From positions 1 through 57,570 of the forward strand of contig JAGQOU010000099.1 in the NCBI GenBank assembly GCA_020427145.1: 57,570 nt of DNA. The letters are read 5' to 3'. This DNA comes from Planctomycetales bacterium (GTDB lineage: Bacteria > Planctomycetota > Planctomycetia > Pirellulales > Lacipirellulaceae). A model generated the notes under the pieces. The model was not told the DNA's origin and did not search any database. It saw only the letters and a list, made by a program, of their open reading frames with translations. Shown here in pieces: positions 1 to 57,570 of the stretch (position 1 is the stretch's first letter; each line of letters opens with the position of its first letter). The translations under genes and the position numbers were made by a program.

Positions 1-20
1 CGCCCCGGCGAGCCGGGGCG
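1..20 (-). terminator. Hairpin downstream of the PEP-CTERM gene
   Basis: An 8-bp perfect GC stem (CGCCCCGG / CCGGGGCG) with a 4-nt loop lies about 43 bp past the stop codon at 63. The window edge hides any T-tract, so it is a likely but unproven terminator for the minus-strand gene. Confidence 0.5.
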
Positions 21-62
21 ACGTGCGTGAGAATCATTTCGCTGCGATCTTGATGAGTCGCA

Positions 63-830
63 CTAGGCCGAGCGACGGCGTCGCCGCCAAAAGTAGGCGC
101 CGGCGATGCTCAGGCCCGACCACGCCGCGAGCGACGTCGCTTCGGGGACGGCTCCTGCGTCGCCGACGAGGACCTGAATCCGCGTGGACGCAATGACGCC
201 GTTGAGGTCAGAGGCGGACAGGGTCACGAAGTAGTTTCCGCTCACGGAGGGATCAAATGATTCGGGTCCCGTAAAGAAATTCAGCTGCCAGGAGTTCTGC
301 GCCAGATTGTTGTTGGCGATCAGAGTCGAGTAACCGGCTGCGTCCGCCGCTTCGGCGCCGCCATTGTCCGGCGTCGAGTTGTCGCCGATTGAATGGTCGG
401 CGTAAGCCACATTGATCGGGTCGAACGTCAAAGCGTTGATCCCCGGCCCTGGCGAGTAGTCAATACTGAGGCTGTAGGTCAGGTCGTCGAGATTGAGGCC
501 GCTCGTGCCGAGATAGTCGGTGTTGATCGACCAATCGAAGCTCCACGACGCGCGATTCCCGCCCGGGCCGAAGTTGCCCGCGTCGAAGGCGCCGTAAGTG
601 CCATCGCCTTGGCTCAGGTAGGTGCTCTGCGGAGCGGGCCAACGGATCTTGGCGCGCAGGCCGACCTCGACGCCGTTGGCGCGATCGACGGTAAACCCGC
701 CGTTGGCGTTGCCGCTGCCGAAAATCACAGAGTTCGTCACGTTCTGGTCGAACTGCAGCGAAGCTTGAGCGCACGGTGCGCAGGCGCCACAGAGGAGGGC
801 CGCGGCGGCGGCCAGATTCAGGAATTTCAT
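63..830 (-). CDS. PEP-CTERM-like secreted protein
   Basis: A 255-residue exported protein of unknown function. It starts MKFLNLAAAAALLCGACAP, a hydrophobic signal peptide ending near AQAS; this ATG was preferred to an upstream extension because it places the signal peptide at the N-terminus. The body is Gly/Asn/Asp-rich and probably beta-structured. The last 30 residues have the tripartite sorting layout: VPEA motif, a hydrophobic segment containing WSGLSIAGAYFW, and an RRRRR tail. In PEP-CTERM systems this segment is recognised by an exosortase in the inner membrane, and one is encoded at 40.8-41.7 kb. Here the usual VPEP is VPEA, as in the second such protein at 43.3 kb. No clear Shine-Dalgarno is visible. 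The ligand or structural role cannot be told from sequence. Confidence 0.85.
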   Translation of the reverse strand: MKFLNLAAAAALLCGACAPCAQASLQFDQNVTNSVIFGSGNANGGFTVDRANGVEVGLRAKIRWPAPQSTYLSQGDGTYGAFDAGNFGPGGNRASWSFDWSINTDYLGTSGLNLDDLTYSLSIDYSPGPGINALTFDPINVAYADHSIGDNSTPDNGGAEAADAAGYSTLIANNNLAQNSWQLNFFTGPESFDPSVSGNYFVTLSASDLNGVIASTRIQVLVGDAGAVPEATSLAAWSGLSIAGAYFWRRRRRSA

Positions 831-1373
831 CGTTTGCGATCCAATACCAATTCCGAGGAGTAAGGTCCCATGGGCGACAACCAGTCGGTCTCGCCAACCA
901 GCTACAGGCGAGCCGGAACGAGACGAGCTGAACTCCAGCCCCCGGGCGGATTGGGCCAAAGCCCCCCACCGTTAAGAGTCCTACCCTATTTGCGAAGCGC
1001 CGTCTTGTCAAAAAACCCGGGCGGCAAATGAAGCATTTGTAATGTTTTCGTAAGGTTGAGTCGCTGGGCGTTCCCCCTCCGTGCGCACGAGTCGCGGTTC
1101 AAGGGGACGCGCTAACGGCCAAAATCCCGGTGGGGATGGGGGATTTGCCGTTCCCGTGGGGCCGAGACGGGCGTTGGCGAACGGAGGGAATCTCCCCAGG
1201 GAGAACTTGGGGGGATCTCAGCACACGGGCCCCGCTTGCCAAGGGCGGGGCGCCCGCTGCCTTAACATGAGTAGGGCGGCCGCATTGGCAGCCATGCTGC
1301 ACGGCCCCGCTCGTCGTCGTTCAGCGACGAGCGACAGCTGCGCGCCTGTGAGAGCAGCCAGGCCGCCGCCCTC
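831..1373. other. Intergenic region between PEP-CTERM gene and wecA-like gene
   Basis: About 540 bp with no convincing gene; short open frames here lack a recognisable domain. It should hold the promoter of the minus-strand PEP-CTERM gene (an AT-richer patch lies near 1025-1060) and the 3' end of the wecA-like transcript, with a hairpin at 1308-1333. Confidence 0.6.
1308..1333 (-). terminator. Hairpin past the wecA-like gene
   Basis: A 9-bp perfect stem (CGCTCGTCG / CGACGAGCG) with an 8-nt loop starts about 40 bp downstream of the wecA-like stop codon. No T-tract follows on the minus strand, so it may be an RNA-stabilising or factor-dependent 3' structure rather than an intrinsic terminator. 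Confidence 0.4.
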
Positions 1374-2942
1374 TCATTCTGCTGCCACGTGCGCGGCCAG
1401 GCGATGCGACGAACCACCTGAATTCGCGACGTACTGCGGCACGGGCGTGACAACGGGGTTGTGCTGGGTTGCGGCTTCTGTTTCGACCGCGATGACCCGC
1501 GCAAGCTGTGATTCCAGCGGCTCGACGTATTCCAAGAGCTCCTGGAGCTGCTGCGCCCCGGCGGCGCCGTTTTGACGCCCGGTCGCCGACAGTTTGCCAA
1601 CCGTCGTGCCGTGATGCGTCAGCGGCAGCGACAGCTCCCAGCCGGCGACGCCCACCGGGTCTTGGCGGCAACTCGGTTGATTCCAGTTCGCGTAGAACTG
1701 CTCGTGGAGCCTAGGAATGTTCACGGTCAATCGGAGGGACGAAAGGCCGTGCCGTTGGGCGGCTTCGGTGAGTCCTTCCCAGAAGACTTGCCAGACGCGC
1801 GTCCCCTGCAGATGGACGACAGTCTCGGTCGGCGAATCAGGCTCGACGCTCTTGCGACGCAGAACCCGCCGTAGCGCGCCGCTGGTTCGTTTTGCCACCA
1901 ACAACACCTCGACGTGCCCAAAGACCTTGGCGGACGCCAGCGCGACAAACACGCCCACGGCCGCCGCCATCGCATAGTAGTCGAGACCGGTGTAAAAGCT
2001 CGCCAGGGCGCCGGCGCAAGTCACGGCGGTCATCCCGGCGATTGACGCGACGGTTCGTTTTACCGACCAGCCGCGCAGCAAGAGCGAGTGGTGGAGGTGG
2101 CCGCGATCGGGCGTAAAGACGCTCTGTCCGGTGGTGACGCGACGGACCATCGCGGCGGAGGCGTCCAGGATGGGGATGGCGCAGATCGCCACCGGGACCA
2201 TCAATGCGAACGCCGCTTGGGTCTTCGTGGCGCAATGCACGGAGACGGCGGCGACCAGCAGCCCGATGAGCATGCTGCCCGTGTCGCCCAGGTACATTCT
2301 CGCCGGCGGGCCGTTGAACCGCAGGAACGCGATCAGGGCGCCGCAGGCGGCAAAACAGATCATTGAGGCGAAGGGATTTCCCAGCGACGCGGCGACGACG
2401 CCCAGCGTGCCCAGCACAATCGCTCCCACCGACGAGGCGAGCCCGTCGATGCCGTCAATGAGATTAAACGCATTGACGCAGCCGACGCAGAAGAACAGCG
2501 TGAAAGCGAATCCAAACTCGTTCAACGGCATGACGTAGCCGAAGAGGGAGACTTCATGAAAACCAAATCCACTCGAGAGCAGCAGGCCGATCGACAGAAA
2601 CTGACCGACGAGTTTGTAGATGCCGGTCAGGCCGTAGAGGTCGTCCACCAGACCCACGGCCATCATCACAAGCAGCGCGGGAATCAGGCCCCGCAAGAGC
2701 TTGGCGGTCCCGGCCGTCGGTTCGATGGCGCCGGCGCCGCTGACAATCCAGACGGCGATCGCCGCCGCCAGGCAGACGGCCACGCCCCCCAGCAGCGCCA
2801 CGGGTTCGCGTTGGGTTTTTCGCCCTTTATCGGGAGCATCCACGGCCCCCACGCGGTACGCCAGCCACATGACTCGCGGAGTCAGCAGCAGCGCAGCAAG
2901 GAGAGCAATTGCGCCCGTGAGCACAGCAATAGCAGGCGTCAT
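1374..2942 (-). CDS. WecA/MraY-family polyprenyl-phosphate sugar-1-phosphate transferase with C-terminal extension
   Basis: A 522-residue inner-membrane enzyme expected to transfer a HexNAc-1-phosphate from a UDP-sugar to undecaprenyl phosphate, the first step of lipid-linked glycan synthesis. Family motifs are in order: the Asp pair in GLVDDLYGL (about 97-105), NAFNLIDGIDGL (157-168), GDTGSM (219-224) and the His-rich cytoplasmic loop RGHLHH (280-285). About ten hydrophobic segments lie between residues 1 and 345. Typical members end near residue 350; this one adds about 170 soluble residues with no domain I recognise. The ATG at 2942 was chosen because it starts directly before the first membrane helix. 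It is transcribed away from the exopolysaccharide operon. The family is clear; the sugar substrate is not. Confidence 0.9.
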   Translation of the reverse strand: MTPAIAVLTGAIALLAALLLTPRVMWLAYRVGAVDAPDKGRKTQREPVALLGGVAVCLAAAIAVWIVSGAGAIEPTAGTAKLLRGLIPALLVMMAVGLVDDLYGLTGIYKLVGQFLSIGLLLSSGFGFHEVSLFGYVMPLNEFGFAFTLFFCVGCVNAFNLIDGIDGLASSVGAIVLGTLGVVAASLGNPFASMICFAACGALIAFLRFNGPPARMYLGDTGSMLIGLLVAAVSVHCATKTQAAFALMVPVAICAIPILDASAAMVRRVTTGQSVFTPDRGHLHHSLLLRGWSVKRTVASIAGMTAVTCAGALASFYTGLDYYAMAAAVGVFVALASAKVFGHVEVLLVAKRTSGALRRVLRRKSVEPDSPTETVVHLQGTRVWQVFWEGLTEAAQRHGLSSLRLTVNIPRLHEQFYANWNQPSCRQDPVGVAGWELSLPLTHHGTTVGKLSATGRQNGAAGAQQLQELLEYVEPLESQLARVIAVETEAATQHNPVVTPVPQYVANSGGSSHRLAAHVAAE

Positions 2943-4072
2943 CTGGCGGTGTATGTCTTGGAGGTGGGAGGCGTGCGAACCGACGCCGCGATGCCGAAGA
3001 CGTCCTTCAGCCAAACAAATTGCGAACGGACCGTCGCGACGCAATCCTAAGAAGGGTGTCCTGACTACTGGCCCGAGCGAACTCCCGGAGGGCGGGCATG
3101 CGTCGGCGACGCATGGGTAACCGAGAGTCTCTTTGGGCTGTCGATCAGGTAGTTATGGTGAGCGAAACAGCGCCGGTTGGCAAGAGTTTTTTGGTTGAAA
3201 GCCAGAACAATCCGTTTCAAAGTCCTAATAAGGGCGAAGTTTCCCGTGCGTGGTGGTATTCGGCCAAAGCCCCGCACGCCGTAAAGAAAACTTGAAGGTT
3301 GCGAAAACGACACGTGGGGACGCCCGGAATGCGGGAGATGCGACGAGATCGTTGGCTAAATTCGTTCCGCCCGGGTGCGTCGCGGAGCGTCAGCGTGTTT
3401 CTCGCGGCCGAAAATGCTCGTTTCTTGCACCGCGCTCCCGTCAGGATGGATGAATGCGGCGAGCGCCGCTCCAGTGTGTCTCCGAGCAAGCCGCCCCGAC
3501 GATTGCGACGGCTGTTCCGCTGGCAACGCCTTGAGCGCCGTGTCTGCGGCTTGGCGGGGGATACTGCCGCCTCAACGAACGAGCCGGCCTCCGCTGACAG
3601 CCGGACTGCCTAGTTCCCGCACGGCCCCGGCAATCCCGAGAATCGTCCCGGTTGAGATTTTTAGGGTGCAGTCTCAGGGGTTTTGGCACAAAATTGCTTC
3701 TCAACTGCGCAGGAACGACTAATATAAGCGGTGCCGCGAGAGAATCTCGTTGGGACCGCCCCGGCGTGTTCTCGCAGCGACTCCCCGCCGGGTTGAGCAA
3801 GAAGGTCGTTTTCGCGGCCAGGTTCAACCCATACGAGCGCGCGTCAGGCGGAGGCGCAATGCTCTTGCTATGAGAGACAAGCCAGCCGGCTCGACCAACA
3901 GAAGGGTCGGAGCGGACGGCCAATCCCTGTAACAGAGAAGCGGTTCATTTCGATACATCGCCGGCGTGGGCGGTGCACCGACGTGGACGGAGTCTACCCT
4001 GGCGAAGCCCTTTCAGCCCCCCGCCATCCAGTACAGATATCTTCGTTGCTCCAGCTTAAAGACAATCCCCCG
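2943..4072. other. Long gene-free leader between wecA-like gene and the glycan operon
   Basis: About 1.1 kb between divergent genes with no supportable coding region. It should contain the wecA-like promoter on the minus strand and the promoter and long untranslated leader of the plus-strand operon. A hairpin lies at 3097-3115. Around 3683-3728 there is an AT-richer patch with weak promoter-like hexamers (TTGCTT and TAATAT, 20 bp apart, too wide for an ideal sigma-70 site). A NusG/RfaH-like gene begins right after it. Confidence 0.6.
3097..3115. repeat. Perfect inverted repeat, 8-bp arms
   Basis: CATGCGTC and GACGCATG flank a 3-nt loop about 155 bp upstream of the wecA-like start. It could form a hairpin in that gene's leader or serve as a protein site; its function is unknown. 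Confidence 0.45.
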
Positions 4073-4759
4073 ATGACGCTGCCGCGCGGTCCGTCACTCA
4101 CCGACGAGTCCGCGGTCTGGACAGCGGTCTACACTAGGCCGCGCCAGGAAAAAGCCCTGGCGTGGGATCTGTGCCGCAAGGGGGTGCCCTACTTCCTCCC
4201 CATGGTGGAGCGGGTGACGTCCTCCGGCGGCCGCCGGAGGCGGAACCTCTATCCGCTGTTTGCGTCGTACGTGTTTTGCTCGGCGCGCGACGACGATCGT
4301 CTGGCCGTGCTGAAGACGGAGCGCGCGCTGCATTTCCTTGACGTCCAGCCGTGCCAGCAGGCGCAGTTCCGCCGCGAAATCGCCTCGCTGGAATGCGGGC
4401 TGCGCAACGCCCCGTCGGAAGTCGCGATCTATCCCAAGTTGGTGGCCGGCGCGCGGGTTCGCGTGACCGGCGGCCCGCTGAAAGACGCCGAAGGCGTGAT
4501 CATCAACGCCGATCGCAAGACCAAGCTCTTGCTCGGCGTGACCGTGATGGGCGGCGGCGCCGTCGTCGAGATCCACGCCGACATGGTTGAGCCGCTCCGA
4601 GCCTCGGAGGGAGAGGCTTCACACGGCAGCATCGAATACCAAGTCGGGGAGGACGCCTTCGTGGCCGTCGAACGTTTGCCGCGGGGCAAGCAGTCTGTTC
4701 CTCCCGTTCCGCGCGGGAAAACGTCCCTCCCGCGCGTCGTCAGAGAGCGCCCGCATTGA
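4073..4759 (+). CDS. NusG/RfaH-like transcription elongation factor
   Basis: A 228-residue specialised NusG paralogue. The N-terminal NGN domain is visible in TAVYTRPRQEKALAWDL (about 16-32) and the segment GVPYFLPMVER, and a KOW domain in GARVRVTGGPLKDAEGVI (about 123-140). Such proteins (RfaH, UpxY, LoaP) ride RNA polymerase and suppress early termination in long polysaccharide operons, often acting at their own leader. It is the first gene of a plus-strand array running to 32.7 kb and follows a gene-free leader of about 1.1 kb, which fits that job. The ATG at 4073 was chosen over an in-frame GTG 90 bp upstream because the NGN domain starts soon after it. After the KOW domain the tail from about 180 is Arg/Pro-rich and probably disordered. 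It could act on other loci too. Confidence 0.85.
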   Translation: MTLPRGPSLTDESAVWTAVYTRPRQEKALAWDLCRKGVPYFLPMVERVTSSGGRRRRNLYPLFASYVFCSARDDDRLAVLKTERALHFLDVQPCQQAQFRREIASLECGLRNAPSEVAIYPKLVAGARVRVTGGPLKDAEGVIINADRKTKLLLGVTVMGGGAVVEIHADMVEPLRASEGEASHGSIEYQVGEDAFVAVERLPRGKQSVPPVPRGKTSLPRVVRERPH

Positions 4760-4820
4760 GTGAACTGGCGCAATGCCGCGACGGTCTCCGCGCGATCGTC
4801 TTCGTGAAGAGAGCAGCCCA

Positions 4821-5879
4821 GTGACAAAACGCTTGTTGGTGACCGGTTCCTCGGGGCTCATTGGGTCGGAAGTTTGCTGCTACTTCAGCCGCAACGACTG
4901 GGAGATCCACGGCGTCGACAACAACCAACGCGCCGTCTTCTTCGGCGCGGCCGGCGACACGCGCTGGAACCAGCAGCGGCTGCAGGCCGAGCTCCCCCAG
5001 TTCGTGCATCACGAACTCGACATTCGCGACCGGGGAGGCGTGCTGCGACTGCTCGCCGAGGTCCGCCCCGACGCCGTCGTGCACACGGCGGCCCAGCCAA
5101 GCCACGATCGGGCCGCGGCCATCCCGTTCGACGATTTTGACACCAACGCCGTCGGCACGCTCAACCTGCTGGAGGCCTGCCGGCAGGCCTGCCCCGAGTC
5201 GCCGTTCGTGCACATGTCGACCAATAAGGTCTACGGCGACCGGCCCAACACGATCGCCCTGAAAGAATGCGCGACCCGGTGGGACTACGACGATCCCGCG
5301 TACGCGGCCGGCATTCCCGAGACCTTCTCCATCGACCAGTCGAAGCACTCGCTGTTTGGGGCCTCCAAGGTCGCCGCCGACGTGATGGTCCAGGAATACG
5401 GCCGCTACTTTGGGCTGCCGAGCTGCTGTCTGCGGGGCGGCTGCCTCACGGGCCCCAATCATACGGGCGTCGAGTTGCACGGGTTTTTGAGCTACCTGGT
5501 CCGCTGCAATCTCGAGGGGCGTCAGTACCGCGTCTTCGGCTACCAGGGCAAGCAGGTCCGCGACAACATCCACTCGGAGGACGTCGCCCGCTTTATCGAC
5601 GCTTTTATCGCCGCGCCCCGCTGCGGCGAGGTCTACAACATCGGCGGCGGCAAGGCGAACAGCTGTTCGATCCTGGAGGCCTTTCAAATCGCCGAGCGAT
5701 TCAGCGGCCGGCCGATGGACTACGTCTACGTCGAAGAGAATCGCATCGGCGACCACATCTGCTATTACAGCGATCTGACGAAGATGCGCACCCATTATCC
5801 CAGCTGGGATATTTCGATTTCCTTGGAAGAGACAATCGGCCAGATCGTCGAGTCCTGGCAAGCGAGGCTGTCGCAGTGA
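4821..5879 (+). CDS. SDR-family NAD-dependent epimerase/dehydratase (CDP-paratose 2-epimerase-like)
   Basis: A 352-residue extended short-chain dehydrogenase acting on nucleotide sugars in the cytoplasm. The NAD-binding motif is GSSGLIG near residue 8, and the active-site strand reads STNKVYGD as in CDP-paratose/CDP-tyvelose 2-epimerases. The usual YxxxK motif reads FGASK, so the catalytic tyrosine is replaced by phenylalanine. I recall similar [10 protein letters not shown] segments in related proteins, so this may be a subfamily trait rather than damage. The GTG at 4821 is preceded by GAAGAGAG and puts the Rossmann motif at the N-terminus. The next gene is a second epimerase of the same broad family, so the two may work in series to make an unusual sugar donor. 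The exact substrate is unknown. Confidence 0.8.
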
Positions 5880-5934
5880 CCATCGCCCCGCCCTGCCCTG
5901 TCGCCCTGGCGCCGCTTGGGAACTGCCCAGCTAC

Positions 5935-7002
5935 GTGAAGATCCTCATCACAGGCATCTGCGGATTCGTCGGCTCGGTGCTCGCCGAGTCGCTGGCCGCC
6001 AGCGCGCAGGTGGACGCGATCGTCGGCATCGATAACCTCAGCCGCGCCGGGAGCGAGCGCAACGTGGCTCGGCTCAAGGAATTGGGCGTTGAGGTCCGTC
6101 GCGGCGACATTCGCAACGCCAGCGATCTCGATGCGATCGATCGCGTCGACTGGCTCATCGACGCGGCCGCCAATCCGAGCGTCTTGGCCGGCGTCGACGG
6201 CAAGACCAGCAGCCGCCAACTCGTCGAGCACAACCTCGTCGGCACGGTCAACATGCTGGAGTTCTGCCGCCGCCACCAGGCGACCTTCACGCTGTTGTCC
6301 ACCAGCCGCGTCTATTCGATCGCACCGCTGGCAGCGCTGCGCGTCGAAGAGTCTGCGGGGGCGTTTCGCCCAATCGCCGATCAGGAGTTTCCCGCGGGTT
6401 TAAGCCCCCGCGGCGTGAGCGAGGAGTTTTCGACGGAGCCCCCCGTCTCGCTCTACGGCAGCACGAAGGTTTGTTCCGAGCACCTCGCCCTCGAGTATGG
6501 CGCTGCGTTCGACTTCCCGGTGTGGATCAATCGCTGCGGCGTCATGGCCGGCGCCGGACAGTTCGGCCACCCGGCCCAAGGGATATTTTCCTACTGGATC
6601 CACAGCTTTCGCGAGCGGCGGCCCTTGAAATACATCGGCTTCGGCGGCGCGGGCCGGCAGGTCCGCGACTGCCTCCACCCCCGCGATCTCGTGCCGCTGC
6701 TGCTAGCGCAGTGCGCCTCGGCAGCGGGTGGCGATCAGTCTCGCATCGTCAACGTCAGCGGCGGCGTGGAGAACTCCATCTCGTTGGCCCAGTTGACCAG
6801 TTGGTGCGAACAGCGGTTCGAACCGCTGCCGATCGAATCCGTCCCCCAGGGGCGGCGATTTGATTTGCCGTGGGTTGTTTTGGATCCATCGCGAGCTCAA
6901 AGCCAGTGGAAGTGGCAGCCCGCCACGTCAATCAACGAGACTTTGGCCGAGATCGCCGATTTCGCCGACGCCGAACCCCATTGGCTCGCGTTGTCATGTT
7001 AA
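5935..7002 (+). CDS. SDR-family NAD-dependent nucleotide-sugar epimerase
   Basis: A 355-residue extended SDR enzyme starting at a GTG that gives MKILITGICGFVGS, the Rossmann glycine motif at residues 7-13. It keeps the active-site serine region (LLSTSRVYS) and an intact YGSTK motif, unlike its upstream neighbour. It resembles CDP-paratose 2-epimerase and UDP-glucose 4-epimerase type proteins and should interconvert or dehydrate a nucleotide sugar used by the downstream glycosyltransferases. It lies 55 bp after the first epimerase and 38 bp before wzm, so co-transcription is likely. The substrate cannot be assigned from sequence. Confidence 0.8.
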   Translation: MKILITGICGFVGSVLAESLAASAQVDAIVGIDNLSRAGSERNVARLKELGVEVRRGDIRNASDLDAIDRVDWLIDAAANPSVLAGVDGKTSSRQLVEHNLVGTVNMLEFCRRHQATFTLLSTSRVYSIAPLAALRVEESAGAFRPIADQEFPAGLSPRGVSEEFSTEPPVSLYGSTKVCSEHLALEYGAAFDFPVWINRCGVMAGAGQFGHPAQGIFSYWIHSFRERRPLKYIGFGGAGRQVRDCLHPRDLVPLLLAQCASAAGGDQSRIVNVSGGVENSISLAQLTSWCEQRFEPLPIESVPQGRRFDLPWVVLDPSRAQSQWKWQPATSINETLAEIADFADAEPHWLALSC

Positions 7003-7040
7003 TCAGTTGCGCCGAATTCGGCATGGGACAAGACCCCTAG

Positions 7041-7946
7041 ATGGCATCGATCGAAGCGACAATTCCCGACGTGCAAGACGATCAAATCAAGTCCCGGGCC
7101 GAAGAGGACGCGGGCGACTGGACGCTCCTCATCGAGCCCCGCAATTCGCTGTTCGACCTGCGCTTGCACGAGGTCTGGCACTACCGCGATCTGCTGTTTC
7201 TGTTCGTCCGCCGCGACTTTGTCGCCTTCTACAAGCAGACGATCCTCGGGCCGGTGTGGTTTTTCGTCCAGCCGATTCTCACCACGTTGATGTTCATCCT
7301 GGTGTTCAAGAACATCGCCGGGCTGTCGACCGACGGCCTGCCGCCGATCTTGTTCTACTTGTGCGGCGTCACGTTCTGGAACTACTTCGCCGATTGCTTC
7401 AACAAAACGGCCACGGTCTTCACGACCAACGCCCAGCTGTTCGGCAAGGTGTATTTTCCGCGTGTCATCGCCCCGCTGGCGATCGTCATGTCGAACCTGG
7501 TTCGCTTTGGCGTCCAGTTTGTGCTGTTTATGTGCTTTCTGGCTTGGTTCTGGGCTCGCGGCGAGGTCCAGCCCAACGCCGCGGCGCTGCTCATGCCGCT
7601 GCTGATCGCCATCATGGCCACGTTTAGCCTGGGGCTCGGCATGCTGTTCTCGGCGCTGACCACCAAATACCGCGACCTCGTGTTTCTGCTTAGTTTCGGC
7701 GTGCAACTGCTCATGTACGCCACGCCAGTGATCTACCCCATGTCGCAGATGTCGCCGCGCATTGCTCAGTATCTTCGTTGGAACCCGCTGGCGCCGCTGA
7801 TCGAGACGGCTCGCTACGGCTTTCTCGGCTCGGGCAGTTTCTCGTGGGGATGGCTGGCCTACTCGGCGACCATCGCGGTTATGGCGTTTCTCGCGTCGAC
7901 GGTCGTGTTCAATCGCGTCGAAAAGACTTTTATGGACACCGTTTGA
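7041..7946 (+). CDS. wzm: ABC-2 polysaccharide exporter permease
   Basis: A 301-residue inner-membrane permease of the Wzm/TagG family that moves a lipid-linked polysaccharide to the periplasmic side. After a cytoplasmic N-terminus (1-55) it shows LFVRRDFVAFYKQTILGPVW, characteristic of the family, then about six hydrophobic segments, with FLLSFGVQLLMYATPVIYP in the later half. Length is normal, perhaps with an extra 20-30 residues at the N-terminus. It is followed 25 bp later by its ATPase wzt. Such pairs export chains polymerised in the cytoplasm, so the Wzy-like polymerase elsewhere in the cluster is unexpected. Confidence 0.93.
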   Translation: MASIEATIPDVQDDQIKSRAEEDAGDWTLLIEPRNSLFDLRLHEVWHYRDLLFLFVRRDFVAFYKQTILGPVWFFVQPILTTLMFILVFKNIAGLSTDGLPPILFYLCGVTFWNYFADCFNKTATVFTTNAQLFGKVYFPRVIAPLAIVMSNLVRFGVQFVLFMCFLAWFWARGEVQPNAAALLMPLLIAIMATFSLGLGMLFSALTTKYRDLVFLLSFGVQLLMYATPVIYPMSQMSPRIAQYLRWNPLAPLIETARYGFLGSGSFSWGWLAYSATIAVMAFLASTVVFNRVEKTFMDTV

Positions 7947-7971
7947 GCGTATCGCTGAGTCAGATTCCAAA

Positions 7972-9258
7972 ATGACTACTGCTATTCAATTCGACGGCAT
8001 CTCCAAGCAGTACCGGTTGGGCAACGTCGGCACGGGGACGCTTTCGCACGACTTGGAGCGGATGTGGGCCCGGCTGCGCGGCAAGCCCGACCCGTTCGCC
8101 AAGGTGGGCCAGGTCAACGATCGGGCCGCCAAGTCGGGCGACGACGGCCCCGATTCGAAGTACGTCTGGGCGCTCAAAGACATTAGCTTCGACGTGAAAG
8201 AGGGCGAGATCCTGGGGATCATCGGCCGCAACGGGGCCGGCAAGAGCACGCTGCTGAAGCTGCTCTCCCGCGTGACGGCCCCCACGACCGGAGCCATTCG
8301 CGCTCGGGGGCGGATCGCCAGTTTGTTGGAGGTCGGCACCGGCTTTCACCCGGAGCTGACCGGGCGGGAGAACATCTATCTCAACGGCGCGATCCTGGGA
8401 ATGCGGCGACGCGAGATTACGCGGCGACTGGACGAGATCATCGAGTTCAGCGGTTGCGCCAAGTACATCGACACGCCGGTCAAGCGCTATTCAAGCGGGA
8501 TGACCGTCCGCCTGGGGTTCGCCGTGGCGGCCCACCTGGAGTGCGAGATCCTCGTGGTCGACGAAGTTCTGGCTGTGGGAGATGCGGAGTTCCAGAAGAA
8601 GTGCTTGGGGAAACTCAGGTCGTTGTCCGAAGAAAGAAAGCGAACTGCCATTTTTGTTAGCCACAACATGGCGGCAGTCAAGCACATCTGTACGAAAGGC
8701 GTGGTTCTGGGAGATGGAAACATCACGTTTGTCGGAGATGCGTCCGACGCAATCGACCATTACCAGCTGACGCAATCGACAAATCGAGAAATCGCAATTG
8801 AAGACCGCATAGATCGCAATGGAAACGGGCTTGTTCGAATTAATTCAATAGAAATCACATCGAACGGATGTCCAACTCTGTATCCGGATCAACCTATTGC
8901 GATCTCCGTAAGGTATTCCAAACAGTCTCGTGAACTTTTGTCGGCGCCCAGGCTCATAGTCGGAATCTACGATTCATTCCGCAACTCACTCTTCCGCCTT
9001 GACTCAGCGCTTACCGACGAGTTGCCGGCAACTCTTGCTCCGCAAGGAACAATTAAGTGCACAGTCACTCCCCTCCATACGACTCCCGGCATCCTATTTG
9101 TGAATCTTGCGATCTTTGACAATGGGCAACTCGCCGATCATGTAGAAAATGCCGCCGCAATCGAAATCGAAGCCTGCTACTCGAACAGTGGAAAACTGCG
9201 GCTTAATCGCAAAGATTGCTTAATCAATCTCCCACACACGTGGACTTACGATGACTAG
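7972..9258 (+). CDS. wzt: ABC exporter ATPase with C-terminal glycan-recognition domain
   Basis: A 428-residue cytoplasmic ATPase partnering Wzm. The nucleotide-binding domain has Walker A GRNGAGKST (85-93), the signature around RYSSGMTVRLGF (172-183), Walker B EILVVDE (192-198) and the H-loop histidine at 231. A charged insert (about 36-66) precedes the core. From about residue 265 a second, beta-rich domain resembles the Wzt C-terminal domain that in E. coli O9a-type systems binds the capped non-reducing end of the glycan. Base composition changes inside this gene: hand counts give 43/60 G+C at 8221-8280 but 25/60 at 8821-8880, so the recognition domain looks recombined in. The stop overlaps the next gene by 8 bp. 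Confidence 0.93.
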   Translation: MTTAIQFDGISKQYRLGNVGTGTLSHDLERMWARLRGKPDPFAKVGQVNDRAAKSGDDGPDSKYVWALKDISFDVKEGEILGIIGRNGAGKSTLLKLLSRVTAPTTGAIRARGRIASLLEVGTGFHPELTGRENIYLNGAILGMRRREITRRLDEIIEFSGCAKYIDTPVKRYSSGMTVRLGFAVAAHLECEILVVDEVLAVGDAEFQKKCLGKLRSLSEERKRTAIFVSHNMAAVKHICTKGVVLGDGNITFVGDASDAIDHYQLTQSTNREIAIEDRIDRNGNGLVRINSIEITSNGCPTLYPDQPIAISVRYSKQSRELLSAPRLIVGIYDSFRNSLFRLDSALTDELPATLAPQGTIKCTVTPLHTTPGILFVNLAIFDNGQLADHVENAAAIEIEACYSNSGKLRLNRKDCLINLPHTWTYDD

Positions 9259-10669
9259 TGTTACCGACGAGGCAAAACAGGTGGATGACTTGCAAAGCAT
9301 TGGCATGGGGATAGACGCCCATGCCGATCTATTTGCAGATGCAGACTCCATTTATCGCAGAGTCCGCCCTCACGTCACATCTTTCTACTCTGGCCTTTGC
9401 TCCCAAGGAGTTATCTCAGGCCTTGTCGGCCGTGGGCTTCTTGTAAAAACGGAGATTAGCAACGACTCCACGTCGGATGAACTCGTCTTAATCCAGCCTC
9501 GCCATCCTTTCGTGTCTTTTCCACACGAATGGACATTCGAGATGCTTAGGGACGCCTCGTTGGTGTGGATCGACTTATGCCTCGAACTGTATCCCAAAGG
9601 TTTATTCCTTCAGGACGGTCATCCATGGAACATTGTGTTTTTCGGCAGCACGCCAAGGTTCGTAGACGTTACTTCTATCGTGCCGCTTGTTCCTGAGTTG
9701 CAGCAATCTTCTCTTGACGAGTGGCGGCGTTACTGCCTGGCGAGCTTGCTGTTGATGAAGGAGGGCCAGATGCAGGCGGCCCGGGCAATCTTGGCGGCTA
9801 TTTTTGAAGGCGTTGAAAACGCAGTCGAGGTGGCAAGGCCAAGTCGGCTGACCCCCCGTTCGTTTGTCCTAAAAGCGCTGAAGAGATGTAAGCGTCTCAT
9901 TGCACCGCCAAAACCGAACAGAGAAGTCGATCCGATTCAAGAACTTAAGAGCTTGCGCAGTCTCGTGGAATCCCTTGAATCTCCTCAGCAGATTGGCGTT
10001 TGGACCGACTACTACCATGGAAAGAATGCCCTGCCCGTATTCCAGGGCAGTCCGGGTGACATTCCGTCCATTATGGCATCCACGGAGAAGCACAAATACA
10101 TCCGCACGTTTTTGGCCGATAAGCCTGCGAACAGCGCAACTCTCTTGGATATTGGCTGCAATCGCGGATTGTACTCTCGATACGCAGCTTCGGTTGGCTG
10201 GACATCGTGCGCGATTGACATGGACGAAGGCGCGCTGGCACATCTTTACAAAGATATTCGCGAAACCTCAGAGGACGTGACGGTCGTTCTGAACAACTTA
10301 GTTGCTCCCCGAGAAGGGTACGGCTACTGGCATAAGCCGTTGCCGACTCTTGCGAAGCGAAGTCGAGCCGACGCAGTATTATGCTTGGCTATTGTTCACC
10401 ATTGGGTCTTCGGCAGAATGAGACTCCGATTTCAAGACGTCGCATTCGTATTGGCATCCCTCAGTAACACCAGCCTAGTGGTCGAGTTTGTCTCCCCGAC
10501 TGACGAGCATGTCTCCAAGTGGATGAAGCCCGAATTTGACTGGTATACACTTGACGGGTTCAAGGAGGCTCTTGCCGCGTACTTCACGATTGATGAAGTC
10601 GTCGATTCGTTTCCAGCAGGTCGATACCTAATCCGATGTACGCGCCGCGACGACTCTTCCACAGATTGA
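9251..10669 (+). CDS. Kinase-like/SAM-methyltransferase fusion, possible glycan chain-capping enzyme
   Basis: A 472-residue cytoplasmic protein with two recognisable parts. Residues about 40-145 carry a kinase-like catalytic loop, LQDGHPWN, with Asp122 and Asn127, and a possible metal-binding Asp139 in RFVDVTS. Residues about 290-470 form a class I methyltransferase with motif I LLDIGCNRG (298-306). A helical linker joins them. WbdD, which caps the E. coli O9a chain with methyl phosphate, combines the same activities in the opposite order, and NoeA-type proteins have a similar kinase-like front. Its start codon lies inside the wzt stop region (ATGACTAG), implying translational coupling to the ATPase that would recognise the cap. 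The N-terminal lobe is degenerate, so kinase activity is uncertain. The DNA is AT-richer than the flanks. Confidence 0.75.
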   Translation: MTSVTDEAKQVDDLQSIGMGIDAHADLFADADSIYRRVRPHVTSFYSGLCSQGVISGLVGRGLLVKTEISNDSTSDELVLIQPRHPFVSFPHEWTFEMLRDASLVWIDLCLELYPKGLFLQDGHPWNIVFFGSTPRFVDVTSIVPLVPELQQSSLDEWRRYCLASLLLMKEGQMQAARAILAAIFEGVENAVEVARPSRLTPRSFVLKALKRCKRLIAPPKPNREVDPIQELKSLRSLVESLESPQQIGVWTDYYHGKNALPVFQGSPGDIPSIMASTEKHKYIRTFLADKPANSATLLDIGCNRGLYSRYAASVGWTSCAIDMDEGALAHLYKDIRETSEDVTVVLNNLVAPREGYGYWHKPLPTLAKRSRADAVLCLAIVHHWVFGRMRLRFQDVAFVLASLSNTSLVVEFVSPTDEHVSKWMKPEFDWYTLDGFKEALAAYFTIDEVVDSFPAGRYLIRCTRRDDSSTD

Positions 10670-10717
10670 TGAGCAGACAAATACAGCGATTTTGCGTCAC
10701 TCCGCAGGCCGGCCCCA

Positions 10718-11503
10718 TTGAATAGCCAGTGGATTCCGGAAGCATGGCGACGACGACTAAACGATCGACGCCTGCGCGCGACGTTTCCTAGGGCTCACAT
10801 TGGAAATCACTGCCGAATCGAGGATTCGCATCTCAATGGCAGCAATGCCACGCTGGGCGACTACGTGTTGTTGCAGCGGAGCCGATTGGAAAACGACGTC
10901 GCGATTCGAAACAATTGCTCGATCGAAGATTCGCAACTTGAAGGACCATGCGTCGTCGGATTTTCCTCTTATGTGCAACACGTTAGTCTCGGGAAGTACT
11001 CGTATATCGGGGATCGCAGCGTCATCACCCACGCCCGCGTGGGACGCTTTTGCTCCATCGGTCGCGAGTGCTATGCGGGCATGGGAACCCATCCGGCCAA
11101 CTTTGCGAGCACTTCGCCTGCGTTTTATTCCCTGGCGAAGCAGGCAAACGCGACATTCGCCGCCCAGTCTCAAATGGAAGAATTCTCTCAGATCTACATC
11201 GGCCACGACGTATGGATTGGCTCCCGAGTATTTATTCGTGATGGAGTTGCGGTCGGCGACGGAGCCATCGTCGGTGCCGGCGCCGTTGTCGTGAAAGACG
11301 TACCGAGCTATTCGATTGTCGGAGGCGTGCCGGCGAAGGTGATTCGCATGCGGTTCGACGCGGAGACCGTCGCCCGGCTAGATAAGATTGCTTGGTGGAA
11401 TTGGCCGGCAGAGCGGCTGCGGCAGGCTCAACCGCTGATCGCTTCGTCCGATACGCAGTCGTTTCTCGAATGGGCCGAAGCGCAGCCAAATGTCGCAGTC
11501 TAA
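10718..11503 (+). CDS. Hexapeptide-repeat (left-handed beta-helix) acetyltransferase, CatB-like
   Basis: A 261-residue predicted O-acetyltransferase. Isoleucine/valine-rich hexapeptide repeats run from about residue 28 to 210, including [31 protein letters not shown] and [15 protein letters not shown]. The signature [19 protein letters not shown] follows. His near residue 128 in GMGTHPANF is the likely catalytic histidine of the xenobiotic acetyltransferase type. The product would be an O- or N-acetylated sugar in the glycan. The start is a TTG at 10718 because no in-frame ATG fits, so start confidence is low. The next glycosyltransferase overlaps the stop by 14 bp. Confidence 0.85.
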
Positions 11504-12365
11504 CCCCCTGATCACAGTGATTACGCCGACCTTCCGCGGTCAAGCGCATCTGGAGGCTTGTCTCAAGTCGGTCGCCGATCAGCAATGCGAGCGGGTCGAG
11601 CATATCGTCGTCGACGGCGGGTCGACCGACGGGACAGTAGAGTTGCTGCAAGAGTGGCAGCAGCGACTCGGCGAGCATCGGCTGCGGTTCGTTTCAGAGC
11701 CCGACGGTGGCCAGTCGGAAGCCATGAACAAAGGTATCGCCCTGGCACGGGGTGAGTTGCTAGGATTCCTGAATGCTGACGATTACTATGCGCCTGGCGC
11801 ATTTGACGCCGTGCTGGACGCCTGTCGCGACTGCCAGCACCCCGCGTTTGTCGTCGGCCAGTGCGTCGTCGTCGATGCCGCGGGGGACGAACTATGGCAC
11901 ACTGAATCAGATTTGTCGAAGCTTGATCTGCTGGAACGGAAGTTCCCCGTCAATCCCGTTTGTTACTTCTACTCAAAGAGCCTACACGACCAACTCGGCG
12001 GATACGAATCGGACGATCATCTGGCGATGGACCTCGAATGGCTGTTTAGGATCGTCGATCACGTGCATGTGACGCCGATTCAAAAGCGGTTGGGGACGTT
12101 CGTGATGCACGAGGCGTCGAAGACCGCCTGCGGGTTGCTGGACGGGCGGACCGACGCCGCGGCCGACCGAGTCGTGCAGCGGTATCGACGGCAACTGCCA
12201 CTGGGGCAGCGTTGGCAATGGCTGTGCCGGCGAGCGCAACGCGAGTGCGCTCGGCAAATCAAACTGGTGTACACGCACTTACGGCATCCACGTATGATCC
12301 TGGGGCTGGTACGCAACAAGTTGTTGGGATCGACGACGGCAAACCGAGGCAATCGTGGCGGTTGA
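11490..12365 (+). CDS. Glycosyltransferase family 2 (GT-A)
   Basis: A 291-residue inverting-type glycosyltransferase that would add one sugar to the growing lipid-linked chain at the cytoplasmic membrane face. It opens with [14 protein letters not shown], followed by VDGGSTDGT (about 41-49) and the metal-binding FLNADDYY region. The C-terminus is basic and probably membrane-associated. The ATG at 11490 lies within the preceding acetyltransferase gene, and the stop overlaps the next gene by 11 bp, so translation is probably coupled. Donor and acceptor are unknown. It resembles the enzyme at 14571-15476, suggesting a duplicated family with divergent specificity. Confidence 0.88.
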
Positions 12366-13338
12366 CGGGCTGGAAAAGCTGTCGGTCGTCGTCTGCACGC
12401 ACAACCCGCGGCGAGACTTTTTGGCCGAGACGCTCGCTGCGCTGCGAGCGCAGACATTGTCAACCGACCAGTGGGAATTGGCGGTCATCGACAATGCGAG
12501 CGATCCGCCGCTGGCGGGGCGTTTCGATATTGGTTGGCACCCGCGTGGCCGACTCATCGTAGAGGATCAGCTAGGCCTGACGCCTGCCCGCTTGCGTGGA
12601 ATTCAGGAAACGACAGGCGAGTTGATCGTCTTCGTCGATGACGATAACGTGCTGGCCCCCGACTATCTGGATCAGGCCATGGAGATCGCCGCCGAACACC
12701 CGTTCATCGGAGCCTTCAGCGGGAACGCCGAACCGCGATTCGAATCGCCCCCCGCGGAATGGACGAAAGCGTATTGGAAGTATTTGGCGCTGCGGACGGT
12801 GGACCGCGACCAATGGTCGAATCTGTGTCCGGTCAGTCCTACCTCGCCGAATGGTGCGGGGATGTGCGTGAGACGCAGCGTGGCCGAGGCCTACGCCGCC
12901 TCGGTCGCGGACGATCCGCTGCGCCGCGAATTAGATCGCCGCGGCAATTCGCTAATGTCGAGCGGCGACACGGATCTTGCTGTGCGCGCCTGTCGATGTG
13001 GACTGGGAGCAGGAGTGTTCGCCGCACTGACCCTGACGCACCTGATTCCCGCCGCGCGATTGACCGAGGATTACCTGGCGAGAATCATTGAAGGGACAAT
13101 CTACTCGACTATTCTGGTGCACGCGGTTAACGGCAGCCCGCCCGCACCTATTGAGCACCGGCCGTGGCGAGCTGCGCTTGGTCGGGCCAAGCGGAGGCTG
13201 CTTTGGGGTCGACGGCAACGGAGGCTATTCGAAGCAGAGCTTCGCGGCATTCACAAAGGGGTCGAAGTCTGGACCCGATACGCCAGCCGGTCGACTGACG
13301 TCGCGACGTCTTCGAGTAGCGGCGCGTGCACGAGATGA
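12355..13338 (+). CDS. Glycosyltransferase family 2 (GT-A)
   Basis: A 327-residue GT2 enzyme starting at GTG. The nucleotide-sugar binding start is LSVVVCTHNPRRDFL, with AVIDNAS for the first aspartate region and the DXD-type motif IVFVDDDNVLAPD near 98. GGNAEPRF-like text (FSGNAEPRF) and the acceptor region MSSGDTDLAVRA with the ED/TD-type catalytic acid follow. The last 60 residues are Arg-rich. It overlaps the previous glycosyltransferase by 11 bp. The sugar donor is unknown. Confidence 0.87.
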   Translation: MAVDGLEKLSVVVCTHNPRRDFLAETLAALRAQTLSTDQWELAVIDNASDPPLAGRFDIGWHPRGRLIVEDQLGLTPARLRGIQETTGELIVFVDDDNVLAPDYLDQAMEIAAEHPFIGAFSGNAEPRFESPPAEWTKAYWKYLALRTVDRDQWSNLCPVSPTSPNGAGMCVRRSVAEAYAASVADDPLRRELDRRGNSLMSSGDTDLAVRACRCGLGAGVFAALTLTHLIPAARLTEDYLARIIEGTIYSTILVHAVNGSPPAPIEHRPWRAALGRAKRRLLWGRRQRRLFEAELRGIHKGVEVWTRYASRSTDVATSSSSGACTR

Positions 13339-13369
13339 ACGTCTTGTTTACTGGCCGTCAGCTCAGGCA

Positions 13370-14479
13370 ATGAAGGTCGTCGTCGACGGATTTGTCTTTG
13401 AGAATTCATCCCAGATAGGAATCTGGCGTGTCTTTTATGAGACCATGCAACGCTTGTCATCGGACGTTGACTACACACTATGGCTGCGCGCACCGCAGAA
13501 GCAGCCAATCCCGCCGCATGTGAATGTCGTCCGTGATTACGGTCGCTATTATGGAACGCGGCGCCTTGTGGTTCCCTGGTTGCGCGCCACGTGGGCGCGG
13601 AGAGTGTCGTCGCACAGGCACGTTGCTCGATCGGACGTATTCCATTCGACGTATTTCACGCTGCCGCAGACTGCCGGCCCGGCGGTCGTGACGACGGTTC
13701 ACGATATGATTCCCGAGCTTGCCTATTGCTACATGGGCGCCGACGCGTGGGCAGGACAATCTCGCGACAAACGACGAGCCATCGACGCGGCGGCGCTTTA
13801 TATCGCCGTGTCGGATGCGACAGCCGCCGACCTCGTTCGATTCATGCCGGAAACGGAGTCCCGAATCCGAGTTATTCCACATGGAGCAGAGCATTTGTCG
13901 CCGGCGGAACGGAACCTGAAATCGCAGCCATATGCGTTCTTTGTGGGACACCGTGACGGATACAAGAACTTTAACGTGGTCCTAAACGCGATGACGTGTG
14001 ACGCATGGCCGGCGGATTTGCATCTCCGTACGGCAGGCCGATCGCTTCACGAGCGAGAATGGGCGCTCATAGAATACCTCGGATTGCGGGAACGCGTCAT
14101 CGACCTTGGTCGTCTGACGGACGAAGAACTGAGTGTGGCCTACGCCAGCGCTACTTGTTTCGTCTTCCCGAGTGCAGTCGAGGGTTTTGGTCTGCCGGTG
14201 CTCGAAGCTCAAATCAATCGGTGCCCCGTTGTGTGCTCCGATATCCCGGTCTTCCGAGAAGTCGCGGGAAACGCAGCCCTGTTTTTCGATCCCCGCCTTG
14301 CGGAAAGCCTTGCCGCCTCCGTAGCGAAGGCATGCGAACCTGAGACTATCCAACGCTTGCGAGCCGCTGGTCTCGCCAACACGCAAAGATTCAGTTGGGA
14401 TAAGGCGGCCGAGCAGACCCTGGCCGTCTACAAAGAGGCAATCGAAGCAAAACGGCCAACGAGCCCCCGGTACCCATGA
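13370..14479 (+). CDS. Glycosyltransferase family 4 (GT-B)
   Basis: A 369-residue retaining-type GT-B glycosyltransferase. The ATG at 13370, preceded by AGG, gives [13 protein letters not shown], a normal GT4 beginning; the open frame extends further upstream only as overlap with the previous gene. FHSTYFTLP and [10 protein letters not shown] are typical of mannosyl- or rhamnosyl-transferases of this class. The donor-site EX7E motif is EGFGLPVLE in the C-terminal domain. Sequence resemblance to mannosyltransferase-type GT4s is suggestive only. Confidence 0.88.
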
Positions 14480-14570
14480 CGAGCGAACCGGATTCCGATC
14501 ATTTGACATTCATGGAACCACTGCTTTCAGCAAGACTCGCCGAGCCGTCGTTCCGCACATTGGCGCACCG

Positions 14571-15476
14571 ATGACCTCCTGGCCTCGCATCACAATAGTG
14601 ACCCCTAGCTACAACCAAGGGCGGTTCCTGGAGCGGACCATTCAGTCGGTGCTCAGCCAGCAATATCCGAACCTGGAGTACATCATCGTCGACGGCGGGA
14701 GCACCGACGGCAGCGTCGAGATCATTGAAAAGTACGCCGATCGACTTGCTTGGTGGTGCTCGGAACCCGATGAGGGACACTACGATGCGGTGAACAAAGG
14801 CTTTGCCCGTTCCACCGGCGAGGTGCTGGCGTTTCTCAATTCGGACGACGTCTATCTGAGTTGGACGCTGGCAACCGTCGGCAAACTGTTTGCGGAAATT
14901 GAGGAGCTGAAGTGGCTTGTCGGAACGGTCGCCTCGCAAGTCGACGAACAGGGAGCTGTGATCGCATCGGGATCGGTGGCGCCGCCGAGTCGCAACGCGT
15001 TTCTCGACGGGCTTTACGCCTCATTCGAACCCTATTGTCTCAGCCCGATTGTCCAAGAAGGCGTTTTCTGGTCGCGAGACCTTTGGCAACAGAGCGGCAG
15101 TAAGATTGACACGTCTTATACGCTTGCCGGTGATTTCGAACTATGGTGCCGTTTCTTGCGTTACGCGGAGCCGGTAAGCATCAACGTTCCGCTGGCTGGG
15201 ATGACGAGGCACGCCGGTCAGCGCAGCGGCGATAGTCAGACCTATCGCGCCGAGTGTCAACTTGCCTTGGAACGACTTTCAGCTGGCTCGACACGTTCTG
15301 CGCGTGCGACGCAGTTGAGGCGAGCGGTCGTCGTACGGCCTCACGTGCGCCGGCGGGGCTGGAGGCTATGGAAGCGACTGTTCTCCTATTGGTGTCTTGG
15401 AGTTGTTCGTGACATTGACGAACTGAGTGGGGAATCTTCCTGGAGACTGCACCGATTTCGGATGCCAAACATATGA
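14571..15476 (+). CDS. Glycosyltransferase family 2 (GT-A)
   Basis: A 301-residue GT2 enzyme. [18 protein letters not shown] opens the nucleotide-binding domain, [12 protein letters not shown] supplies the first acidic motif and [10 protein letters not shown] the metal site. [12 protein letters not shown] holds the probable catalytic acid. It is close in style to the enzyme at 11490-12365. The ATG of the next gene overlaps its stop (ATGA), implying coupled translation. The donor and linkage are unknown. Confidence 0.88.
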
Positions 15477-16396
15477 GTAGATGCAGGAAGGTTGACGTCG
15501 TCCTTGGCGCCGTCTTCGGTTACGATTTTCCTGCATTGGCGCCATTCGTGCTTTCCCTTCAGCGGGGTGGTTTTGAGGGCGAAACGGTTTTGCTGGGCAG
15601 CGGACTACACAGCGACACCGTAAGCACTCTGCAACAGCAAGGCGTGAGGGTCGAGCCGATCCGATATCGCGGCAGCGGCGCGATGAATTCGTGGAGTAGG
15701 TTCTGGGCGAAGTTGGCGCCCATCGTGCGACGAATGCCATCGCCGCTCGCGCGGAAGGTGATTAAGAATCTGTCGTGTTTTCAAACTGCGCGTTTTTTTC
15801 ACTACCTCGATTATCTCTCCGCCAATCGCTCACGATTTCGAAACGTATTTCTGACGGATGTTCGCGACGTCTATTTTCAACGGAGTCCTTTTGCACTCGC
15901 GCCGAGCGACATGCATGGAATCCGTGTCTACGAAGAGGATCCATCCGTACCTATTGGCGAGGAAACGTTGTTCAATGCTCCGTGGATCCGCGGACTGTTC
16001 GGGGACGACGCCTTAAATGAGATTGCCCATTGCCCTGTCATCTGCTCGGGGACGATTCTCGGGGATATTGACTCGATAATCGACTTCCTGACGGCGTTCA
16101 CATCGCTTGCGCAACGAGCGCGAGAACTAAGCGTCGTAGGCGAAGATCAGGGCATTCACAATTACCTATGCCGAACTGAATTCGGTCGCGATCGCCGCGT
16201 GGAAGTTGTGCCAAATGGAGGGGGGGAGGTGTTCACGTTTGTGCATTTCGCGGGCGATTCGCACTCATTGAACTCTGACGGCGATTTCACGGTGCGCTCC
16301 GGCGGTGTGGTGCCGGTTCTCCATCAATACGATCGAGTCCCAGAGATCGAGCGTGAGTTATTGGAGCGGCTTGCATGCACTCCTTGTATCGAATGA
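15473..16396 (+). CDS. Uncharacterised GT-A-like protein with DVRD motif
   Basis: A 307-residue cytoplasmic protein I cannot place in a named family. It begins with a nucleotide-sugar-transferase-like strand ([13 protein letters not shown]) and contains [12 protein letters not shown] near residue 124, where a DxxD/DxD-type metal site sits after a hydrophobic strand as in GT-A enzymes acting on nucleotide sugars. A later [13 protein letters not shown] resembles the acceptor-side DQ motif of such enzymes. It overlaps its upstream neighbour by 4 bp and sits among glycosyltransferases, so a sugar-transfer role is likely but not proven. Confidence 0.65.
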
Positions 16397-16409
16397 GCAT
16401 GGTATTGCT

Positions 16410-17510
16410 GTGATACGCCAACTAACAAGCCGACTGAATCGTCGAAATCCGGGTATTTGCCACGATGTAAAAGGCTGGGCTTTAGAGCACAAGTGCGAGG
16501 TTGATGTACTCCGACCCTCTGAAACCGTCGAGCGAGCGCTTCCGCTGCCACCGGAGAAATGTCCCGAAGCCTTTGTGCGCGATCAAGTGTTCCAGACCAA
16601 CGAGCGATTCACCGCCGAACTTGAGGGAGCTCGCCTCTGTGGCTACGAAGGATTCGTCGTATTGCCAGACGGGCAATTCGCCTTCGACTACAACACGTCC
16701 TACGATCCCTTTATTACCCAGCACCCGATGTATTTTCAGAGATGGTCCAAAGGGGTGCGACGAGAAGACTGGTCGGGGTCTTATTACTCAATCGTTGGGA
16801 AGTTTTGCCGAGAGCATTATCATTGGCTCCACGACTCGCTCGGACAGCTTCATCAGGTGGTTGATTTGCTGCCGGCTGAGACCCGAGTCGTAATTCCCGA
16901 TGGCCTTTCGGGCTCGCAACTCCGATTGCTCGACGCCGTCGGCGTGCCCGAGGGTAAGAGGTCGATATTGCCGTCGAATTCAATTGTCAGACTCGAACGC
17001 CTGTTATTCATACCGCCGGCGTGTCCGACGCGTTTTGACGAACAACAGTCATCCTGTTGGCTGCGGAGTGCTTTGAGGAAATCGTGGACGTGCTCAGCGC
17101 GAGGGAACCGAGTGATCTATGTGTCGCGCCGGAAGGCTCGGTCAAGGCGAGTGCTGAACGAGTCTCGCCTGCTCAGGTTGCTTGCTGACTTTGATGCGGA
17201 AGTCGTCTGTCTCGAAGAGATAGGCTTGGACGAGCAGATTGACCTCTTTTCTCAATGTCGTGTCGTAGTCGCTCCGCATGGCGCTGGGCTTACGAACGTC
17301 ATCTTTTCCGAGCCCGGACTCTCCGTTGTGGAGATCGGCTGCAAGCCGTTCGATGGACGGACGCATTACTGGTCAATGGCAGAGGCGCTGGGACACGCGT
17401 ATCACCTCATCGAGGGGCAGCCCGTTCCCGTCGCTGAGGGCGACTGTGACATCGAACTGCCAGAACACTCAATTATCGAATTGGGAGAGCTGCTGATTGC
17501 TTGCGCATAG
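16410..17510 (+). CDS. Glycosyltransferase family 61 (DUF563)
   Basis: About 366 residues. GT61/DUF563 features are HYHWLHDSLGQLHQV mid-protein, VIYVSRRKARSRRVLNE, and VVAPHGAGLTNVIFSEPG near the C-terminus with the family's HGAGLTN core. Family members include plant xylosyltransferases and bacterial capsule enzymes. The GTG at 16410, 13 bp after the previous stop, was chosen over an in-frame start at 16305 that would overlap the neighbour by about 90 bp; neither has a good ribosome site. The donor sugar is unknown. Confidence 0.82.
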   Translation: MIRQLTSRLNRRNPGICHDVKGWALEHKCEVDVLRPSETVERALPLPPEKCPEAFVRDQVFQTNERFTAELEGARLCGYEGFVVLPDGQFAFDYNTSYDPFITQHPMYFQRWSKGVRREDWSGSYYSIVGKFCREHYHWLHDSLGQLHQVVDLLPAETRVVIPDGLSGSQLRLLDAVGVPEGKRSILPSNSIVRLERLLFIPPACPTRFDEQQSSCWLRSALRKSWTCSARGNRVIYVSRRKARSRRVLNESRLLRLLADFDAEVVCLEEIGLDEQIDLFSQCRVVVAPHGAGLTNVIFSEPGLSVVEIGCKPFDGRTHYWSMAEALGHAYHLIEGQPVPVAEGDCDIELPEHSIIELGELLIACA

Positions 17511-17685
17511 GGCTTCCATGACGAACGTTCTCGTTTCTGATAGTTTGTTTCCCAAGCTGTTCGCCGTCGGATGTCACTAAGGTTCCTCGGTTGCGACGGG
17601 CCGGGCTCATGACCTCTTGCTTCGTCCGCATTGGGTTGGGACGCTCTGCCTTGCCAGGTCAACTCGCTTTCTGCAGTTACGTCGC

Positions 17686-18882
17686 TTGAAGCCTCGCATT
17701 CTCTACGTCGCATGGACGCCTCCGAGCAAACAAAGCGGCGCCACGCTCGCAATGCGACGGCATCTGCTCGAACACGATGATTTCGAAGTGTTCGTTGTGA
17801 CCAGCGGAGAGTTGGATGATCCATCAATCCCAAATCTTCGCGTTTCAAATCCGCCGTGGCTCGACAGACTTGGCCGAACTCGATTGTGGAAGTTCGTCCG
17901 GAACTTCGAAATGCTTGCGTGGTCGCGCCGCGTGACAGAGGAAATGCTCAAAGTTGCGCGGGAGTTTGATCCAGATGTCATCTTAACCGTTGCTGATTTG
18001 ACCCTCAGCGAGGCGGCTCGCCGCCTTGCTCTTCGTCTCCATAAGCCGCTCATCTGTAATTTTCAGGATTGGTGGCCGCGAGGGCAATTTTTCTTTCAAG
18101 CCGAGCGTCCTTTCCCGCCGCTGGTTCCGTTGTTCGAGCGACGCTTTCGACGTCTTTGTGAGCAATCGGCACTCGCTTTCTGCACGAGCGAGGGAATGAA
18201 GGAGTTTCTTGGCGCGCACCCCAATAGTCATGTGCTCTACCCGATCTGTTCCAATGAGCCTTTACCGGTATACGAGCCGCCAACGCCGCGTATAGGCAAG
18301 AGGCGTCTCCTCTACACCGGCACGGCCTTTGGCGCCTATGGACGCATGCTGCTTGGTCTTGCGGACTTGCTCAAAACGAATCCGGATTGGGAATTGGTCA
18401 TATACGGGGCCGAACCAGACTGGCCGCCGAGCGTGATTCGAGCTGCGCGAGATACCGGTTTGTACCGCGGCTTCTTGCCGTTCGAGAAGCTTAAGGAGGA
18501 GTTGCGCCAAGCGGACGCCTGCCTGGCTGTCATGAGCTTTGAGAATCAGCTCGAAACCATGATGCGGACGAGTTTTACGACGAAGTTCCTGGACTACTGC
18601 GCTGCCGGTCGGCCGGTGATCTTGTGGGGGCCGAGCTATTGCAGTCCTAGCATGCTCGCGAAACGGGAAAAAGCTGCTCTGGTCGTCGAGACGCCGGAAG
18701 CAGAAGCAGTCGTGGCGCAATTACGTCGTCTTTCAGATGCGACGTTGTTTGAGCAGCTTTGCGAGGGGTCTCGTGGTCTGGCGAAAGGAGTCTTGTCCCA
18801 CGGTCAGATTCACGACGTATTCGTGTCCAATATCAGGGCCTTGGTGGGCAAAAAGACGCTCGGACACGACGTCCCGTCATGA
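17686..18882 (+). CDS. Glycosyltransferase family 4-like (GT-B)
   Basis: About 398 residues. The protein begins (L/M)KPRILYVAWTPPSKQSGAT, a normal GT4 N-terminus if the TTG at 17686 is used; another in-frame TTG at 17617 would add 23 residues. RLLYTGTAFGAYGRMLLGLA marks the start of the donor domain, and TSFTTKFLDYCAAGRPVI the nucleotide-sugar loop. The classical EX7E is not obvious, which is common in diverged members. The stop overlaps the next ATG by 4 bp. About 175 bp upstream shows no gene. Confidence 0.8.
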   Translation: MKPRILYVAWTPPSKQSGATLAMRRHLLEHDDFEVFVVTSGELDDPSIPNLRVSNPPWLDRLGRTRLWKFVRNFEMLAWSRRVTEEMLKVAREFDPDVILTVADLTLSEAARRLALRLHKPLICNFQDWWPRGQFFFQAERPFPPLVPLFERRFRRLCEQSALAFCTSEGMKEFLGAHPNSHVLYPICSNEPLPVYEPPTPRIGKRRLLYTGTAFGAYGRMLLGLADLLKTNPDWELVIYGAEPDWPPSVIRAARDTGLYRGFLPFEKLKEELRQADACLAVMSFENQLETMMRTSFTTKFLDYCAAGRPVILWGPSYCSPSMLAKREKAALVVETPEAEAVVAQLRRLSDATLFEQLCEGSRGLAKGVLSHGQIHDVFVSNIRALVGKKTLGHDVPS

Positions 18883-20117
18883 AGGTCTGCTTGGTGACCA
18901 CGAACGCGCCGCCGCTTGTCGGCGGGTTGGAGCATCTCGCTCTGCGGATTGCGCAAAAGCTCGCTCCTTTTTTGCAGGCCGTCTGGCTGGTCGCTCGATT
19001 CGCAGAGAGCCGTCAAACGCTCTCAGGCTATTTTTTGAATGCTGAGACGCCGCGGGAGTTTACGCACGAGAATGTGCGAGTGCGAATCGTCTCGCCATCG
19101 ACGTTCTACCTCAATACGGGCGCTATGCGTGCGGCAATGCACTTTTCGCGACGCGGTAGGACTTTCCAGTTAGCTCGGCGAATCTACACGCAAGGGATGT
19201 TCAATGACCTTAGAAAGGCGTGCGCTGGAGCGGATCTGATTCTTTATCTTGGAACGGGCGTTGAAATGCTGGGGTACGCCGCGAGTGCGGTGGCGGCAGA
19301 CAGTGGCATTCCCTTCGTCGTCGAGCCGGCAATTCATCCCGGACAATGGGGAGATTCTCCGGTGGACCTCAGGTTGTACCAATCCGCGAACGGACTCCTG
19401 GCCCACTCCGACGGGGAGGCAACGTTTCTTAAGGAGAGAGGAATTCCGGCGAGTCATGTCACCGTTGTCAAGCATGGCGTCGACCTGGAAGAAAGCGGCA
19501 ATGGGCATCGCTTTCGAACGAAGCACGGGCTCGTTGGCCCGATAGTGCTTTTCCTAGGCCGAAAGACCCTCGACAAGGGCGTTGTCCGTGCGTTTGACGC
19601 ATTTCGCTTATGCAAGACCGCCCACTCGGACGCAACGCTTGTGATTGCCGGTCCATCCGCCGGGAAAGTCGTCACGCCGCCTTGTCAAGGCGTATTGGAA
19701 CTTGACGACCTGACAGAGGCCGAGAAGCAGGACGCGCTATCGGCCGCGGACGTGCTTTGCGTACCCTCCAAGGGCGAATCATTCGGGATGGTTTATTTCG
19801 AAGCGTGGGCCTATGGCACGGCTGTTATTGGCCTGGATCTGCCGGCGCTTCGCGAAACTATCGGGGCTTCTGGGGGTGGTCGACTCGTTCGCGATTCGGA
19901 TACGGATGTTGCCGCGGCGATGGAAGAACTGCTGTCTAGCTCGGAGTTGCGAAAGCGGCTTGGACGTTTAGGTCAAGCGTTCTCGAAGTCATATGACTGG
20001 ACCGTCGCTGCGGAAAGTTACAGAGACGCATTGATTCAGTTCCATACTCGATTCCATTTGCTCTCATCGACTGAAAGGTGCTGCAATTCAGTTCGAGAAA
20101 CTGCGGGTTCGGCGTAG
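18879..20117 (+). CDS. Glycosyltransferase family 4 (GT-B)
   Basis: A 412-residue GT-B enzyme. MKVCLVTTNAPPLVGGLEHLA is the canonical glycine-rich acceptor-domain loop. VLFLGRKTLDKG begins the donor domain, and the EX7E motif reads ESFGMVYFE. The ATG overlaps the preceding stop (ATGA). A stretch of about 190 bp without a gene follows. Sugar specificity is not readable. Confidence 0.88.
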   Translation: MKVCLVTTNAPPLVGGLEHLALRIAQKLAPFLQAVWLVARFAESRQTLSGYFLNAETPREFTHENVRVRIVSPSTFYLNTGAMRAAMHFSRRGRTFQLARRIYTQGMFNDLRKACAGADLILYLGTGVEMLGYAASAVAADSGIPFVVEPAIHPGQWGDSPVDLRLYQSANGLLAHSDGEATFLKERGIPASHVTVVKHGVDLEESGNGHRFRTKHGLVGPIVLFLGRKTLDKGVVRAFDAFRLCKTAHSDATLVIAGPSAGKVVTPPCQGVLELDDLTEAEKQDALSAADVLCVPSKGESFGMVYFEAWAYGTAVIGLDLPALRETIGASGGGRLVRDSDTDVAAAMEELLSSSELRKRLGRLGQAFSKSYDWTVAAESYRDALIQFHTRFHLLSSTERCCNSVRETAGSA

Positions 20118-20307
20118 TCGCTCGCAACCTCTTGATTGCAGATGATATGTGCACTCGATCAACATCAAGTGATATGCCGATCTGGAGACGACAGGCCAGA
20201 CGCGGCGAATCCAAGAACTCTTTGCGTAGGCCCTGCGCTCAACGAGTCAGATCCCTCATTCTGAATTCGGTGGCCTGCATTGGGACTACTTTCACGAGTC
20301 GTCCCAA

Positions 20308-21321
20308 TTGAGCCAAGTATCGGTCATCATTCCAACGTTCAATCGCTCCAATCTGGTTTGTCAGACCGTCGCGAACGTATTGGCTCAATCATTGACGCCC
20401 GCGGAGGTCATCGTCGTGGACGATGGATCAACCGACGATACCCTCGAGCAATTGAATGAGCGGTTCGGCGACGCAATTCAAGTGATCAGCCAGATGAATG
20501 CCGGCCCGGGCGCCGCTCGCAATCGAGGACTCGAAGCGGCTCGCGGCGATTTCATCTGGCTAATGGACAGCGATGATCTCGCTTCGTTGAATCAGCTGGA
20601 ATGTCAGGTCGACACGCTGCAGCGCGAGGAAGCAGACATTGTCTACGGTCCCTGGGCTCGAGCGTATATCGACGGACAGTGCGTCCGCCTCGACGGACCG
20701 GTTCTCCAGCGGGATCGAACACCGAGCGAAAGAGACGAATTGTGGTGGTTTGTTACAAACTGGTCCTTGGTGCTTCAGCAGTGCCTGTTTCGCGCGGAAT
20801 GCCTACGACGCGCCGGCGGCTACCGGACAGACATTTGGAGCGGTGAGGATGGCGAATTGTTTGTTCGTGTTCTCGCACACGGTGCAAAAGTAACTTTCGT
20901 TCACAATACTTTGACCCTCTATCGTCTCAACGACACAGGCAAACTGACCGCGTCAGGCGTGGCGGCGCGTCGCCGGACTGTTGATTGGGCAAAGTGCCTG
21001 CTCGCGATCCACGATCATTGCAGCAATCGGCCGGAAATTGCCGCGCATCCTGAATATCAGAGGCGACTGTGGCAAGCTTATTGCGATCTCATAGCGCACT
21101 GCCCCGACGAGTCGATGTTGGCGGAGCGTCTCAGAGCACACATCCATCTTGACCACCGGCGTCTTCGTGTCGGCTGCTTCGTGAATCGCATGCGCCTCGG
21201 AATTCGGCAGCGTTTGCGCGGTCATCGCTGGAGTCCAGCGTATCGGCCGGGCCCTTTGACGAATGTGCAAAGGAAACTCATTGAGGAAATGGGACTCCAC
21301 CTCGCAGAATTGAGTCAGTGA
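20308..21321 (+). CDS. Glycosyltransferase family 2 (GT-A)
   Basis: A 337-residue GT2 enzyme starting at TTG (SQVSVIIPTFNRSN follows directly, so the N-terminus is complete). VIVVDDGSTDDT gives the first acidic motif, WLMDSDDLAS the metal site, and TDIWSGEDGELFVR the catalytic ED pair. The C-terminal 100 residues are helical and basic. It is coupled to the next gene through a GTGA overlap. Confidence 0.88.
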   Translation: MSQVSVIIPTFNRSNLVCQTVANVLAQSLTPAEVIVVDDGSTDDTLEQLNERFGDAIQVISQMNAGPGAARNRGLEAARGDFIWLMDSDDLASLNQLECQVDTLQREEADIVYGPWARAYIDGQCVRLDGPVLQRDRTPSERDELWWFVTNWSLVLQQCLFRAECLRRAGGYRTDIWSGEDGELFVRVLAHGAKVTFVHNTLTLYRLNDTGKLTASGVAARRRTVDWAKCLLAIHDHCSNRPEIAAHPEYQRRLWQAYCDLIAHCPDESMLAERLRAHIHLDHRRLRVGCFVNRMRLGIRQRLRGHRWSPAYRPGPLTNVQRKLIEEMGLHLAELSQ

Positions 21322-22583
21322 TAGTCGCTAATCCAAATCGAATCGATGGGAATTCCGTTGGCCGGACGAAATCTCAACAGTGGTGGATTGTCGAAGACGC
21401 GCTGAGGAACCGACAGGGACATTGGTTTGCGTACCTTGATGGATTTCTCTCAGGACTTGCCGAATGCGGCGTTCAGGCGCGCTTTTTCTGCGACGCAACT
21501 GCTGATCATGAGACCGTGGACCACTTTGAAGCGGATCCCATATTGCCTCAGTCGATTTGGCATCGGATGTCGTCAAACGCCTCCCTCTTTGAACGCGTCA
21601 GCCGTATCCCTTTGCACGGACGAGCGACTTACAAAGCATTGCAGCGAGCTCTGACTACAGAGGTCGCCCCGGATTGGATTTTCGTGCCGACGGTGCTTGT
21701 GCATCATTTGACGGGCTATTGGCAATTGCTTTCCGGCCCACTGCACCGCACGAAAACAAGGTTGTTGCTGTTTTTTCCCAATACTCCGATCCGCTATGAT
21801 CGTGGCACGGGCGGGCCCGTGCTGGAGGGCGGGATGCAGTCCAAGTTGTTTCGCTTGCTGATCAAACGCCTCGCCAAATACGTCGCGGCGGGAAAGGCGG
21901 TCCTCGGCGTCGAAACCGAGGCGATGCAACGAGCTCTCACGAACATCACAGGAGTGCCGTTCCAGTATCTGCCGCACCCCGTCGCAGCGCCCGAACTGCA
22001 CGCCCATCCTTCCGGCCGCGGTCGGCCGCTCGTGTTTGGCGCCTACGGAGCCGCCCGCTTTGAGAAGGGGTCGGACATTCTCCAGGCTGCCATCGAACGT
22101 CATTTCACCGATTTTCCCCAAAGCGATTCGCAATTTCGCCTTCAATGGATTGACGACTTTCGCGACGAACAGGGGATTCTCATTGGACGGTCAAAGCGAC
22201 TTCAAGCCGATCCGCGCGTCGAGTATATCACGCATTATTTTGCCGAGGGCGAATACGCCCAACGTCTCGCCGCAACTGACGTGATGGTGCTCCCTTATCG
22301 CGAACCGTATCGATACCGTGTTTCGCGCGTAGCCATCGAAGCCTTGCAGTGCGGGATGCCGACAATTGTGACGAGCGACACCACTCTGGCCGAGCAGGCA
22401 GCCGGTTTCGGAGCGGGGCGCGAGTGTAGTGGCGGCGATGCCCCGAGTCTGGCGACGGCAATTCGCTCTGTTGAACAAGACTATTGCGCCTTGGCGAACG
22501 CCAGCCGATCGCGAGCCCCGGCTGCGCGAGAGCATTTTTCCGTTCCCGCGTTTGTCAGCTTGCTGACGGCAAACGCCAAATAG
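21318..22583 (+). CDS. GT-B glycosyltransferase
   Basis: A 421-residue GT-B-like protein starting at a GTG that overlaps the previous stop. The N-terminal domain is diverged (WWIVEDALRNRQGHWFAYLDGFL), but the second half shows a donor domain: LVFGAYGAARFEKGSDIL, then DVMVLPYREPYRYRVSRVAIE and ALQCGMPTIVTSDT. The RYRVSR segment replaces the common EGFG. It is likely part of the same assembly line. The donor is unknown. Confidence 0.8.
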   Translation: MIVANPNRIDGNSVGRTKSQQWWIVEDALRNRQGHWFAYLDGFLSGLAECGVQARFFCDATADHETVDHFEADPILPQSIWHRMSSNASLFERVSRIPLHGRATYKALQRALTTEVAPDWIFVPTVLVHHLTGYWQLLSGPLHRTKTRLLLFFPNTPIRYDRGTGGPVLEGGMQSKLFRLLIKRLAKYVAAGKAVLGVETEAMQRALTNITGVPFQYLPHPVAAPELHAHPSGRGRPLVFGAYGAARFEKGSDILQAAIERHFTDFPQSDSQFRLQWIDDFRDEQGILIGRSKRLQADPRVEYITHYFAEGEYAQRLAATDVMVLPYREPYRYRVSRVAIEALQCGMPTIVTSDTTLAEQAAGFGAGRECSGGDAPSLATAIRSVEQDYCALANASRSRAPAAREHFSVPAFVSLLTANAK

Positions 22584-22586
22584 ATC

Positions 22587-23807
22587 ATGGTGCAGTCAAA
22601 CAACCAATTGGTGTACTACGCTCCGGTGGGGCCCGGCGGCCTCACGGATTACGCCGTCCATCAGCTAGTCGCGTTGCGTGATCTGGGCGTCTCGGTCGTC
22701 TGTCTTGCGCCGGCGCACTTGATGGCCAGGCTCTCGAACGAGGCGGGTATTGAATTTGTCGCGCTGCCTGAAGCCGATCGAGTCGGTTCGAGCAGAATTG
22801 CCCGCGCGATAGCGAGCCTCCGCCGTCAACGACGGTGGGCCAAGCTATTGGCGCAAACGGTCTCGCGACGGGGAGCGAAGAGCGTCGTCATTGCCGCCTA
22901 CAGCGAGTATTTTGCGCCATTCTGGGCCGGGCCGCTGCGAAGGTTGAGGGATTCCGGAGTGCGTATCGGCACGGTTGTCCACGATCCAGTGCGAGATTTC
23001 GTCGTCGGTCCTCGCTGGTGGCATGAACGGTCGATTTCCGTCGCGTATTCCTTTGTCGATGTCGCATTCGTCCACGGCCCGGGGCCGATTGATCGAGGGA
23101 CTCCGCGGCGCGAAATCAAGATCGTTGAGATACCCCACGGACTGTATCAGTTCCCGGCGCCGGATCCTCTCCCGTCCCAGGACGAAGTGCGTTCCAATTT
23201 GGGATTGCCGACCGATGGCAAGTATCTGCTGTCCTTCGGTCACGTTCGCGACGGGAAGAATTTGGACCTGGCGATCCAAGCATTGATCGAAGCGCCGGAC
23301 TGGCGGCTCATCGTTGCCGGCCGTGAACAGTCGTCCGGCCAAAGGCCCGTGAGTTGGTACCAGGACATGGCGCGTCAACTCGGGGTGCATCAGCGTTGCC
23401 ACTGGTTTCATGAGTTTATCGAAACCGACGGCATCTGGAAGTTCTTCACTGCGTCGGATGTCGCTCTATTGCTCTACTCCGCGGATTTTCACTCAGCGAG
23501 CGGAGTCTTGAGCGCGAATGCGCAATTTGGCTTGCCTGTTATCGCAAGCGGCGGCGAAGGGCCTCTTTGCCAAGACGTCAACGAGTATGCGATCGGTCGG
23601 TGGCTCGGCAGGCCGTCGGCAACAGGTGTGGCAGACGCATTGGCAGCCTTACCGCAATCGATCGACGAATTGTCGGCGCGATGGCGCCGGTATTGCGTGG
23701 ATCATACATGGAGCCAGAATGCTCAGTTGGTCCTCGCCGGCCTCAACATGTCGTCGGCGTCAGGCAGCCGACGGCTTGCCGAGCGATCCATCGCAGCGTC
23801 GAATTGA
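22587..23807 (+). CDS. GT-B glycosyltransferase
   Basis: A 406-residue GT-B protein. YYAPVGPGGLTDYAVHQL is the acceptor-domain glycine loop, and LLSFGHVRDGKNLDLAI opens the donor domain. The nucleotide loop lacks the glutamates of EX7E and reads YSADFHSASGVLSANAQFG, so it is a diverged family 4 member. It follows the previous gene by 3 bp. The next 265 bp hold no recognised gene. Confidence 0.82.
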   Translation: MVQSNNQLVYYAPVGPGGLTDYAVHQLVALRDLGVSVVCLAPAHLMARLSNEAGIEFVALPEADRVGSSRIARAIASLRRQRRWAKLLAQTVSRRGAKSVVIAAYSEYFAPFWAGPLRRLRDSGVRIGTVVHDPVRDFVVGPRWWHERSISVAYSFVDVAFVHGPGPIDRGTPRREIKIVEIPHGLYQFPAPDPLPSQDEVRSNLGLPTDGKYLLSFGHVRDGKNLDLAIQALIEAPDWRLIVAGREQSSGQRPVSWYQDMARQLGVHQRCHWFHEFIETDGIWKFFTASDVALLLYSADFHSASGVLSANAQFGLPVIASGGEGPLCQDVNEYAIGRWLGRPSATGVADALAALPQSIDELSARWRRYCVDHTWSQNAQLVLAGLNMSSASGSRRLAERSIAASN

Positions 23808-24072
23808 CAAGCCGATGCGGTCCAGCACGAATGGCTGAAGCCATGCAAATCTCACTGCGACTCAATCAAGTCCCGAAAGCAGCTTCTGGCGCGCCGCATG
23901 CCTGGATCCCGATGCGTTTAAGAGCTTCGCGCGGTGCGGAAATGCCACAAATCCATGGGAAGGATCTCGCAGTTTTCAACCGCGGCAAACCCTGCGTTAA
24001 TCCCGCGAACGTCGCAGCGTCGTATTTTCTGACAGCGCGTCGGCTCAAGTTGTTTCCACGGCATATTGCCGG

Positions 24073-24672
24073 ATGCACGCGACGTCCCAAGAGCGCCCCC
24101 CCATTCGCCGCATCTTGTTTGAATCAACAAAACTAAGGCTGCGGCCATTCGCTGGCGGATTGGTCGCCTGGATTTACAACAGTGTGCTCACCCACGCGCC
24201 GTCACGATGGATTCGAACCGTCTATCTCACATGGTGGCTGGGCGGGCGCGGGCAAAACGTCGCGGTGCAGATGCGATGTCGCTTCTTGAATGCACGCAAA
24301 GTGTTTCTGGGTCGTAATTGCGTGGTTAACTTTGGTTCCCTGCTCGATGGTCGCAAGCACGCCATCCGTATCGGCGACAACGTGTCGATTGGACCTGAGG
24401 CCGCCGTGCTCACGCTGGGTCACGACCCTCAGTCAAAGGACTTTGCGGATCGCGGCGGAGAGGTCGTCATCGGCGATCGGGCCTGGGTCGGATTCCGCGC
24501 CATTGTTATGCCCGGCGTAACCGTCGGCGAAGGCGCCGTTGTCGCGGCAGGAGCCGTGGTCACGAAAGATGTGCCCCCCTTTACGATCGTCGCCGGAGTG
24601 CCGGCAAAACGTATCGGTACTCGAAATCCAGACATTGACTACTCGTTGGAGTATCGGCCGTGGCTAATGTGA
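24073..24672 (+). CDS. Hexapeptide-repeat acyltransferase, WcaF/NodL-like
   Basis: A 199-residue left-handed beta-helix acetyltransferase, the size of capsule and Nod-factor O-acetyltransferases. Repeats include NARKVFLGRNCVVNFG, IRIGDNVSIGPEA and VGEGAVVAAGAVVTKDVP, ending in FTIVAGVPAKRIG. LTLGHDPQS contains the probable catalytic histidine near 117. It should transfer an acetyl group from acetyl-CoA to a sugar hydroxyl in the cytoplasm. It precedes the sulfotransferase gene by 28 bp, so the two decorations may be made together. Confidence 0.88.
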   Translation: MHATSQERPPIRRILFESTKLRLRPFAGGLVAWIYNSVLTHAPSRWIRTVYLTWWLGGRGQNVAVQMRCRFLNARKVFLGRNCVVNFGSLLDGRKHAIRIGDNVSIGPEAAVLTLGHDPQSKDFADRGGEVVIGDRAWVGFRAIVMPGVTVGEGAVVAAGAVVTKDVPPFTIVAGVPAKRIGTRNPDIDYSLEYRPWLM

Positions 24673-24700
24673 CCATGGATAAAAAGTCGAAGGCAAAGGA

Positions 24701-25594
24701 ATGCTCCGCGTGAAGCCGCGCGTGAATCGCGTCATTGGGGAGGAAGATGCGGCGCGCAACGAGCGCCCCTTTATCGTCTTCCTGCATATTCACAAATGCG
24801 CCGGACTCTCCTTCAAGCGAATACTGCGTCGGCAATTCGGCCCAAGCTTTGGGAAGCGCATAGTCAACCGAATGCACGGCGTAAGGCCAAAGCCGCTTCG
24901 TGCCGCGCTGGCTGATGTCAAAGGCTCCCAGGTTTACTTCGCGGGCCACTTTGGATACGGAGTTCACGAACTGCTCCCGAGCCCTGTGCGCTACGTGACG
25001 TTTCTTCGGGATCCCGTCCAACGACTATTGTCGCTTTATGATTACTCAAAGCGAACCCCGCAGTCGTTTTACCATTCGCATGCCACGAATGTGTCGTTTG
25101 AAGAGTTTGTCTCCAACGGCGATGTGTTTGAGACAGACAACGGCATGACTCGCTTTCTGATTGGAGATCTGGCGCGAACGGATTATTACATTTGTCGTAA
25201 GCCAATTGGAAGTCTCACTGAGGTAGATCTTCAGCTCGCTATTGAGAATCTTGAGCGACACTTCGTAACGCCAGGCATCACAGAGAGATTTGATGAGTCT
25301 TTGGTGGCGATTAGCGACGATTTGGCCCTGCCTTGCGCCTGCTACCTGCGATTGAATGAATCCCAATTGGCATCGCAAACTAAGAGTTCGTGGAATGGAA
25401 AGCTGGAACCCTTTGTGTCTCTCGACCGAAGGCTTTTTGAATGGGCAAACCGCAAGCTCGACGAAGCGAAGATCTCGCAACCTTCTTTTGAAGCAAAGGT
25501 TGAAGATTTCAAATTGTCGAATGCGCGGCATCAGCGCCGCTACCAGGGATATTATGATGCCTATCAGTCGTTTATGAATCGGCTAAGGTCGTAG
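24701..25594 (+). CDS. Carbohydrate sulfotransferase (Sulfotransfer_2-like)
   Basis: A 297-residue PAPS-dependent sulfotransferase. The 5'-phosphosulfate loop is HIHKCAGLSF (29-38) and the 3'-phosphate site is VTFLRDPVQRLLSLYDY (99-115), the arrangement of heparan-sulfate 2-O-sulfotransferase relatives. FEEFVSNG and DNGMTRFL match the family's middle region. It suggests sulfate esters on the glycan, made in the cytoplasm before export. The start ATG is preceded by AAAGGA. The downstream neighbour is a broken methyltransferase gene. Confidence 0.87.
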   Translation: MLRVKPRVNRVIGEEDAARNERPFIVFLHIHKCAGLSFKRILRRQFGPSFGKRIVNRMHGVRPKPLRAALADVKGSQVYFAGHFGYGVHELLPSPVRYVTFLRDPVQRLLSLYDYSKRTPQSFYHSHATNVSFEEFVSNGDVFETDNGMTRFLIGDLARTDYYICRKPIGSLTEVDLQLAIENLERHFVTPGITERFDESLVAISDDLALPCACYLRLNESQLASQTKSSWNGKLEPFVSLDRRLFEWANRKLDEAKISQPSFEAKVEDFKLSNARHQRRYQGYYDAYQSFMNRLRS

Positions 25595-25732
25595 CGCAAT
25601 GTGCGGCGCGTTATGGCTTTCGCGCTGGTTTGCGTTCAACTCGCTTGTAATTGTTGTGATGCAACCGTCCAAATCAATCGCGGAAAGGAACTTCCCAAAC
25701 TCTTGCGACCTGGTGCTGATACGTAGACGACG

Positions 25733-26457
25733 ATGTGGCAAGCCGGTGAGACTATTGTGCCCGCGCAGCCGATTCCTACGGCGAGTCGGGGCTGCTTTGA
25801 TAGAAGTGACAAACAATATGTCGCCACAGCGTGCTTGATCGGTTTGTTGTCGCATTTCGGGGTCGCGACGGCGTTAGACTTCGGTTGCGGCGCGAGGCGG
25901 CGATCGCGTACTTTCAGCCGAGATGTACCGGAGTGGCATTTCTCGGCATCGAGTCGGTTGAGGATTTGAGGAAAGAGGATGTTAATCGCGGTCTCGGCAA
26001 GTCCGAAGTACTTGCCGGCGACGCCGCTGTGATCGACTTCCCGGATAGGGTATTTGATCACGTCGTAACGATTGGCGTGCTGCGTTAAATCCCCAATCCC
26101 GAGCGGGCGCTCACGGAAGCACTGCCAGTGGCAAAAGAAATGGTGTTCCTCTCCGGGCACAATATTTACGGGATGGGAACAAGACGAACGAAAATGGTTG
26201 CACAGGCGTTGCGAAATTTAGGGCTCGTGCGGTTGCTTCGGTTTGCAATGACCAAAGGGAAGGGCTATCAGGACACCACGTGGGATGGTGTCTTCTATCC
26301 ATTCCCGCTTGTCGAGCATGTGCCGATGGTTCGCGGGCGAGTTGGGAAACTGGACGCGATTTCGACAAAGACTCCCGCCGTCAACCACTACCGCGGCACA
26401 TCACATCTTGCTGTGATCGGCGTTAAATCAAGTCAGGAGGTAGTGGGTGACGAGTAG
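25733..26457 (+). pseudogene. Decayed SAM-dependent methyltransferase
   Basis: Fragments of one class I methyltransferase lie in successive frames. Motif I (VATALDFGCG) is read in one frame to about 25890. GGDRVLSAEMYRSG continues in a second frame. From about 25930 a third frame gives FLGIESVEDLRKEDVN and FPDRVFDHVVTIGVL. An in-frame TAA at 26086-26088 interrupts that frame exactly where related enzymes usually read HHIPNPE, and the same frame then continues IPNPERALTEAL to 26457. Two frameshifts plus one stop make a functional product unlikely. The original would have been about 240 residues, its true 5' end is unclear, and 25595-25732 shows no gene. Confidence 0.75.
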
Positions 26458-26523
26458 GAACTCACGTTCGCCGGCACTTGATTGGGGCAGGCAAGAGCAG
26501 GTCGGCGATGATTCCTGCGTGCA

Positions 26524-27654
26524 GTGGTCAATCGTGATTCAGCCTTGAAACTTCTCTGCATCATCCAATGCACGAATCTCGGCGGTATGGAGCAATCCAC
26601 ACTGACGCTTCTGAAGGAGTTGCGTGACTTGGGGCACGAATGTACGGTAATCTCTCTGAATGAATTAGGGCCCGGCGCTGTGCGATACAGCGATGCTGGG
26701 TTTCCTGTGGAAGGAATGGCGTATCGCGGACCTGGCGGTGTGGGAAGTTTTCGTGCGTTGCGAAGACGGCTTCGCGGGCACGTGGCCGACGGCTTGATTC
26801 TCGTAGGTCACAATGTTATGGCGTCGCAGGCGATAGGCAATTTGTGTCAAGGTCATCGATTGCTCGCGCTGCACTTTCACCACCGCGACACCATGCCGCG
26901 ATGGAAATGGAAGTTGATTTACAGGCAGGCGTGTCGTCGCTTCGATGCTCTATCGTTTGCCGCGGAATTTATGCTAGACGAGGCTCGGCAAATCTACCCG
27001 CCGCTCCACGGCAAGGAATGTTTCGTTAGCTTTCCCATCCCCATCGTGGATGAAGACACGATGCGCTGCCGCGATTCGCGACGTATGTTTCGCGAGCGAG
27101 CTAATTTGCCCGAGGACGCTTTGGTGATTGGCAATGCCGGCTGGTTGATTGCCAGAAAGCGGTGGGACGTATTTCTCGACTGTTTAGCAGAATTACGACG
27201 AACCGGCGTCCACGTCTACGCTGCAATTGCAGGCGACGGGCCGCTTCGAGAGCAATTGCAGAAGCGAGCACACGATCTTGGCCTGCAAGGCGTCGTGCGC
27301 TGGCTCGGATGGCAGAACGACATGGAGCCGTTTTATGCAGGAATTGACGCGCTGCTATTCAACTCAGATGCTGACGCCGTCGGCCTCACGCCCGCCGAGG
27401 CGATGATGCGTGGCGTGCCAGTGGTCGCCTCGGTTGTTTACGGCGGACTGTCGACGCTCGCAGGGGATTGCCGCGGCGCGTTGGTGTTGCCAGACCACGA
27501 CACAAGCGCAATTGTCAGACGACTGGCGGAACTTCTATCGGACCGCGAACTGCGCTTGCAAGTTGGCAAAGAAGCTCGGCAGCGGATGATCGAAGTAGGA
27601 GATCCGCGATTACATGCCGAGAGGGTCGTGAAAGCGCTCCGTCTCGGTTCGTGA
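26524..27654 (+). CDS. Glycosyltransferase family 4 (GT-B)
   Basis: A 376-residue GT4 enzyme starting at GTG; LKLLCIIQCTNLGGMEQSTL is the acceptor-domain glycine loop. VIGNAGWLIARKRWDVFLD opens the donor domain. The EX7E equivalent reads DAVGLTPAE, with aspartate in place of the first glutamate. It follows the methyltransferase remnant by about 65 bp and lies 13 bp before the next glycosyltransferase. Specificity is unknown. Confidence 0.86.
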   Translation: MVNRDSALKLLCIIQCTNLGGMEQSTLTLLKELRDLGHECTVISLNELGPGAVRYSDAGFPVEGMAYRGPGGVGSFRALRRRLRGHVADGLILVGHNVMASQAIGNLCQGHRLLALHFHHRDTMPRWKWKLIYRQACRRFDALSFAAEFMLDEARQIYPPLHGKECFVSFPIPIVDEDTMRCRDSRRMFRERANLPEDALVIGNAGWLIARKRWDVFLDCLAELRRTGVHVYAAIAGDGPLREQLQKRAHDLGLQGVVRWLGWQNDMEPFYAGIDALLFNSDADAVGLTPAEAMMRGVPVVASVVYGGLSTLAGDCRGALVLPDHDTSAIVRRLAELLSDRELRLQVGKEARQRMIEVGDPRLHAERVVKALRLGS

Positions 27655-27667
27655 CGGCAAAACGTTC

Positions 27668-28879
27668 ATGAACTGGATCACATGTCAGATTGGCGCACGT
27701 GAGCATTACGCGGTGCCGCGAGCGCTTGCCGCATCAGAGGCGGCAATTACGCTGGTCACAGACTATTGGGCAGGACATTTCCGTTGGCTTTTGCCGCGCC
27801 GACTGCGCGAGCGCGTCCATGACGACATCGAACGGGATTGCGTACGCAGTTTCAATACACGATTTCTGCGAGGGGAATTATCGAGCACGCTCGCCGGAAA
27901 GCGGGGATGGGATGCGATTCTTGCGCGAAATGAGTGGTTTCAGAAGTACGCCAGCGACGTCGTGCGCGCCCTTGTCAGGCAATCGCCTGAACCGCCGGTG
28001 GTGTTCGCGTATAGCTACGCAGCCGAGGCGATTCTTGAAGTCGCGCGGGACGCTGGCTGCCCAACAGTACTTGGGCAGATCGATCCCGGGCCGGCGGAAT
28101 GGCGAATCGTTGACCAACTTGCGCAACGCGAGGGCGTGAATTCGTCGGACCGACCTCCACGAACCTACTGGGACAATTGGCGCCGCGAATGCGATGTCTG
28201 TGACATCATCTTAGTCAATTCAGATTGGTCTCGCGAAGGTTTGCGGGAAGAGGGCGTCAATGCAGACAAGATTCGCGTCGTCCCGTTGGCCTACGACTCG
28301 TTGGTAGCTTCACGGCCTGCTGCCCCAGGCGTCGCAGAGCATTTCACTTCGCAAAATCGATTGAAGGTGCTCTTCCTAGGGCAGATCATATTACGAAAGG
28401 GACTGGTCGAATTGGCTGAGGCGGCCACTCGACTTAAGGACGAGCCCATCGATTGGATCATCGTTGGAGGGGGGGATTCCTGGCTCTTGGATCATCTAAG
28501 CGGCTGTCCCAATTGCCGCGTCGTTGGGCCTGTCCCCAGGGCGAATGCAGCCAGTTTCTACCGGTCGGCCGACCTGTTCATCTTGCCAACGCATTCTGAC
28601 GGTTACGCATTGACGCAGCTCGAAGCAGCTGCGTTTGGCTTGCCCATTGTCGCATCGCGGCATTGTGGATCAGTCGTGAAGGACGGCGTCAATGGGCTCC
28701 TGCTGTCCGAGGTCTCTGCTGATGCAATTTGCAATGCGATGTTCACTGTCTTGGGCTCGCCAGGGCTTCTTGCACAGATGGCCGTAGAGCAGCGAGCAAT
28801 GCCGCTTCGAGGAATCAATGCTCTTGGAAACGATCTCTTGAGAATTGGACAGGAATTGGGCGTTGCCGAGGCGTGCTAA
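27668..28879 (+). CDS. Glycosyltransferase family 4 (GT-B)
   Basis: A 403-residue GT-B enzyme. The N-terminal domain is diverged, reading MNWITCQIGAREHYAVPRAL. The donor domain is clear: KVLFLGQIILRKGLVEL, and a nucleotide loop HSDGYALTQLE in which aspartate replaces the first glutamate of EX7E. IVASRHCGSVVKDGVNG is typical of the class. The sugar donor is unknown. Confidence 0.85.
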   Translation: MNWITCQIGAREHYAVPRALAASEAAITLVTDYWAGHFRWLLPRRLRERVHDDIERDCVRSFNTRFLRGELSSTLAGKRGWDAILARNEWFQKYASDVVRALVRQSPEPPVVFAYSYAAEAILEVARDAGCPTVLGQIDPGPAEWRIVDQLAQREGVNSSDRPPRTYWDNWRRECDVCDIILVNSDWSREGLREEGVNADKIRVVPLAYDSLVASRPAAPGVAEHFTSQNRLKVLFLGQIILRKGLVELAEAATRLKDEPIDWIIVGGGDSWLLDHLSGCPNCRVVGPVPRANAASFYRSADLFILPTHSDGYALTQLEAAAFGLPIVASRHCGSVVKDGVNGLLLSEVSADAICNAMFTVLGSPGLLAQMAVEQRAMPLRGINALGNDLLRIGQELGVAEAC

Positions 28880-28953
28880 CGAATCTTGGGAACAGCGCAG
28901 CAGTGCACAACTGAAGGCAACGTCGGCGCTCCTTTCATGAACGATCCTGCGCG

Positions 28954-30351
28954 ATGTTAGACGCCCTAATGTACCAGCCAGCCTCGATGTGGCTTGCTGC
29001 TGCTATCGCTGGTTTTGCGACATACCACGGATTTCGGTCGCTTCGAGAGGCGTATGGATTGCCATTACTCGTTTCGGTCGCGACGATCGCATTCTGGTAC
29101 CTCGGAGACGTGCTTTACAACGACCAGGATGGTCGTTACGAGTCGCTGTTCAAGAATGGCATTAATGGCGACGCTTGGTTTGAAGTCGCGATATTCCTAA
29201 ATTCATTGGTATTCGCTGCGCCGCGAATTCATCGCTGGGCAAACCGCACTTTACTCTCGCGATCTAGTCGCGTCTTTGATCTTGTTGACGGCGGCGCCGA
29301 CCATCCGGGATTGCAGCGAATGTTGCCAACGTTCCTGGCGCTCTGCAGTACGATTTGGCTAACCATCATTGTTATCGCATTGATTCGCCTCGGTGGGGAC
29401 GCAGTCCATTTCGTGTTTCCGGTGTTCGGCCAGAAGATGTCTCCGTTCGGGCGCTCTCGCGTGGGTAGCGGCATCTCTGCGCTGCTGTCGCTAGGGCATT
29501 ACCTTCAGGTTCTTGCCGCCACCGGGTTCGGGCTCGTATGGGCCCTTTCAACGAATCGCTCGCAGCGCACAATGGCTCTCGTCGGGATGGCCACGACTTG
29601 GCCGTATTTCATCTTCGACCGCACCCGGCATGGCACTCTGATGGTATGCTTGCCGACCGTGCTGGCTTACGTGTTCGTTCGCATGCGCGGGCCGCACTGG
29701 CGCAAGGTCTTCGTTCTCTGCGTCGCGCTGCTGATCACGGATTCGTGGTTTCGCATCGTGATGGAAGCTCGCACGGCTCAGATGTCAGTGCTGGACTATG
29801 CTTTCAGCAGCCAACCGGCAGAGACGGACGACCGGAAGCGGCCATCGGGCGGGCGTCACGAAGGTCTCAACATGTTTGAGGAGTTGTGCTGGGTCAATAA
29901 GTACATACGAGATGGCAGTTACCAGGTGAATTGGGGCGAGAGGTATTTTGCCGAGTTGGTGAATCCCGTTCCGCGGGCGTTGTGGCCCGGCAAACCATTG
30001 ATTGGCATGGACTATGCGATAGCGCGTGGGATGGCGCAAACAGGGAAGCGGTATTCGGCGGCGGACGGAGGCGTCAACGCTTCGATCTCGACGGGAATAG
30101 TTGGCCAGGGCGTCGTCAATTTTGGGCGAGTCTTGGGGCCGATTGCCGCCGCCCTGATCATGGCGGGCTGGATCGCGTTTCTGGCCAGACTTGATTTGCA
30201 GGGCGAACTGGCCGGACGCTTGCCGTTGTACGCGCTGGGCATCGTCTCGATCTTCAATATGGGACGCGACATCACGCTCCTGCTTCTCTACCCGCTCCTT
30301 TTCGGATACTTGTTTCTTCGACTCTTCTATGACCGACGCCAAGCAACCTAA
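28954..30351 (+). CDS. Wzy-like oligosaccharide repeat-unit polymerase
   Basis: A 465-residue multi-pass membrane protein with about ten hydrophobic segments. A large periplasmic-type loop after WFRIVMEARTAQMS contains NPVPRALWPGKP, which resembles the loop motif of O-antigen/oligosaccharide polymerases, and GQGVVNFGRVLG precedes the last helices. It would join lipid-linked repeats on the periplasmic face. It sits among glycosyltransferases and overlaps the next gene by 23 bp. A Wzy normally needs a Wzx flippase, which I do not see here; the cluster instead encodes Wzm/Wzt. The call rests on topology and one motif. Confidence 0.7.
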   Translation: MLDALMYQPASMWLAAAIAGFATYHGFRSLREAYGLPLLVSVATIAFWYLGDVLYNDQDGRYESLFKNGINGDAWFEVAIFLNSLVFAAPRIHRWANRTLLSRSSRVFDLVDGGADHPGLQRMLPTFLALCSTIWLTIIVIALIRLGGDAVHFVFPVFGQKMSPFGRSRVGSGISALLSLGHYLQVLAATGFGLVWALSTNRSQRTMALVGMATTWPYFIFDRTRHGTLMVCLPTVLAYVFVRMRGPHWRKVFVLCVALLITDSWFRIVMEARTAQMSVLDYAFSSQPAETDDRKRPSGGRHEGLNMFEELCWVNKYIRDGSYQVNWGERYFAELVNPVPRALWPGKPLIGMDYAIARGMAQTGKRYSAADGGVNASISTGIVGQGVVNFGRVLGPIAAALIMAGWIAFLARLDLQGELAGRLPLYALGIVSIFNMGRDITLLLLYPLLFGYLFLRLFYDRRQAT

Positions 30352-31600
30352 GTTAGCGACCGAGAGCTGGTCAAACAAAGATCCTGCCGGGTCAAATGGA
30401 CCGCTGCGGATCGCTGTTTTCTTCGATCGGTTGGGGCCCTATCACCTCGCCCGGCTCAATGCAGCTGTTGCTGCAGTCGACGTTCATGGCATTGAACTGA
30501 ATCGTCGCGACGCGGACTACGCCTGGGATCTTGTGAATGAAGACGACGTCAGGTTCAGACGATACGCGCTTTTTGAAAGTTCCGATCAGATTCCCGCATT
30601 TGGCGCGTTGCTGGAATTGGTGCGCGCTAGACTCGATGAAATCGCCCCCGCCGTCGTCGCGGTTCACGGGTGGTCGCCGCGGGCGGCCCTTGCCGCCCTT
30701 TGTTGGTGTCGCGAAAATCGCGTTCCCGCCATTGTCATGTCCGAAAGCTCGGCCCGTGACGCTCGTCGCAGCGGCGTCGCCGAATGGGTGAAGTCGCGCG
30801 TGGTCCGCCAGTTCTCAGCCGCTCTCGTAGGCGGTCGGACCCATCGAGACTATTTTCAGAAGTTGGGCGCGAGCCAAGCGCAATGTTTCCTAGGGTACGA
30901 TGCGATTGACAACGCCTATTTCGCAGCGGGGGCCACGTCGGCTCGTGCGAACAGCGAGAGTATGCGTTTGCGATACAAGCTGCCGACGGACTATTTTCTC
31001 GCTTCGTCCCGGTTCATCGAGAAGAAGAATCTCTTGAGGCTGCTCGCGGCCTATGGGGAGTACTCTCAGAGAATGGGCAGTCGTCGATGGAATCTCGTCA
31101 TCCTGGGCGACGGCGAGCTGCGAGCAGAAATTGAGACGCTGATTGGCCGACTGGGACTTGCCGATGCTGTTCAGCTCCCCGGATTCAGGCAGTATGGTGA
31201 GCTCCCCGCGTACTATGGTCTGGCCCGGGCCTTTGTTCACGCCAGTACCGTCGAGCAGTGGGGACTCGTCGTCAACGAGGCCATGGCAAGCGGACTGCCG
31301 ATATTGGTTTCGACAACGTGTGGGTGCGCAGCCGAGTTGGTTTGCGAAGGCGAGAATGGGTGGGCATTCGATCCCTATTCGGGAGGCGACATCGTCCGGA
31401 CGCTTTTGGCCGCACATCGAAACAGCGATCGACTCGCTGCAATGGGAGCCAAAAGTCGCGAGATTATTATGGATTGGGGGCCGGAGCGGTTTGCCTCCGG
31501 ATTGCTTGATGCCTCGCAAGCCGCGCTGGCCGCGGGATCTCCACCGTTACGAGTCGGCGATCTTGCGCTCCTAAGAGTCCTGGGGAGGGCTGCAAAATAG
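30329..31600 (+). CDS. Glycosyltransferase family 4 (GT-B)
   Basis: A 423-residue GT4 enzyme. The ATG at 30329 lies inside the polymerase gene, and the hydrophobic acceptor strand IAVFFDRLGPYHLARL begins about 27 residues later. YFLASSRFIEKKNLLRLL opens the donor domain and the EX7E motif is EQWGLVVNE. The overlap suggests coupled translation with the polymerase. Confidence 0.87.
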   Translation: MTDAKQPKLATESWSNKDPAGSNGPLRIAVFFDRLGPYHLARLNAAVAAVDVHGIELNRRDADYAWDLVNEDDVRFRRYALFESSDQIPAFGALLELVRARLDEIAPAVVAVHGWSPRAALAALCWCRENRVPAIVMSESSARDARRSGVAEWVKSRVVRQFSAALVGGRTHRDYFQKLGASQAQCFLGYDAIDNAYFAAGATSARANSESMRLRYKLPTDYFLASSRFIEKKNLLRLLAAYGEYSQRMGSRRWNLVILGDGELRAEIETLIGRLGLADAVQLPGFRQYGELPAYYGLARAFVHASTVEQWGLVVNEAMASGLPILVSTTCGCAAELVCEGENGWAFDPYSGGDIVRTLLAAHRNSDRLAAMGAKSREIIMDWGPERFASGLLDASQAALAAGSPPLRVGDLALLRVLGRAAK

Positions 31601-31601
31601 C

Positions 31602-32750
31602 ATGAAGATTACGGCCGTGACGCACTCACTATCGCGATTGGGAGGCGGCATTCCGGCTGCGATGCAACGGCTTTACGTTGCGGCGAGCGGACGGGATGCT
31701 CTTGAGGTGGACGTGCTCGGCCTCGCGGACTGCCATTCTCAGGAGGACGCCGCGGCTTGGAGTCCGCTCTCAATCGCATCCTGCGCAGTGCGCGGTCCGG
31801 CGGCGGTGGGTTACTCGCCGGAGTTGCAGCAGCGACTCGCGACCAGCGATCCCGATCTGGTCCACACGCACGGCTGTTGGAAATACACCTCGGCCCACGT
31901 GTTGCATTGGGGCCGCGCCACGGACCGACCGTACGTCGTGTCGCCGCACGGCATGATTGATCGTTGGGCGCTACAAAACTCGCGGTGGAAGAAGCGCATC
32001 GCCGGGCGATGGTTTGAGTGGGCGCACCTCAAGGAGGCGGCCTGCCTGCATGCATTGACGGAAGCGGAGGCGACCTCGATCCGCGACTTGGGTCTCTCCA
32101 ATCCGATCTGCATTATTCCCAACGGTGTTGACCCCGTCCGTCGGTCGGGTGACGCCGCGTCCGCAGGTGCGCCGCGTCCTACGGTTCTTTTTCTGGGGCG
32201 TTTGCATCCTAAGAAGGGGCTCAGCGAACTGATTGCTGCCTGGTCGCAGTTTGCCAGACGACATTCCGACTGGAGGCTGCAAATTGCGGGCTGGGATGAC
32301 GGCGGTCACGAGGAAGCATTGCGTTCAGCGACCGCCGCAGCCGGCGTGAATGGATCCGTCGAGTTTTGCGGGCCTCAATTCGGCGCTGCGAAGGCAAGTC
32401 TACTCGCGGCAGCAACGGCGTTCATACTGCCTTCTCACAGCGAAGGTTTGCCAATGACGATCCTCGAGGCCTGGGCCGCCGGCGTGCCTGTGATCATGAC
32501 GCCCCAATGCAACTTGCCGGAAGGCTTTGCCGCCGGCGCCGCCGCAGCAATTGAACCCACCGTGGATTCGATCAGTGACGGCTTGACGCGATTCGCTCAA
32601 CTCGATGAAGCAAGCCGCCGCGAGATGGGAGAGCGGGGGCGCACGCTCGTACGCGAAAGATTCAATTGGCCAGATATCGCGAGTGAGGTGACTGCTGTCT
32701 ATCGATGGTTGCTTGGTAAGGGCGATCAGCCCGCCAGCGTGAGGCTCTGA
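31602..32750 (+). CDS. Glycosyltransferase family 4 (GT-B)
   Basis: A 382-residue GT4 enzyme, the last gene of the plus-strand glycan array. MKITAVTHSLSRLGGGIP is the acceptor loop, VVSPHGMIDRWAL matches the family's HGM motif, VLFLGRLHPKKGLSELI starts the donor domain, and EX7E reads EGLPMTILE. Composition is moving back toward the GC-rich flank. It ends 62 bp from the convergent EpsI gene. Confidence 0.89.
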   Translation: MKITAVTHSLSRLGGGIPAAMQRLYVAASGRDALEVDVLGLADCHSQEDAAAWSPLSIASCAVRGPAAVGYSPELQQRLATSDPDLVHTHGCWKYTSAHVLHWGRATDRPYVVSPHGMIDRWALQNSRWKKRIAGRWFEWAHLKEAACLHALTEAEATSIRDLGLSNPICIIPNGVDPVRRSGDAASAGAPRPTVLFLGRLHPKKGLSELIAAWSQFARRHSDWRLQIAGWDDGGHEEALRSATAAAGVNGSVEFCGPQFGAAKASLLAAATAFILPSHSEGLPMTILEAWAAGVPVIMTPQCNLPEGFAAGAAAAIEPTVDSISDGLTRFAQLDEASRREMGERGRTLVRERFNWPDIASEVTAVYRWLLGKGDQPASVRL

Positions 32751-32753
32751 CAC

Positions 32754-32802
32754 GCATCAAATCCCTTGTGCCATTGCGACGTCGGGCGCAGGAATTTGAT
32801 GC
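32754..32802. terminator. Candidate bidirectional terminator
   Basis: Nine-base arms GCATCAAAT (32754-32762) and ATTTGATGC (32794-32802) can pair, extended by two further pairs across a one-base bulge, around a 31-nt loop that contains the palindrome CGACGTCG. It lies between convergent gene ends (stops at 32750 plus and 32813 minus). There is no strong T-tract. Confidence 0.4.
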
Positions 32803-32812
32803 TGGTCTAGTT

Positions 32813-33472
32813 TCACCTCTCCGCCTGCTGTTCCTGCCAGACCGGCAGGAAGTCGATGAGAAAACGATAGCAAGGGTGCGCGCCGGCGTCTTTGCCCGTC
32901 GCATCGTAGGAGCTAGCGACCTGGATCTTGTGGAGCGCCGGATCGCCTCCCAGGTCAAACCGCGGCCAGTCGGGCGCCATCCAATGTCCGTTGTGATACC
33001 ACGCATAATAAACCTGCAGCGGCAACCCGCCCAGTTCCTTCGGCGCGAATGCGGTCGTCCAGAATTCATTCTCGCCCGCATCTCCCGCGGCGCCGATCGT
33101 CAGTTTCTGGGGAGTCTGCAATGCGCCGTAGCCTGCCAGCGGATAGCACACCTCCGGCGTGTGGACTGACATTGGTCCGAACGGACCGACGATCAGCGAA
33201 ACCGTGACGCGCTCGCCCGTTTGGCGATGGACGAATTCACCGTTCAAGTAGGCGGTGCATTCGAGCTTCTCGATCGCATCCTCCGTCAGCGGCTGCGGGG
33301 CCTGCAAAACCCAGTCGCCGATCTCGTGCGGGAATTGCTCGATCCGCTGCGACGCTCGCTCTAACGCGTCGGAATGGCCCCATCGCATCGTGAGCTTGCC
33401 TGACACGAATCCCGAGACGCCGGTCAGGATCACCGCGGCGAGCACGGCAAGCATAAGAGTCGATCGTTTCAT
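32813..33472 (-). CDS. epsI: EpsI, exosortase-associated protein
   Basis: A 219-residue protein anchored by one N-terminal membrane segment (about 6-25) with the rest periplasmic. VGPFGPMSVHTPEVCYPLAG (95-114) is the EpsI family signature with conserved His104 and Cys109. EpsI proteins are encoded next to, or fused with, exosortases and are needed for exopolysaccharide and PEP-CTERM processing systems, although their chemistry is not settled. The ATG at 33472 is the one that places the membrane segment at the N-terminus. It is the last gene of the minus-strand exosortase operon, 31 bp after the TPR gene. Confidence 0.88.
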   Translation of the reverse strand: MKRSTLMLAVLAAVILTGVSGFVSGKLTMRWGHSDALERASQRIEQFPHEIGDWVLQAPQPLTEDAIEKLECTAYLNGEFVHRQTGERVTVSLIVGPFGPMSVHTPEVCYPLAGYGALQTPQKLTIGAAGDAGENEFWTTAFAPKELGGLPLQVYYAWYHNGHWMAPDWPRFDLGGDPALHKIQVASSYDATGKDAGAHPCYRFLIDFLPVWQEQQAER

Positions 33473-33503
33473 GTTTCTGTCTCGAGTGAGCGAACCTACG
33501 CCG

Positions 33504-36500
33504 TCAGGCGGCCACTGATTGGGAATGTAGAGTCGCACGCGGCGACGCGGCCGCCTGCGGCGAAACGGCTCGTCGGAGCATGTCGAGCAAATCGTGTTCC
33601 TTGGGCGTCAATACTTCCAATTGAATTTTCGCTTCGACCGCCTTCTCGTACCAACGTTGCGCCTCTTTCGCGTTGCCTAGCTTTTGTTCAACGAGAGCCA
33701 AATGGAACCGCGTCCGCGCGTCGGCGCCTCGCATGCGAACCACGTCCGCCAACAGCGTCTTCGCCTCGTCGGCCTTGCCGGAGAAGTAAAGGATCATGGC
33801 CTTGGTGTCGAGCAACATCGGATTGTTGGGCGACTTCTCCAGAGCGAGGTTGATGGCGTTGAGTGAATCGTCCAGTCGCCGCGGCTGCTCCGAGAGGAGC
33901 GTCGCGATGTTGTTGAGGGTGAGCGGGCTGTCCGGATCAAGTTGCAGGGCTCGCTCGTAGACGGCCAACGCGTCATTGGCGCGACCCTGTAAGTGCCTCA
34001 CGGCGCCAATCAGGTTGAGCAGCGGGGCCTGATCAGCAAACAATTCGACGCCGTCGTTCAACGCCGACTCCGCCAAATCGTTGGCGGCGGTCGAGTCGGG
34101 GTCGACGAGCAGCACCATCGCAACGCTTTGCAGATCGACGGCGCGCTTCGACGCGGCGTAGCGATCGAGGCACATTTGCACCGCATCTTCAGTTCGCCCT
34201 TGCTTCGCTTTCGCCAGGGCCACGCCCAGGTAAGCCGTCGGCGAGACGTTCATGATCTGGCCGAGGTATTTCTCGGCGAGGTCGTAACGAGTAATTGACG
34301 TGCACAACTCCGCGACGGCAGCCAACAATTTCGCCTGCGCGGCGTCGTCGGCGTCGCGCAAGCGTTCCGCTAAGAATTCGTCAAGCGAGGAGGCCACGGC
34401 TTCCGAGTTCTCTTGCGCCGCCAGAATGCGAACTCGCAGCGCCAAGCGGGTTAACGGATTGATTTCCAACTCGTCCAAGCGTTCCAGCCAGATTTCGGCG
34501 TCGTCCAAATCATTTTGCCGGATTAGGAAGTCGACATAAGCGGCGACCTCGGCCGCCCGGGCGTCGGGTTGGCTGGCGACAATGCGAAACTGATCGCGCG
34601 CGAGGGCGTCCTTATCCTCGTACTCGTAAAGTCGAGCCAGAACCAAGCGATCCTCGTTGCGCGCCTCGCTTTCATTGCCGACGAGCTGCTCGAAGAGATC
34701 ACGAGCGAGTTCGCGTCCATCCGCGTCGCCGCGCGATGCGAGCAAAAAAGCGCGAGCGCGTCGGTCGTCGCCGGAGTCCGAGCTGAGCAATTGCAGCGCC
34801 TCGCGCCAATTCTCCTCGCCTCCCAGCGTGGCCAGCAAGCCGGCCATCATGCGCCGCGATTCGGGCGTCTGCGCGGGTGATTTGCGAAGCACGGCCAGCG
34901 CCGCTTTGGCGTCTTTGCCTGCCAGCAGTCGGGCGAGCCGCAATCGGATCAAGGGATTGTCGGGGGACTCTTGCAGCGCTTGCTCATAGCGCGCTTGGGC
35001 CTGCGGGGATTCGCCGAGAAGCTCGAATCCCTGGCCCATCAAGAAGTCGCGTTCTTTGCTCGGCAACGCGTCCTCGTCCGAGATGCGATCCAAAACCGCG
35101 TGGGCGTCTTCGGTTCGTCCCGTCCGGAGGTAGAATGCGAGCAATCCGTTCCAAGCCATCGGATTCGCGGGGGCCATTTCGACGGCTTTGCGGAATGCGG
35201 CCTCGGCTTCGTCGAGTTGATTGGCAAACGTGAGCGCGTAGCCTAGCCAAACTTGCCCGCCTGAGTCATCCGGCTCTTCGGCGACTCGTCGGCGGGCGTA
35301 GGCGACAGCCTGACCGCTCGCGCCGGCGCCGCCCGCGACGGAAATCGCCAACTCGGAGAGTCCCTCGGAGACGGGGATGAGGGGTTCGACGAGCGCAAGA
35401 TACTCGGCTGCCTCCGCAAATCTCCCTTCCCGGTACAGCGAGTCGACCAACGGCACCAGCGTCGTGGGTCGCTGATCTCCTAGCCGGATCGCCTGTTGCA
35501 GCGCCTCGCAGGCCGACGCGTGTCGGTTGAGCCGTCGCCGAATCTCACCGAGCAAGACGTAGGCTTCTGGCCATGTGGGTCGCGCCGCTTCGATCTGCGC
35601 TTGCAACTTCACGGCCCGCAGCCAGTCGCGATCGCCGCTCGTAGTGGACTGCTTCAAAAGTCGCTTCGCTTGGTAGAGTTCGCACAACGTGGCGTCGGCT
35701 CCCGTTTCGCGTAAGTGCTGCTCCCATTTTTGCAAGTCGGAAAAATACTCGTCGCGCTGTGCGGCAACGACGGGTTCTTCCAGGAGCACGTCGAGCGTCG
35801 CGACCGCCAGCTCGCGGTCCTTGGGGTATTGCTTGCTGAACTTCTTCAGCAGCTCGATCGCTTCAGCGCGATTGCCGCGCTCGCCTTCCAGGCGAGCGCG
35901 CCGCAGCGCGACCAACGGTGCATTGGCAGCGGAACGATTGTTTGTAAGGAATTCGTCGAGTAACGTTTGAGCGCGATCGAATTGGCCGCGCAAACGCAAG
36001 AGTTCGGCTTCCAGGAGCGCGAGGGCGCCTGGCGAATCGACCAGCTCTCGGCAGCGCGCCAAAGCTCGATCAGAAGACTCCTCGTCCTGGAGGCGCTGAT
36101 AGGAAAGTGCGAGGCGCGACATGGCGTCCGCCGAGTCGGACGATTTTTCTTCGGCGGCGCGGAGGATCGTCAACGCCGCGGCGCGGCGATCGCTCTCGGT
36201 TGCGAGGTCGTCTCGAGAACCTGGCGTCAGCGCCATATCAGCCGCGATGAGTTCCAGCACGAACGCATCCGGCGCAAGTTTCCGCCCGCGCTCGATCGTG
36301 GCAGCGACTTCATCCCAATTTCGATTGCCAGGAGCGGTGGCGAGCGCCCGTCCGTAGGCGGCCCGTGCCAGACCGACGCCAATGAGCGTCTGCTGCTGGG
36401 GCGTCAGCGGTTGTCCCAGTTGCAGCAAGTCGCCGTAGCGCCGTCCGGCAATGGTCGGCTTGCCAGCTCGCAACCAGGCTTCTGCCGCGGCAAGCCGCAA

Positions 36501-37925
36501 GCCGACGGACTCCGGGCTCGCCTGCACAAGTTGATCGTAAGCGTCCGCGGCCGCTGACCAGTCGAGGTTTTCAGCGGCGAGCGCGGCATAGCGATTGAGG
36601 ACCCGCCGCTCAATCCCAGCTCCCATCTCGGTCCCGTTGTTGGCGGGTTTGGCGGCGAGAATCTCTTCCATCAGCGTCACAGCCGCTTGGCGCTCGCCCT
36701 GGGCCAGCAGGAGCTCGGCGCGCAATTGATCCCGATACAGCCGCAGGTCCGCAATCGCGCCCCGCGCAGCTGCCGAGGAAAAGCGATTGACGGCTTCGTC
36801 GAGGCGCGTCAGGGCTTCCTCGGCGGCGTTGAGATCGGGTTTCTGCAACAGCAATTCGGTCTGCATGATGCGGAGCATGAGGTCGTTCGGAGCGAACTTC
36901 AGCCCGGCTGTCGCCGTCGCAATGGCCTCCTCGACGCGATTGAGCAGCATCAGATCTCGGACTCGAGAGATATACCCGCGCGGGTCATTGGGAGCCGCTT
37001 TGGCGAAGGCGGCGTACAGTTGCTCGGCGTCGGCTGCTGCGGCAGACGAGTCTTCGCCTGCCGCGACCGCGGCCGCCAGGCGCGTTGAGGCGCGCGTCGC
37101 GGCGGCGAATAAGACCTTGGGATTGTCGCTTTCGGCGACGAGCGCCTGGTCGAGCAGCTCGTCGGCCCCCGCAACTTCATACTGCTTGCGGTACTCGTAG
37201 CCAATCAGCAGGGCATCGACATCAGGCTCTGGGCTTGTCAGCAGCGAATTGATCACAGCGTCCGCCCCTACAGCGTCCTGTCGTTCACGGCGCAAAATCG
37301 TCGCCCTCGCCAGGGCGAGCTCGCCGTCTGTTGGAGCCATCCCTTGCACCTTTTCAAGCGCCTCCAAGACTTGCTCGGCGTCGCCTGCGTTGTTGATGAT
37401 AAAAGAATAGTACAGCGACAGGGCTTCCGTGCGCAGCGCCCGCGCATTTTCCGAGTCTCCCTGGAGCGCGGCGCGCGCTTGTCGGAGGGCCTCGACGAAT
37501 CGCCCAGCCCGCAGCATGATCTCGGCTTGCTCGACTTGAATCTCAGTTCTCTCGTCTGCGGAGGCGAGTCCGAGGGCGCGGTCGTACAAGCGCGCGGCTC
37601 GGTCGAGCTGATCGGGAGATTGCGCGGATTTACCGTAGATGCGCGCCAATCTCACCTGCGCCGCGTCGTCCGTGGGGTGCACGCGCAGATACTGCTCAAT
37701 GCTGCGAACGGAAGCCTGCCAATCTTCATCTGCCTCGGCGCTGGTCGCTTGATCGAGAAAGGAACTGGCGAGACGGCCCACCTGAAATCGATGCCAGAAA
37801 GCGGCAATCACCGCCAGCGCGACCGCAACTCCCAAAGCGATTCCCAAGAATCGATAGTTGACGACTGTGATCAGCTCGCGCCCCGCGTCGCTGGAATTGT
37901 GTGTGGACGCTGCAGTGTCGGCCAT
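33504..37925 (-). CDS. Giant membrane-anchored TPR-repeat protein
   Basis: 1473 residues. One membrane helix (about 27-46, LGIALGVAVALAVIAAFW) is followed by a long TPR/TPR-like solenoid to the end, with helix-pair repeats such as GRANDALAVYERALQLDPDS. Most of the protein would face the periplasm. PEP-CTERM loci of other bacteria often carry a large TPR lipoprotein (PrsT type); this one uses a signal-anchor instead of a lipobox. Such repeats usually scaffold a trans-envelope machine, so it may link the exosortase, BY-kinase and exporter. It lies between the kinase and EpsI genes. The exact partner is unknown. Confidence 0.85.
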   Translation of the reverse strand: MADTAASTHNSSDAGRELITVVNYRFLGIALGVAVALAVIAAFWHRFQVGRLASSFLDQATSAEADEDWQASVRSIEQYLRVHPTDDAAQVRLARIYGKSAQSPDQLDRAARLYDRALGLASADERTEIQVEQAEIMLRAGRFVEALRQARAALQGDSENARALRTEALSLYYSFIINNAGDAEQVLEALEKVQGMAPTDGELALARATILRRERQDAVGADAVINSLLTSPEPDVDALLIGYEYRKQYEVAGADELLDQALVAESDNPKVLFAAATRASTRLAAAVAAGEDSSAAAADAEQLYAAFAKAAPNDPRGYISRVRDLMLLNRVEEAIATATAGLKFAPNDLMLRIMQTELLLQKPDLNAAEEALTRLDEAVNRFSSAAARGAIADLRLYRDQLRAELLLAQGERQAAVTLMEEILAAKPANNGTEMGAGIERRVLNRYAALAAENLDWSAAADAYDQLVQASPESVGLRLAAAEAWLRAGKPTIAGRRYGDLLQLGQPLTPQQQTLIGVGLARAAYGRALATAPGNRNWDEVAATIERGRKLAPDAFVLELIAADMALTPGSRDDLATESDRRAAALTILRAAEEKSSDSADAMSRLALSYQRLQDEESSDRALARCRELVDSPGALALLEAELLRLRGQFDRAQTLLDEFLTNNRSAANAPLVALRRARLEGERGNRAEAIELLKKFSKQYPKDRELAVATLDVLLEEPVVAAQRDEYFSDLQKWEQHLRETGADATLCELYQAKRLLKQSTTSGDRDWLRAVKLQAQIEAARPTWPEAYVLLGEIRRRLNRHASACEALQQAIRLGDQRPTTLVPLVDSLYREGRFAEAAEYLALVEPLIPVSEGLSELAISVAGGAGASGQAVAYARRRVAEEPDDSGGQVWLGYALTFANQLDEAEAAFRKAVEMAPANPMAWNGLLAFYLRTGRTEDAHAVLDRISDEDALPSKERDFLMGQGFELLGESPQAQARYEQALQESPDNPLIRLRLARLLAGKDAKAALAVLRKSPAQTPESRRMMAGLLATLGGEENWREALQLLSSDSGDDRRARAFLLASRGDADGRELARDLFEQLVGNESEARNEDRLVLARLYEYEDKDALARDQFRIVASQPDARAAEVAAYVDFLIRQNDLDDAEIWLERLDELEINPLTRLALRVRILAAQENSEAVASSLDEFLAERLRDADDAAQAKLLAAVAELCTSITRYDLAEKYLGQIMNVSPTAYLGVALAKAKQGRTEDAVQMCLDRYAASKRAVDLQSVAMVLLVDPDSTAANDLAESALNDGVELFADQAPLLNLIGAVRHLQGRANDALAVYERALQLDPDSPLTLNNIATLLSEQPRRLDDSLNAINLALEKSPNNPMLLDTKAMILYFSGKADEAKTLLADVVRMRGADARTRFHLALVEQKLGNAKEAQRWYEKAVEAKIQLEVLTPKEHDLLDMLRRAVSPQAAASPRATLHSQSVAA

Positions 37926-38054
37926 CGTTGTCGTGTTGGGGTCTTGGGTGAGGGAAGAGTGTGCGCCAACAGTGCGGCATCGCGTCGGCAAGACGTGGCG
38001 GGCGCTTGCGAAGAGGCGATGAGGTCCCCGCCAGAACCCGATCGAAACAGGGGA

Positions 38055-40604
38055 CTAGGCCTTGGCGACGGCGGCTTCGCGAACGGATCCGGGCGTCGGA
38101 ATTTGCCGCCCGTAGGATCCGCGATAGCGATTTGCGGGCACGCCGTTGAGCACCACGCCCGCCGGTTTGCAGCCGGAGGACTCGAGTCGCAGCAGCGCCT
38201 CGTTGATTTCGTCCATGTTGCTCACATCCCGCATCGCACAGTAGAGCGTGGCGTCAGCCATCTTGGTCATGGCCAGCGTCTCGCCGGCGCTCAGCACCGG
38301 CGGGGTGTCAATAATGATGTACCGAAAATGCTTTCGCAAACCGTCCACGAAACGCTTCATGGTGCCGTTCGCGATGAGCGTGTAGGGCGCCCCCGAGGTC
38401 TCGCCCGCGGGCAGCACGAAAACGTGCCGGTCGGCGGTTCGATGGATCGCCTTGTCCATGCTGAACTCCTCGGCCAACACCTCGGCCAACCCGGGCGTGG
38501 CGGACATCTCGAACATCTCAGCGATGCTGGGGGCGCGAAGATCTCCGTCGATGAGGAGGACCCGCTCGCCATGAGTCATGGCCAGACACTTGGCAAGATT
38601 CGCCGACAGCGTCGACTTGCCCTCGCCGCCGACAGCGCTCGTGACCGTGAAAACCTGTGCGGCCGCCAAGTCGTCATTGGCGGCGATCTGGGCCGCCAAA
38701 TTCAAGACGCTGTCCTGAAAAAATCCGTGATCTCGATCTTGTTTTTTGATGGAAACTGGTGCGAACAGGCTGGGCGTCGCGGGCAGGCGGGAGATCTCTC
38801 CCAACAGCGGATACCGCTGCGACGACCGCCGCAGATGGCGATGATCGCCCACGCGTTTGTGAGACATGTCCCAGAGTAAGGCCAAGCCAAACGGCAACAG
38901 GAACGCGGCGGCGGACGCCATTCCTGTTTTGCGGATGAGCGACGCCCGAGTCATCGTGTTTACGATGAGCGCCTCCTCCGTCTTGCGGCTCACCCGACTT
39001 GGCGCCCGCTCCTCGGTTCGCAACGCAAGCAGACGGTCGGCGATTCGCTGATGAACGTCTTCTTCGCGTTCCAGTTCGCGTTTGGCGAATTCCAAATCGA
39101 GGGTCAGCATGCGACGCTGATTCTCAGCGTCGAGTAAATCCGTATCGAGTTCGCTCAATGCCGCGTAGTATTGCTCGCGAAACGCTCGCATGCGATGCAA
39201 TGAGGCCACGCGCTCGTCGAATCGTTCGAGCACCGCGTTGCGCAACAGGCGTTGACTCCGCGACTGCTCCCGCCTCATCAGCGAAGCCAGACCTTCGCGG
39301 ACTTCGGCGGCTTCTTCTTGGGCGTCTGCAAGAGCCGCGGTCAGTCGGCGATAGTTCTCTCCGCTGCCCTTGCCCTTGAACATCGCATCCATTTCCGCAA
39401 TCCGGTCCTGCAACGCTTCGACTCGCGCTTCGGCCGACCTCACTCCGGCGTCGAGATCGAGCCGTTCGTCAATCAAGCTCTGGTCCAACTCGACCGACTG
39501 CGACTCGATGGACGCGCGCCAGGCGGCGATTTTCAGATCTTCGGCCGCGTTTTCGCGAGCCCGTGCGCGAGCTGACTTCAGCTCATCCTCCAGGCTTTGA
39601 ATGGTTCGATCAAGTTTCGTTCGCTCGGACTTTTCTGCGGATTCTCGCTTCGATCGCAATTCCGTCAGTCGTTGATCGAGTTTGGCAAGCCACGGGTCCT
39701 TTGACGCAGCAGCGTCGACCGATTCGTTCGAGATTTCTCCGATGGCGCTCTGGGCGTAGCGATCGATGAAATCGCTAAAGGCGCTGCGAGCGCTTCCCAG
39801 TTCGAAGTTCATCTGCATGAGCGATTGTTCAATACTCCCGATTCTCGCAGTTCGCCGCGCGGCGCGCGCCGCTTCAGGGGTGGGACCGGCCTTCAGTGCG
39901 AACGGATTGGTGCCCAGGGCCAGCTCGCTCTGCAGGCGAACGTCCTCGCGGCGCCGGTCGACTTGCTGCGCCGCGCGATTCTTCTCCTCCTCGAGCAGCT
40001 TGACCACGTCCTGGCGGTGTTCGTCGGTCTCTTGTTTGTACGCCAAGACATACGAATCAGCGACAGCCTCCACAATGTCCTTCGCCGCTTGTCGGCTCGT
40101 GCTCTCAAAGGAAATCTCCAAGAACTCCGACTCGCCCACGAGTCGCGCACGGACATTGCGAGATAGCCAGTCCAGTGGATCTGTGACCCCTAATTGCGCC
40201 ATGTGGCGGGCGATCTGCGGTTCGCGAACGATGGGGCTCAAAACCAGCGGGCTGCGGACCAACTCGATCTGCGTATCGACAAACCGTTCGGACGCGTCCT
40301 GGGTCTGAAAGACTAAGAAGTCGCGTTGAGAATTGATTTTGAACCAGCACGATGCGCGGTAGCGGTGCTCAAATGTCAAGAAAAGCACCGCCGCCGCCGC
40401 CACCGCCAGCAAGACGCCAATCGGCGCCGCGAGTTTCCACCACCGGCGGATCGAATGAAACACCTCCGCAAAGATGCTGTGGCTCGCTTCCGCAGGGGTG
40501 CCCGCAGGGGCGCCTGAATCCCAGGAATCGGCCGGTTTCGCGGCAATCAGCGTCTGCCCCGAAGCCAGGATCGGATCGGGGTCGTTGTCGGTGGGATGAC
40601 TCAT
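38055..40604 (-). CDS. wzc: Wzc-type polysaccharide co-polymerase/BY-kinase
   Basis: An 849-residue inner-membrane protein. A first membrane helix near 58-78 (LAAPIGVLLAVAAAAVLFL) starts a Wzz-like chain-length domain with a long coiled-coil periplasmic region, and a second helix lies near residue 560-580 (GMASAAAFLLPFGLALLWD). The C-terminal kinase has Walker A SAVGGEGKSTLSANLA (about 652-667), Walker A' LLIDGDLRAP (about 682-692) and Walker B YIIIDTPP (about 760). Wzc proteins control chain length and export by autophosphorylation of a C-terminal tyrosine cluster. Here only two tyrosines (NRYRGSYG) are seen in the last 25 residues, so the cluster is reduced. The ATG at 40604 precedes a low-complexity cytoplasmic leader. 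Confidence 0.9.
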   Translation of the reverse strand: MSHPTDNDPDPILASGQTLIAAKPADSWDSGAPAGTPAEASHSIFAEVFHSIRRWWKLAAPIGVLLAVAAAAVLFLTFEHRYRASCWFKINSQRDFLVFQTQDASERFVDTQIELVRSPLVLSPIVREPQIARHMAQLGVTDPLDWLSRNVRARLVGESEFLEISFESTSRQAAKDIVEAVADSYVLAYKQETDEHRQDVVKLLEEEKNRAAQQVDRRREDVRLQSELALGTNPFALKAGPTPEAARAARRTARIGSIEQSLMQMNFELGSARSAFSDFIDRYAQSAIGEISNESVDAAASKDPWLAKLDQRLTELRSKRESAEKSERTKLDRTIQSLEDELKSARARARENAAEDLKIAAWRASIESQSVELDQSLIDERLDLDAGVRSAEARVEALQDRIAEMDAMFKGKGSGENYRRLTAALADAQEEAAEVREGLASLMRREQSRSQRLLRNAVLERFDERVASLHRMRAFREQYYAALSELDTDLLDAENQRRMLTLDLEFAKRELEREEDVHQRIADRLLALRTEERAPSRVSRKTEEALIVNTMTRASLIRKTGMASAAAFLLPFGLALLWDMSHKRVGDHRHLRRSSQRYPLLGEISRLPATPSLFAPVSIKKQDRDHGFFQDSVLNLAAQIAANDDLAAAQVFTVTSAVGGEGKSTLSANLAKCLAMTHGERVLLIDGDLRAPSIAEMFEMSATPGLAEVLAEEFSMDKAIHRTADRHVFVLPAGETSGAPYTLIANGTMKRFVDGLRKHFRYIIIDTPPVLSAGETLAMTKMADATLYCAMRDVSNMDEINEALLRLESSGCKPAGVVLNGVPANRYRGSYGRQIPTPGSVREAAVAKA

Positions 40605-40766
40605 GGTGGAACAGCTCAATAAAGGATGATCTGAGCCAAGCGACGAATCGCTTTCGATGCTCGCGGGGGCCCGCTGATTTCGAATCGTCAGTGATTCTGC
40701 CGCCAGTCGTGGGGGACGAGCGGAGCGCAATCTATCTGAAAGCGCTGGTCGGCAACCTTGGAGGAC

Positions 40767-41705
40767 TTAAACGGGATTCGCGGCAAGCGACTTGACGCGA
40801 CGAACGGGCACTTGAACGGTGAACTTATCGGAAATCCAAACGGCTGCCAAAAATAGCAACGCGGCAACGGGAATGGTCACAATCCCCGAAATGTCGTGGA
40901 GGAATTTTCTGGCTGCTTCGCCCGAAGCAAATTGATACATCAGGGCGGTGATGACAATTCGCAGCACGTTGGTGGCGATCGCGATCGGCAGCGCGGCCAG
41001 CGCCAGCACGACCTTTTGCCAGAGCGGCCGCGGGACCAACAGCACAAACGCATAGGCCAAGGCAATCACCCCTAGCGACATGCGCAATCCGGCGCAAGCA
41101 GGGGCGATGTCCAGGACGTGTTCGCCCATAACGATCCGATTGCTGTCGGCAAACGCCGGCAGTCCCAGGAACTGAAGGACCCAGCAACTGCAACTTGTCG
41201 CCGCCTGCCGGAGGGGAACTTGCATGGCAAGTTCCACTCGTTGGGGCGTTTTCATGGCAAACAGCAGGAAGACCACGCTGGGCAGCGTCCACCAGAAGAA
41301 CTTGCGGCCGCCAACCAGCCAGCACGCCCCCGCAATCCACAGGATCATCGACCACGTGGCCAATTCATACAGGTAGAACCGGTCGGTGAAATAACGCATC
41401 GCCAACGCACCGGCGATGAGTCCGAGACCCAGCAGATCGGGCCGGGTCGCCGTGAGATCGATCCTGTCGCGCCGCACCCAGAGAAACGCCAGAGCCAGCG
41501 GACCCACGAGGTAGCCGTGCGAGTAGTCGGCGTTGGAGTTCCAAACGCCAACCATTTCCGCGATATTGGGCCAATAGGACCAGACCAACGCGCCGACCAG
41601 CGCCACGGCAGCGATCTGCACAGGGCGACTGGCCAGAGAGAGCCCCTCGGACTCGTTCGGCAACGAATGGGCGGCGGATGCGTTGGAGGCGTTTGTCACA
41701 GTCAA
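40767..41705 (-). CDS. Exosortase (EpsH/Xrt family)
   Basis: A 312-residue integral membrane cysteine transpeptidase-like enzyme that cleaves and re-anchors PEP-CTERM proteins. About eight hydrophobic segments are present. DYSHGYLV (60-67) is a family mark. The catalytic triad is visible as Cys204 in PACAGLRMS, Arg249 in NVLRIVI and His270 in FLHDISG. The frame opens at a TTG at 41705, with a GTG two codons later; neither has a clear ribosome site, so the exact start is uncertain. It is the first gene of the minus-strand operon followed by wzc, the TPR gene and epsI. It resembles planctomycete exosortases, but I cannot assign the numbered subtype. Confidence 0.92.
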   Translation of the reverse strand: MTVTNASNASAAHSLPNESEGLSLASRPVQIAAVALVGALVWSYWPNIAEMVGVWNSNADYSHGYLVGPLALAFLWVRRDRIDLTATRPDLLGLGLIAGALAMRYFTDRFYLYELATWSMILWIAGACWLVGGRKFFWWTLPSVVFLLFAMKTPQRVELAMQVPLRQAATSCSCWVLQFLGLPAFADSNRIVMGEHVLDIAPACAGLRMSLGVIALAYAFVLLVPRPLWQKVVLALAALPIAIATNVLRIVITALMYQFASGEAARKFLHDISGIVTIPVAALLFLAAVWISDKFTVQVPVRRVKSLAANPV

Positions 41706-41759
41706 AGAATCAACCGTCGGTGGCTTTCAGGGAGTCAGAGATTTGTTTGCGCAACTCTT

Positions 41760-41776
41760 GTGATCACTTGATCAAG
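41760..41776. promoter_or_regulatory. Two overlapping palindromes upstream of exosortase
   Basis: GTGATCAC and CTTGATCAAG are adjacent perfect palindromes sharing one base, 55-71 bp upstream of the exosortase start. Their position suggests an operator or promoter-proximal binding site. Confidence 0.45.
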
Positions 41777-41826
41777 GTGACGATTCCTTGCTCTCCGCAC
41801 TCTCGGGCACTGAGCGATCGTCCATG

Positions 41827-41846
41827 CATCTGCCAATTGGCAGATG
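41827..41846. promoter_or_regulatory. Perfect 20-bp palindrome, probable operator
   Basis: CATCTGCCAATTGGCAGATG is fully self-complementary with no loop, which favours a dimeric DNA-binding protein over an RNA hairpin. It lies about 120 bp upstream of the exosortase start. No second copy was noticed in the window. Confidence 0.5.
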
Positions 41847-42236
41847 AACAGCTTTTCGGGCAGCGTCACTCTGTCACGGCGAACGGCGCTGCGCAGTCCA
41901 AGTCGGCGACAATCGTCGACGGCGTCCAACGCCTATCGAACTGACCAGCAACACTAATAGCAAAAATCGTGGGCGCTCACTTTTGCCGCCGAAAGAATCT
42001 CGGGGCGTTGCGCTCTTACCGAACGCGTAAGGTGGGAGGGACGTGTCCTATGGCTACCAATCCGCCACGTGGCAGAATGGCGGCGAAATCGTGTTGTCTT
42101 GGGCCGCGGAGGTGGTGAGCGGGAATTACCGCAACCCGTGAGTCTCAGTCTCTCCAAATTCACTTCGAATGTCAACGAATATCCGCGTCAACTTTTGACG
42201 TTAATCTCCACGGGAACTAGTTGAAACTGCTCAACC

Positions 42237-42252
42237 TGGCACAATCGGTGCA
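42237..42252 (+). promoter_or_regulatory. Candidate sigma-54 promoter
   Basis: TGGCAC followed by five bases and GTGCA matches the -24/-12 consensus (TGGCAC-N5-TTGCA) except for one base, with correct spacing of the GG and GC doublets. It lies about 430 bp upstream of the secreted-protein gene at 42669, which would give a long leader. PEP-CTERM genes in other phyla are often sigma-54 dependent. Confidence 0.45.
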
Positions 42253-42380
42253 GGTCGTTCGCATAATCCAAGGTGGCCCGGAATAGGCGGCGGCGCTGAG
42301 GCGATTTCGACGGGAGGGAGAACGGGTGACAGTCCCCAGTCCGAGGCGCCGACGAGCGGCCGCCAGATCTTCTTGTTTCT

Positions 42381-42395
42381 ATGTGAGTTTCACAT
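42381..42395. repeat. Inverted repeat ATGTGA-GTT-TCACAT
   Basis: Perfect 6-bp arms around three bases, about 275 bp upstream of the secreted-protein gene at 42669. It superficially resembles a CRP site, but the spacer is 3 rather than 6 bases. Confidence 0.35.
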
Positions 42396-42668
42396 GAGAC
42401 GGTCGCCTGGAACGCAGAAAATAGCTCACTTCTGTCTCATTTTGATACAGATCTGCTGCAATGGCCGGGCCGGGCGGTCTGTCGGGAGGACCGCCATGGC
42501 GTCGGAAAATGCCGTCGATCTTGGGGAAAAAGGCTTGATATGAGCCGCCGCTACGCTTAACCTCGTACCAGCTGGCAAATCTTGCGCACTCCCGAAAACG
42601 GGTGTGATTGTCATCGCTGGCCGCGGTCGTTGATCGCCGCCCCTCCAGGTCGAGGCTGTTTGTTTCAC

Positions 42669-43142
42669 ATGACGAAGTCGTCGCAGACAATGCAGAGAGC
42701 TTATCGAACGGGCGCCATCGCGTTCGCGATAGGCGCAATCTGCGCGATGACTCAGACTTGTCGAGCCAGCATCGTCCTCGATCCGGCGAGCACCCCCAGC
42801 GTGGCTAACGCCTACGTTGGCGCCGCCCTCGCGGCGTCGTCATCGGAAGCGAACGCCAGCGGTGGCGCCGCGAGTCATCCGATGCGGGTCGTCGCCACGG
42901 CGGTCGACCCCCTGCTGCTGACACAAGGCGGTTTGCTGGCGGCCCAGCATGAACGCGGATCGGGGACTGGCTCCAACGGAGCTCCTTCAGACGCTGGCGG
43001 CGCACCGAACGCCGCGAATCTTGTTGCCGGGCGCGTTGCAGGCTTCCTTGACGACGGCGCCTTCACGCGAGTCGTCGGCCTGCTCAATGCCGCTCTCCCT
43101 GATCCTCCGGGCAACGAATTGCTGCGACCACCGCAGGCCTAG
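42669..43142 (+). CDS. Small secreted protein of unknown function
   Basis: A 157-residue exported protein. After a short basic N-terminus a hydrophobic stretch (GAIAFAIGAICAMTQ, about 15-29) and CRAS form a signal peptide. The mature part is Ala/Gly/Ser-rich (SSSEANASGGAASHP) with a final segment VVGLLNAALPDPPGNELLR. No known domain and no PEP-CTERM tail are visible. The start at 42669 has GAGG about 13 bases upstream; an ATG at 42690 is an alternative. It sits 122 bp ahead of the PEP-CTERM-like gene and may share its transcript. Confidence 0.6.
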   Translation: MTKSSQTMQRAYRTGAIAFAIGAICAMTQTCRASIVLDPASTPSVANAYVGAALAASSSEANASGGAASHPMRVVATAVDPLLLTQGGLLAAQHERGSGTGSNGAPSDAGGAPNAANLVAGRVAGFLDDGAFTRVVGLLNAALPDPPGNELLRPPQA

Positions 43143-43264
43143 ACGCTGTTCGAGCGCGGCCGTCTACAGTGCAGGTTGGTCGCGACGAAGGCTCGACTGC
43201 GGAAATGCAGTCTCGCATCTAGGACTCTTGGTTAATCAAAAGCAATTTCAGGAGAGACTCTCAA

Positions 43265-44143
43265 ATGAGAAACCGTTTTTTTGGACTGACTAGCATCGCC
43301 ATCTTGAGCCTCGGCCTCTGTGCCCAACAGACTCTCGGCGGCGTTCTGTTCACCACGTTGGACATGGATGGAGAGGTTGATACGTTCCAGGACGACAGCC
43401 GTTCGATCTATACCGGTCCAGGGTCGGCCTTTGCACCGGCTGTTGGCGGGGTGATTTCAGGCTTCCTGCAAATCACGATCGCCGATGGCATTGGTCCGAG
43501 TACGCCAGCGCCGCCGTCGATCATCGCGATTTTCTCCTTCAAGATCGCGACGAATGACGCCAATGGCGATCTCACCACGGGTGATTTCGGACTCGTCCCG
43601 GTCGGAAGCGCAGCTTTCAAGGCGCTGGCGCCGACACTGACGGCCGCTTCGGGGCTCACTGACCCGGAGCTCGACAAGGCCATGTTTATCGTGGCTTCCA
43701 AGGCCACGCCGCAGGGCTATGTCACCCCCGCCGATTCGGCTGCCACGGCGCTCGGTTACATCAGCACGCTGGATGCGGATGCGACGCTGTCGTATGACCT
43801 GACTGCCGGGTTTGACGGACCCAATGACTTCCTCACCGCAACCCAAATTGGCAGCATCTTTGCTGAAGAGGGGCTGTTCAGCGTGTTGGGAGACAGCTAC
43901 GCCGGCACTCCCGGTCCGGGAGCTGGTTACATTCCCGTGAGCCTGTTTCCTGGCGGACCGACCAGCGACATCGCGTTGTCTGGATTCGTTCGCGGGAATA
44001 CCGCCCCGGGGAGCACGTTTGTCTATGCTGACGACGTCACGCTGATCGCCAATATTGTGCCGGAAGCGGGCTCAGTGTTGGTGTGGACGCTGATGGCGGC
44101 CTGTGGAACGCTGGTCGGCTACCGCGGCCGGCGTGCTGCCTAA
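43265..44143 (+). CDS. PEP-CTERM-like secreted protein
   Basis: A 292-residue exported protein. It has a signal peptide (IAILSLGLCAQQTLGG) and a good ribosome site, GGAGA, ten bases before the ATG. The mature region is Asp/Gly/Thr-rich and probably beta-structured, with no recognised catalytic domain. The C-terminus has the sorting layout VPEAGSVLVWTLMAACG, a hydrophobic stretch and a YRGRR tail; as in the protein at 63-830, VPEA replaces VPEP. It is a plausible substrate of the exosortase encoded 1.6 kb away. A strong terminator follows 27 bp downstream. Confidence 0.87.
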   Translation: MRNRFFGLTSIAILSLGLCAQQTLGGVLFTTLDMDGEVDTFQDDSRSIYTGPGSAFAPAVGGVISGFLQITIADGIGPSTPAPPSIIAIFSFKIATNDANGDLTTGDFGLVPVGSAAFKALAPTLTAASGLTDPELDKAMFIVASKATPQGYVTPADSAATALGYISTLDADATLSYDLTAGFDGPNDFLTATQIGSIFAEEGLFSVLGDSYAGTPGPGAGYIPVSLFPGGPTSDIALSGFVRGNTAPGSTFVYADDVTLIANIVPEAGSVLVWTLMAACGTLVGYRGRRAA

Positions 44144-44170
44144 TTGTCCTGAGACAATGATTCGCCTCTC

Positions 44171-44208
44171 GTGAGGCGACGCCCTTGCGGCGTCGCCTCA
44201 CTTTTTTT
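44171..44208 (+). terminator. Strong intrinsic terminator
   Basis: A perfect 13-bp stem (GTGAGGCGACGCC / GGCGTCGCCTCAC) with a 5-nt loop is followed by seven T residues. It terminates the PEP-CTERM-like transcript, and the hairpin also lies just past the convergent methyltransferase stop, so it may insulate both. Confidence 0.9.
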
Positions 44209-45133
44209 ATGCGCTGCCTTTGATGCGCAGGGGCTTGGCGATTCGCAGGCTTGCCTGGAGAAGCTGCAGTTCGGCGGCCGCGGATGCGGCGAGGCGATGG
44301 CTGCTCAATTCCTGCGCGGCGGCACGAGGCCGGAGCCTCCAGGCCTGCGCTGGAACGCCCAACAAGAATTGAATCGTCGGCAGTCCCAGGGGGCGCAGGT
44401 GGTACCAATGCCGGCGGGTGTTGGCGGGAACGGTCTCGGCCAGTTGCGCGCAGGTCCACGCAGCGAACATGGAATTCGAAAAATCTTGATAGAAGTCGCC
44501 AAGCCCTTGTGCGTGGTAGTCCTGTCCGACGAGATTGACATAAGATTGCGTGATCTCGGCCGTCCGCAGGCGCGCCAGGTCCATGACGCAGATCAGTCCC
44601 GTCGGCTTGGTGACGCGCTCCAGTTCCTCCAAGACTCGGGTGACCGCGCTTAAGTCCGGGAGATGATGCGCCGCATCGGTGAAGGTCGCCAAGTCAAATT
44701 GATTGTCGCCAAACGCCCGCAATGACGTGGCGTCGGCCTGGCGAAACTCGACGTTCTCACGTCCTTGCTCGCGTGCATTCTTGGCCGCGACCTCCAGCAT
44801 CGGTTCCGACAAATCGACGCCCACCAGCCGATCGAGCTTCAACTCCTTCGCCATCAAGAGCGAAAAGTGCCCCGGGCCGCAGGCGACGTCGATCGCCGCG
44901 CCGCCGAACGGTTCGGGCCGCGCGCGGTAGATCGTCTCCAAACAGACCGCATAGGCGATGGCCAGTTTGGTCGTCATCACCTGGTCGTACTGCAGCACGT
45001 TGTCCGGCTGGTCGGTGATCGCCCGCGGCTCGGGGATCCGCTCCAGCCGTTGGGGGCCGAACGATTGCCTGAGGATCAACGGCAGGTATTTGTGAACCGG
45101 CGGGATTGTGAAACCCATCTCAGCAGTCTCCAT
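44207..45133 (-). CDS. Class I SAM-dependent methyltransferase
   Basis: A 308-residue cytoplasmic methyltransferase. Motif I is AAIDVACGPGHFSLL, post-motif I is VGVDLSEPMLEVA, and FDLATFTDAAHHLPD is motif IV of UbiE/Methyltransf_25 type enzymes. The last 80 residues are helical. It is the final gene of a six-gene minus-strand set, 90 bp after the ThiF-like gene. The methyl acceptor is unknown; context suggests the small molecule or peptide handled by its neighbours. Confidence 0.85.
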   Translation of the reverse strand: METAEMGFTIPPVHKYLPLILRQSFGPQRLERIPEPRAITDQPDNVLQYDQVMTTKLAIAYAVCLETIYRARPEPFGGAAIDVACGPGHFSLLMAKELKLDRLVGVDLSEPMLEVAAKNAREQGRENVEFRQADATSLRAFGDNQFDLATFTDAAHHLPDLSAVTRVLEELERVTKPTGLICVMDLARLRTAEITQSYVNLVGQDYHAQGLGDFYQDFSNSMFAAWTCAQLAETVPANTRRHWYHLRPLGLPTIQFLLGVPAQAWRLRPRAAAQELSSHRLAASAAAELQLLQASLRIAKPLRIKGSA

Positions 45134-45223
45134 GTCCGGGCGACACCGTCATGTGTCGAGGATGTGTCGTGTGGGGTGGCGTGAAGGAAGGTCGCGGCGG
45201 ACAGCAAGCGAAATGAAATGAAA

Positions 45224-46240
45224 TTACGCAGTCGGGCTCGCTGGGGCGGCAAGCTTGCCCAGCGAGCGCGGGGGGGCCGCGTCCCCGGAACGCGGCGCGC
45301 GCGCCGCTGCCAGTACGGGCGACAAACGGCGCGACAGTAAGCGTCGCTTCAGCTGTTGCAGCCAACCGCGGTTGCCGTGGCGAAGTCGTCCCTGGCGCAG
45401 CGTCCCGCGATAGGCGTCGAACTGACAGAACGCCGGCGCGGGTCGCAAAGCGGCGGGGCGCACCAGGGCCTTCAGACACTCCGCGGCCAGGACGCCGCTG
45501 GCGAGCATGCACGCCAACCCTGCCGAGGGCGCGGCGCCGGAGGCCAGATCGACGCCCGAGAGGTCGGTGTACTTCAGGTGCGTCGCTTGGGGCGTCAGCC
45601 CGACGGCAAACGACACGAGCTGATCGACCCGATCCATCCCGTCGTGCAAATCAAAGTACTCGTCAAAACTCATGCCGGCCGGGTCGAACGAGAGCCACGC
45701 GGTGCTCAGTCCAATCGGACCGGCCGTGATCGCCCACAGGCCGCGCTCGCGCGCCCGGCGGAACAAAACCCGCCGGGCCTCAATCGCAAAAAAATCGAGT
45801 CCGTCGACGTACAAGTCGGCGCCCTCCAGGAACGCGTCGACATTGCCGGCGTGAATCGGTTCGGCAAAGACGCGTATATCCAACTCGGGATTGACGTCGC
45901 GGGCCGCGTTCGCCATCGCCGCGGCTTTGTTGCGGCCCAGATTCGAAACCAGCGCGCCGTACTGGCGGTTGAAGTTGGCGACGTCGAACTCGTCGGGGTC
46001 GGCGACATGGAACGCGCCGATTCCCAACCGGGCGAGCGTCATCAAGTGACTCCCCCCTACCCCGCCCATGCCGGCGATCGCCACGCGGCTGCCGCGGAGT
46101 TGGGCCTGTTCCGCCGACGTGATCAGACCGGCGTGCCGCTGAAACGCGACGTCGTAGTCCCACGCAGAGGGCGGCGAACCTGCCGGGGCGGCGTCCGCGC
46201 CGACCGTCTCGTCTGTCAGGGTGGTTGTGGTTGCGCTCAT
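45224..46240 (-). CDS. ThiF/MoeB/E1-like adenylyltransferase
   Basis: A 338-residue protein of the ubiquitin-activating E1 superfamily. The ATP loop is VAIAGMGGVGGSHL (53-66), the adenylate site includes DPDEFDVANFNRQ (81-93) with Arg92, and DLYVDGLDFF marks the second aspartate region. No CxxC zinc motifs were seen, unlike ThiF or MoeB. These enzymes adenylate a peptide C-terminus. Its ATG overlaps the nitroreductase-like stop, and fusion of the same two domains is known in mycobacterial MoeY, so the two probably act together. The C-terminal 60 residues are Arg/Ala-rich. The substrate is unknown. Confidence 0.85.
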   Translation of the reverse strand: MSATTTTLTDETVGADAAPAGSPPSAWDYDVAFQRHAGLITSAEQAQLRGSRVAIAGMGGVGGSHLMTLARLGIGAFHVADPDEFDVANFNRQYGALVSNLGRNKAAAMANAARDVNPELDIRVFAEPIHAGNVDAFLEGADLYVDGLDFFAIEARRVLFRRARERGLWAITAGPIGLSTAWLSFDPAGMSFDEYFDLHDGMDRVDQLVSFAVGLTPQATHLKYTDLSGVDLASGAAPSAGLACMLASGVLAAECLKALVRPAALRPAPAFCQFDAYRGTLRQGRLRHGNRGWLQQLKRRLLSRRLSPVLAAARAPRSGDAAPPRSLGKLAAPASPTA

Positions 46241-47385
46241 GAGTGCTGCTCTTGGCCGGCGGGCGTGGGCTGTTGGTCCTGGTAGACGTCGGTCAACGTG
46301 CGCCGCACCGACCGCACCGGCGGGAGCGGGCCGCGGCCGAGGCGAAACGCCATCTGCAGCGTTCGCCCGGCCACATCCGGTCGCACGCGCTCAAATCCGC
46401 GGACCATCTCCTCGATCAGGCGTCGCTGCGACCGGGAGAGCCGCGGGTCCGCCGGCCGCCGGCCGTAGCCCAGAAAAACCGGCAACGCCGCGACCGGATG
46501 CAGCGCGAGATCGGCCGCCGTGGCCGCCAACCAGACGCGCTGCAGTGTTCGTCCCCCCGCCACAAAGGCCTCCGCCGTCGGCTGGTCGACGCTGATCAGG
46601 CCCAGGGCGCCGGAGGCCGCCGTTTCGCGACGCGCTTGCCGCCCTACCGCCGCCGCAAACCCGCAGGCGTTGGCGATCCTCATCCGCGACCAGCGGCGCA
46701 GGGCGCGGAGCACGACGCGGACGTGCCCCGGCAGTTGGAGCGTGGCGAGGTCGAGGCCGTCGCGCGTACGCTGGGCGGCCGCGGGCGTCAGCCGGAGGTT
46801 GTCGTAGAACTCGCGATGAAACTCCCGACATTCGAAGCGGATGCGATTGCCGTGCCCGACGAGTTTTGCCAAGGCGCCGATCTCGCGGCGGTCGGTCACC
46901 CACGTGAGCGTGACGCCCGGAACGCGAACTTGGGCCGACAGGGCCGCCAGTTCGGCGGCCGTGGGCGGCGGCGTCGCGGTCATCCGCCGCCGCGTGCAAC
47001 GCGGGGCGATGTGCGCCGCCAGCGGATCGCCGGCCGGCCCCGCTGGCGAGAATTCTAACGCGGCCACGGGTCGTAACGCCGATGTTGCGACCGAGTCCGC
47101 CGTCTCGAGAGTCTGGACGGTTGTTTCCCAGCCGGCGTTCCGAGCGACGATGACGGCATTCTCCACGCACGCGCCGATCCCCGTGAGGTCGAGCATCATG
47201 TCGACGTCGGAGTCGAGCGTGCGCGCTCGATCCAGGCTGACGATCAGGCGCCGGCCAGCGCTGCTGAAACGCCAGGGCTGCGTGTTTTCGGCCGAGGGCG
47301 CCAACAACGCCGCCGCGGCGACTTGGCGATGGAGCGTCGTCCAGTCCTGCTGAGCGGGCGCGTCGCGAACGGCGGCGGGAACCAT
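46237..47385 (-). CDS. Nitroreductase-fold protein, Acg/Rv3131-like
   Basis: A 382-residue member of the large, duplicated nitroreductase-like family that includes mycobacterial Acg. LLAPSAENTQPWRF (about 26-39) is the FMN-phosphate region, and DVDMMLDLTGIGACVENAV is the second family motif. RTLQRVWLAATAADLALHP lies in the C-terminal half. Such proteins bind FMN, but several sequester it rather than reduce substrates. It follows the membrane-fusion gene with a 1-bp gap and overlaps the ThiF-like gene by 4 bp. Confidence 0.8.
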   Translation of the reverse strand: MVPAAVRDAPAQQDWTTLHRQVAAAALLAPSAENTQPWRFSSAGRRLIVSLDRARTLDSDVDMMLDLTGIGACVENAVIVARNAGWETTVQTLETADSVATSALRPVAALEFSPAGPAGDPLAAHIAPRCTRRRMTATPPPTAAELAALSAQVRVPGVTLTWVTDRREIGALAKLVGHGNRIRFECREFHREFYDNLRLTPAAAQRTRDGLDLATLQLPGHVRVVLRALRRWSRMRIANACGFAAAVGRQARRETAASGALGLISVDQPTAEAFVAGGRTLQRVWLAATAADLALHPVAALPVFLGYGRRPADPRLSRSQRRLIEEMVRGFERVRPDVAGRTLQMAFRLGRGPLPPVRSVRRTLTDVYQDQQPTPAGQEQHS

Positions 47386-47386
47386 G

Positions 47387-48451
47387 TTAGCGCTCCCCCG
47401 CGGTCGTCGTGGCGTCCAGCCTGGCGTCAATCGTCACGTCGACCCGCAGGCCGATCAGCAGGTCGCTCGCGTCGTCCACGGTGAGCAGCACCTCGCGGAT
47501 CTTGGTGTCGTACAACTCATTGGAGCGCCCCGCGTCGAGGGTCTTGCGTTTCATCCGCGGGCTGAGCGAGGCGACGCGGCCCTGGAAGGTGCGGTCCGGG
47601 AGGCCGTCAGCGCGGAGGATCACCGGGAGGCCGACGGCCAGCCGCGGGGCGTCGATCTCTTCGACGTAGGCGCGAACTCGCAAGGCCGACGTGTCGGCCA
47701 GCACCACCGCCGGCGTCGGCGAGTCGGGACCGAGGAGCTGTCCTGGTTCGGCGTGAATGTCGAGGACGCGGCCGGCGTTGGGCGCCCGGAGAATGGTCCG
47801 GTCGAGCATCACTTCGGCCAGTTCGCAGCCGGCTTCGGCGGCGGCGACGCGGGCGCGGGCCATGCGGATTTCGTCCGCCCGCGCTGCGGCCTCGATTTGC
47901 TCCAGGCGCGCGCGGGCGGCGCTGAGTTCGGCCGTGAGCGTGTCGACCAGGCTGCGTTGGTCGTCCGCTTCCTGCGGCGACACGGCGTTCTTGAGACGCA
48001 ATTCGCGAATCCGTTCCCAGGTCCGCCGCGCTTGATCGAGTTGCGCGAGCTTCGCATTGTACAGCGCGCGGGCCTCGTTGCGTTCCGACTCCCGCGCGCC
48101 GTTTTCCAATCGTTCGAGCTGGGCCTGGGCCAGCTCCAGCCCCGCCTTGCTCGAGGCGAGTTGTTGTTGTTGCCAGCGGTCGTCCAACTGGACCAACACC
48201 TGGCCGGTCTCGACCCAATCGTTGACTTCGACCAGGCAGGCCACCACGCGGCCCGTCGTTTCGGGGAAGAGTTCCACGTCGCGATGGGCGCCTTCCACGA
48301 CCCCGGCCGCGTAGATCGAAACGGGCGCCGCGCCGCGGGCGGCGTCGAAATCGCGCGCACCGGCCGTGAGATCCGTCGACTGATGGTCGAGAATCGCCAC
48401 CGCGCCCGCAATGAGGGCGCCCAGCGTCGATAACAAGACGAATTTGGTCAT
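47387..48451 (-). CDS. HlyD/DevB-type periplasmic adaptor
   Basis: A 354-residue membrane-fusion protein. One N-terminal helix (about 3-20) anchors it; the barrel-sandwich halves are visible at VSIYAAGVVEGAHRDVELFP and LRAPNAGRVLDIHAEPGQ, joined by a coiled-coil hairpin of about 130 residues rich in Gln/Glu/Arg. It links the ABC permease to an outer-membrane channel that is not encoded here. It lies directly after the ATPase gene. Confidence 0.88.
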   Translation of the reverse strand: MTKFVLLSTLGALIAGAVAILDHQSTDLTAGARDFDAARGAAPVSIYAAGVVEGAHRDVELFPETTGRVVACLVEVNDWVETGQVLVQLDDRWQQQQLASSKAGLELAQAQLERLENGARESERNEARALYNAKLAQLDQARRTWERIRELRLKNAVSPQEADDQRSLVDTLTAELSAARARLEQIEAAARADEIRMARARVAAAEAGCELAEVMLDRTILRAPNAGRVLDIHAEPGQLLGPDSPTPAVVLADTSALRVRAYVEEIDAPRLAVGLPVILRADGLPDRTFQGRVASLSPRMKRKTLDAGRSNELYDTKIREVLLTVDDASDLLIGLRVDVTIDARLDATTTAGER

Positions 48452-48466
48452 CCGGCCCGGGTGGGT

Positions 48467-49219
48467 TCAAGGTGAAAGCGGACGGGCGGTCGGCGTCGGT
48501 TGGGCGACGACGCGGCCCCGTTCCACCGCAAGGATAGAATCGGCAAAGGGGAGGATGCGGGCGTCGTGGGTCACGACGACGGCCGTCCTGCCCATCTCAA
48601 CCGTTACGCGCCGCAGAAGCTGCATAGCCTGTTGCCCCGCCTCGGCGTCGAGCGAGGCGGTCGGTTCGTCGGCGAGGATCAGTTCGGGGTCGTTCGCCAG
48701 GGCGCGGGCCAGCGCGACGCGTTGACACTGACCGACGCTGAGGCGGCGGGGGATCTGCCGCCGAAAATCCCCCAGCCCCACCAGATCCAGCAATTCCTCG
48801 GCCCGCTGCCGCGCCTGGGACGGCTGCACGCCGCTGAGGATCAACGGGGCGCCGACGTTCTCGGACGCGGTGAGCCCCTGCAGCAGATGAAAGCGTTGAA
48901 AGATGAATCCCAGGCGGGTCCGGCGAAACTCGGCGGCCGCGTCGGGCGTGAGCCGCGTGAGGTCGCTGCCGAGCACGGAGAGTTTGCCGGCGTCCGGCTT
49001 CAAGAGACCGCCGATCATCGACAGCAGCGTCGTCTTGCCGCTGCCGGACGGCCCCAGCAGGAAGGCGCACTGTCCGCGGGGAATCGTCAACTCGACGCCG
49101 TCCAACACGGGCGTGACGGCGGCGCCCCGCCGATAAGCCTTCGCCACGCCGAGCGCTGCGACGGCCGGCAGGGCGGCCGTCGCGGCGGGACGATCAGGAA
49201 TCAGCGGGTCGGCAATCAT
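48467..49219 (-). CDS. ABC transporter ATPase, LolD/MacB/DevA-like
   Basis: A 250-residue nucleotide-binding subunit. Walker A is GPSGSGKTT, the Q-loop is FIFQRFHLL, the signature is LSVGQCQRVALARAL and Walker B is LILADEPT. The ATG at 49219 gives a normal-length subunit; the open frame upstream overlaps the permease gene. Together with the permease and HlyD proteins it forms a MacAB/DevBCA-type exporter, which pumps peptides, lipids or small molecules across the envelope. Confidence 0.9.
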   Translation of the reverse strand: MIADPLIPDRPAATAALPAVAALGVAKAYRRGAAVTPVLDGVELTIPRGQCAFLLGPSGSGKTTLLSMIGGLLKPDAGKLSVLGSDLTRLTPDAAAEFRRTRLGFIFQRFHLLQGLTASENVGAPLILSGVQPSQARQRAEELLDLVGLGDFRRQIPRRLSVGQCQRVALARALANDPELILADEPTASLDAEAGQQAMQLLRRVTVEMGRTAVVVTHDARILPFADSILAVERGRVVAQPTPTARPLSP

Positions 49220-49259
49220 AGTGAAAACGTGAGGTTCGTGACGCAATCCGGAGGCGAAG

Positions 49260-50381
49260 TTAGCTTTGCAGCACCATGGCGGGATCGATTCGGCGGACGC
49301 GGAGGAAGGGGGCCGCCGCGGCGGCCAGGCAGATCGCGGTGACCAGCACGCAACTGCCCGCCGCGATTTGCCAGGGAATGGCGATCGGCGCCCGCGGCGT
49401 GCTGAACAACTGTTGAAGCGCCGCCGCCGCGATGAGGCCGAGCGCGGAGCCGGCCGCGGCCAGCAGCAGCGCCTGGTTGAGAATGAGGCTGAGGATCTGA
49501 CGATCGCGGGCGCCGATCGCTTTGAGCGCGCCAAACTCGGCCAGCCGGTCGAGGACCGACGCGTAGAGCGTCTGCGCAACGATCACCAAGCCGACGAAGA
49601 GCCCCAGAACGGTCGCCGCGCCGAAACTGATGCCGATGCCCGTCCGCTGCAGCCAGTACGCGATGGAAATCTGAGCATACTGATCGCTGTCGTAGACTTC
49701 GGCGTCGGGTAGCCGCGCCTGAAGTCGACGGCGGACGGCTGCGGCGTCGGCTCCTGGGGCCAGTTTCACCAGGAAGTACGAGACCTGTCCGGAGGGGCGC
49801 GCGAGAAACTCGGTCGCGCGCTCCAGCGTGGTGAAGACGTACGGCGTCACCAGAAACCCCAGCACGCCTTCGGTAAACCCCGTCACCCGCGCGCGGCGGC
49901 CGCCGATTTCGCGGAGATCGCCAAGCGCCGGATTGTCGATCTTATGGGCGTCGAGCCGATCGACGACGATCGCATCGGGTTGCCGCAGCGCGTCGGGGTC
50001 CCATTGCAATTGAGCGGCCGAACCCATTTGGCTGGCTGGGTCGCTGCCGACCACGAGCACCTGTTCAAACCCGCCGCTGGGGAGCGTCATCACCGAATGG
50101 CCGACGAGATACGGTTCGGCCAGCGCGACGCCGGCGACGCTGCGAATGCGCTGTCCCCAACTCCGCGGAATGTCGTGCGGAAAATCGACGTTGTTCATCT
50201 GTTTGTGGCCCACCCAGATGTCGGCGTCCCCCTGGTTGACCAGCAGGCCGGCCTTGCGGATGAGCCCCACAAACAACCCGCCTTGCACGTTGACCAGCAC
50301 GATCGAAAAGACCACGCCGACCAGCGCCGTCAGGAGCTTGCCGCGCTGGGCGCTCAGCATCTTGACGGCGATATTCCACAC
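49260..50381 (-). CDS. ABC permease, FtsX/MacB/DevC-like
   Basis: A 373-residue permease. One helix near the N-terminus (LLTALVGVVFSIVLVNVQGG) is followed by a large periplasmic MacB-type domain (about 45-225) and three C-terminal helices, with LDRLAEFGALKAIGARDRQI between them as in DevC. The GTG at 50381 was chosen because GAGGA lies about eight bases upstream and WNIAVKML matches the family start; a TTG at 50417 is also in frame. It is the first gene of the minus-strand six-gene set. Confidence 0.85.
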   Translation of the reverse strand: MWNIAVKMLSAQRGKLLTALVGVVFSIVLVNVQGGLFVGLIRKAGLLVNQGDADIWVGHKQMNNVDFPHDIPRSWGQRIRSVAGVALAEPYLVGHSVMTLPSGGFEQVLVVGSDPASQMGSAAQLQWDPDALRQPDAIVVDRLDAHKIDNPALGDLREIGGRRARVTGFTEGVLGFLVTPYVFTTLERATEFLARPSGQVSYFLVKLAPGADAAAVRRRLQARLPDAEVYDSDQYAQISIAYWLQRTGIGISFGAATVLGLFVGLVIVAQTLYASVLDRLAEFGALKAIGARDRQILSLILNQALLLAAAGSALGLIAAAALQQLFSTPRAPIAIPWQIAAGSCVLVTAICLAAAAAPFLRVRRIDPAMVLQS

Positions 50382-50645
50382 AGGCGGAGTCCTCAGAACG
50401 CGCGGGCGACCATGCAAACCCTACCTCAGCCGCACCGGGTCGGAGCAGCGACGGCGGCGGTCGGCGTCAAACCGAGCCCCGGACAACCCCCCTGAGCCGC
50501 ACGACAGGCTGGCGACTGAATAGACGGACCCGCACCGGATCGGCTTTGTGGTAAATTGGCAGCACATCGACCTCGCCCCAGCGGCCTCAATAGCAGGGCC
50601 GGTCAATTCCTCCAATATCAATCCCGCTGCGACCCGAACTGCCGC

Positions 50646-52244
50646 GTGCCCGCCCCGCTCCTGGCCACTGACCTTCCCCCTTGCTGGCTTTCCTTTGCGG
50701 GGCCGGGCTGGGGGTGCGTGCTGGTATCGATCTTCCTGGCGACCTGGCTCGCAGCGCGGGGCCGCGGGTGCTGGTGGGCCGCGATCGCCGTCGCCGCCGT
50801 CGGCTTGGCGTCGGCCGGGCTTGCCGTCCGCTACGCAACCGAGGTGCAGGCGCCGCTTCTGGAACGTTGGGACCTGCGCGGGCCGTATGCGCCCTGGAAA
50901 AACTCGTGGCTGAAACCGCTGGAGGGAGCCGGCTACGGAGTTCACGACGACGTCGAATTCGGCCAGATCAGCTGCCGCGAGGACGCCGTCGTGGTGGGCA
51001 TTCCGATGGGCGTTTTCGTCAATCGGAATCAGTTCGCACTCAGTCTGGCGATGTCTCTGCCCGTGGCCGTCGCGCTGGCGTTGAGTTGGCCCCACGCCTG
51101 TCGCCGCCGGTGGTCCCGCATCGCCGCGTCAATTGCCGGCGGAGCGCTGGCCGGCGTCATCGCCACCGGGGGCCTGTTTCTCATTGGCGTTCCGGCGAAT
51201 TGTTGGGGCGCCTTGGGGGCGGTGTTGATCGCCGTGCCGACGACGTTCGCATTGGGCGTCCACAGTCGCCTCGCCACATGGTGCTGGAGCCTGGTGGCTG
51301 TCGGCATGCTGCTGGCGGCCAGCGGGAGCTTCTTCGTCTTGAGCCTGAGCAAAGACTTGATCCCTGCCGAGTCAAAACAACTCGTCGATGTTCAAAAAAG
51401 CCTCCAGGCAAGGATGGCGATCTGGGACATGGCGCTGGAAGCTTGGCGGCGGAACCCCCTCTTAGGCTGCGGTTGGGGAGAGTTTCAATACACGCAACCC
51501 GAGAGCGCAGAGAATACGTATCACTACGCTCACAACGAGTACGTTCATCTGGCGGCCGAGAGCGGCTTGGCGGGCGTGCTTGTCCTCGGCGCCCTGCTGG
51601 CCTGGGCGGGCGTCGTCGTCGTGCGGCGCTATCACGCGTCACGCCGCGGAGGGAGTCGCAACTTGTTGCTGGGAGTCGTCTGCGGGCTCTTGGCGTTGTT
51701 GCTGCATTCGGGGGTCGACTTTGCCGCGAGGGCTCCGCTCAACGGCGCGCTGGCCGCGATCCTCCTGGGGCTGGCGACGGGTATGGGGCGGCCGGCCTTG
51801 TCGCGCCGGCAGGTGGCAGCCGTCGTCATCGCTGCGGGTGCACTGGCTATCCTGGGGACCACTTGGCTGACGGGGGACTGGCAGCAGCGACTGCGCGTCC
51901 TGCGGGTCGAACAGGCCGTTTCCGCGGTCCGGCCCCGGTGGTTTCCGCCAAATCTGCCCGACTTGGCGCAGGCCGACGCGGAACGCCGTTGGCGATCGCG
52001 CGGGTCGCTGAGCGACGCCTTGGCCGCCGCCGAGCAGGATTGGCATGATGGGTTCGCGGACCGCGATGACGCCATGACCATGGCGACGGGGTACCTGCAG
52101 CTGTCGCGAGGGGAATCGCCGGACGAGTTGCAGCGCGCGCTGATTTGGCTGCAACGGGCCCAATCCCGTTATCCGCTTGACTCCACGGCGGCGACCATTG
52201 GGCAACTGACCGCGCCACCCGCCGCCGCGCCGCGCCTTCCCTAG
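50646..52244 (+). CDS. O-antigen ligase/Wzy-C-like membrane protein, possibly N-terminally shortened
   Basis: About 532 residues from the GTG at 50646, itself uncertain since a TTG at 50556 is also in frame. The ligase signature is FVNRNQFALSLAM, equivalent to the NxNHFA motif; a periplasmic-type loop containing AHNEYVHLAAESG follows, and this HNEY-like motif is typical of WaaL/Wzy_C proteins. About nine hydrophobic segments are seen, but only two precede the signature where the family usually has five or more, so the 5' part may have been lost. The C-terminal 110 residues are helical. It could attach glycan to a lipid or polymerise it. Confidence 0.72.
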   Translation: MPAPLLATDLPPCWLSFAGPGWGCVLVSIFLATWLAARGRGCWWAAIAVAAVGLASAGLAVRYATEVQAPLLERWDLRGPYAPWKNSWLKPLEGAGYGVHDDVEFGQISCREDAVVVGIPMGVFVNRNQFALSLAMSLPVAVALALSWPHACRRRWSRIAASIAGGALAGVIATGGLFLIGVPANCWGALGAVLIAVPTTFALGVHSRLATWCWSLVAVGMLLAASGSFFVLSLSKDLIPAESKQLVDVQKSLQARMAIWDMALEAWRRNPLLGCGWGEFQYTQPESAENTYHYAHNEYVHLAAESGLAGVLVLGALLAWAGVVVVRRYHASRRGGSRNLLLGVVCGLLALLLHSGVDFAARAPLNGALAAILLGLATGMGRPALSRRQVAAVVIAAGALAILGTTWLTGDWQQRLRVLRVEQAVSAVRPRWFPPNLPDLAQADAERRWRSRGSLSDALAAAEQDWHDGFADRDDAMTMATGYLQLSRGESPDELQRALIWLQRAQSRYPLDSTAATIGQLTAPPAAAPRLP

Positions 52245-53059
52245 CGTGCAGTTCGTCGGCGCTCGAAACTAACGCCGCGTACCGGGGCCCCAGACGACGA
52301 GGCTGCCGGCTTCGAGGGCGTCGCCAAGCGGCGCAGGAACCGTCGCAGAGAATGGGGTAATGTCAAGTGTTGCCAGCCCCACTTGGTCAGCGCGGGCGGT
52401 TACAGACCAGCCAATGAAATCTCCCGCGGTTGCCGTTCACGGGTTTTGCAGCAGCAGTGAAGGAAACGGTCGGCCTGTGAAGAGCGCGCGTCCGGATTCC
52501 TCGATGAATCAGATGGCGGGGCGGCTTTGCGGGGCGCAGGTCGCGAGGACCGTCCAGATGTGTTCGCACCACCCTGCGCCCACGCCGAGACGCCAGCGCC
52601 AGGACCGGCCGCAGAAAATGCTCAGGCTTCCGCTTGCCGATCGTAGCAATTGGGACGATTATCACAGGGTCGCTCCGGCCGGAGGTGAAATGCACGCAAG
52701 TGGCAGTAATGAAATGCGCGGTGACAGGCAGGCCGCGCGCTTCGCGTCTGTCAGCCCCAAGGATATACTACTTTTCCACGGGAACCCATCGCGGTTCGGG
52801 CGACGACCAACGCCGCAAGCCGCAGAAACCGAAATCACGGAGCCCTATGTCTTCGCCCTCACGACGCATTGGCGGACGAACAATGGCTTGCGAGCGGCGC
52901 CGCGTCAGTCATGTTCGATCGAGCGACGTATTGGCAAAGCTGGCAGCCGGGCATAGCTAATTATGCGGGCTCGGCTCGCACCGCACAGGCGGCGACTAGA
53001 TCAAAGCAATCGCAAAAACGGCGTCGAAGAGCCAGCTAACTCGCGCCCTCGGAGAATCG
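52245..53059. other. Intergenic region before the beta-helix gene
   Basis: About 815 bp. Several open frames cross it, but none shows a recognisable domain, a signal peptide or a good ribosome site. It probably contains the promoter of the beta-helix gene; no distinct promoter could be read. Confidence 0.5.
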
Positions 53060-54931
53060 ATGAAATCATATCTTGCAACTGCCCTACTGCTTACCGCCTT
53101 GCTTTCCGTCGCGGCTCGTGGCGGCGAACACGTCTACGCCTGCGACTCCGTGGACGCGATCGAAGCGGCGCTTGCCGCGATCAACAAGGCGGGCGTGGGC
53201 GGCAGTATCGGCATTATGCCGGGGACTTACCGCCTCAAGAGTCCTTACCGTAAGTCGCTCGAGAAGTCCGGCAAGGGAGACTGGAACGGCGCGTCAAAAA
53301 CCTACGCGCTCTACGTGTCTAGTCCCAACGTGACAATCTACTCCGTGGTTCCCGGCGCCGCTCGGTTGCTGGGCGAGAAGGACGCCATCGTCAACACCAG
53401 CGCCACGGGAGAGTTTACCGCGTTTCGCGGCGGCATGATCTACCTCGATCGCACGGCCGCGAACGCCACGATCAGGGGCCTCGATCTCGACGGCGGCGTG
53501 AAGCCGAGACCCAAATTCAATAAGAACGTCTACAACAACGCCGAGAACAAAGGCGTCGACTGCTGGGACTGGGGACACAAAGCGATCAATTCGATCTCGC
53601 CCAACGCCCGCATCCTCGATTGCCAGATCCACAACTGGGCCGGCGAGATGGTCTACGGGGGGCAGGACGGGACGCCATGCCGGCTGGAAATTCGCGGCTG
53701 CCGCCTCTACGACAATCAGGTCTCGGCCATGTCGGGCGATTGGCAACTCAACTGTCACAACAACGAGTTCTTCCGACTCGACGGCCAGTGCATGGAGGGC
53801 CTGCACAACTGGACGTGCAGCTACCGCGACAACTATTTCCACGACTGCAAGGGGGGCGGGCTCAATATCATGGGACCTGTGACCAAACTCGCGCCGAAGA
53901 ACGGCTGGTGGATCGAGGTTCGCGACAACATTTTTGAGCGGATGGCGTCCGACCAGTTCGGTTGCGTCTACCTGTCGAGGCAGACGACGCCCGACGTATC
54001 AAATCCGAGCAGAATCGGCATCGTCGGCAATACGTTTCGCGACTGCCGGACGGCGCTCTCCGTGTCGCTGGGCGTGGCCGAAGAAGTCTACTTTGCAGAC
54101 AATCTTATCCTGGTCGACCAGATACTTACGGCAGACGGCATCGCCAGCAAGAGCGGTCACTTTTTCAATTCGATGTTCTGCGACAACACGTTCATGCTGA
54201 CGCAGAACGCCGCTGACCGCAACGCACGGCTCAACGCGGGGGCGCTCAACACCGGCCTTCACGGCGGGGCGAGATTCGTCGGCAATCTGTACGAGCGCTG
54301 CCGCCCTCCCGCTGATATGGAATTCTCCAATGGCGAAACGCCGCAACTCTGCTTTGTCAACGAGACGTACAAAGACCTGGAGTTTCAGCGCGACGTCTAT
54401 TTGAAATACGCCACGAACAACCCCGGCAACACGCCTTTGCCGACGAACAATTACGACGGACCGATTAGCGTGGGCGTGCTGTCGGTACAATTCCAAACGC
54501 CGTGGTATCTCCGCATGGCCACGACTGCCAGCGGCGGCAAGCCGCTGTTCCCGGACGGCACGGAGCTGCGACTCACCGGCAACCCGGAAACAAGCGTCAA
54601 GACGGTGGCCTACTTGTGCAATGGGCGCGGCTGTCAGTTGCAGGACGACTTCCCCGTGTTTCTCGGCTCGTTCAACGACTACGTCCTGCTGCGGTACAGC
54701 GCCGCCGAGAAGATTTGGCTGGAAGTCGAGCGGTCGACGCCGACGGCCAACCGCCTGCTGAAACTGTCGCATCGCGGCAAGGCGGCGGACGCTCCGTTGT
54801 TCGGCGAACTGGCTCCGCTGGTCGTGGAGGGCGTGAACGTTCTGAACGAAGCCGTGGCCGGCTGGCCGTACTACGAGACGGACACCGGCGCGTGGAAGTA
54901 CTACACGGGCTCGGCTTGGAACGCCAAGTAG
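53060..54931 (+). CDS. Secreted right-handed beta-helix protein
   Basis: A 623-residue exported protein. MKSYLATALLLTALLSVAARG is a signal peptide, and GGAG lies before the ATG. The body shows repeated short strands typical of a right-handed parallel beta-helix (Beta_helix/pectate-lyase type): ATIRGLDLDGG, ARILDCQIHNW, LEIRGCRLYDNQ, SYRDNYFHDCKG and IGIVGNTFRDCRT, about residues 130-400. Such folds are found in polysaccharide lyases, epimerases and surface adhesins; no catalytic set could be assigned. The last 60 residues end YYETDTGAWKYYTGSAWN, resembling tail-fibre-like repeats. Proximity to glycan genes suggests it acts on or binds the polysaccharide. Confidence 0.75.
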   Translation: MKSYLATALLLTALLSVAARGGEHVYACDSVDAIEAALAAINKAGVGGSIGIMPGTYRLKSPYRKSLEKSGKGDWNGASKTYALYVSSPNVTIYSVVPGAARLLGEKDAIVNTSATGEFTAFRGGMIYLDRTAANATIRGLDLDGGVKPRPKFNKNVYNNAENKGVDCWDWGHKAINSISPNARILDCQIHNWAGEMVYGGQDGTPCRLEIRGCRLYDNQVSAMSGDWQLNCHNNEFFRLDGQCMEGLHNWTCSYRDNYFHDCKGGGLNIMGPVTKLAPKNGWWIEVRDNIFERMASDQFGCVYLSRQTTPDVSNPSRIGIVGNTFRDCRTALSVSLGVAEEVYFADNLILVDQILTADGIASKSGHFFNSMFCDNTFMLTQNAADRNARLNAGALNTGLHGGARFVGNLYERCRPPADMEFSNGETPQLCFVNETYKDLEFQRDVYLKYATNNPGNTPLPTNNYDGPISVGVLSVQFQTPWYLRMATTASGGKPLFPDGTELRLTGNPETSVKTVAYLCNGRGCQLQDDFPVFLGSFNDYVLLRYSAAEKIWLEVERSTPTANRLLKLSHRGKAADAPLFGELAPLVVEGVNVLNEAVAGWPYYETDTGAWKYYTGSAWNAK

Positions 54932-55117
54932 GCCGCTAGGCGCGTTGCCAACGATCGCGGTCCGCGGCGTCGACGGGTGCGACCAAGACGGGACGTTGCT
55001 TGCGACGCCCCGACTGGCGCCACGATTTCACCGATTCTGTGTTTGGGCGGCGACGTCGACAGGATGGTCCGCGCGGGTCCGAGCAGCGTTCCGTTGGGTA
55101 TTGTAGACCGTCCTGCG

Positions 55118-55303
55118 TCCGGCGAGTTGTCGCGGGGCGAGTCGACGGCTGATCTGGAGCAGGCGCTGGCGTGGCTCGAACAGGCGCAAACACGGTTCGC
55201 GCTCGATTCGACCGAGCAGACGATCGGGCAGCTGCGCGATCGTCTGCGCAGCGCAGAACACGATGCGAAACGACAACAAGGCGAGCGGCAATCCGCCGAG
55301 TGA
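55118..55303 (+). pseudogene. Remnant duplicating the ligase C-terminus
   Basis: The open frame across this stretch encodes LSRGESTADLEQALAWLEQA and LDSTEQTIGQL. It aligns with the C-terminal end of the ligase-like protein (LSRGESPDELQRALIWLQRA, LDSTAATIGQL, nucleotides 52101-52208); by hand count 23 of 38 positions are identical. The rest of a ligase gene is absent upstream (54932-55117 shows no homologous sequence), so this is a fragment of a second copy or of a rearranged gene. It ends 58 bp before the peptidase gene. Confidence 0.6.
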
Positions 55304-55361
55304 GCGCCTGCCGCGTCGGCGACACCCCCCCACCAATTCTGGCGATCGAGTCAAAACTCCC

Positions 55362-57570
55362 ATGAGACTGCTCAGGTGGATTCCGCAACTGCTCTGTCTC
55401 ACGCTGTGGCTCGCGCCCGGCGCGGTCCGCGGGCAAGGGTCGCTGGCCGACTATCAACAGGCCGATTCGTTCGGCGCCCGCTTCCGCGACAAGGTCCTGG
55501 GGCAGCGGGTCCAGACGCACTGGATTGACGACGGCCAATCGCTGTGGATGCGCGTCCCGACTGGGCCGGGGACTCACCGCTATAAACTCGTGACCGCCGC
55601 CAACGGCCGGGAGCGGGATTTGTTCGACCACGATCGCCTGGCGGCCGCGCTCGCGGCAGCCGGCGGCGACGATTTCGACGCCGCACGGCTGCCGTTGCAG
55701 GGCCTGCAATACCTGGGAGACAACCAACTCAGCTTCCGGGCGGGCGGCACGACGTGGTCCTGCGATTTGGAGAGCTACGTCCTGAGCGCGGCGGACCCGG
55801 CCGCTGCGTCCCCCGCGACGACGGTCGTCGTGCTGGGACGCGCGCGGCCCAGTCGCGACACGGGCGACGAGACGAACATCACGTTCGTCAATCAAACCCC
55901 GGCGGAGATCGAGTTGGCCTGGATCGACGCCAACGGGCGGCGCCACCCCTACGGCGCCGTCCCGGCGGGCGGAGAGCGTCGCCAACACACCTACGCCGGG
56001 CACGTCTGGATCGCCCTGAACGGCGCCGGCGAAACGCTGGGGGCCTATCGGGCGACGGATTCGCCGGGGGCGGCGGTGGTGGACGGCAGCTGGCGACCGC
56101 GTCGCGCCGATCGCCGAGGCGCCGCCGAGCGGCGCGGCGATCTGTCCCCCGACGGCCAGTGGCGCGTCGAGATCGTGGACGCCAACGTCGTGCTGCATTC
56201 CACGCGCGGAGCGGAGAGCATTGCCCTGAGCGCCGACGGTGCGTCAGACGACCCCTATCTGCCGCGATGCTATTGGTCGCCCGACTCGGCGCGGTTGGTC
56301 GTGCTGCGCGAACGACCCGTCGCGCGCCGTCAGGTCCAGTTCGTCGAGTCGTCGCCCCCGGATCAGTTGCAACCGAAACTCCATGCGATCGACTATCCCA
56401 AACCGGGCGACGAGTTGCCTCGAACCCGCGTCTCCCTGTTCGACGTCGCGAACCGCCGACCGATCGCCGTCGACCATGCGCTCTTCGACAATCCGTGGAG
56501 TCTCAGCGACTTCGCCTGGCGGTCCGACTCCTCCGAATTCACTTTTCTCTACAACCAGCGGGGCCACCAGACGCTGCGGTTGGTGGGCGTCAACGCGACG
56601 ACGGGCCAGGCGCGCGCCCTGATCGACGAAACCAGCGAGACCTTCGTCTGCTACTCCAGCAAGAGCTTCCTGCACCGGCTCGCGGGCGGCACGCGGGCGA
56701 TTTGGATGTCAGAACGCGACGGGTGGTGTCACCTCTATTTGTACGACCTCGTCGCTGGCCGCGTCATCAATCAGATCACCCGCGGCGAGTGGGTCGTCCG
56801 CGGCGTCGAGCGCGTGGACGAAGAGCGGAATCAAGTTTGGTTGACCGCCGGAGGCGTTGATCCGAAGCAGGACCCGTACCACGTCCACTACTGTCGCGTC
56901 AATCTGGACGGCAGCGGGTTCGTCAGGCTGACGGAGGGCGACGGCACGCACGCCATCGCGTACGCCCCCAACCGCGAGTATTTCATCGACGTCTACTCGC
57001 GGGTCGATCTGCCCCCGGTGACCGAACTGCGGCGGTCGTCCGACGGGGCGCTGGTCGCCACGCTTTACCAGGCGGATTGGTCGCCCCTGCTGGCGGCCGG
57101 CTGGCAGCCGCCGATCCGGTTCAGCTGCCCGGGCCGCGACGGTCAGACCGAGATCTACGGGGTGATCTACCGTCCCAGTCGCTTCGACCCCCGGCGAAAG
57201 TATCCGATCGTCGAGTCGATCTATGCCGGCCCGCACGCGGCGCACGTCCCCAAAAGTTTCGCCACGGCGCATCGCGGGCAGGAACTGGCCGAACTGGGCT
57301 TCGTGGTCGTGCAGATCGACGGCATGGGGACGTCGCACCGCAGCAAGGCGTTTCACGACGTCTGCTGGCGCAACCTCGCCGACGCGGGGTTCCCCGACCG
57401 CGTCCTGTGGATCCAGGCCGCCGCGGACCAGTACCCCTGGATGGACGCCGCGCGGGTCGGCGTCTACGGCGGCTCGGCCGGGGGACAGAACGCCCTGCGG
57501 GCCCTCATCGATCACGGCGATTTCTACGCCGCCGCGGCGGCGGATTGCGGCTGCCACGACAACCGGATGG
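55362..57570 (+). CDS. Secreted DPP-IV-like S9 serine peptidase with VHL-like beta domain (3' end outside window)
   Basis: At least 736 residues, continuing past the window edge. A signal peptide (WIPQLLCLTLWLAPGAVRG) directs it outside the cytoplasm. The N-terminal part forms a DPP-IV beta-propeller. Residues about 172-220 carry a segment resembling the human von Hippel-Lindau beta domain: FVNQTPAEIELAWIDANG then HTYAGHVW. The positions equivalent to VHL Trp88, Tyr98, Ser111, His115 and Trp117 fall at Trp187, Tyr197, Thr210, His214 and Trp216 with identical spacing. The catalytic serine is Ser705 in YGGSAGGQ; the Asp and His should lie outside the window. S9B enzymes release dipeptides after proline. 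I recall bacterial VHL-like domains in this context but could not check. Confidence 0.88.
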   Translation, partial: MRLLRWIPQLLCLTLWLAPGAVRGQGSLADYQQADSFGARFRDKVLGQRVQTHWIDDGQSLWMRVPTGPGTHRYKLVTAANGRERDLFDHDRLAAALAAAGGDDFDAARLPLQGLQYLGDNQLSFRAGGTTWSCDLESYVLSAADPAAASPATTVVVLGRARPSRDTGDETNITFVNQTPAEIELAWIDANGRRHPYGAVPAGGERRQHTYAGHVWIALNGAGETLGAYRATDSPGAAVVDGSWRPRRADRRGAAERRGDLSPDGQWRVEIVDANVVLHSTRGAESIALSADGASDDPYLPRCYWSPDSARLVVLRERPVARRQVQFVESSPPDQLQPKLHAIDYPKPGDELPRTRVSLFDVANRRPIAVDHALFDNPWSLSDFAWRSDSSEFTFLYNQRGHQTLRLVGVNATTGQARALIDETSETFVCYSSKSFLHRLAGGTRAIWMSERDGWCHLYLYDLVAGRVINQITRGEWVVRGVERVDEERNQVWLTAGGVDPKQDPYHVHYCRVNLDGSGFVRLTEGDGTHAIAYAPNREYFIDVYSRVDLPPVTELRRSSDGALVATLYQADWSPLLAAGWQPPIRFSCPGRDGQTEIYGVIYRPSRFDPRRKYPIVESIYAGPHAAHVPKSFATAHRGQELAELGFVVVQIDGMGTSHRSKAFHDVCWRNLADAGFPDRVLWIQAAADQYPWMDAARVGVYGGSAGGQNALRALIDHGDFYAAAAADCGCHDNRM

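Follow-up and report, generated by a model that had tools for sequence, protein, structure and literature searches.

A VHL beta domain with a conserved hydroxyproline-type pocket in a secreted S9-fold peptidase of Planctomycetota

The results of this analysis demonstrated that a VHL beta domain is inserted in a secreted S9-fold peptidase, whose gene lies at the end of the window (the whole stretch of DNA analysed, which is one entire contig of 57,570 bases from a genome that is 72% complete). We consider it fairly probable that this insert has preserved the hydroxyproline (Hyp) pocket known from pVHL and serves the secreted peptidase as a module for docking Hyp-rich substrate proteins. Pocket conservation among relatives and the linkage of VHL-bearing genes to Hyp catabolic genes in six planctomycete genomes support this reading.

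A VHL beta domain within a secreted S9-fold peptidase

The open reading frame at 55362-57569 on the plus strand encodes 736 readable amino acids; the gene is open at the contig end, so that the peptidase domain lacks its final part. The ATG at 55362 was a better-fitting start than the in-frame ATG at 55263. The features of the gene are as follows.

55362..57569, plus strand: gene of the secreted S9-fold peptidase that carries the VHL beta domain as an insert; the 3' portion lies beyond the contig end
55362..55436, plus strand: signal-peptide-like N-terminus MRLLRWIPQLLCLTLWLAPGAVRGQ, first 25 residues, judged by eye from the sequence
55437..55835, plus strand: N-terminal region ahead of the VHL insert, probably the first propeller blade, judged from the AlphaFold2 strand pattern of the full-length relative L040
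55839..56090, plus strand: VHL beta domain, residues 160-243 (Pfam match at 170-217; AlphaFold2 and PDB matches over pVHL 62-154)
55920..56009, plus strand: whole span of the Hyp-pocket residues (human pVHL alignment; conservation ranks)
55920-55922, 55950-55952 and 55986-55988, plus strand: codons of the pocket residues Trp187, Tyr197 and His209
55989-55991, 56001-56003 and 56007-56009, plus strand: codons of the pocket residues Thr210, His214 and Trp216
56268..57017, plus strand: DPPIV_N beta-propeller region, residues 303-552 (Pfam); DPP4 Glu-Glu motif absent
57270..57569, plus strand: Peptidase_S9 domain, residues 637-736, incomplete at the contig end (Pfam)
57474-57476, plus strand: catalytic Ser705 within GGSAGG, inside Peptidase_S9
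57546-57566, plus strand: subfamily motif CGCHDNR, inside Peptidase_S9

Upstream of the peptidase gene, the window encodes a right-handed beta-helix protein (53060-54931), an O-antigen-ligase-like membrane protein (50556-52244) and a MacB/FtsX permease (49260-50417), and a functional tie of these neighbours to the peptidase was not obvious.

The sequence-only reading had placed a VHL-like domain around residues 172-220 and had proposed a profile search and a superposition on pVHL as checks. The Pfam VHL profile (PF01847) matched residues 170-217 with 32.4 bits against a curated cut-off of 21, and when the VHL region was searched with phmmer against all PDB sequences, pVHL was the sole significant match (E ~2e-7). 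An AlphaFold2 model of residues 160-253 showed a seven-strand sandwich with a core pLDDT of 93-97, and the best 50 of the 75 Foldseek matches in the PDB (E ≤ 0.001) were all pVHL. VIA-align superposed 83 residues on pVHL 62-154, that is, on the whole beta domain, at 1.5-1.6 Å with Z values of 12.4-12.6; the identity to pVHL was ca. 24%. Residues 160-243 thus constitute a complete VHL beta domain, and the match is far above chance. The predicted location was confirmed by the profile, the PDB sequence search and the modelled VHL sandwich; the predicted extent was too short, with the domain reaching approximately residue 243. In the Pfam profile search, the peptidase-borne domain was the single VHL match of the source genome, and none of 14 control genomes contained PF01847.

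The beta domain of human and metazoan pVHL superposes entirely with the window domain; unlike pVHL, the window protein has no alpha domain with an Elongin C (BC) box, other VHL-related Pfam matches at E ≤ 1 being absent, and its VHL domain forms part of a secreted hydrolase, in which an Arg-rich linker and the propeller come next. A VHL-domain protein of Litorilituus sediminis (PMC9002001) is likewise bacterial and exported and has the VHL beta domain; the passages of that paper considered here discuss tumour suppression and contain no comparison of the Hyp pocket, no enzyme partner and no operon link.

Besides VHL, Pfam assigned DPPIV_N (303-552) and Peptidase_S9 (637-736) to the window protein. 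The sequence-only reading had described the host protein as proline-specific and DPP-IV-like, and this part was upheld for the fold only. As in S9B DPP-IV and prolyl tripeptidyl peptidase (2ecf, 5yp1, 5olj, 2d5l), the proteins combine a propeller with an alpha/beta hydrolase, a catalytic triad and an oxyanion Tyr, and L040 matched DPP-IV structures with Z up to 29.1. When aligned with the bacterial enzymes DPP-IV and prolyl tripeptidyl peptidase, the relatives were seen to retain the catalytic Ser, Asp and His together with Tyr547; the Asp and His are past the contig end in the window and were present in 48/48 readable relatives. Unlike the S9B enzymes, the S9 subfamily of the window protein (VHL-S9 where it bears VHL) has lost both the Glu-Glu motif and the S1 proline pocket. 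The Glu-Glu motif of DPP4 (DW(V/Y)YEEE) holds the substrate N-terminus; the window protein has a gap in its place, as have 48 of 51 relatives. Tyr631, Trp659, Tyr662 and Tyr666 (human numbering), the S1 proline-pocket positions of DPP4, have given way to Ala, Asn, Asp and Trp in all readable relatives, and the window protein shows Tyr631 to Ala and Trp659 to Asn. Since the Glu-Glu motif and the S1 residues are lost, a proline-specific DPP-IV is not supported; judged by its specificity residues, this S9/DPPIV-fold peptidase is no DPP-IV, and an exopeptidase of that type with VHL as a mere add-on is very improbable despite the shared domains and catalytic residues. The subfamily is further distinguished by a conserved CGCHDNR(M)DK motif and by the VHL insertion near the N-terminus. 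At least 10 full-length S9 relatives with the same motif have no VHL at that position, and the S9 fold is intact in them. VHL is, thus, a removable module in this subfamily.

Conservation of the hydroxyproline pocket

In pVHL, the Hyp hydroxyl is bonded to Ser111 and His115 (PMC9528729). The sequence-only reading had listed five counterparts of the human pocket at identical spacing with only Ser changed to Thr, and the gap-free alignment agreed in full: human Trp88, Tyr98, Ser111, His115 and Trp117 correspond to Trp187, Tyr197, Thr210, His214 and Trp216. Human His110 additionally pairs with His209, so that five residues (Trp88, Tyr98, His110, His115 and Trp117) are identical and Ser111 is conservatively Thr. 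Both hydroxyl partners of Hyp are retained in the window domain, as Thr and His. Two residues of the adjoining ligand surface in pVHL, Phe91 and Pro99, are not retained.

The closest relatives of the window gene in the VHL-domain search were nearly all from metagenome-assembled genomes of Planctomycetota. VHL domains occurred in 56/392 sampled genomes of the phylum and 119/372 of the class; an actinobacterial match (L053) looked like chance. Ranked by relative entropy among 52 columns, the five of the pocket took places 1, 3, 4, 5 and 7 in a set of 78 S9-borne domains, and the chance that all five fall in the top seven was 8e-6, to be read with the fact that homology-based domain detection favours conserved residues. 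The combination WYTHW was found in 73/78 of these domains, His in 77/78 and Thr/Ser in all 78, counts which are not phylogenetically independent and come from loci gathered partly with a pattern containing RQHTYAGH that favours the motif, the Pfam-gathered loci being less biased. His was also kept in the copies on M90-like metallopeptidases (10/10), giving 87/88 for all peptidase-borne copies, while only 4/33 of the copies that are borne by sulfatases, esterases or LRR proteins, or that lie C-terminally on an S9 protein, had it. Most sulfatase, esterase and LRR copies had Ala or Asn in place of His115. In the tree of VHL domains, which is short and weakly supported and in which human pVHL was not placed, the clades were associated with partner proteins and His was lost in about two of them. 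A small second sulfatase clade retained His and lost Tyr98 and Trp117.

A strict pairing of His115 with peptidases was softened by several exceptions: an S9 protein with a C-terminal VHL (L105) has Ala, one internal S9 copy has Asn, a decayed S9 copy (L157) is without the pocket, and the sulfatase clade mentioned above retains His.

The domain might instead have no ligand and merely stabilise the propeller or a dimer, its Trp, Tyr and Trp being conserved as core. The conserved Asn78 and Gly positions of VHL domains are probably structural, which would fit such a role, as would an S9 fold that is intact without the domain. However, VHL is not needed for folding since it is absent from at least 10 full-length members, pure core packing does not predict that His115 tracks the partner protein, and the linkage to Hyp operons occurs with three unrelated partner enzymes. 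We regard a ligand-free role as distinctly unlikely.

On S9 peptidases, the VHL domain lies near the N-terminus. The other partners were M90-like metallopeptidases, sulfatases, sialate-esterase-like enzymes, LRR proteins and carbohydrate-binding multidomain proteins, on which VHL was mostly C-terminal. Two ORFs (L042:5428-9639, 1404 aa; L217:4667-8824, 1386 aa) fuse VHL-S9 with an M90-like peptidase and unite both VHL-bearing peptidase types, and a 1574-aa ORF (L055:4386-9107) is a VHL-S9 peptidase fused with a DUF885 domain. A C-terminal VHL also occurs on long proteins that contain F5/8 type C and NPCBM domains (L161:47-3478, L161:3627-7061 and L162:2-2629), and in one of these copies the pocket is exactly that of human pVHL (Trp, Tyr-Pro, Ser-Tyr, His, Trp).

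This range of partners bears on whether VHL is a carbohydrate-binding module whose aromatic pocket (Trp/Tyr/Trp) accommodates a sugar from glycoproteins or from sulfated glycans, with the Hyp operons reflecting Hyp-rich glycoproteins as food. Its presence on sulfatases, sialate-esterase-like enzymes and F5/8 type C plus NPCBM proteins fits such a function, and Ala or Asn for His115 in most sulfatase, esterase and LRR copies would widen the pocket. On the other hand, His (87/88) and Thr/Ser, the counterparts of the residues that bind the Hyp hydroxyl in pVHL, are near-invariant in the peptidase-borne copies, and no VHL domain is known to bind sugar. Sugar binding thus appears rather unlikely.

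Linkage to hydroxyproline catabolic genes in relatives

The trans-4-Hyp pathway comprises 4-hydroxyproline epimerase (4HypE), cHyp oxidase, Pyr4H2C deaminase and KGSA dehydrogenase (PMC4113996). In six planctomycete genomes, genes of the Pro_racemase family together with DAO-like and DHDPS-like genes lay within 5 kb of a VHL-bearing gene. These loci contain the same enzyme superfamilies as the known cluster, with an aldehyde dehydrogenase (Aldedh) in L208; unlike the known cluster, they add a VHL-bearing secreted peptidase or sulfatase. At L208, VHL-S9 comes first, and the genes for epimerase, DAO, another FAD enzyme, DHDPS and Aldedh follow in the same direction; at L209, the order is DHDPS, 4HypE and DAO, with VHL-S9 at the cluster end. 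L164 has a GntR regulator, DHDPS, 4HypE, DAO, an IS110 transposase and then an M90-like peptidase with VHL. In L210, L211 and L226, DHDPS, 4HypE and DAO are directly followed by a sulfatase with VHL, and the VHL domains of these sulfatases show Ala at the His115 position and, in one case, also Met at that of Tyr98. The four epimerases scored gave 421-451 bits against 4-hydroxyproline epimerase models and 196-214 against proline racemase; one of the four was above the model cut-off of 450, and the others were just below it.

Six such loci were observed while ca. 0.2 were expected by chance from genome size (Poisson 1.3e-7, shared ancestry ignored). Among them, four or more distinct gene orders and three unrelated partner enzymes occur, the VHL domain being common to the partners, and the VHL-S9 proteins of L208 and L209 belong to separate S9 clades of the domain tree. 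The element at L164:8149-9330, between the Hyp catabolic genes and the M90-like VHL gene, is an IS110-family transposase. At L172:4564-7228, a distant Pro_racemase-family gene lies immediately ahead of a sulfatase without VHL.

The window locus itself has no Hyp pathway genes, and its VHL gene sits at the contig end; neither the Pro_racemase family (PF05544) nor prolyl hydroxylase (PF13640) was found in the window's genome, which is 72% complete.

Strong PF05544 matches showed two associations across the 392 genomes of the phylum sample: one was with the S9 subfamily, at OR 8.9 (p 2e-12) and with a permutation p of 0.0018 within families; the other was with VHL, at OR 3.4 (p 1.4e-4), and was marginal within families (p 0.054). 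In the class sample, PF05544 was present in 99/119 VHL genomes and 139/253 others (OR 4.1, p 4e-8; hand counts). Since genomes with the S9 subfamily and no VHL match had PF05544 as often or more (12/15), the peptidase accounts for some of this signal, and the co-occurrence may reside in the peptidase lineage and not in the VHL module. The earlier suggestion that the domain steers the peptidase to Hyp gained independent support from the Hyp catabolic operons of relatives and from this co-occurrence with the 4-hydroxyproline epimerase family.

Proposed role of the VHL module

Based on these results, the domain probably binds Hyp and docks substrates, and it may act likewise in the window's own organism, as judged from homology only. 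The VHL domain would grip Hyp-bearing stretches of extracellular proteins, such as collagen-like proteins or algal and plant wall glycoproteins, and the docked substrate would be cleaved by the S9 peptidase. In relatives, the freed trans-4-hydroxyproline would enter the pathway of epimerase, D-amino-acid oxidase and DHDPS-family deaminase. The ligand of sulfatase-borne copies may differ: since the copies in Hyp operons have Ala for His115, a substituted Hyp or another use of the pocket may apply.

A broader view, which we offer tentatively as a possibility, is that bacterial VHL is a plug-in nutrient-capture module for Hyp-rich proteins, swapped among secreted peptidases and sulfatases in Hyp operons. 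Copies of the sulfatase and esterase type with Ala for His115 would then read O-substituted Hyp (sulfated or glycosylated), and the Hyp reader, whose pocket eukaryotic pVHL shares, would be older or broader than oxygen sensing. Our search of the open-access literature found no report that describes VHL modules on enzymes of planctomycetes or connects VHL with Hyp catabolism.

Animal oxygen sensing centres on Hyp recognition by pVHL, and so do many PROTAC drugs. A bacterial module with the pVHL pocket and an operon link to Hyp use makes the obscure origin of this pocket directly testable. The small domain could possibly serve as a Hyp-binding reagent, and it would offer a first handle on how planctomycetes attack Hyp-rich matrix proteins.
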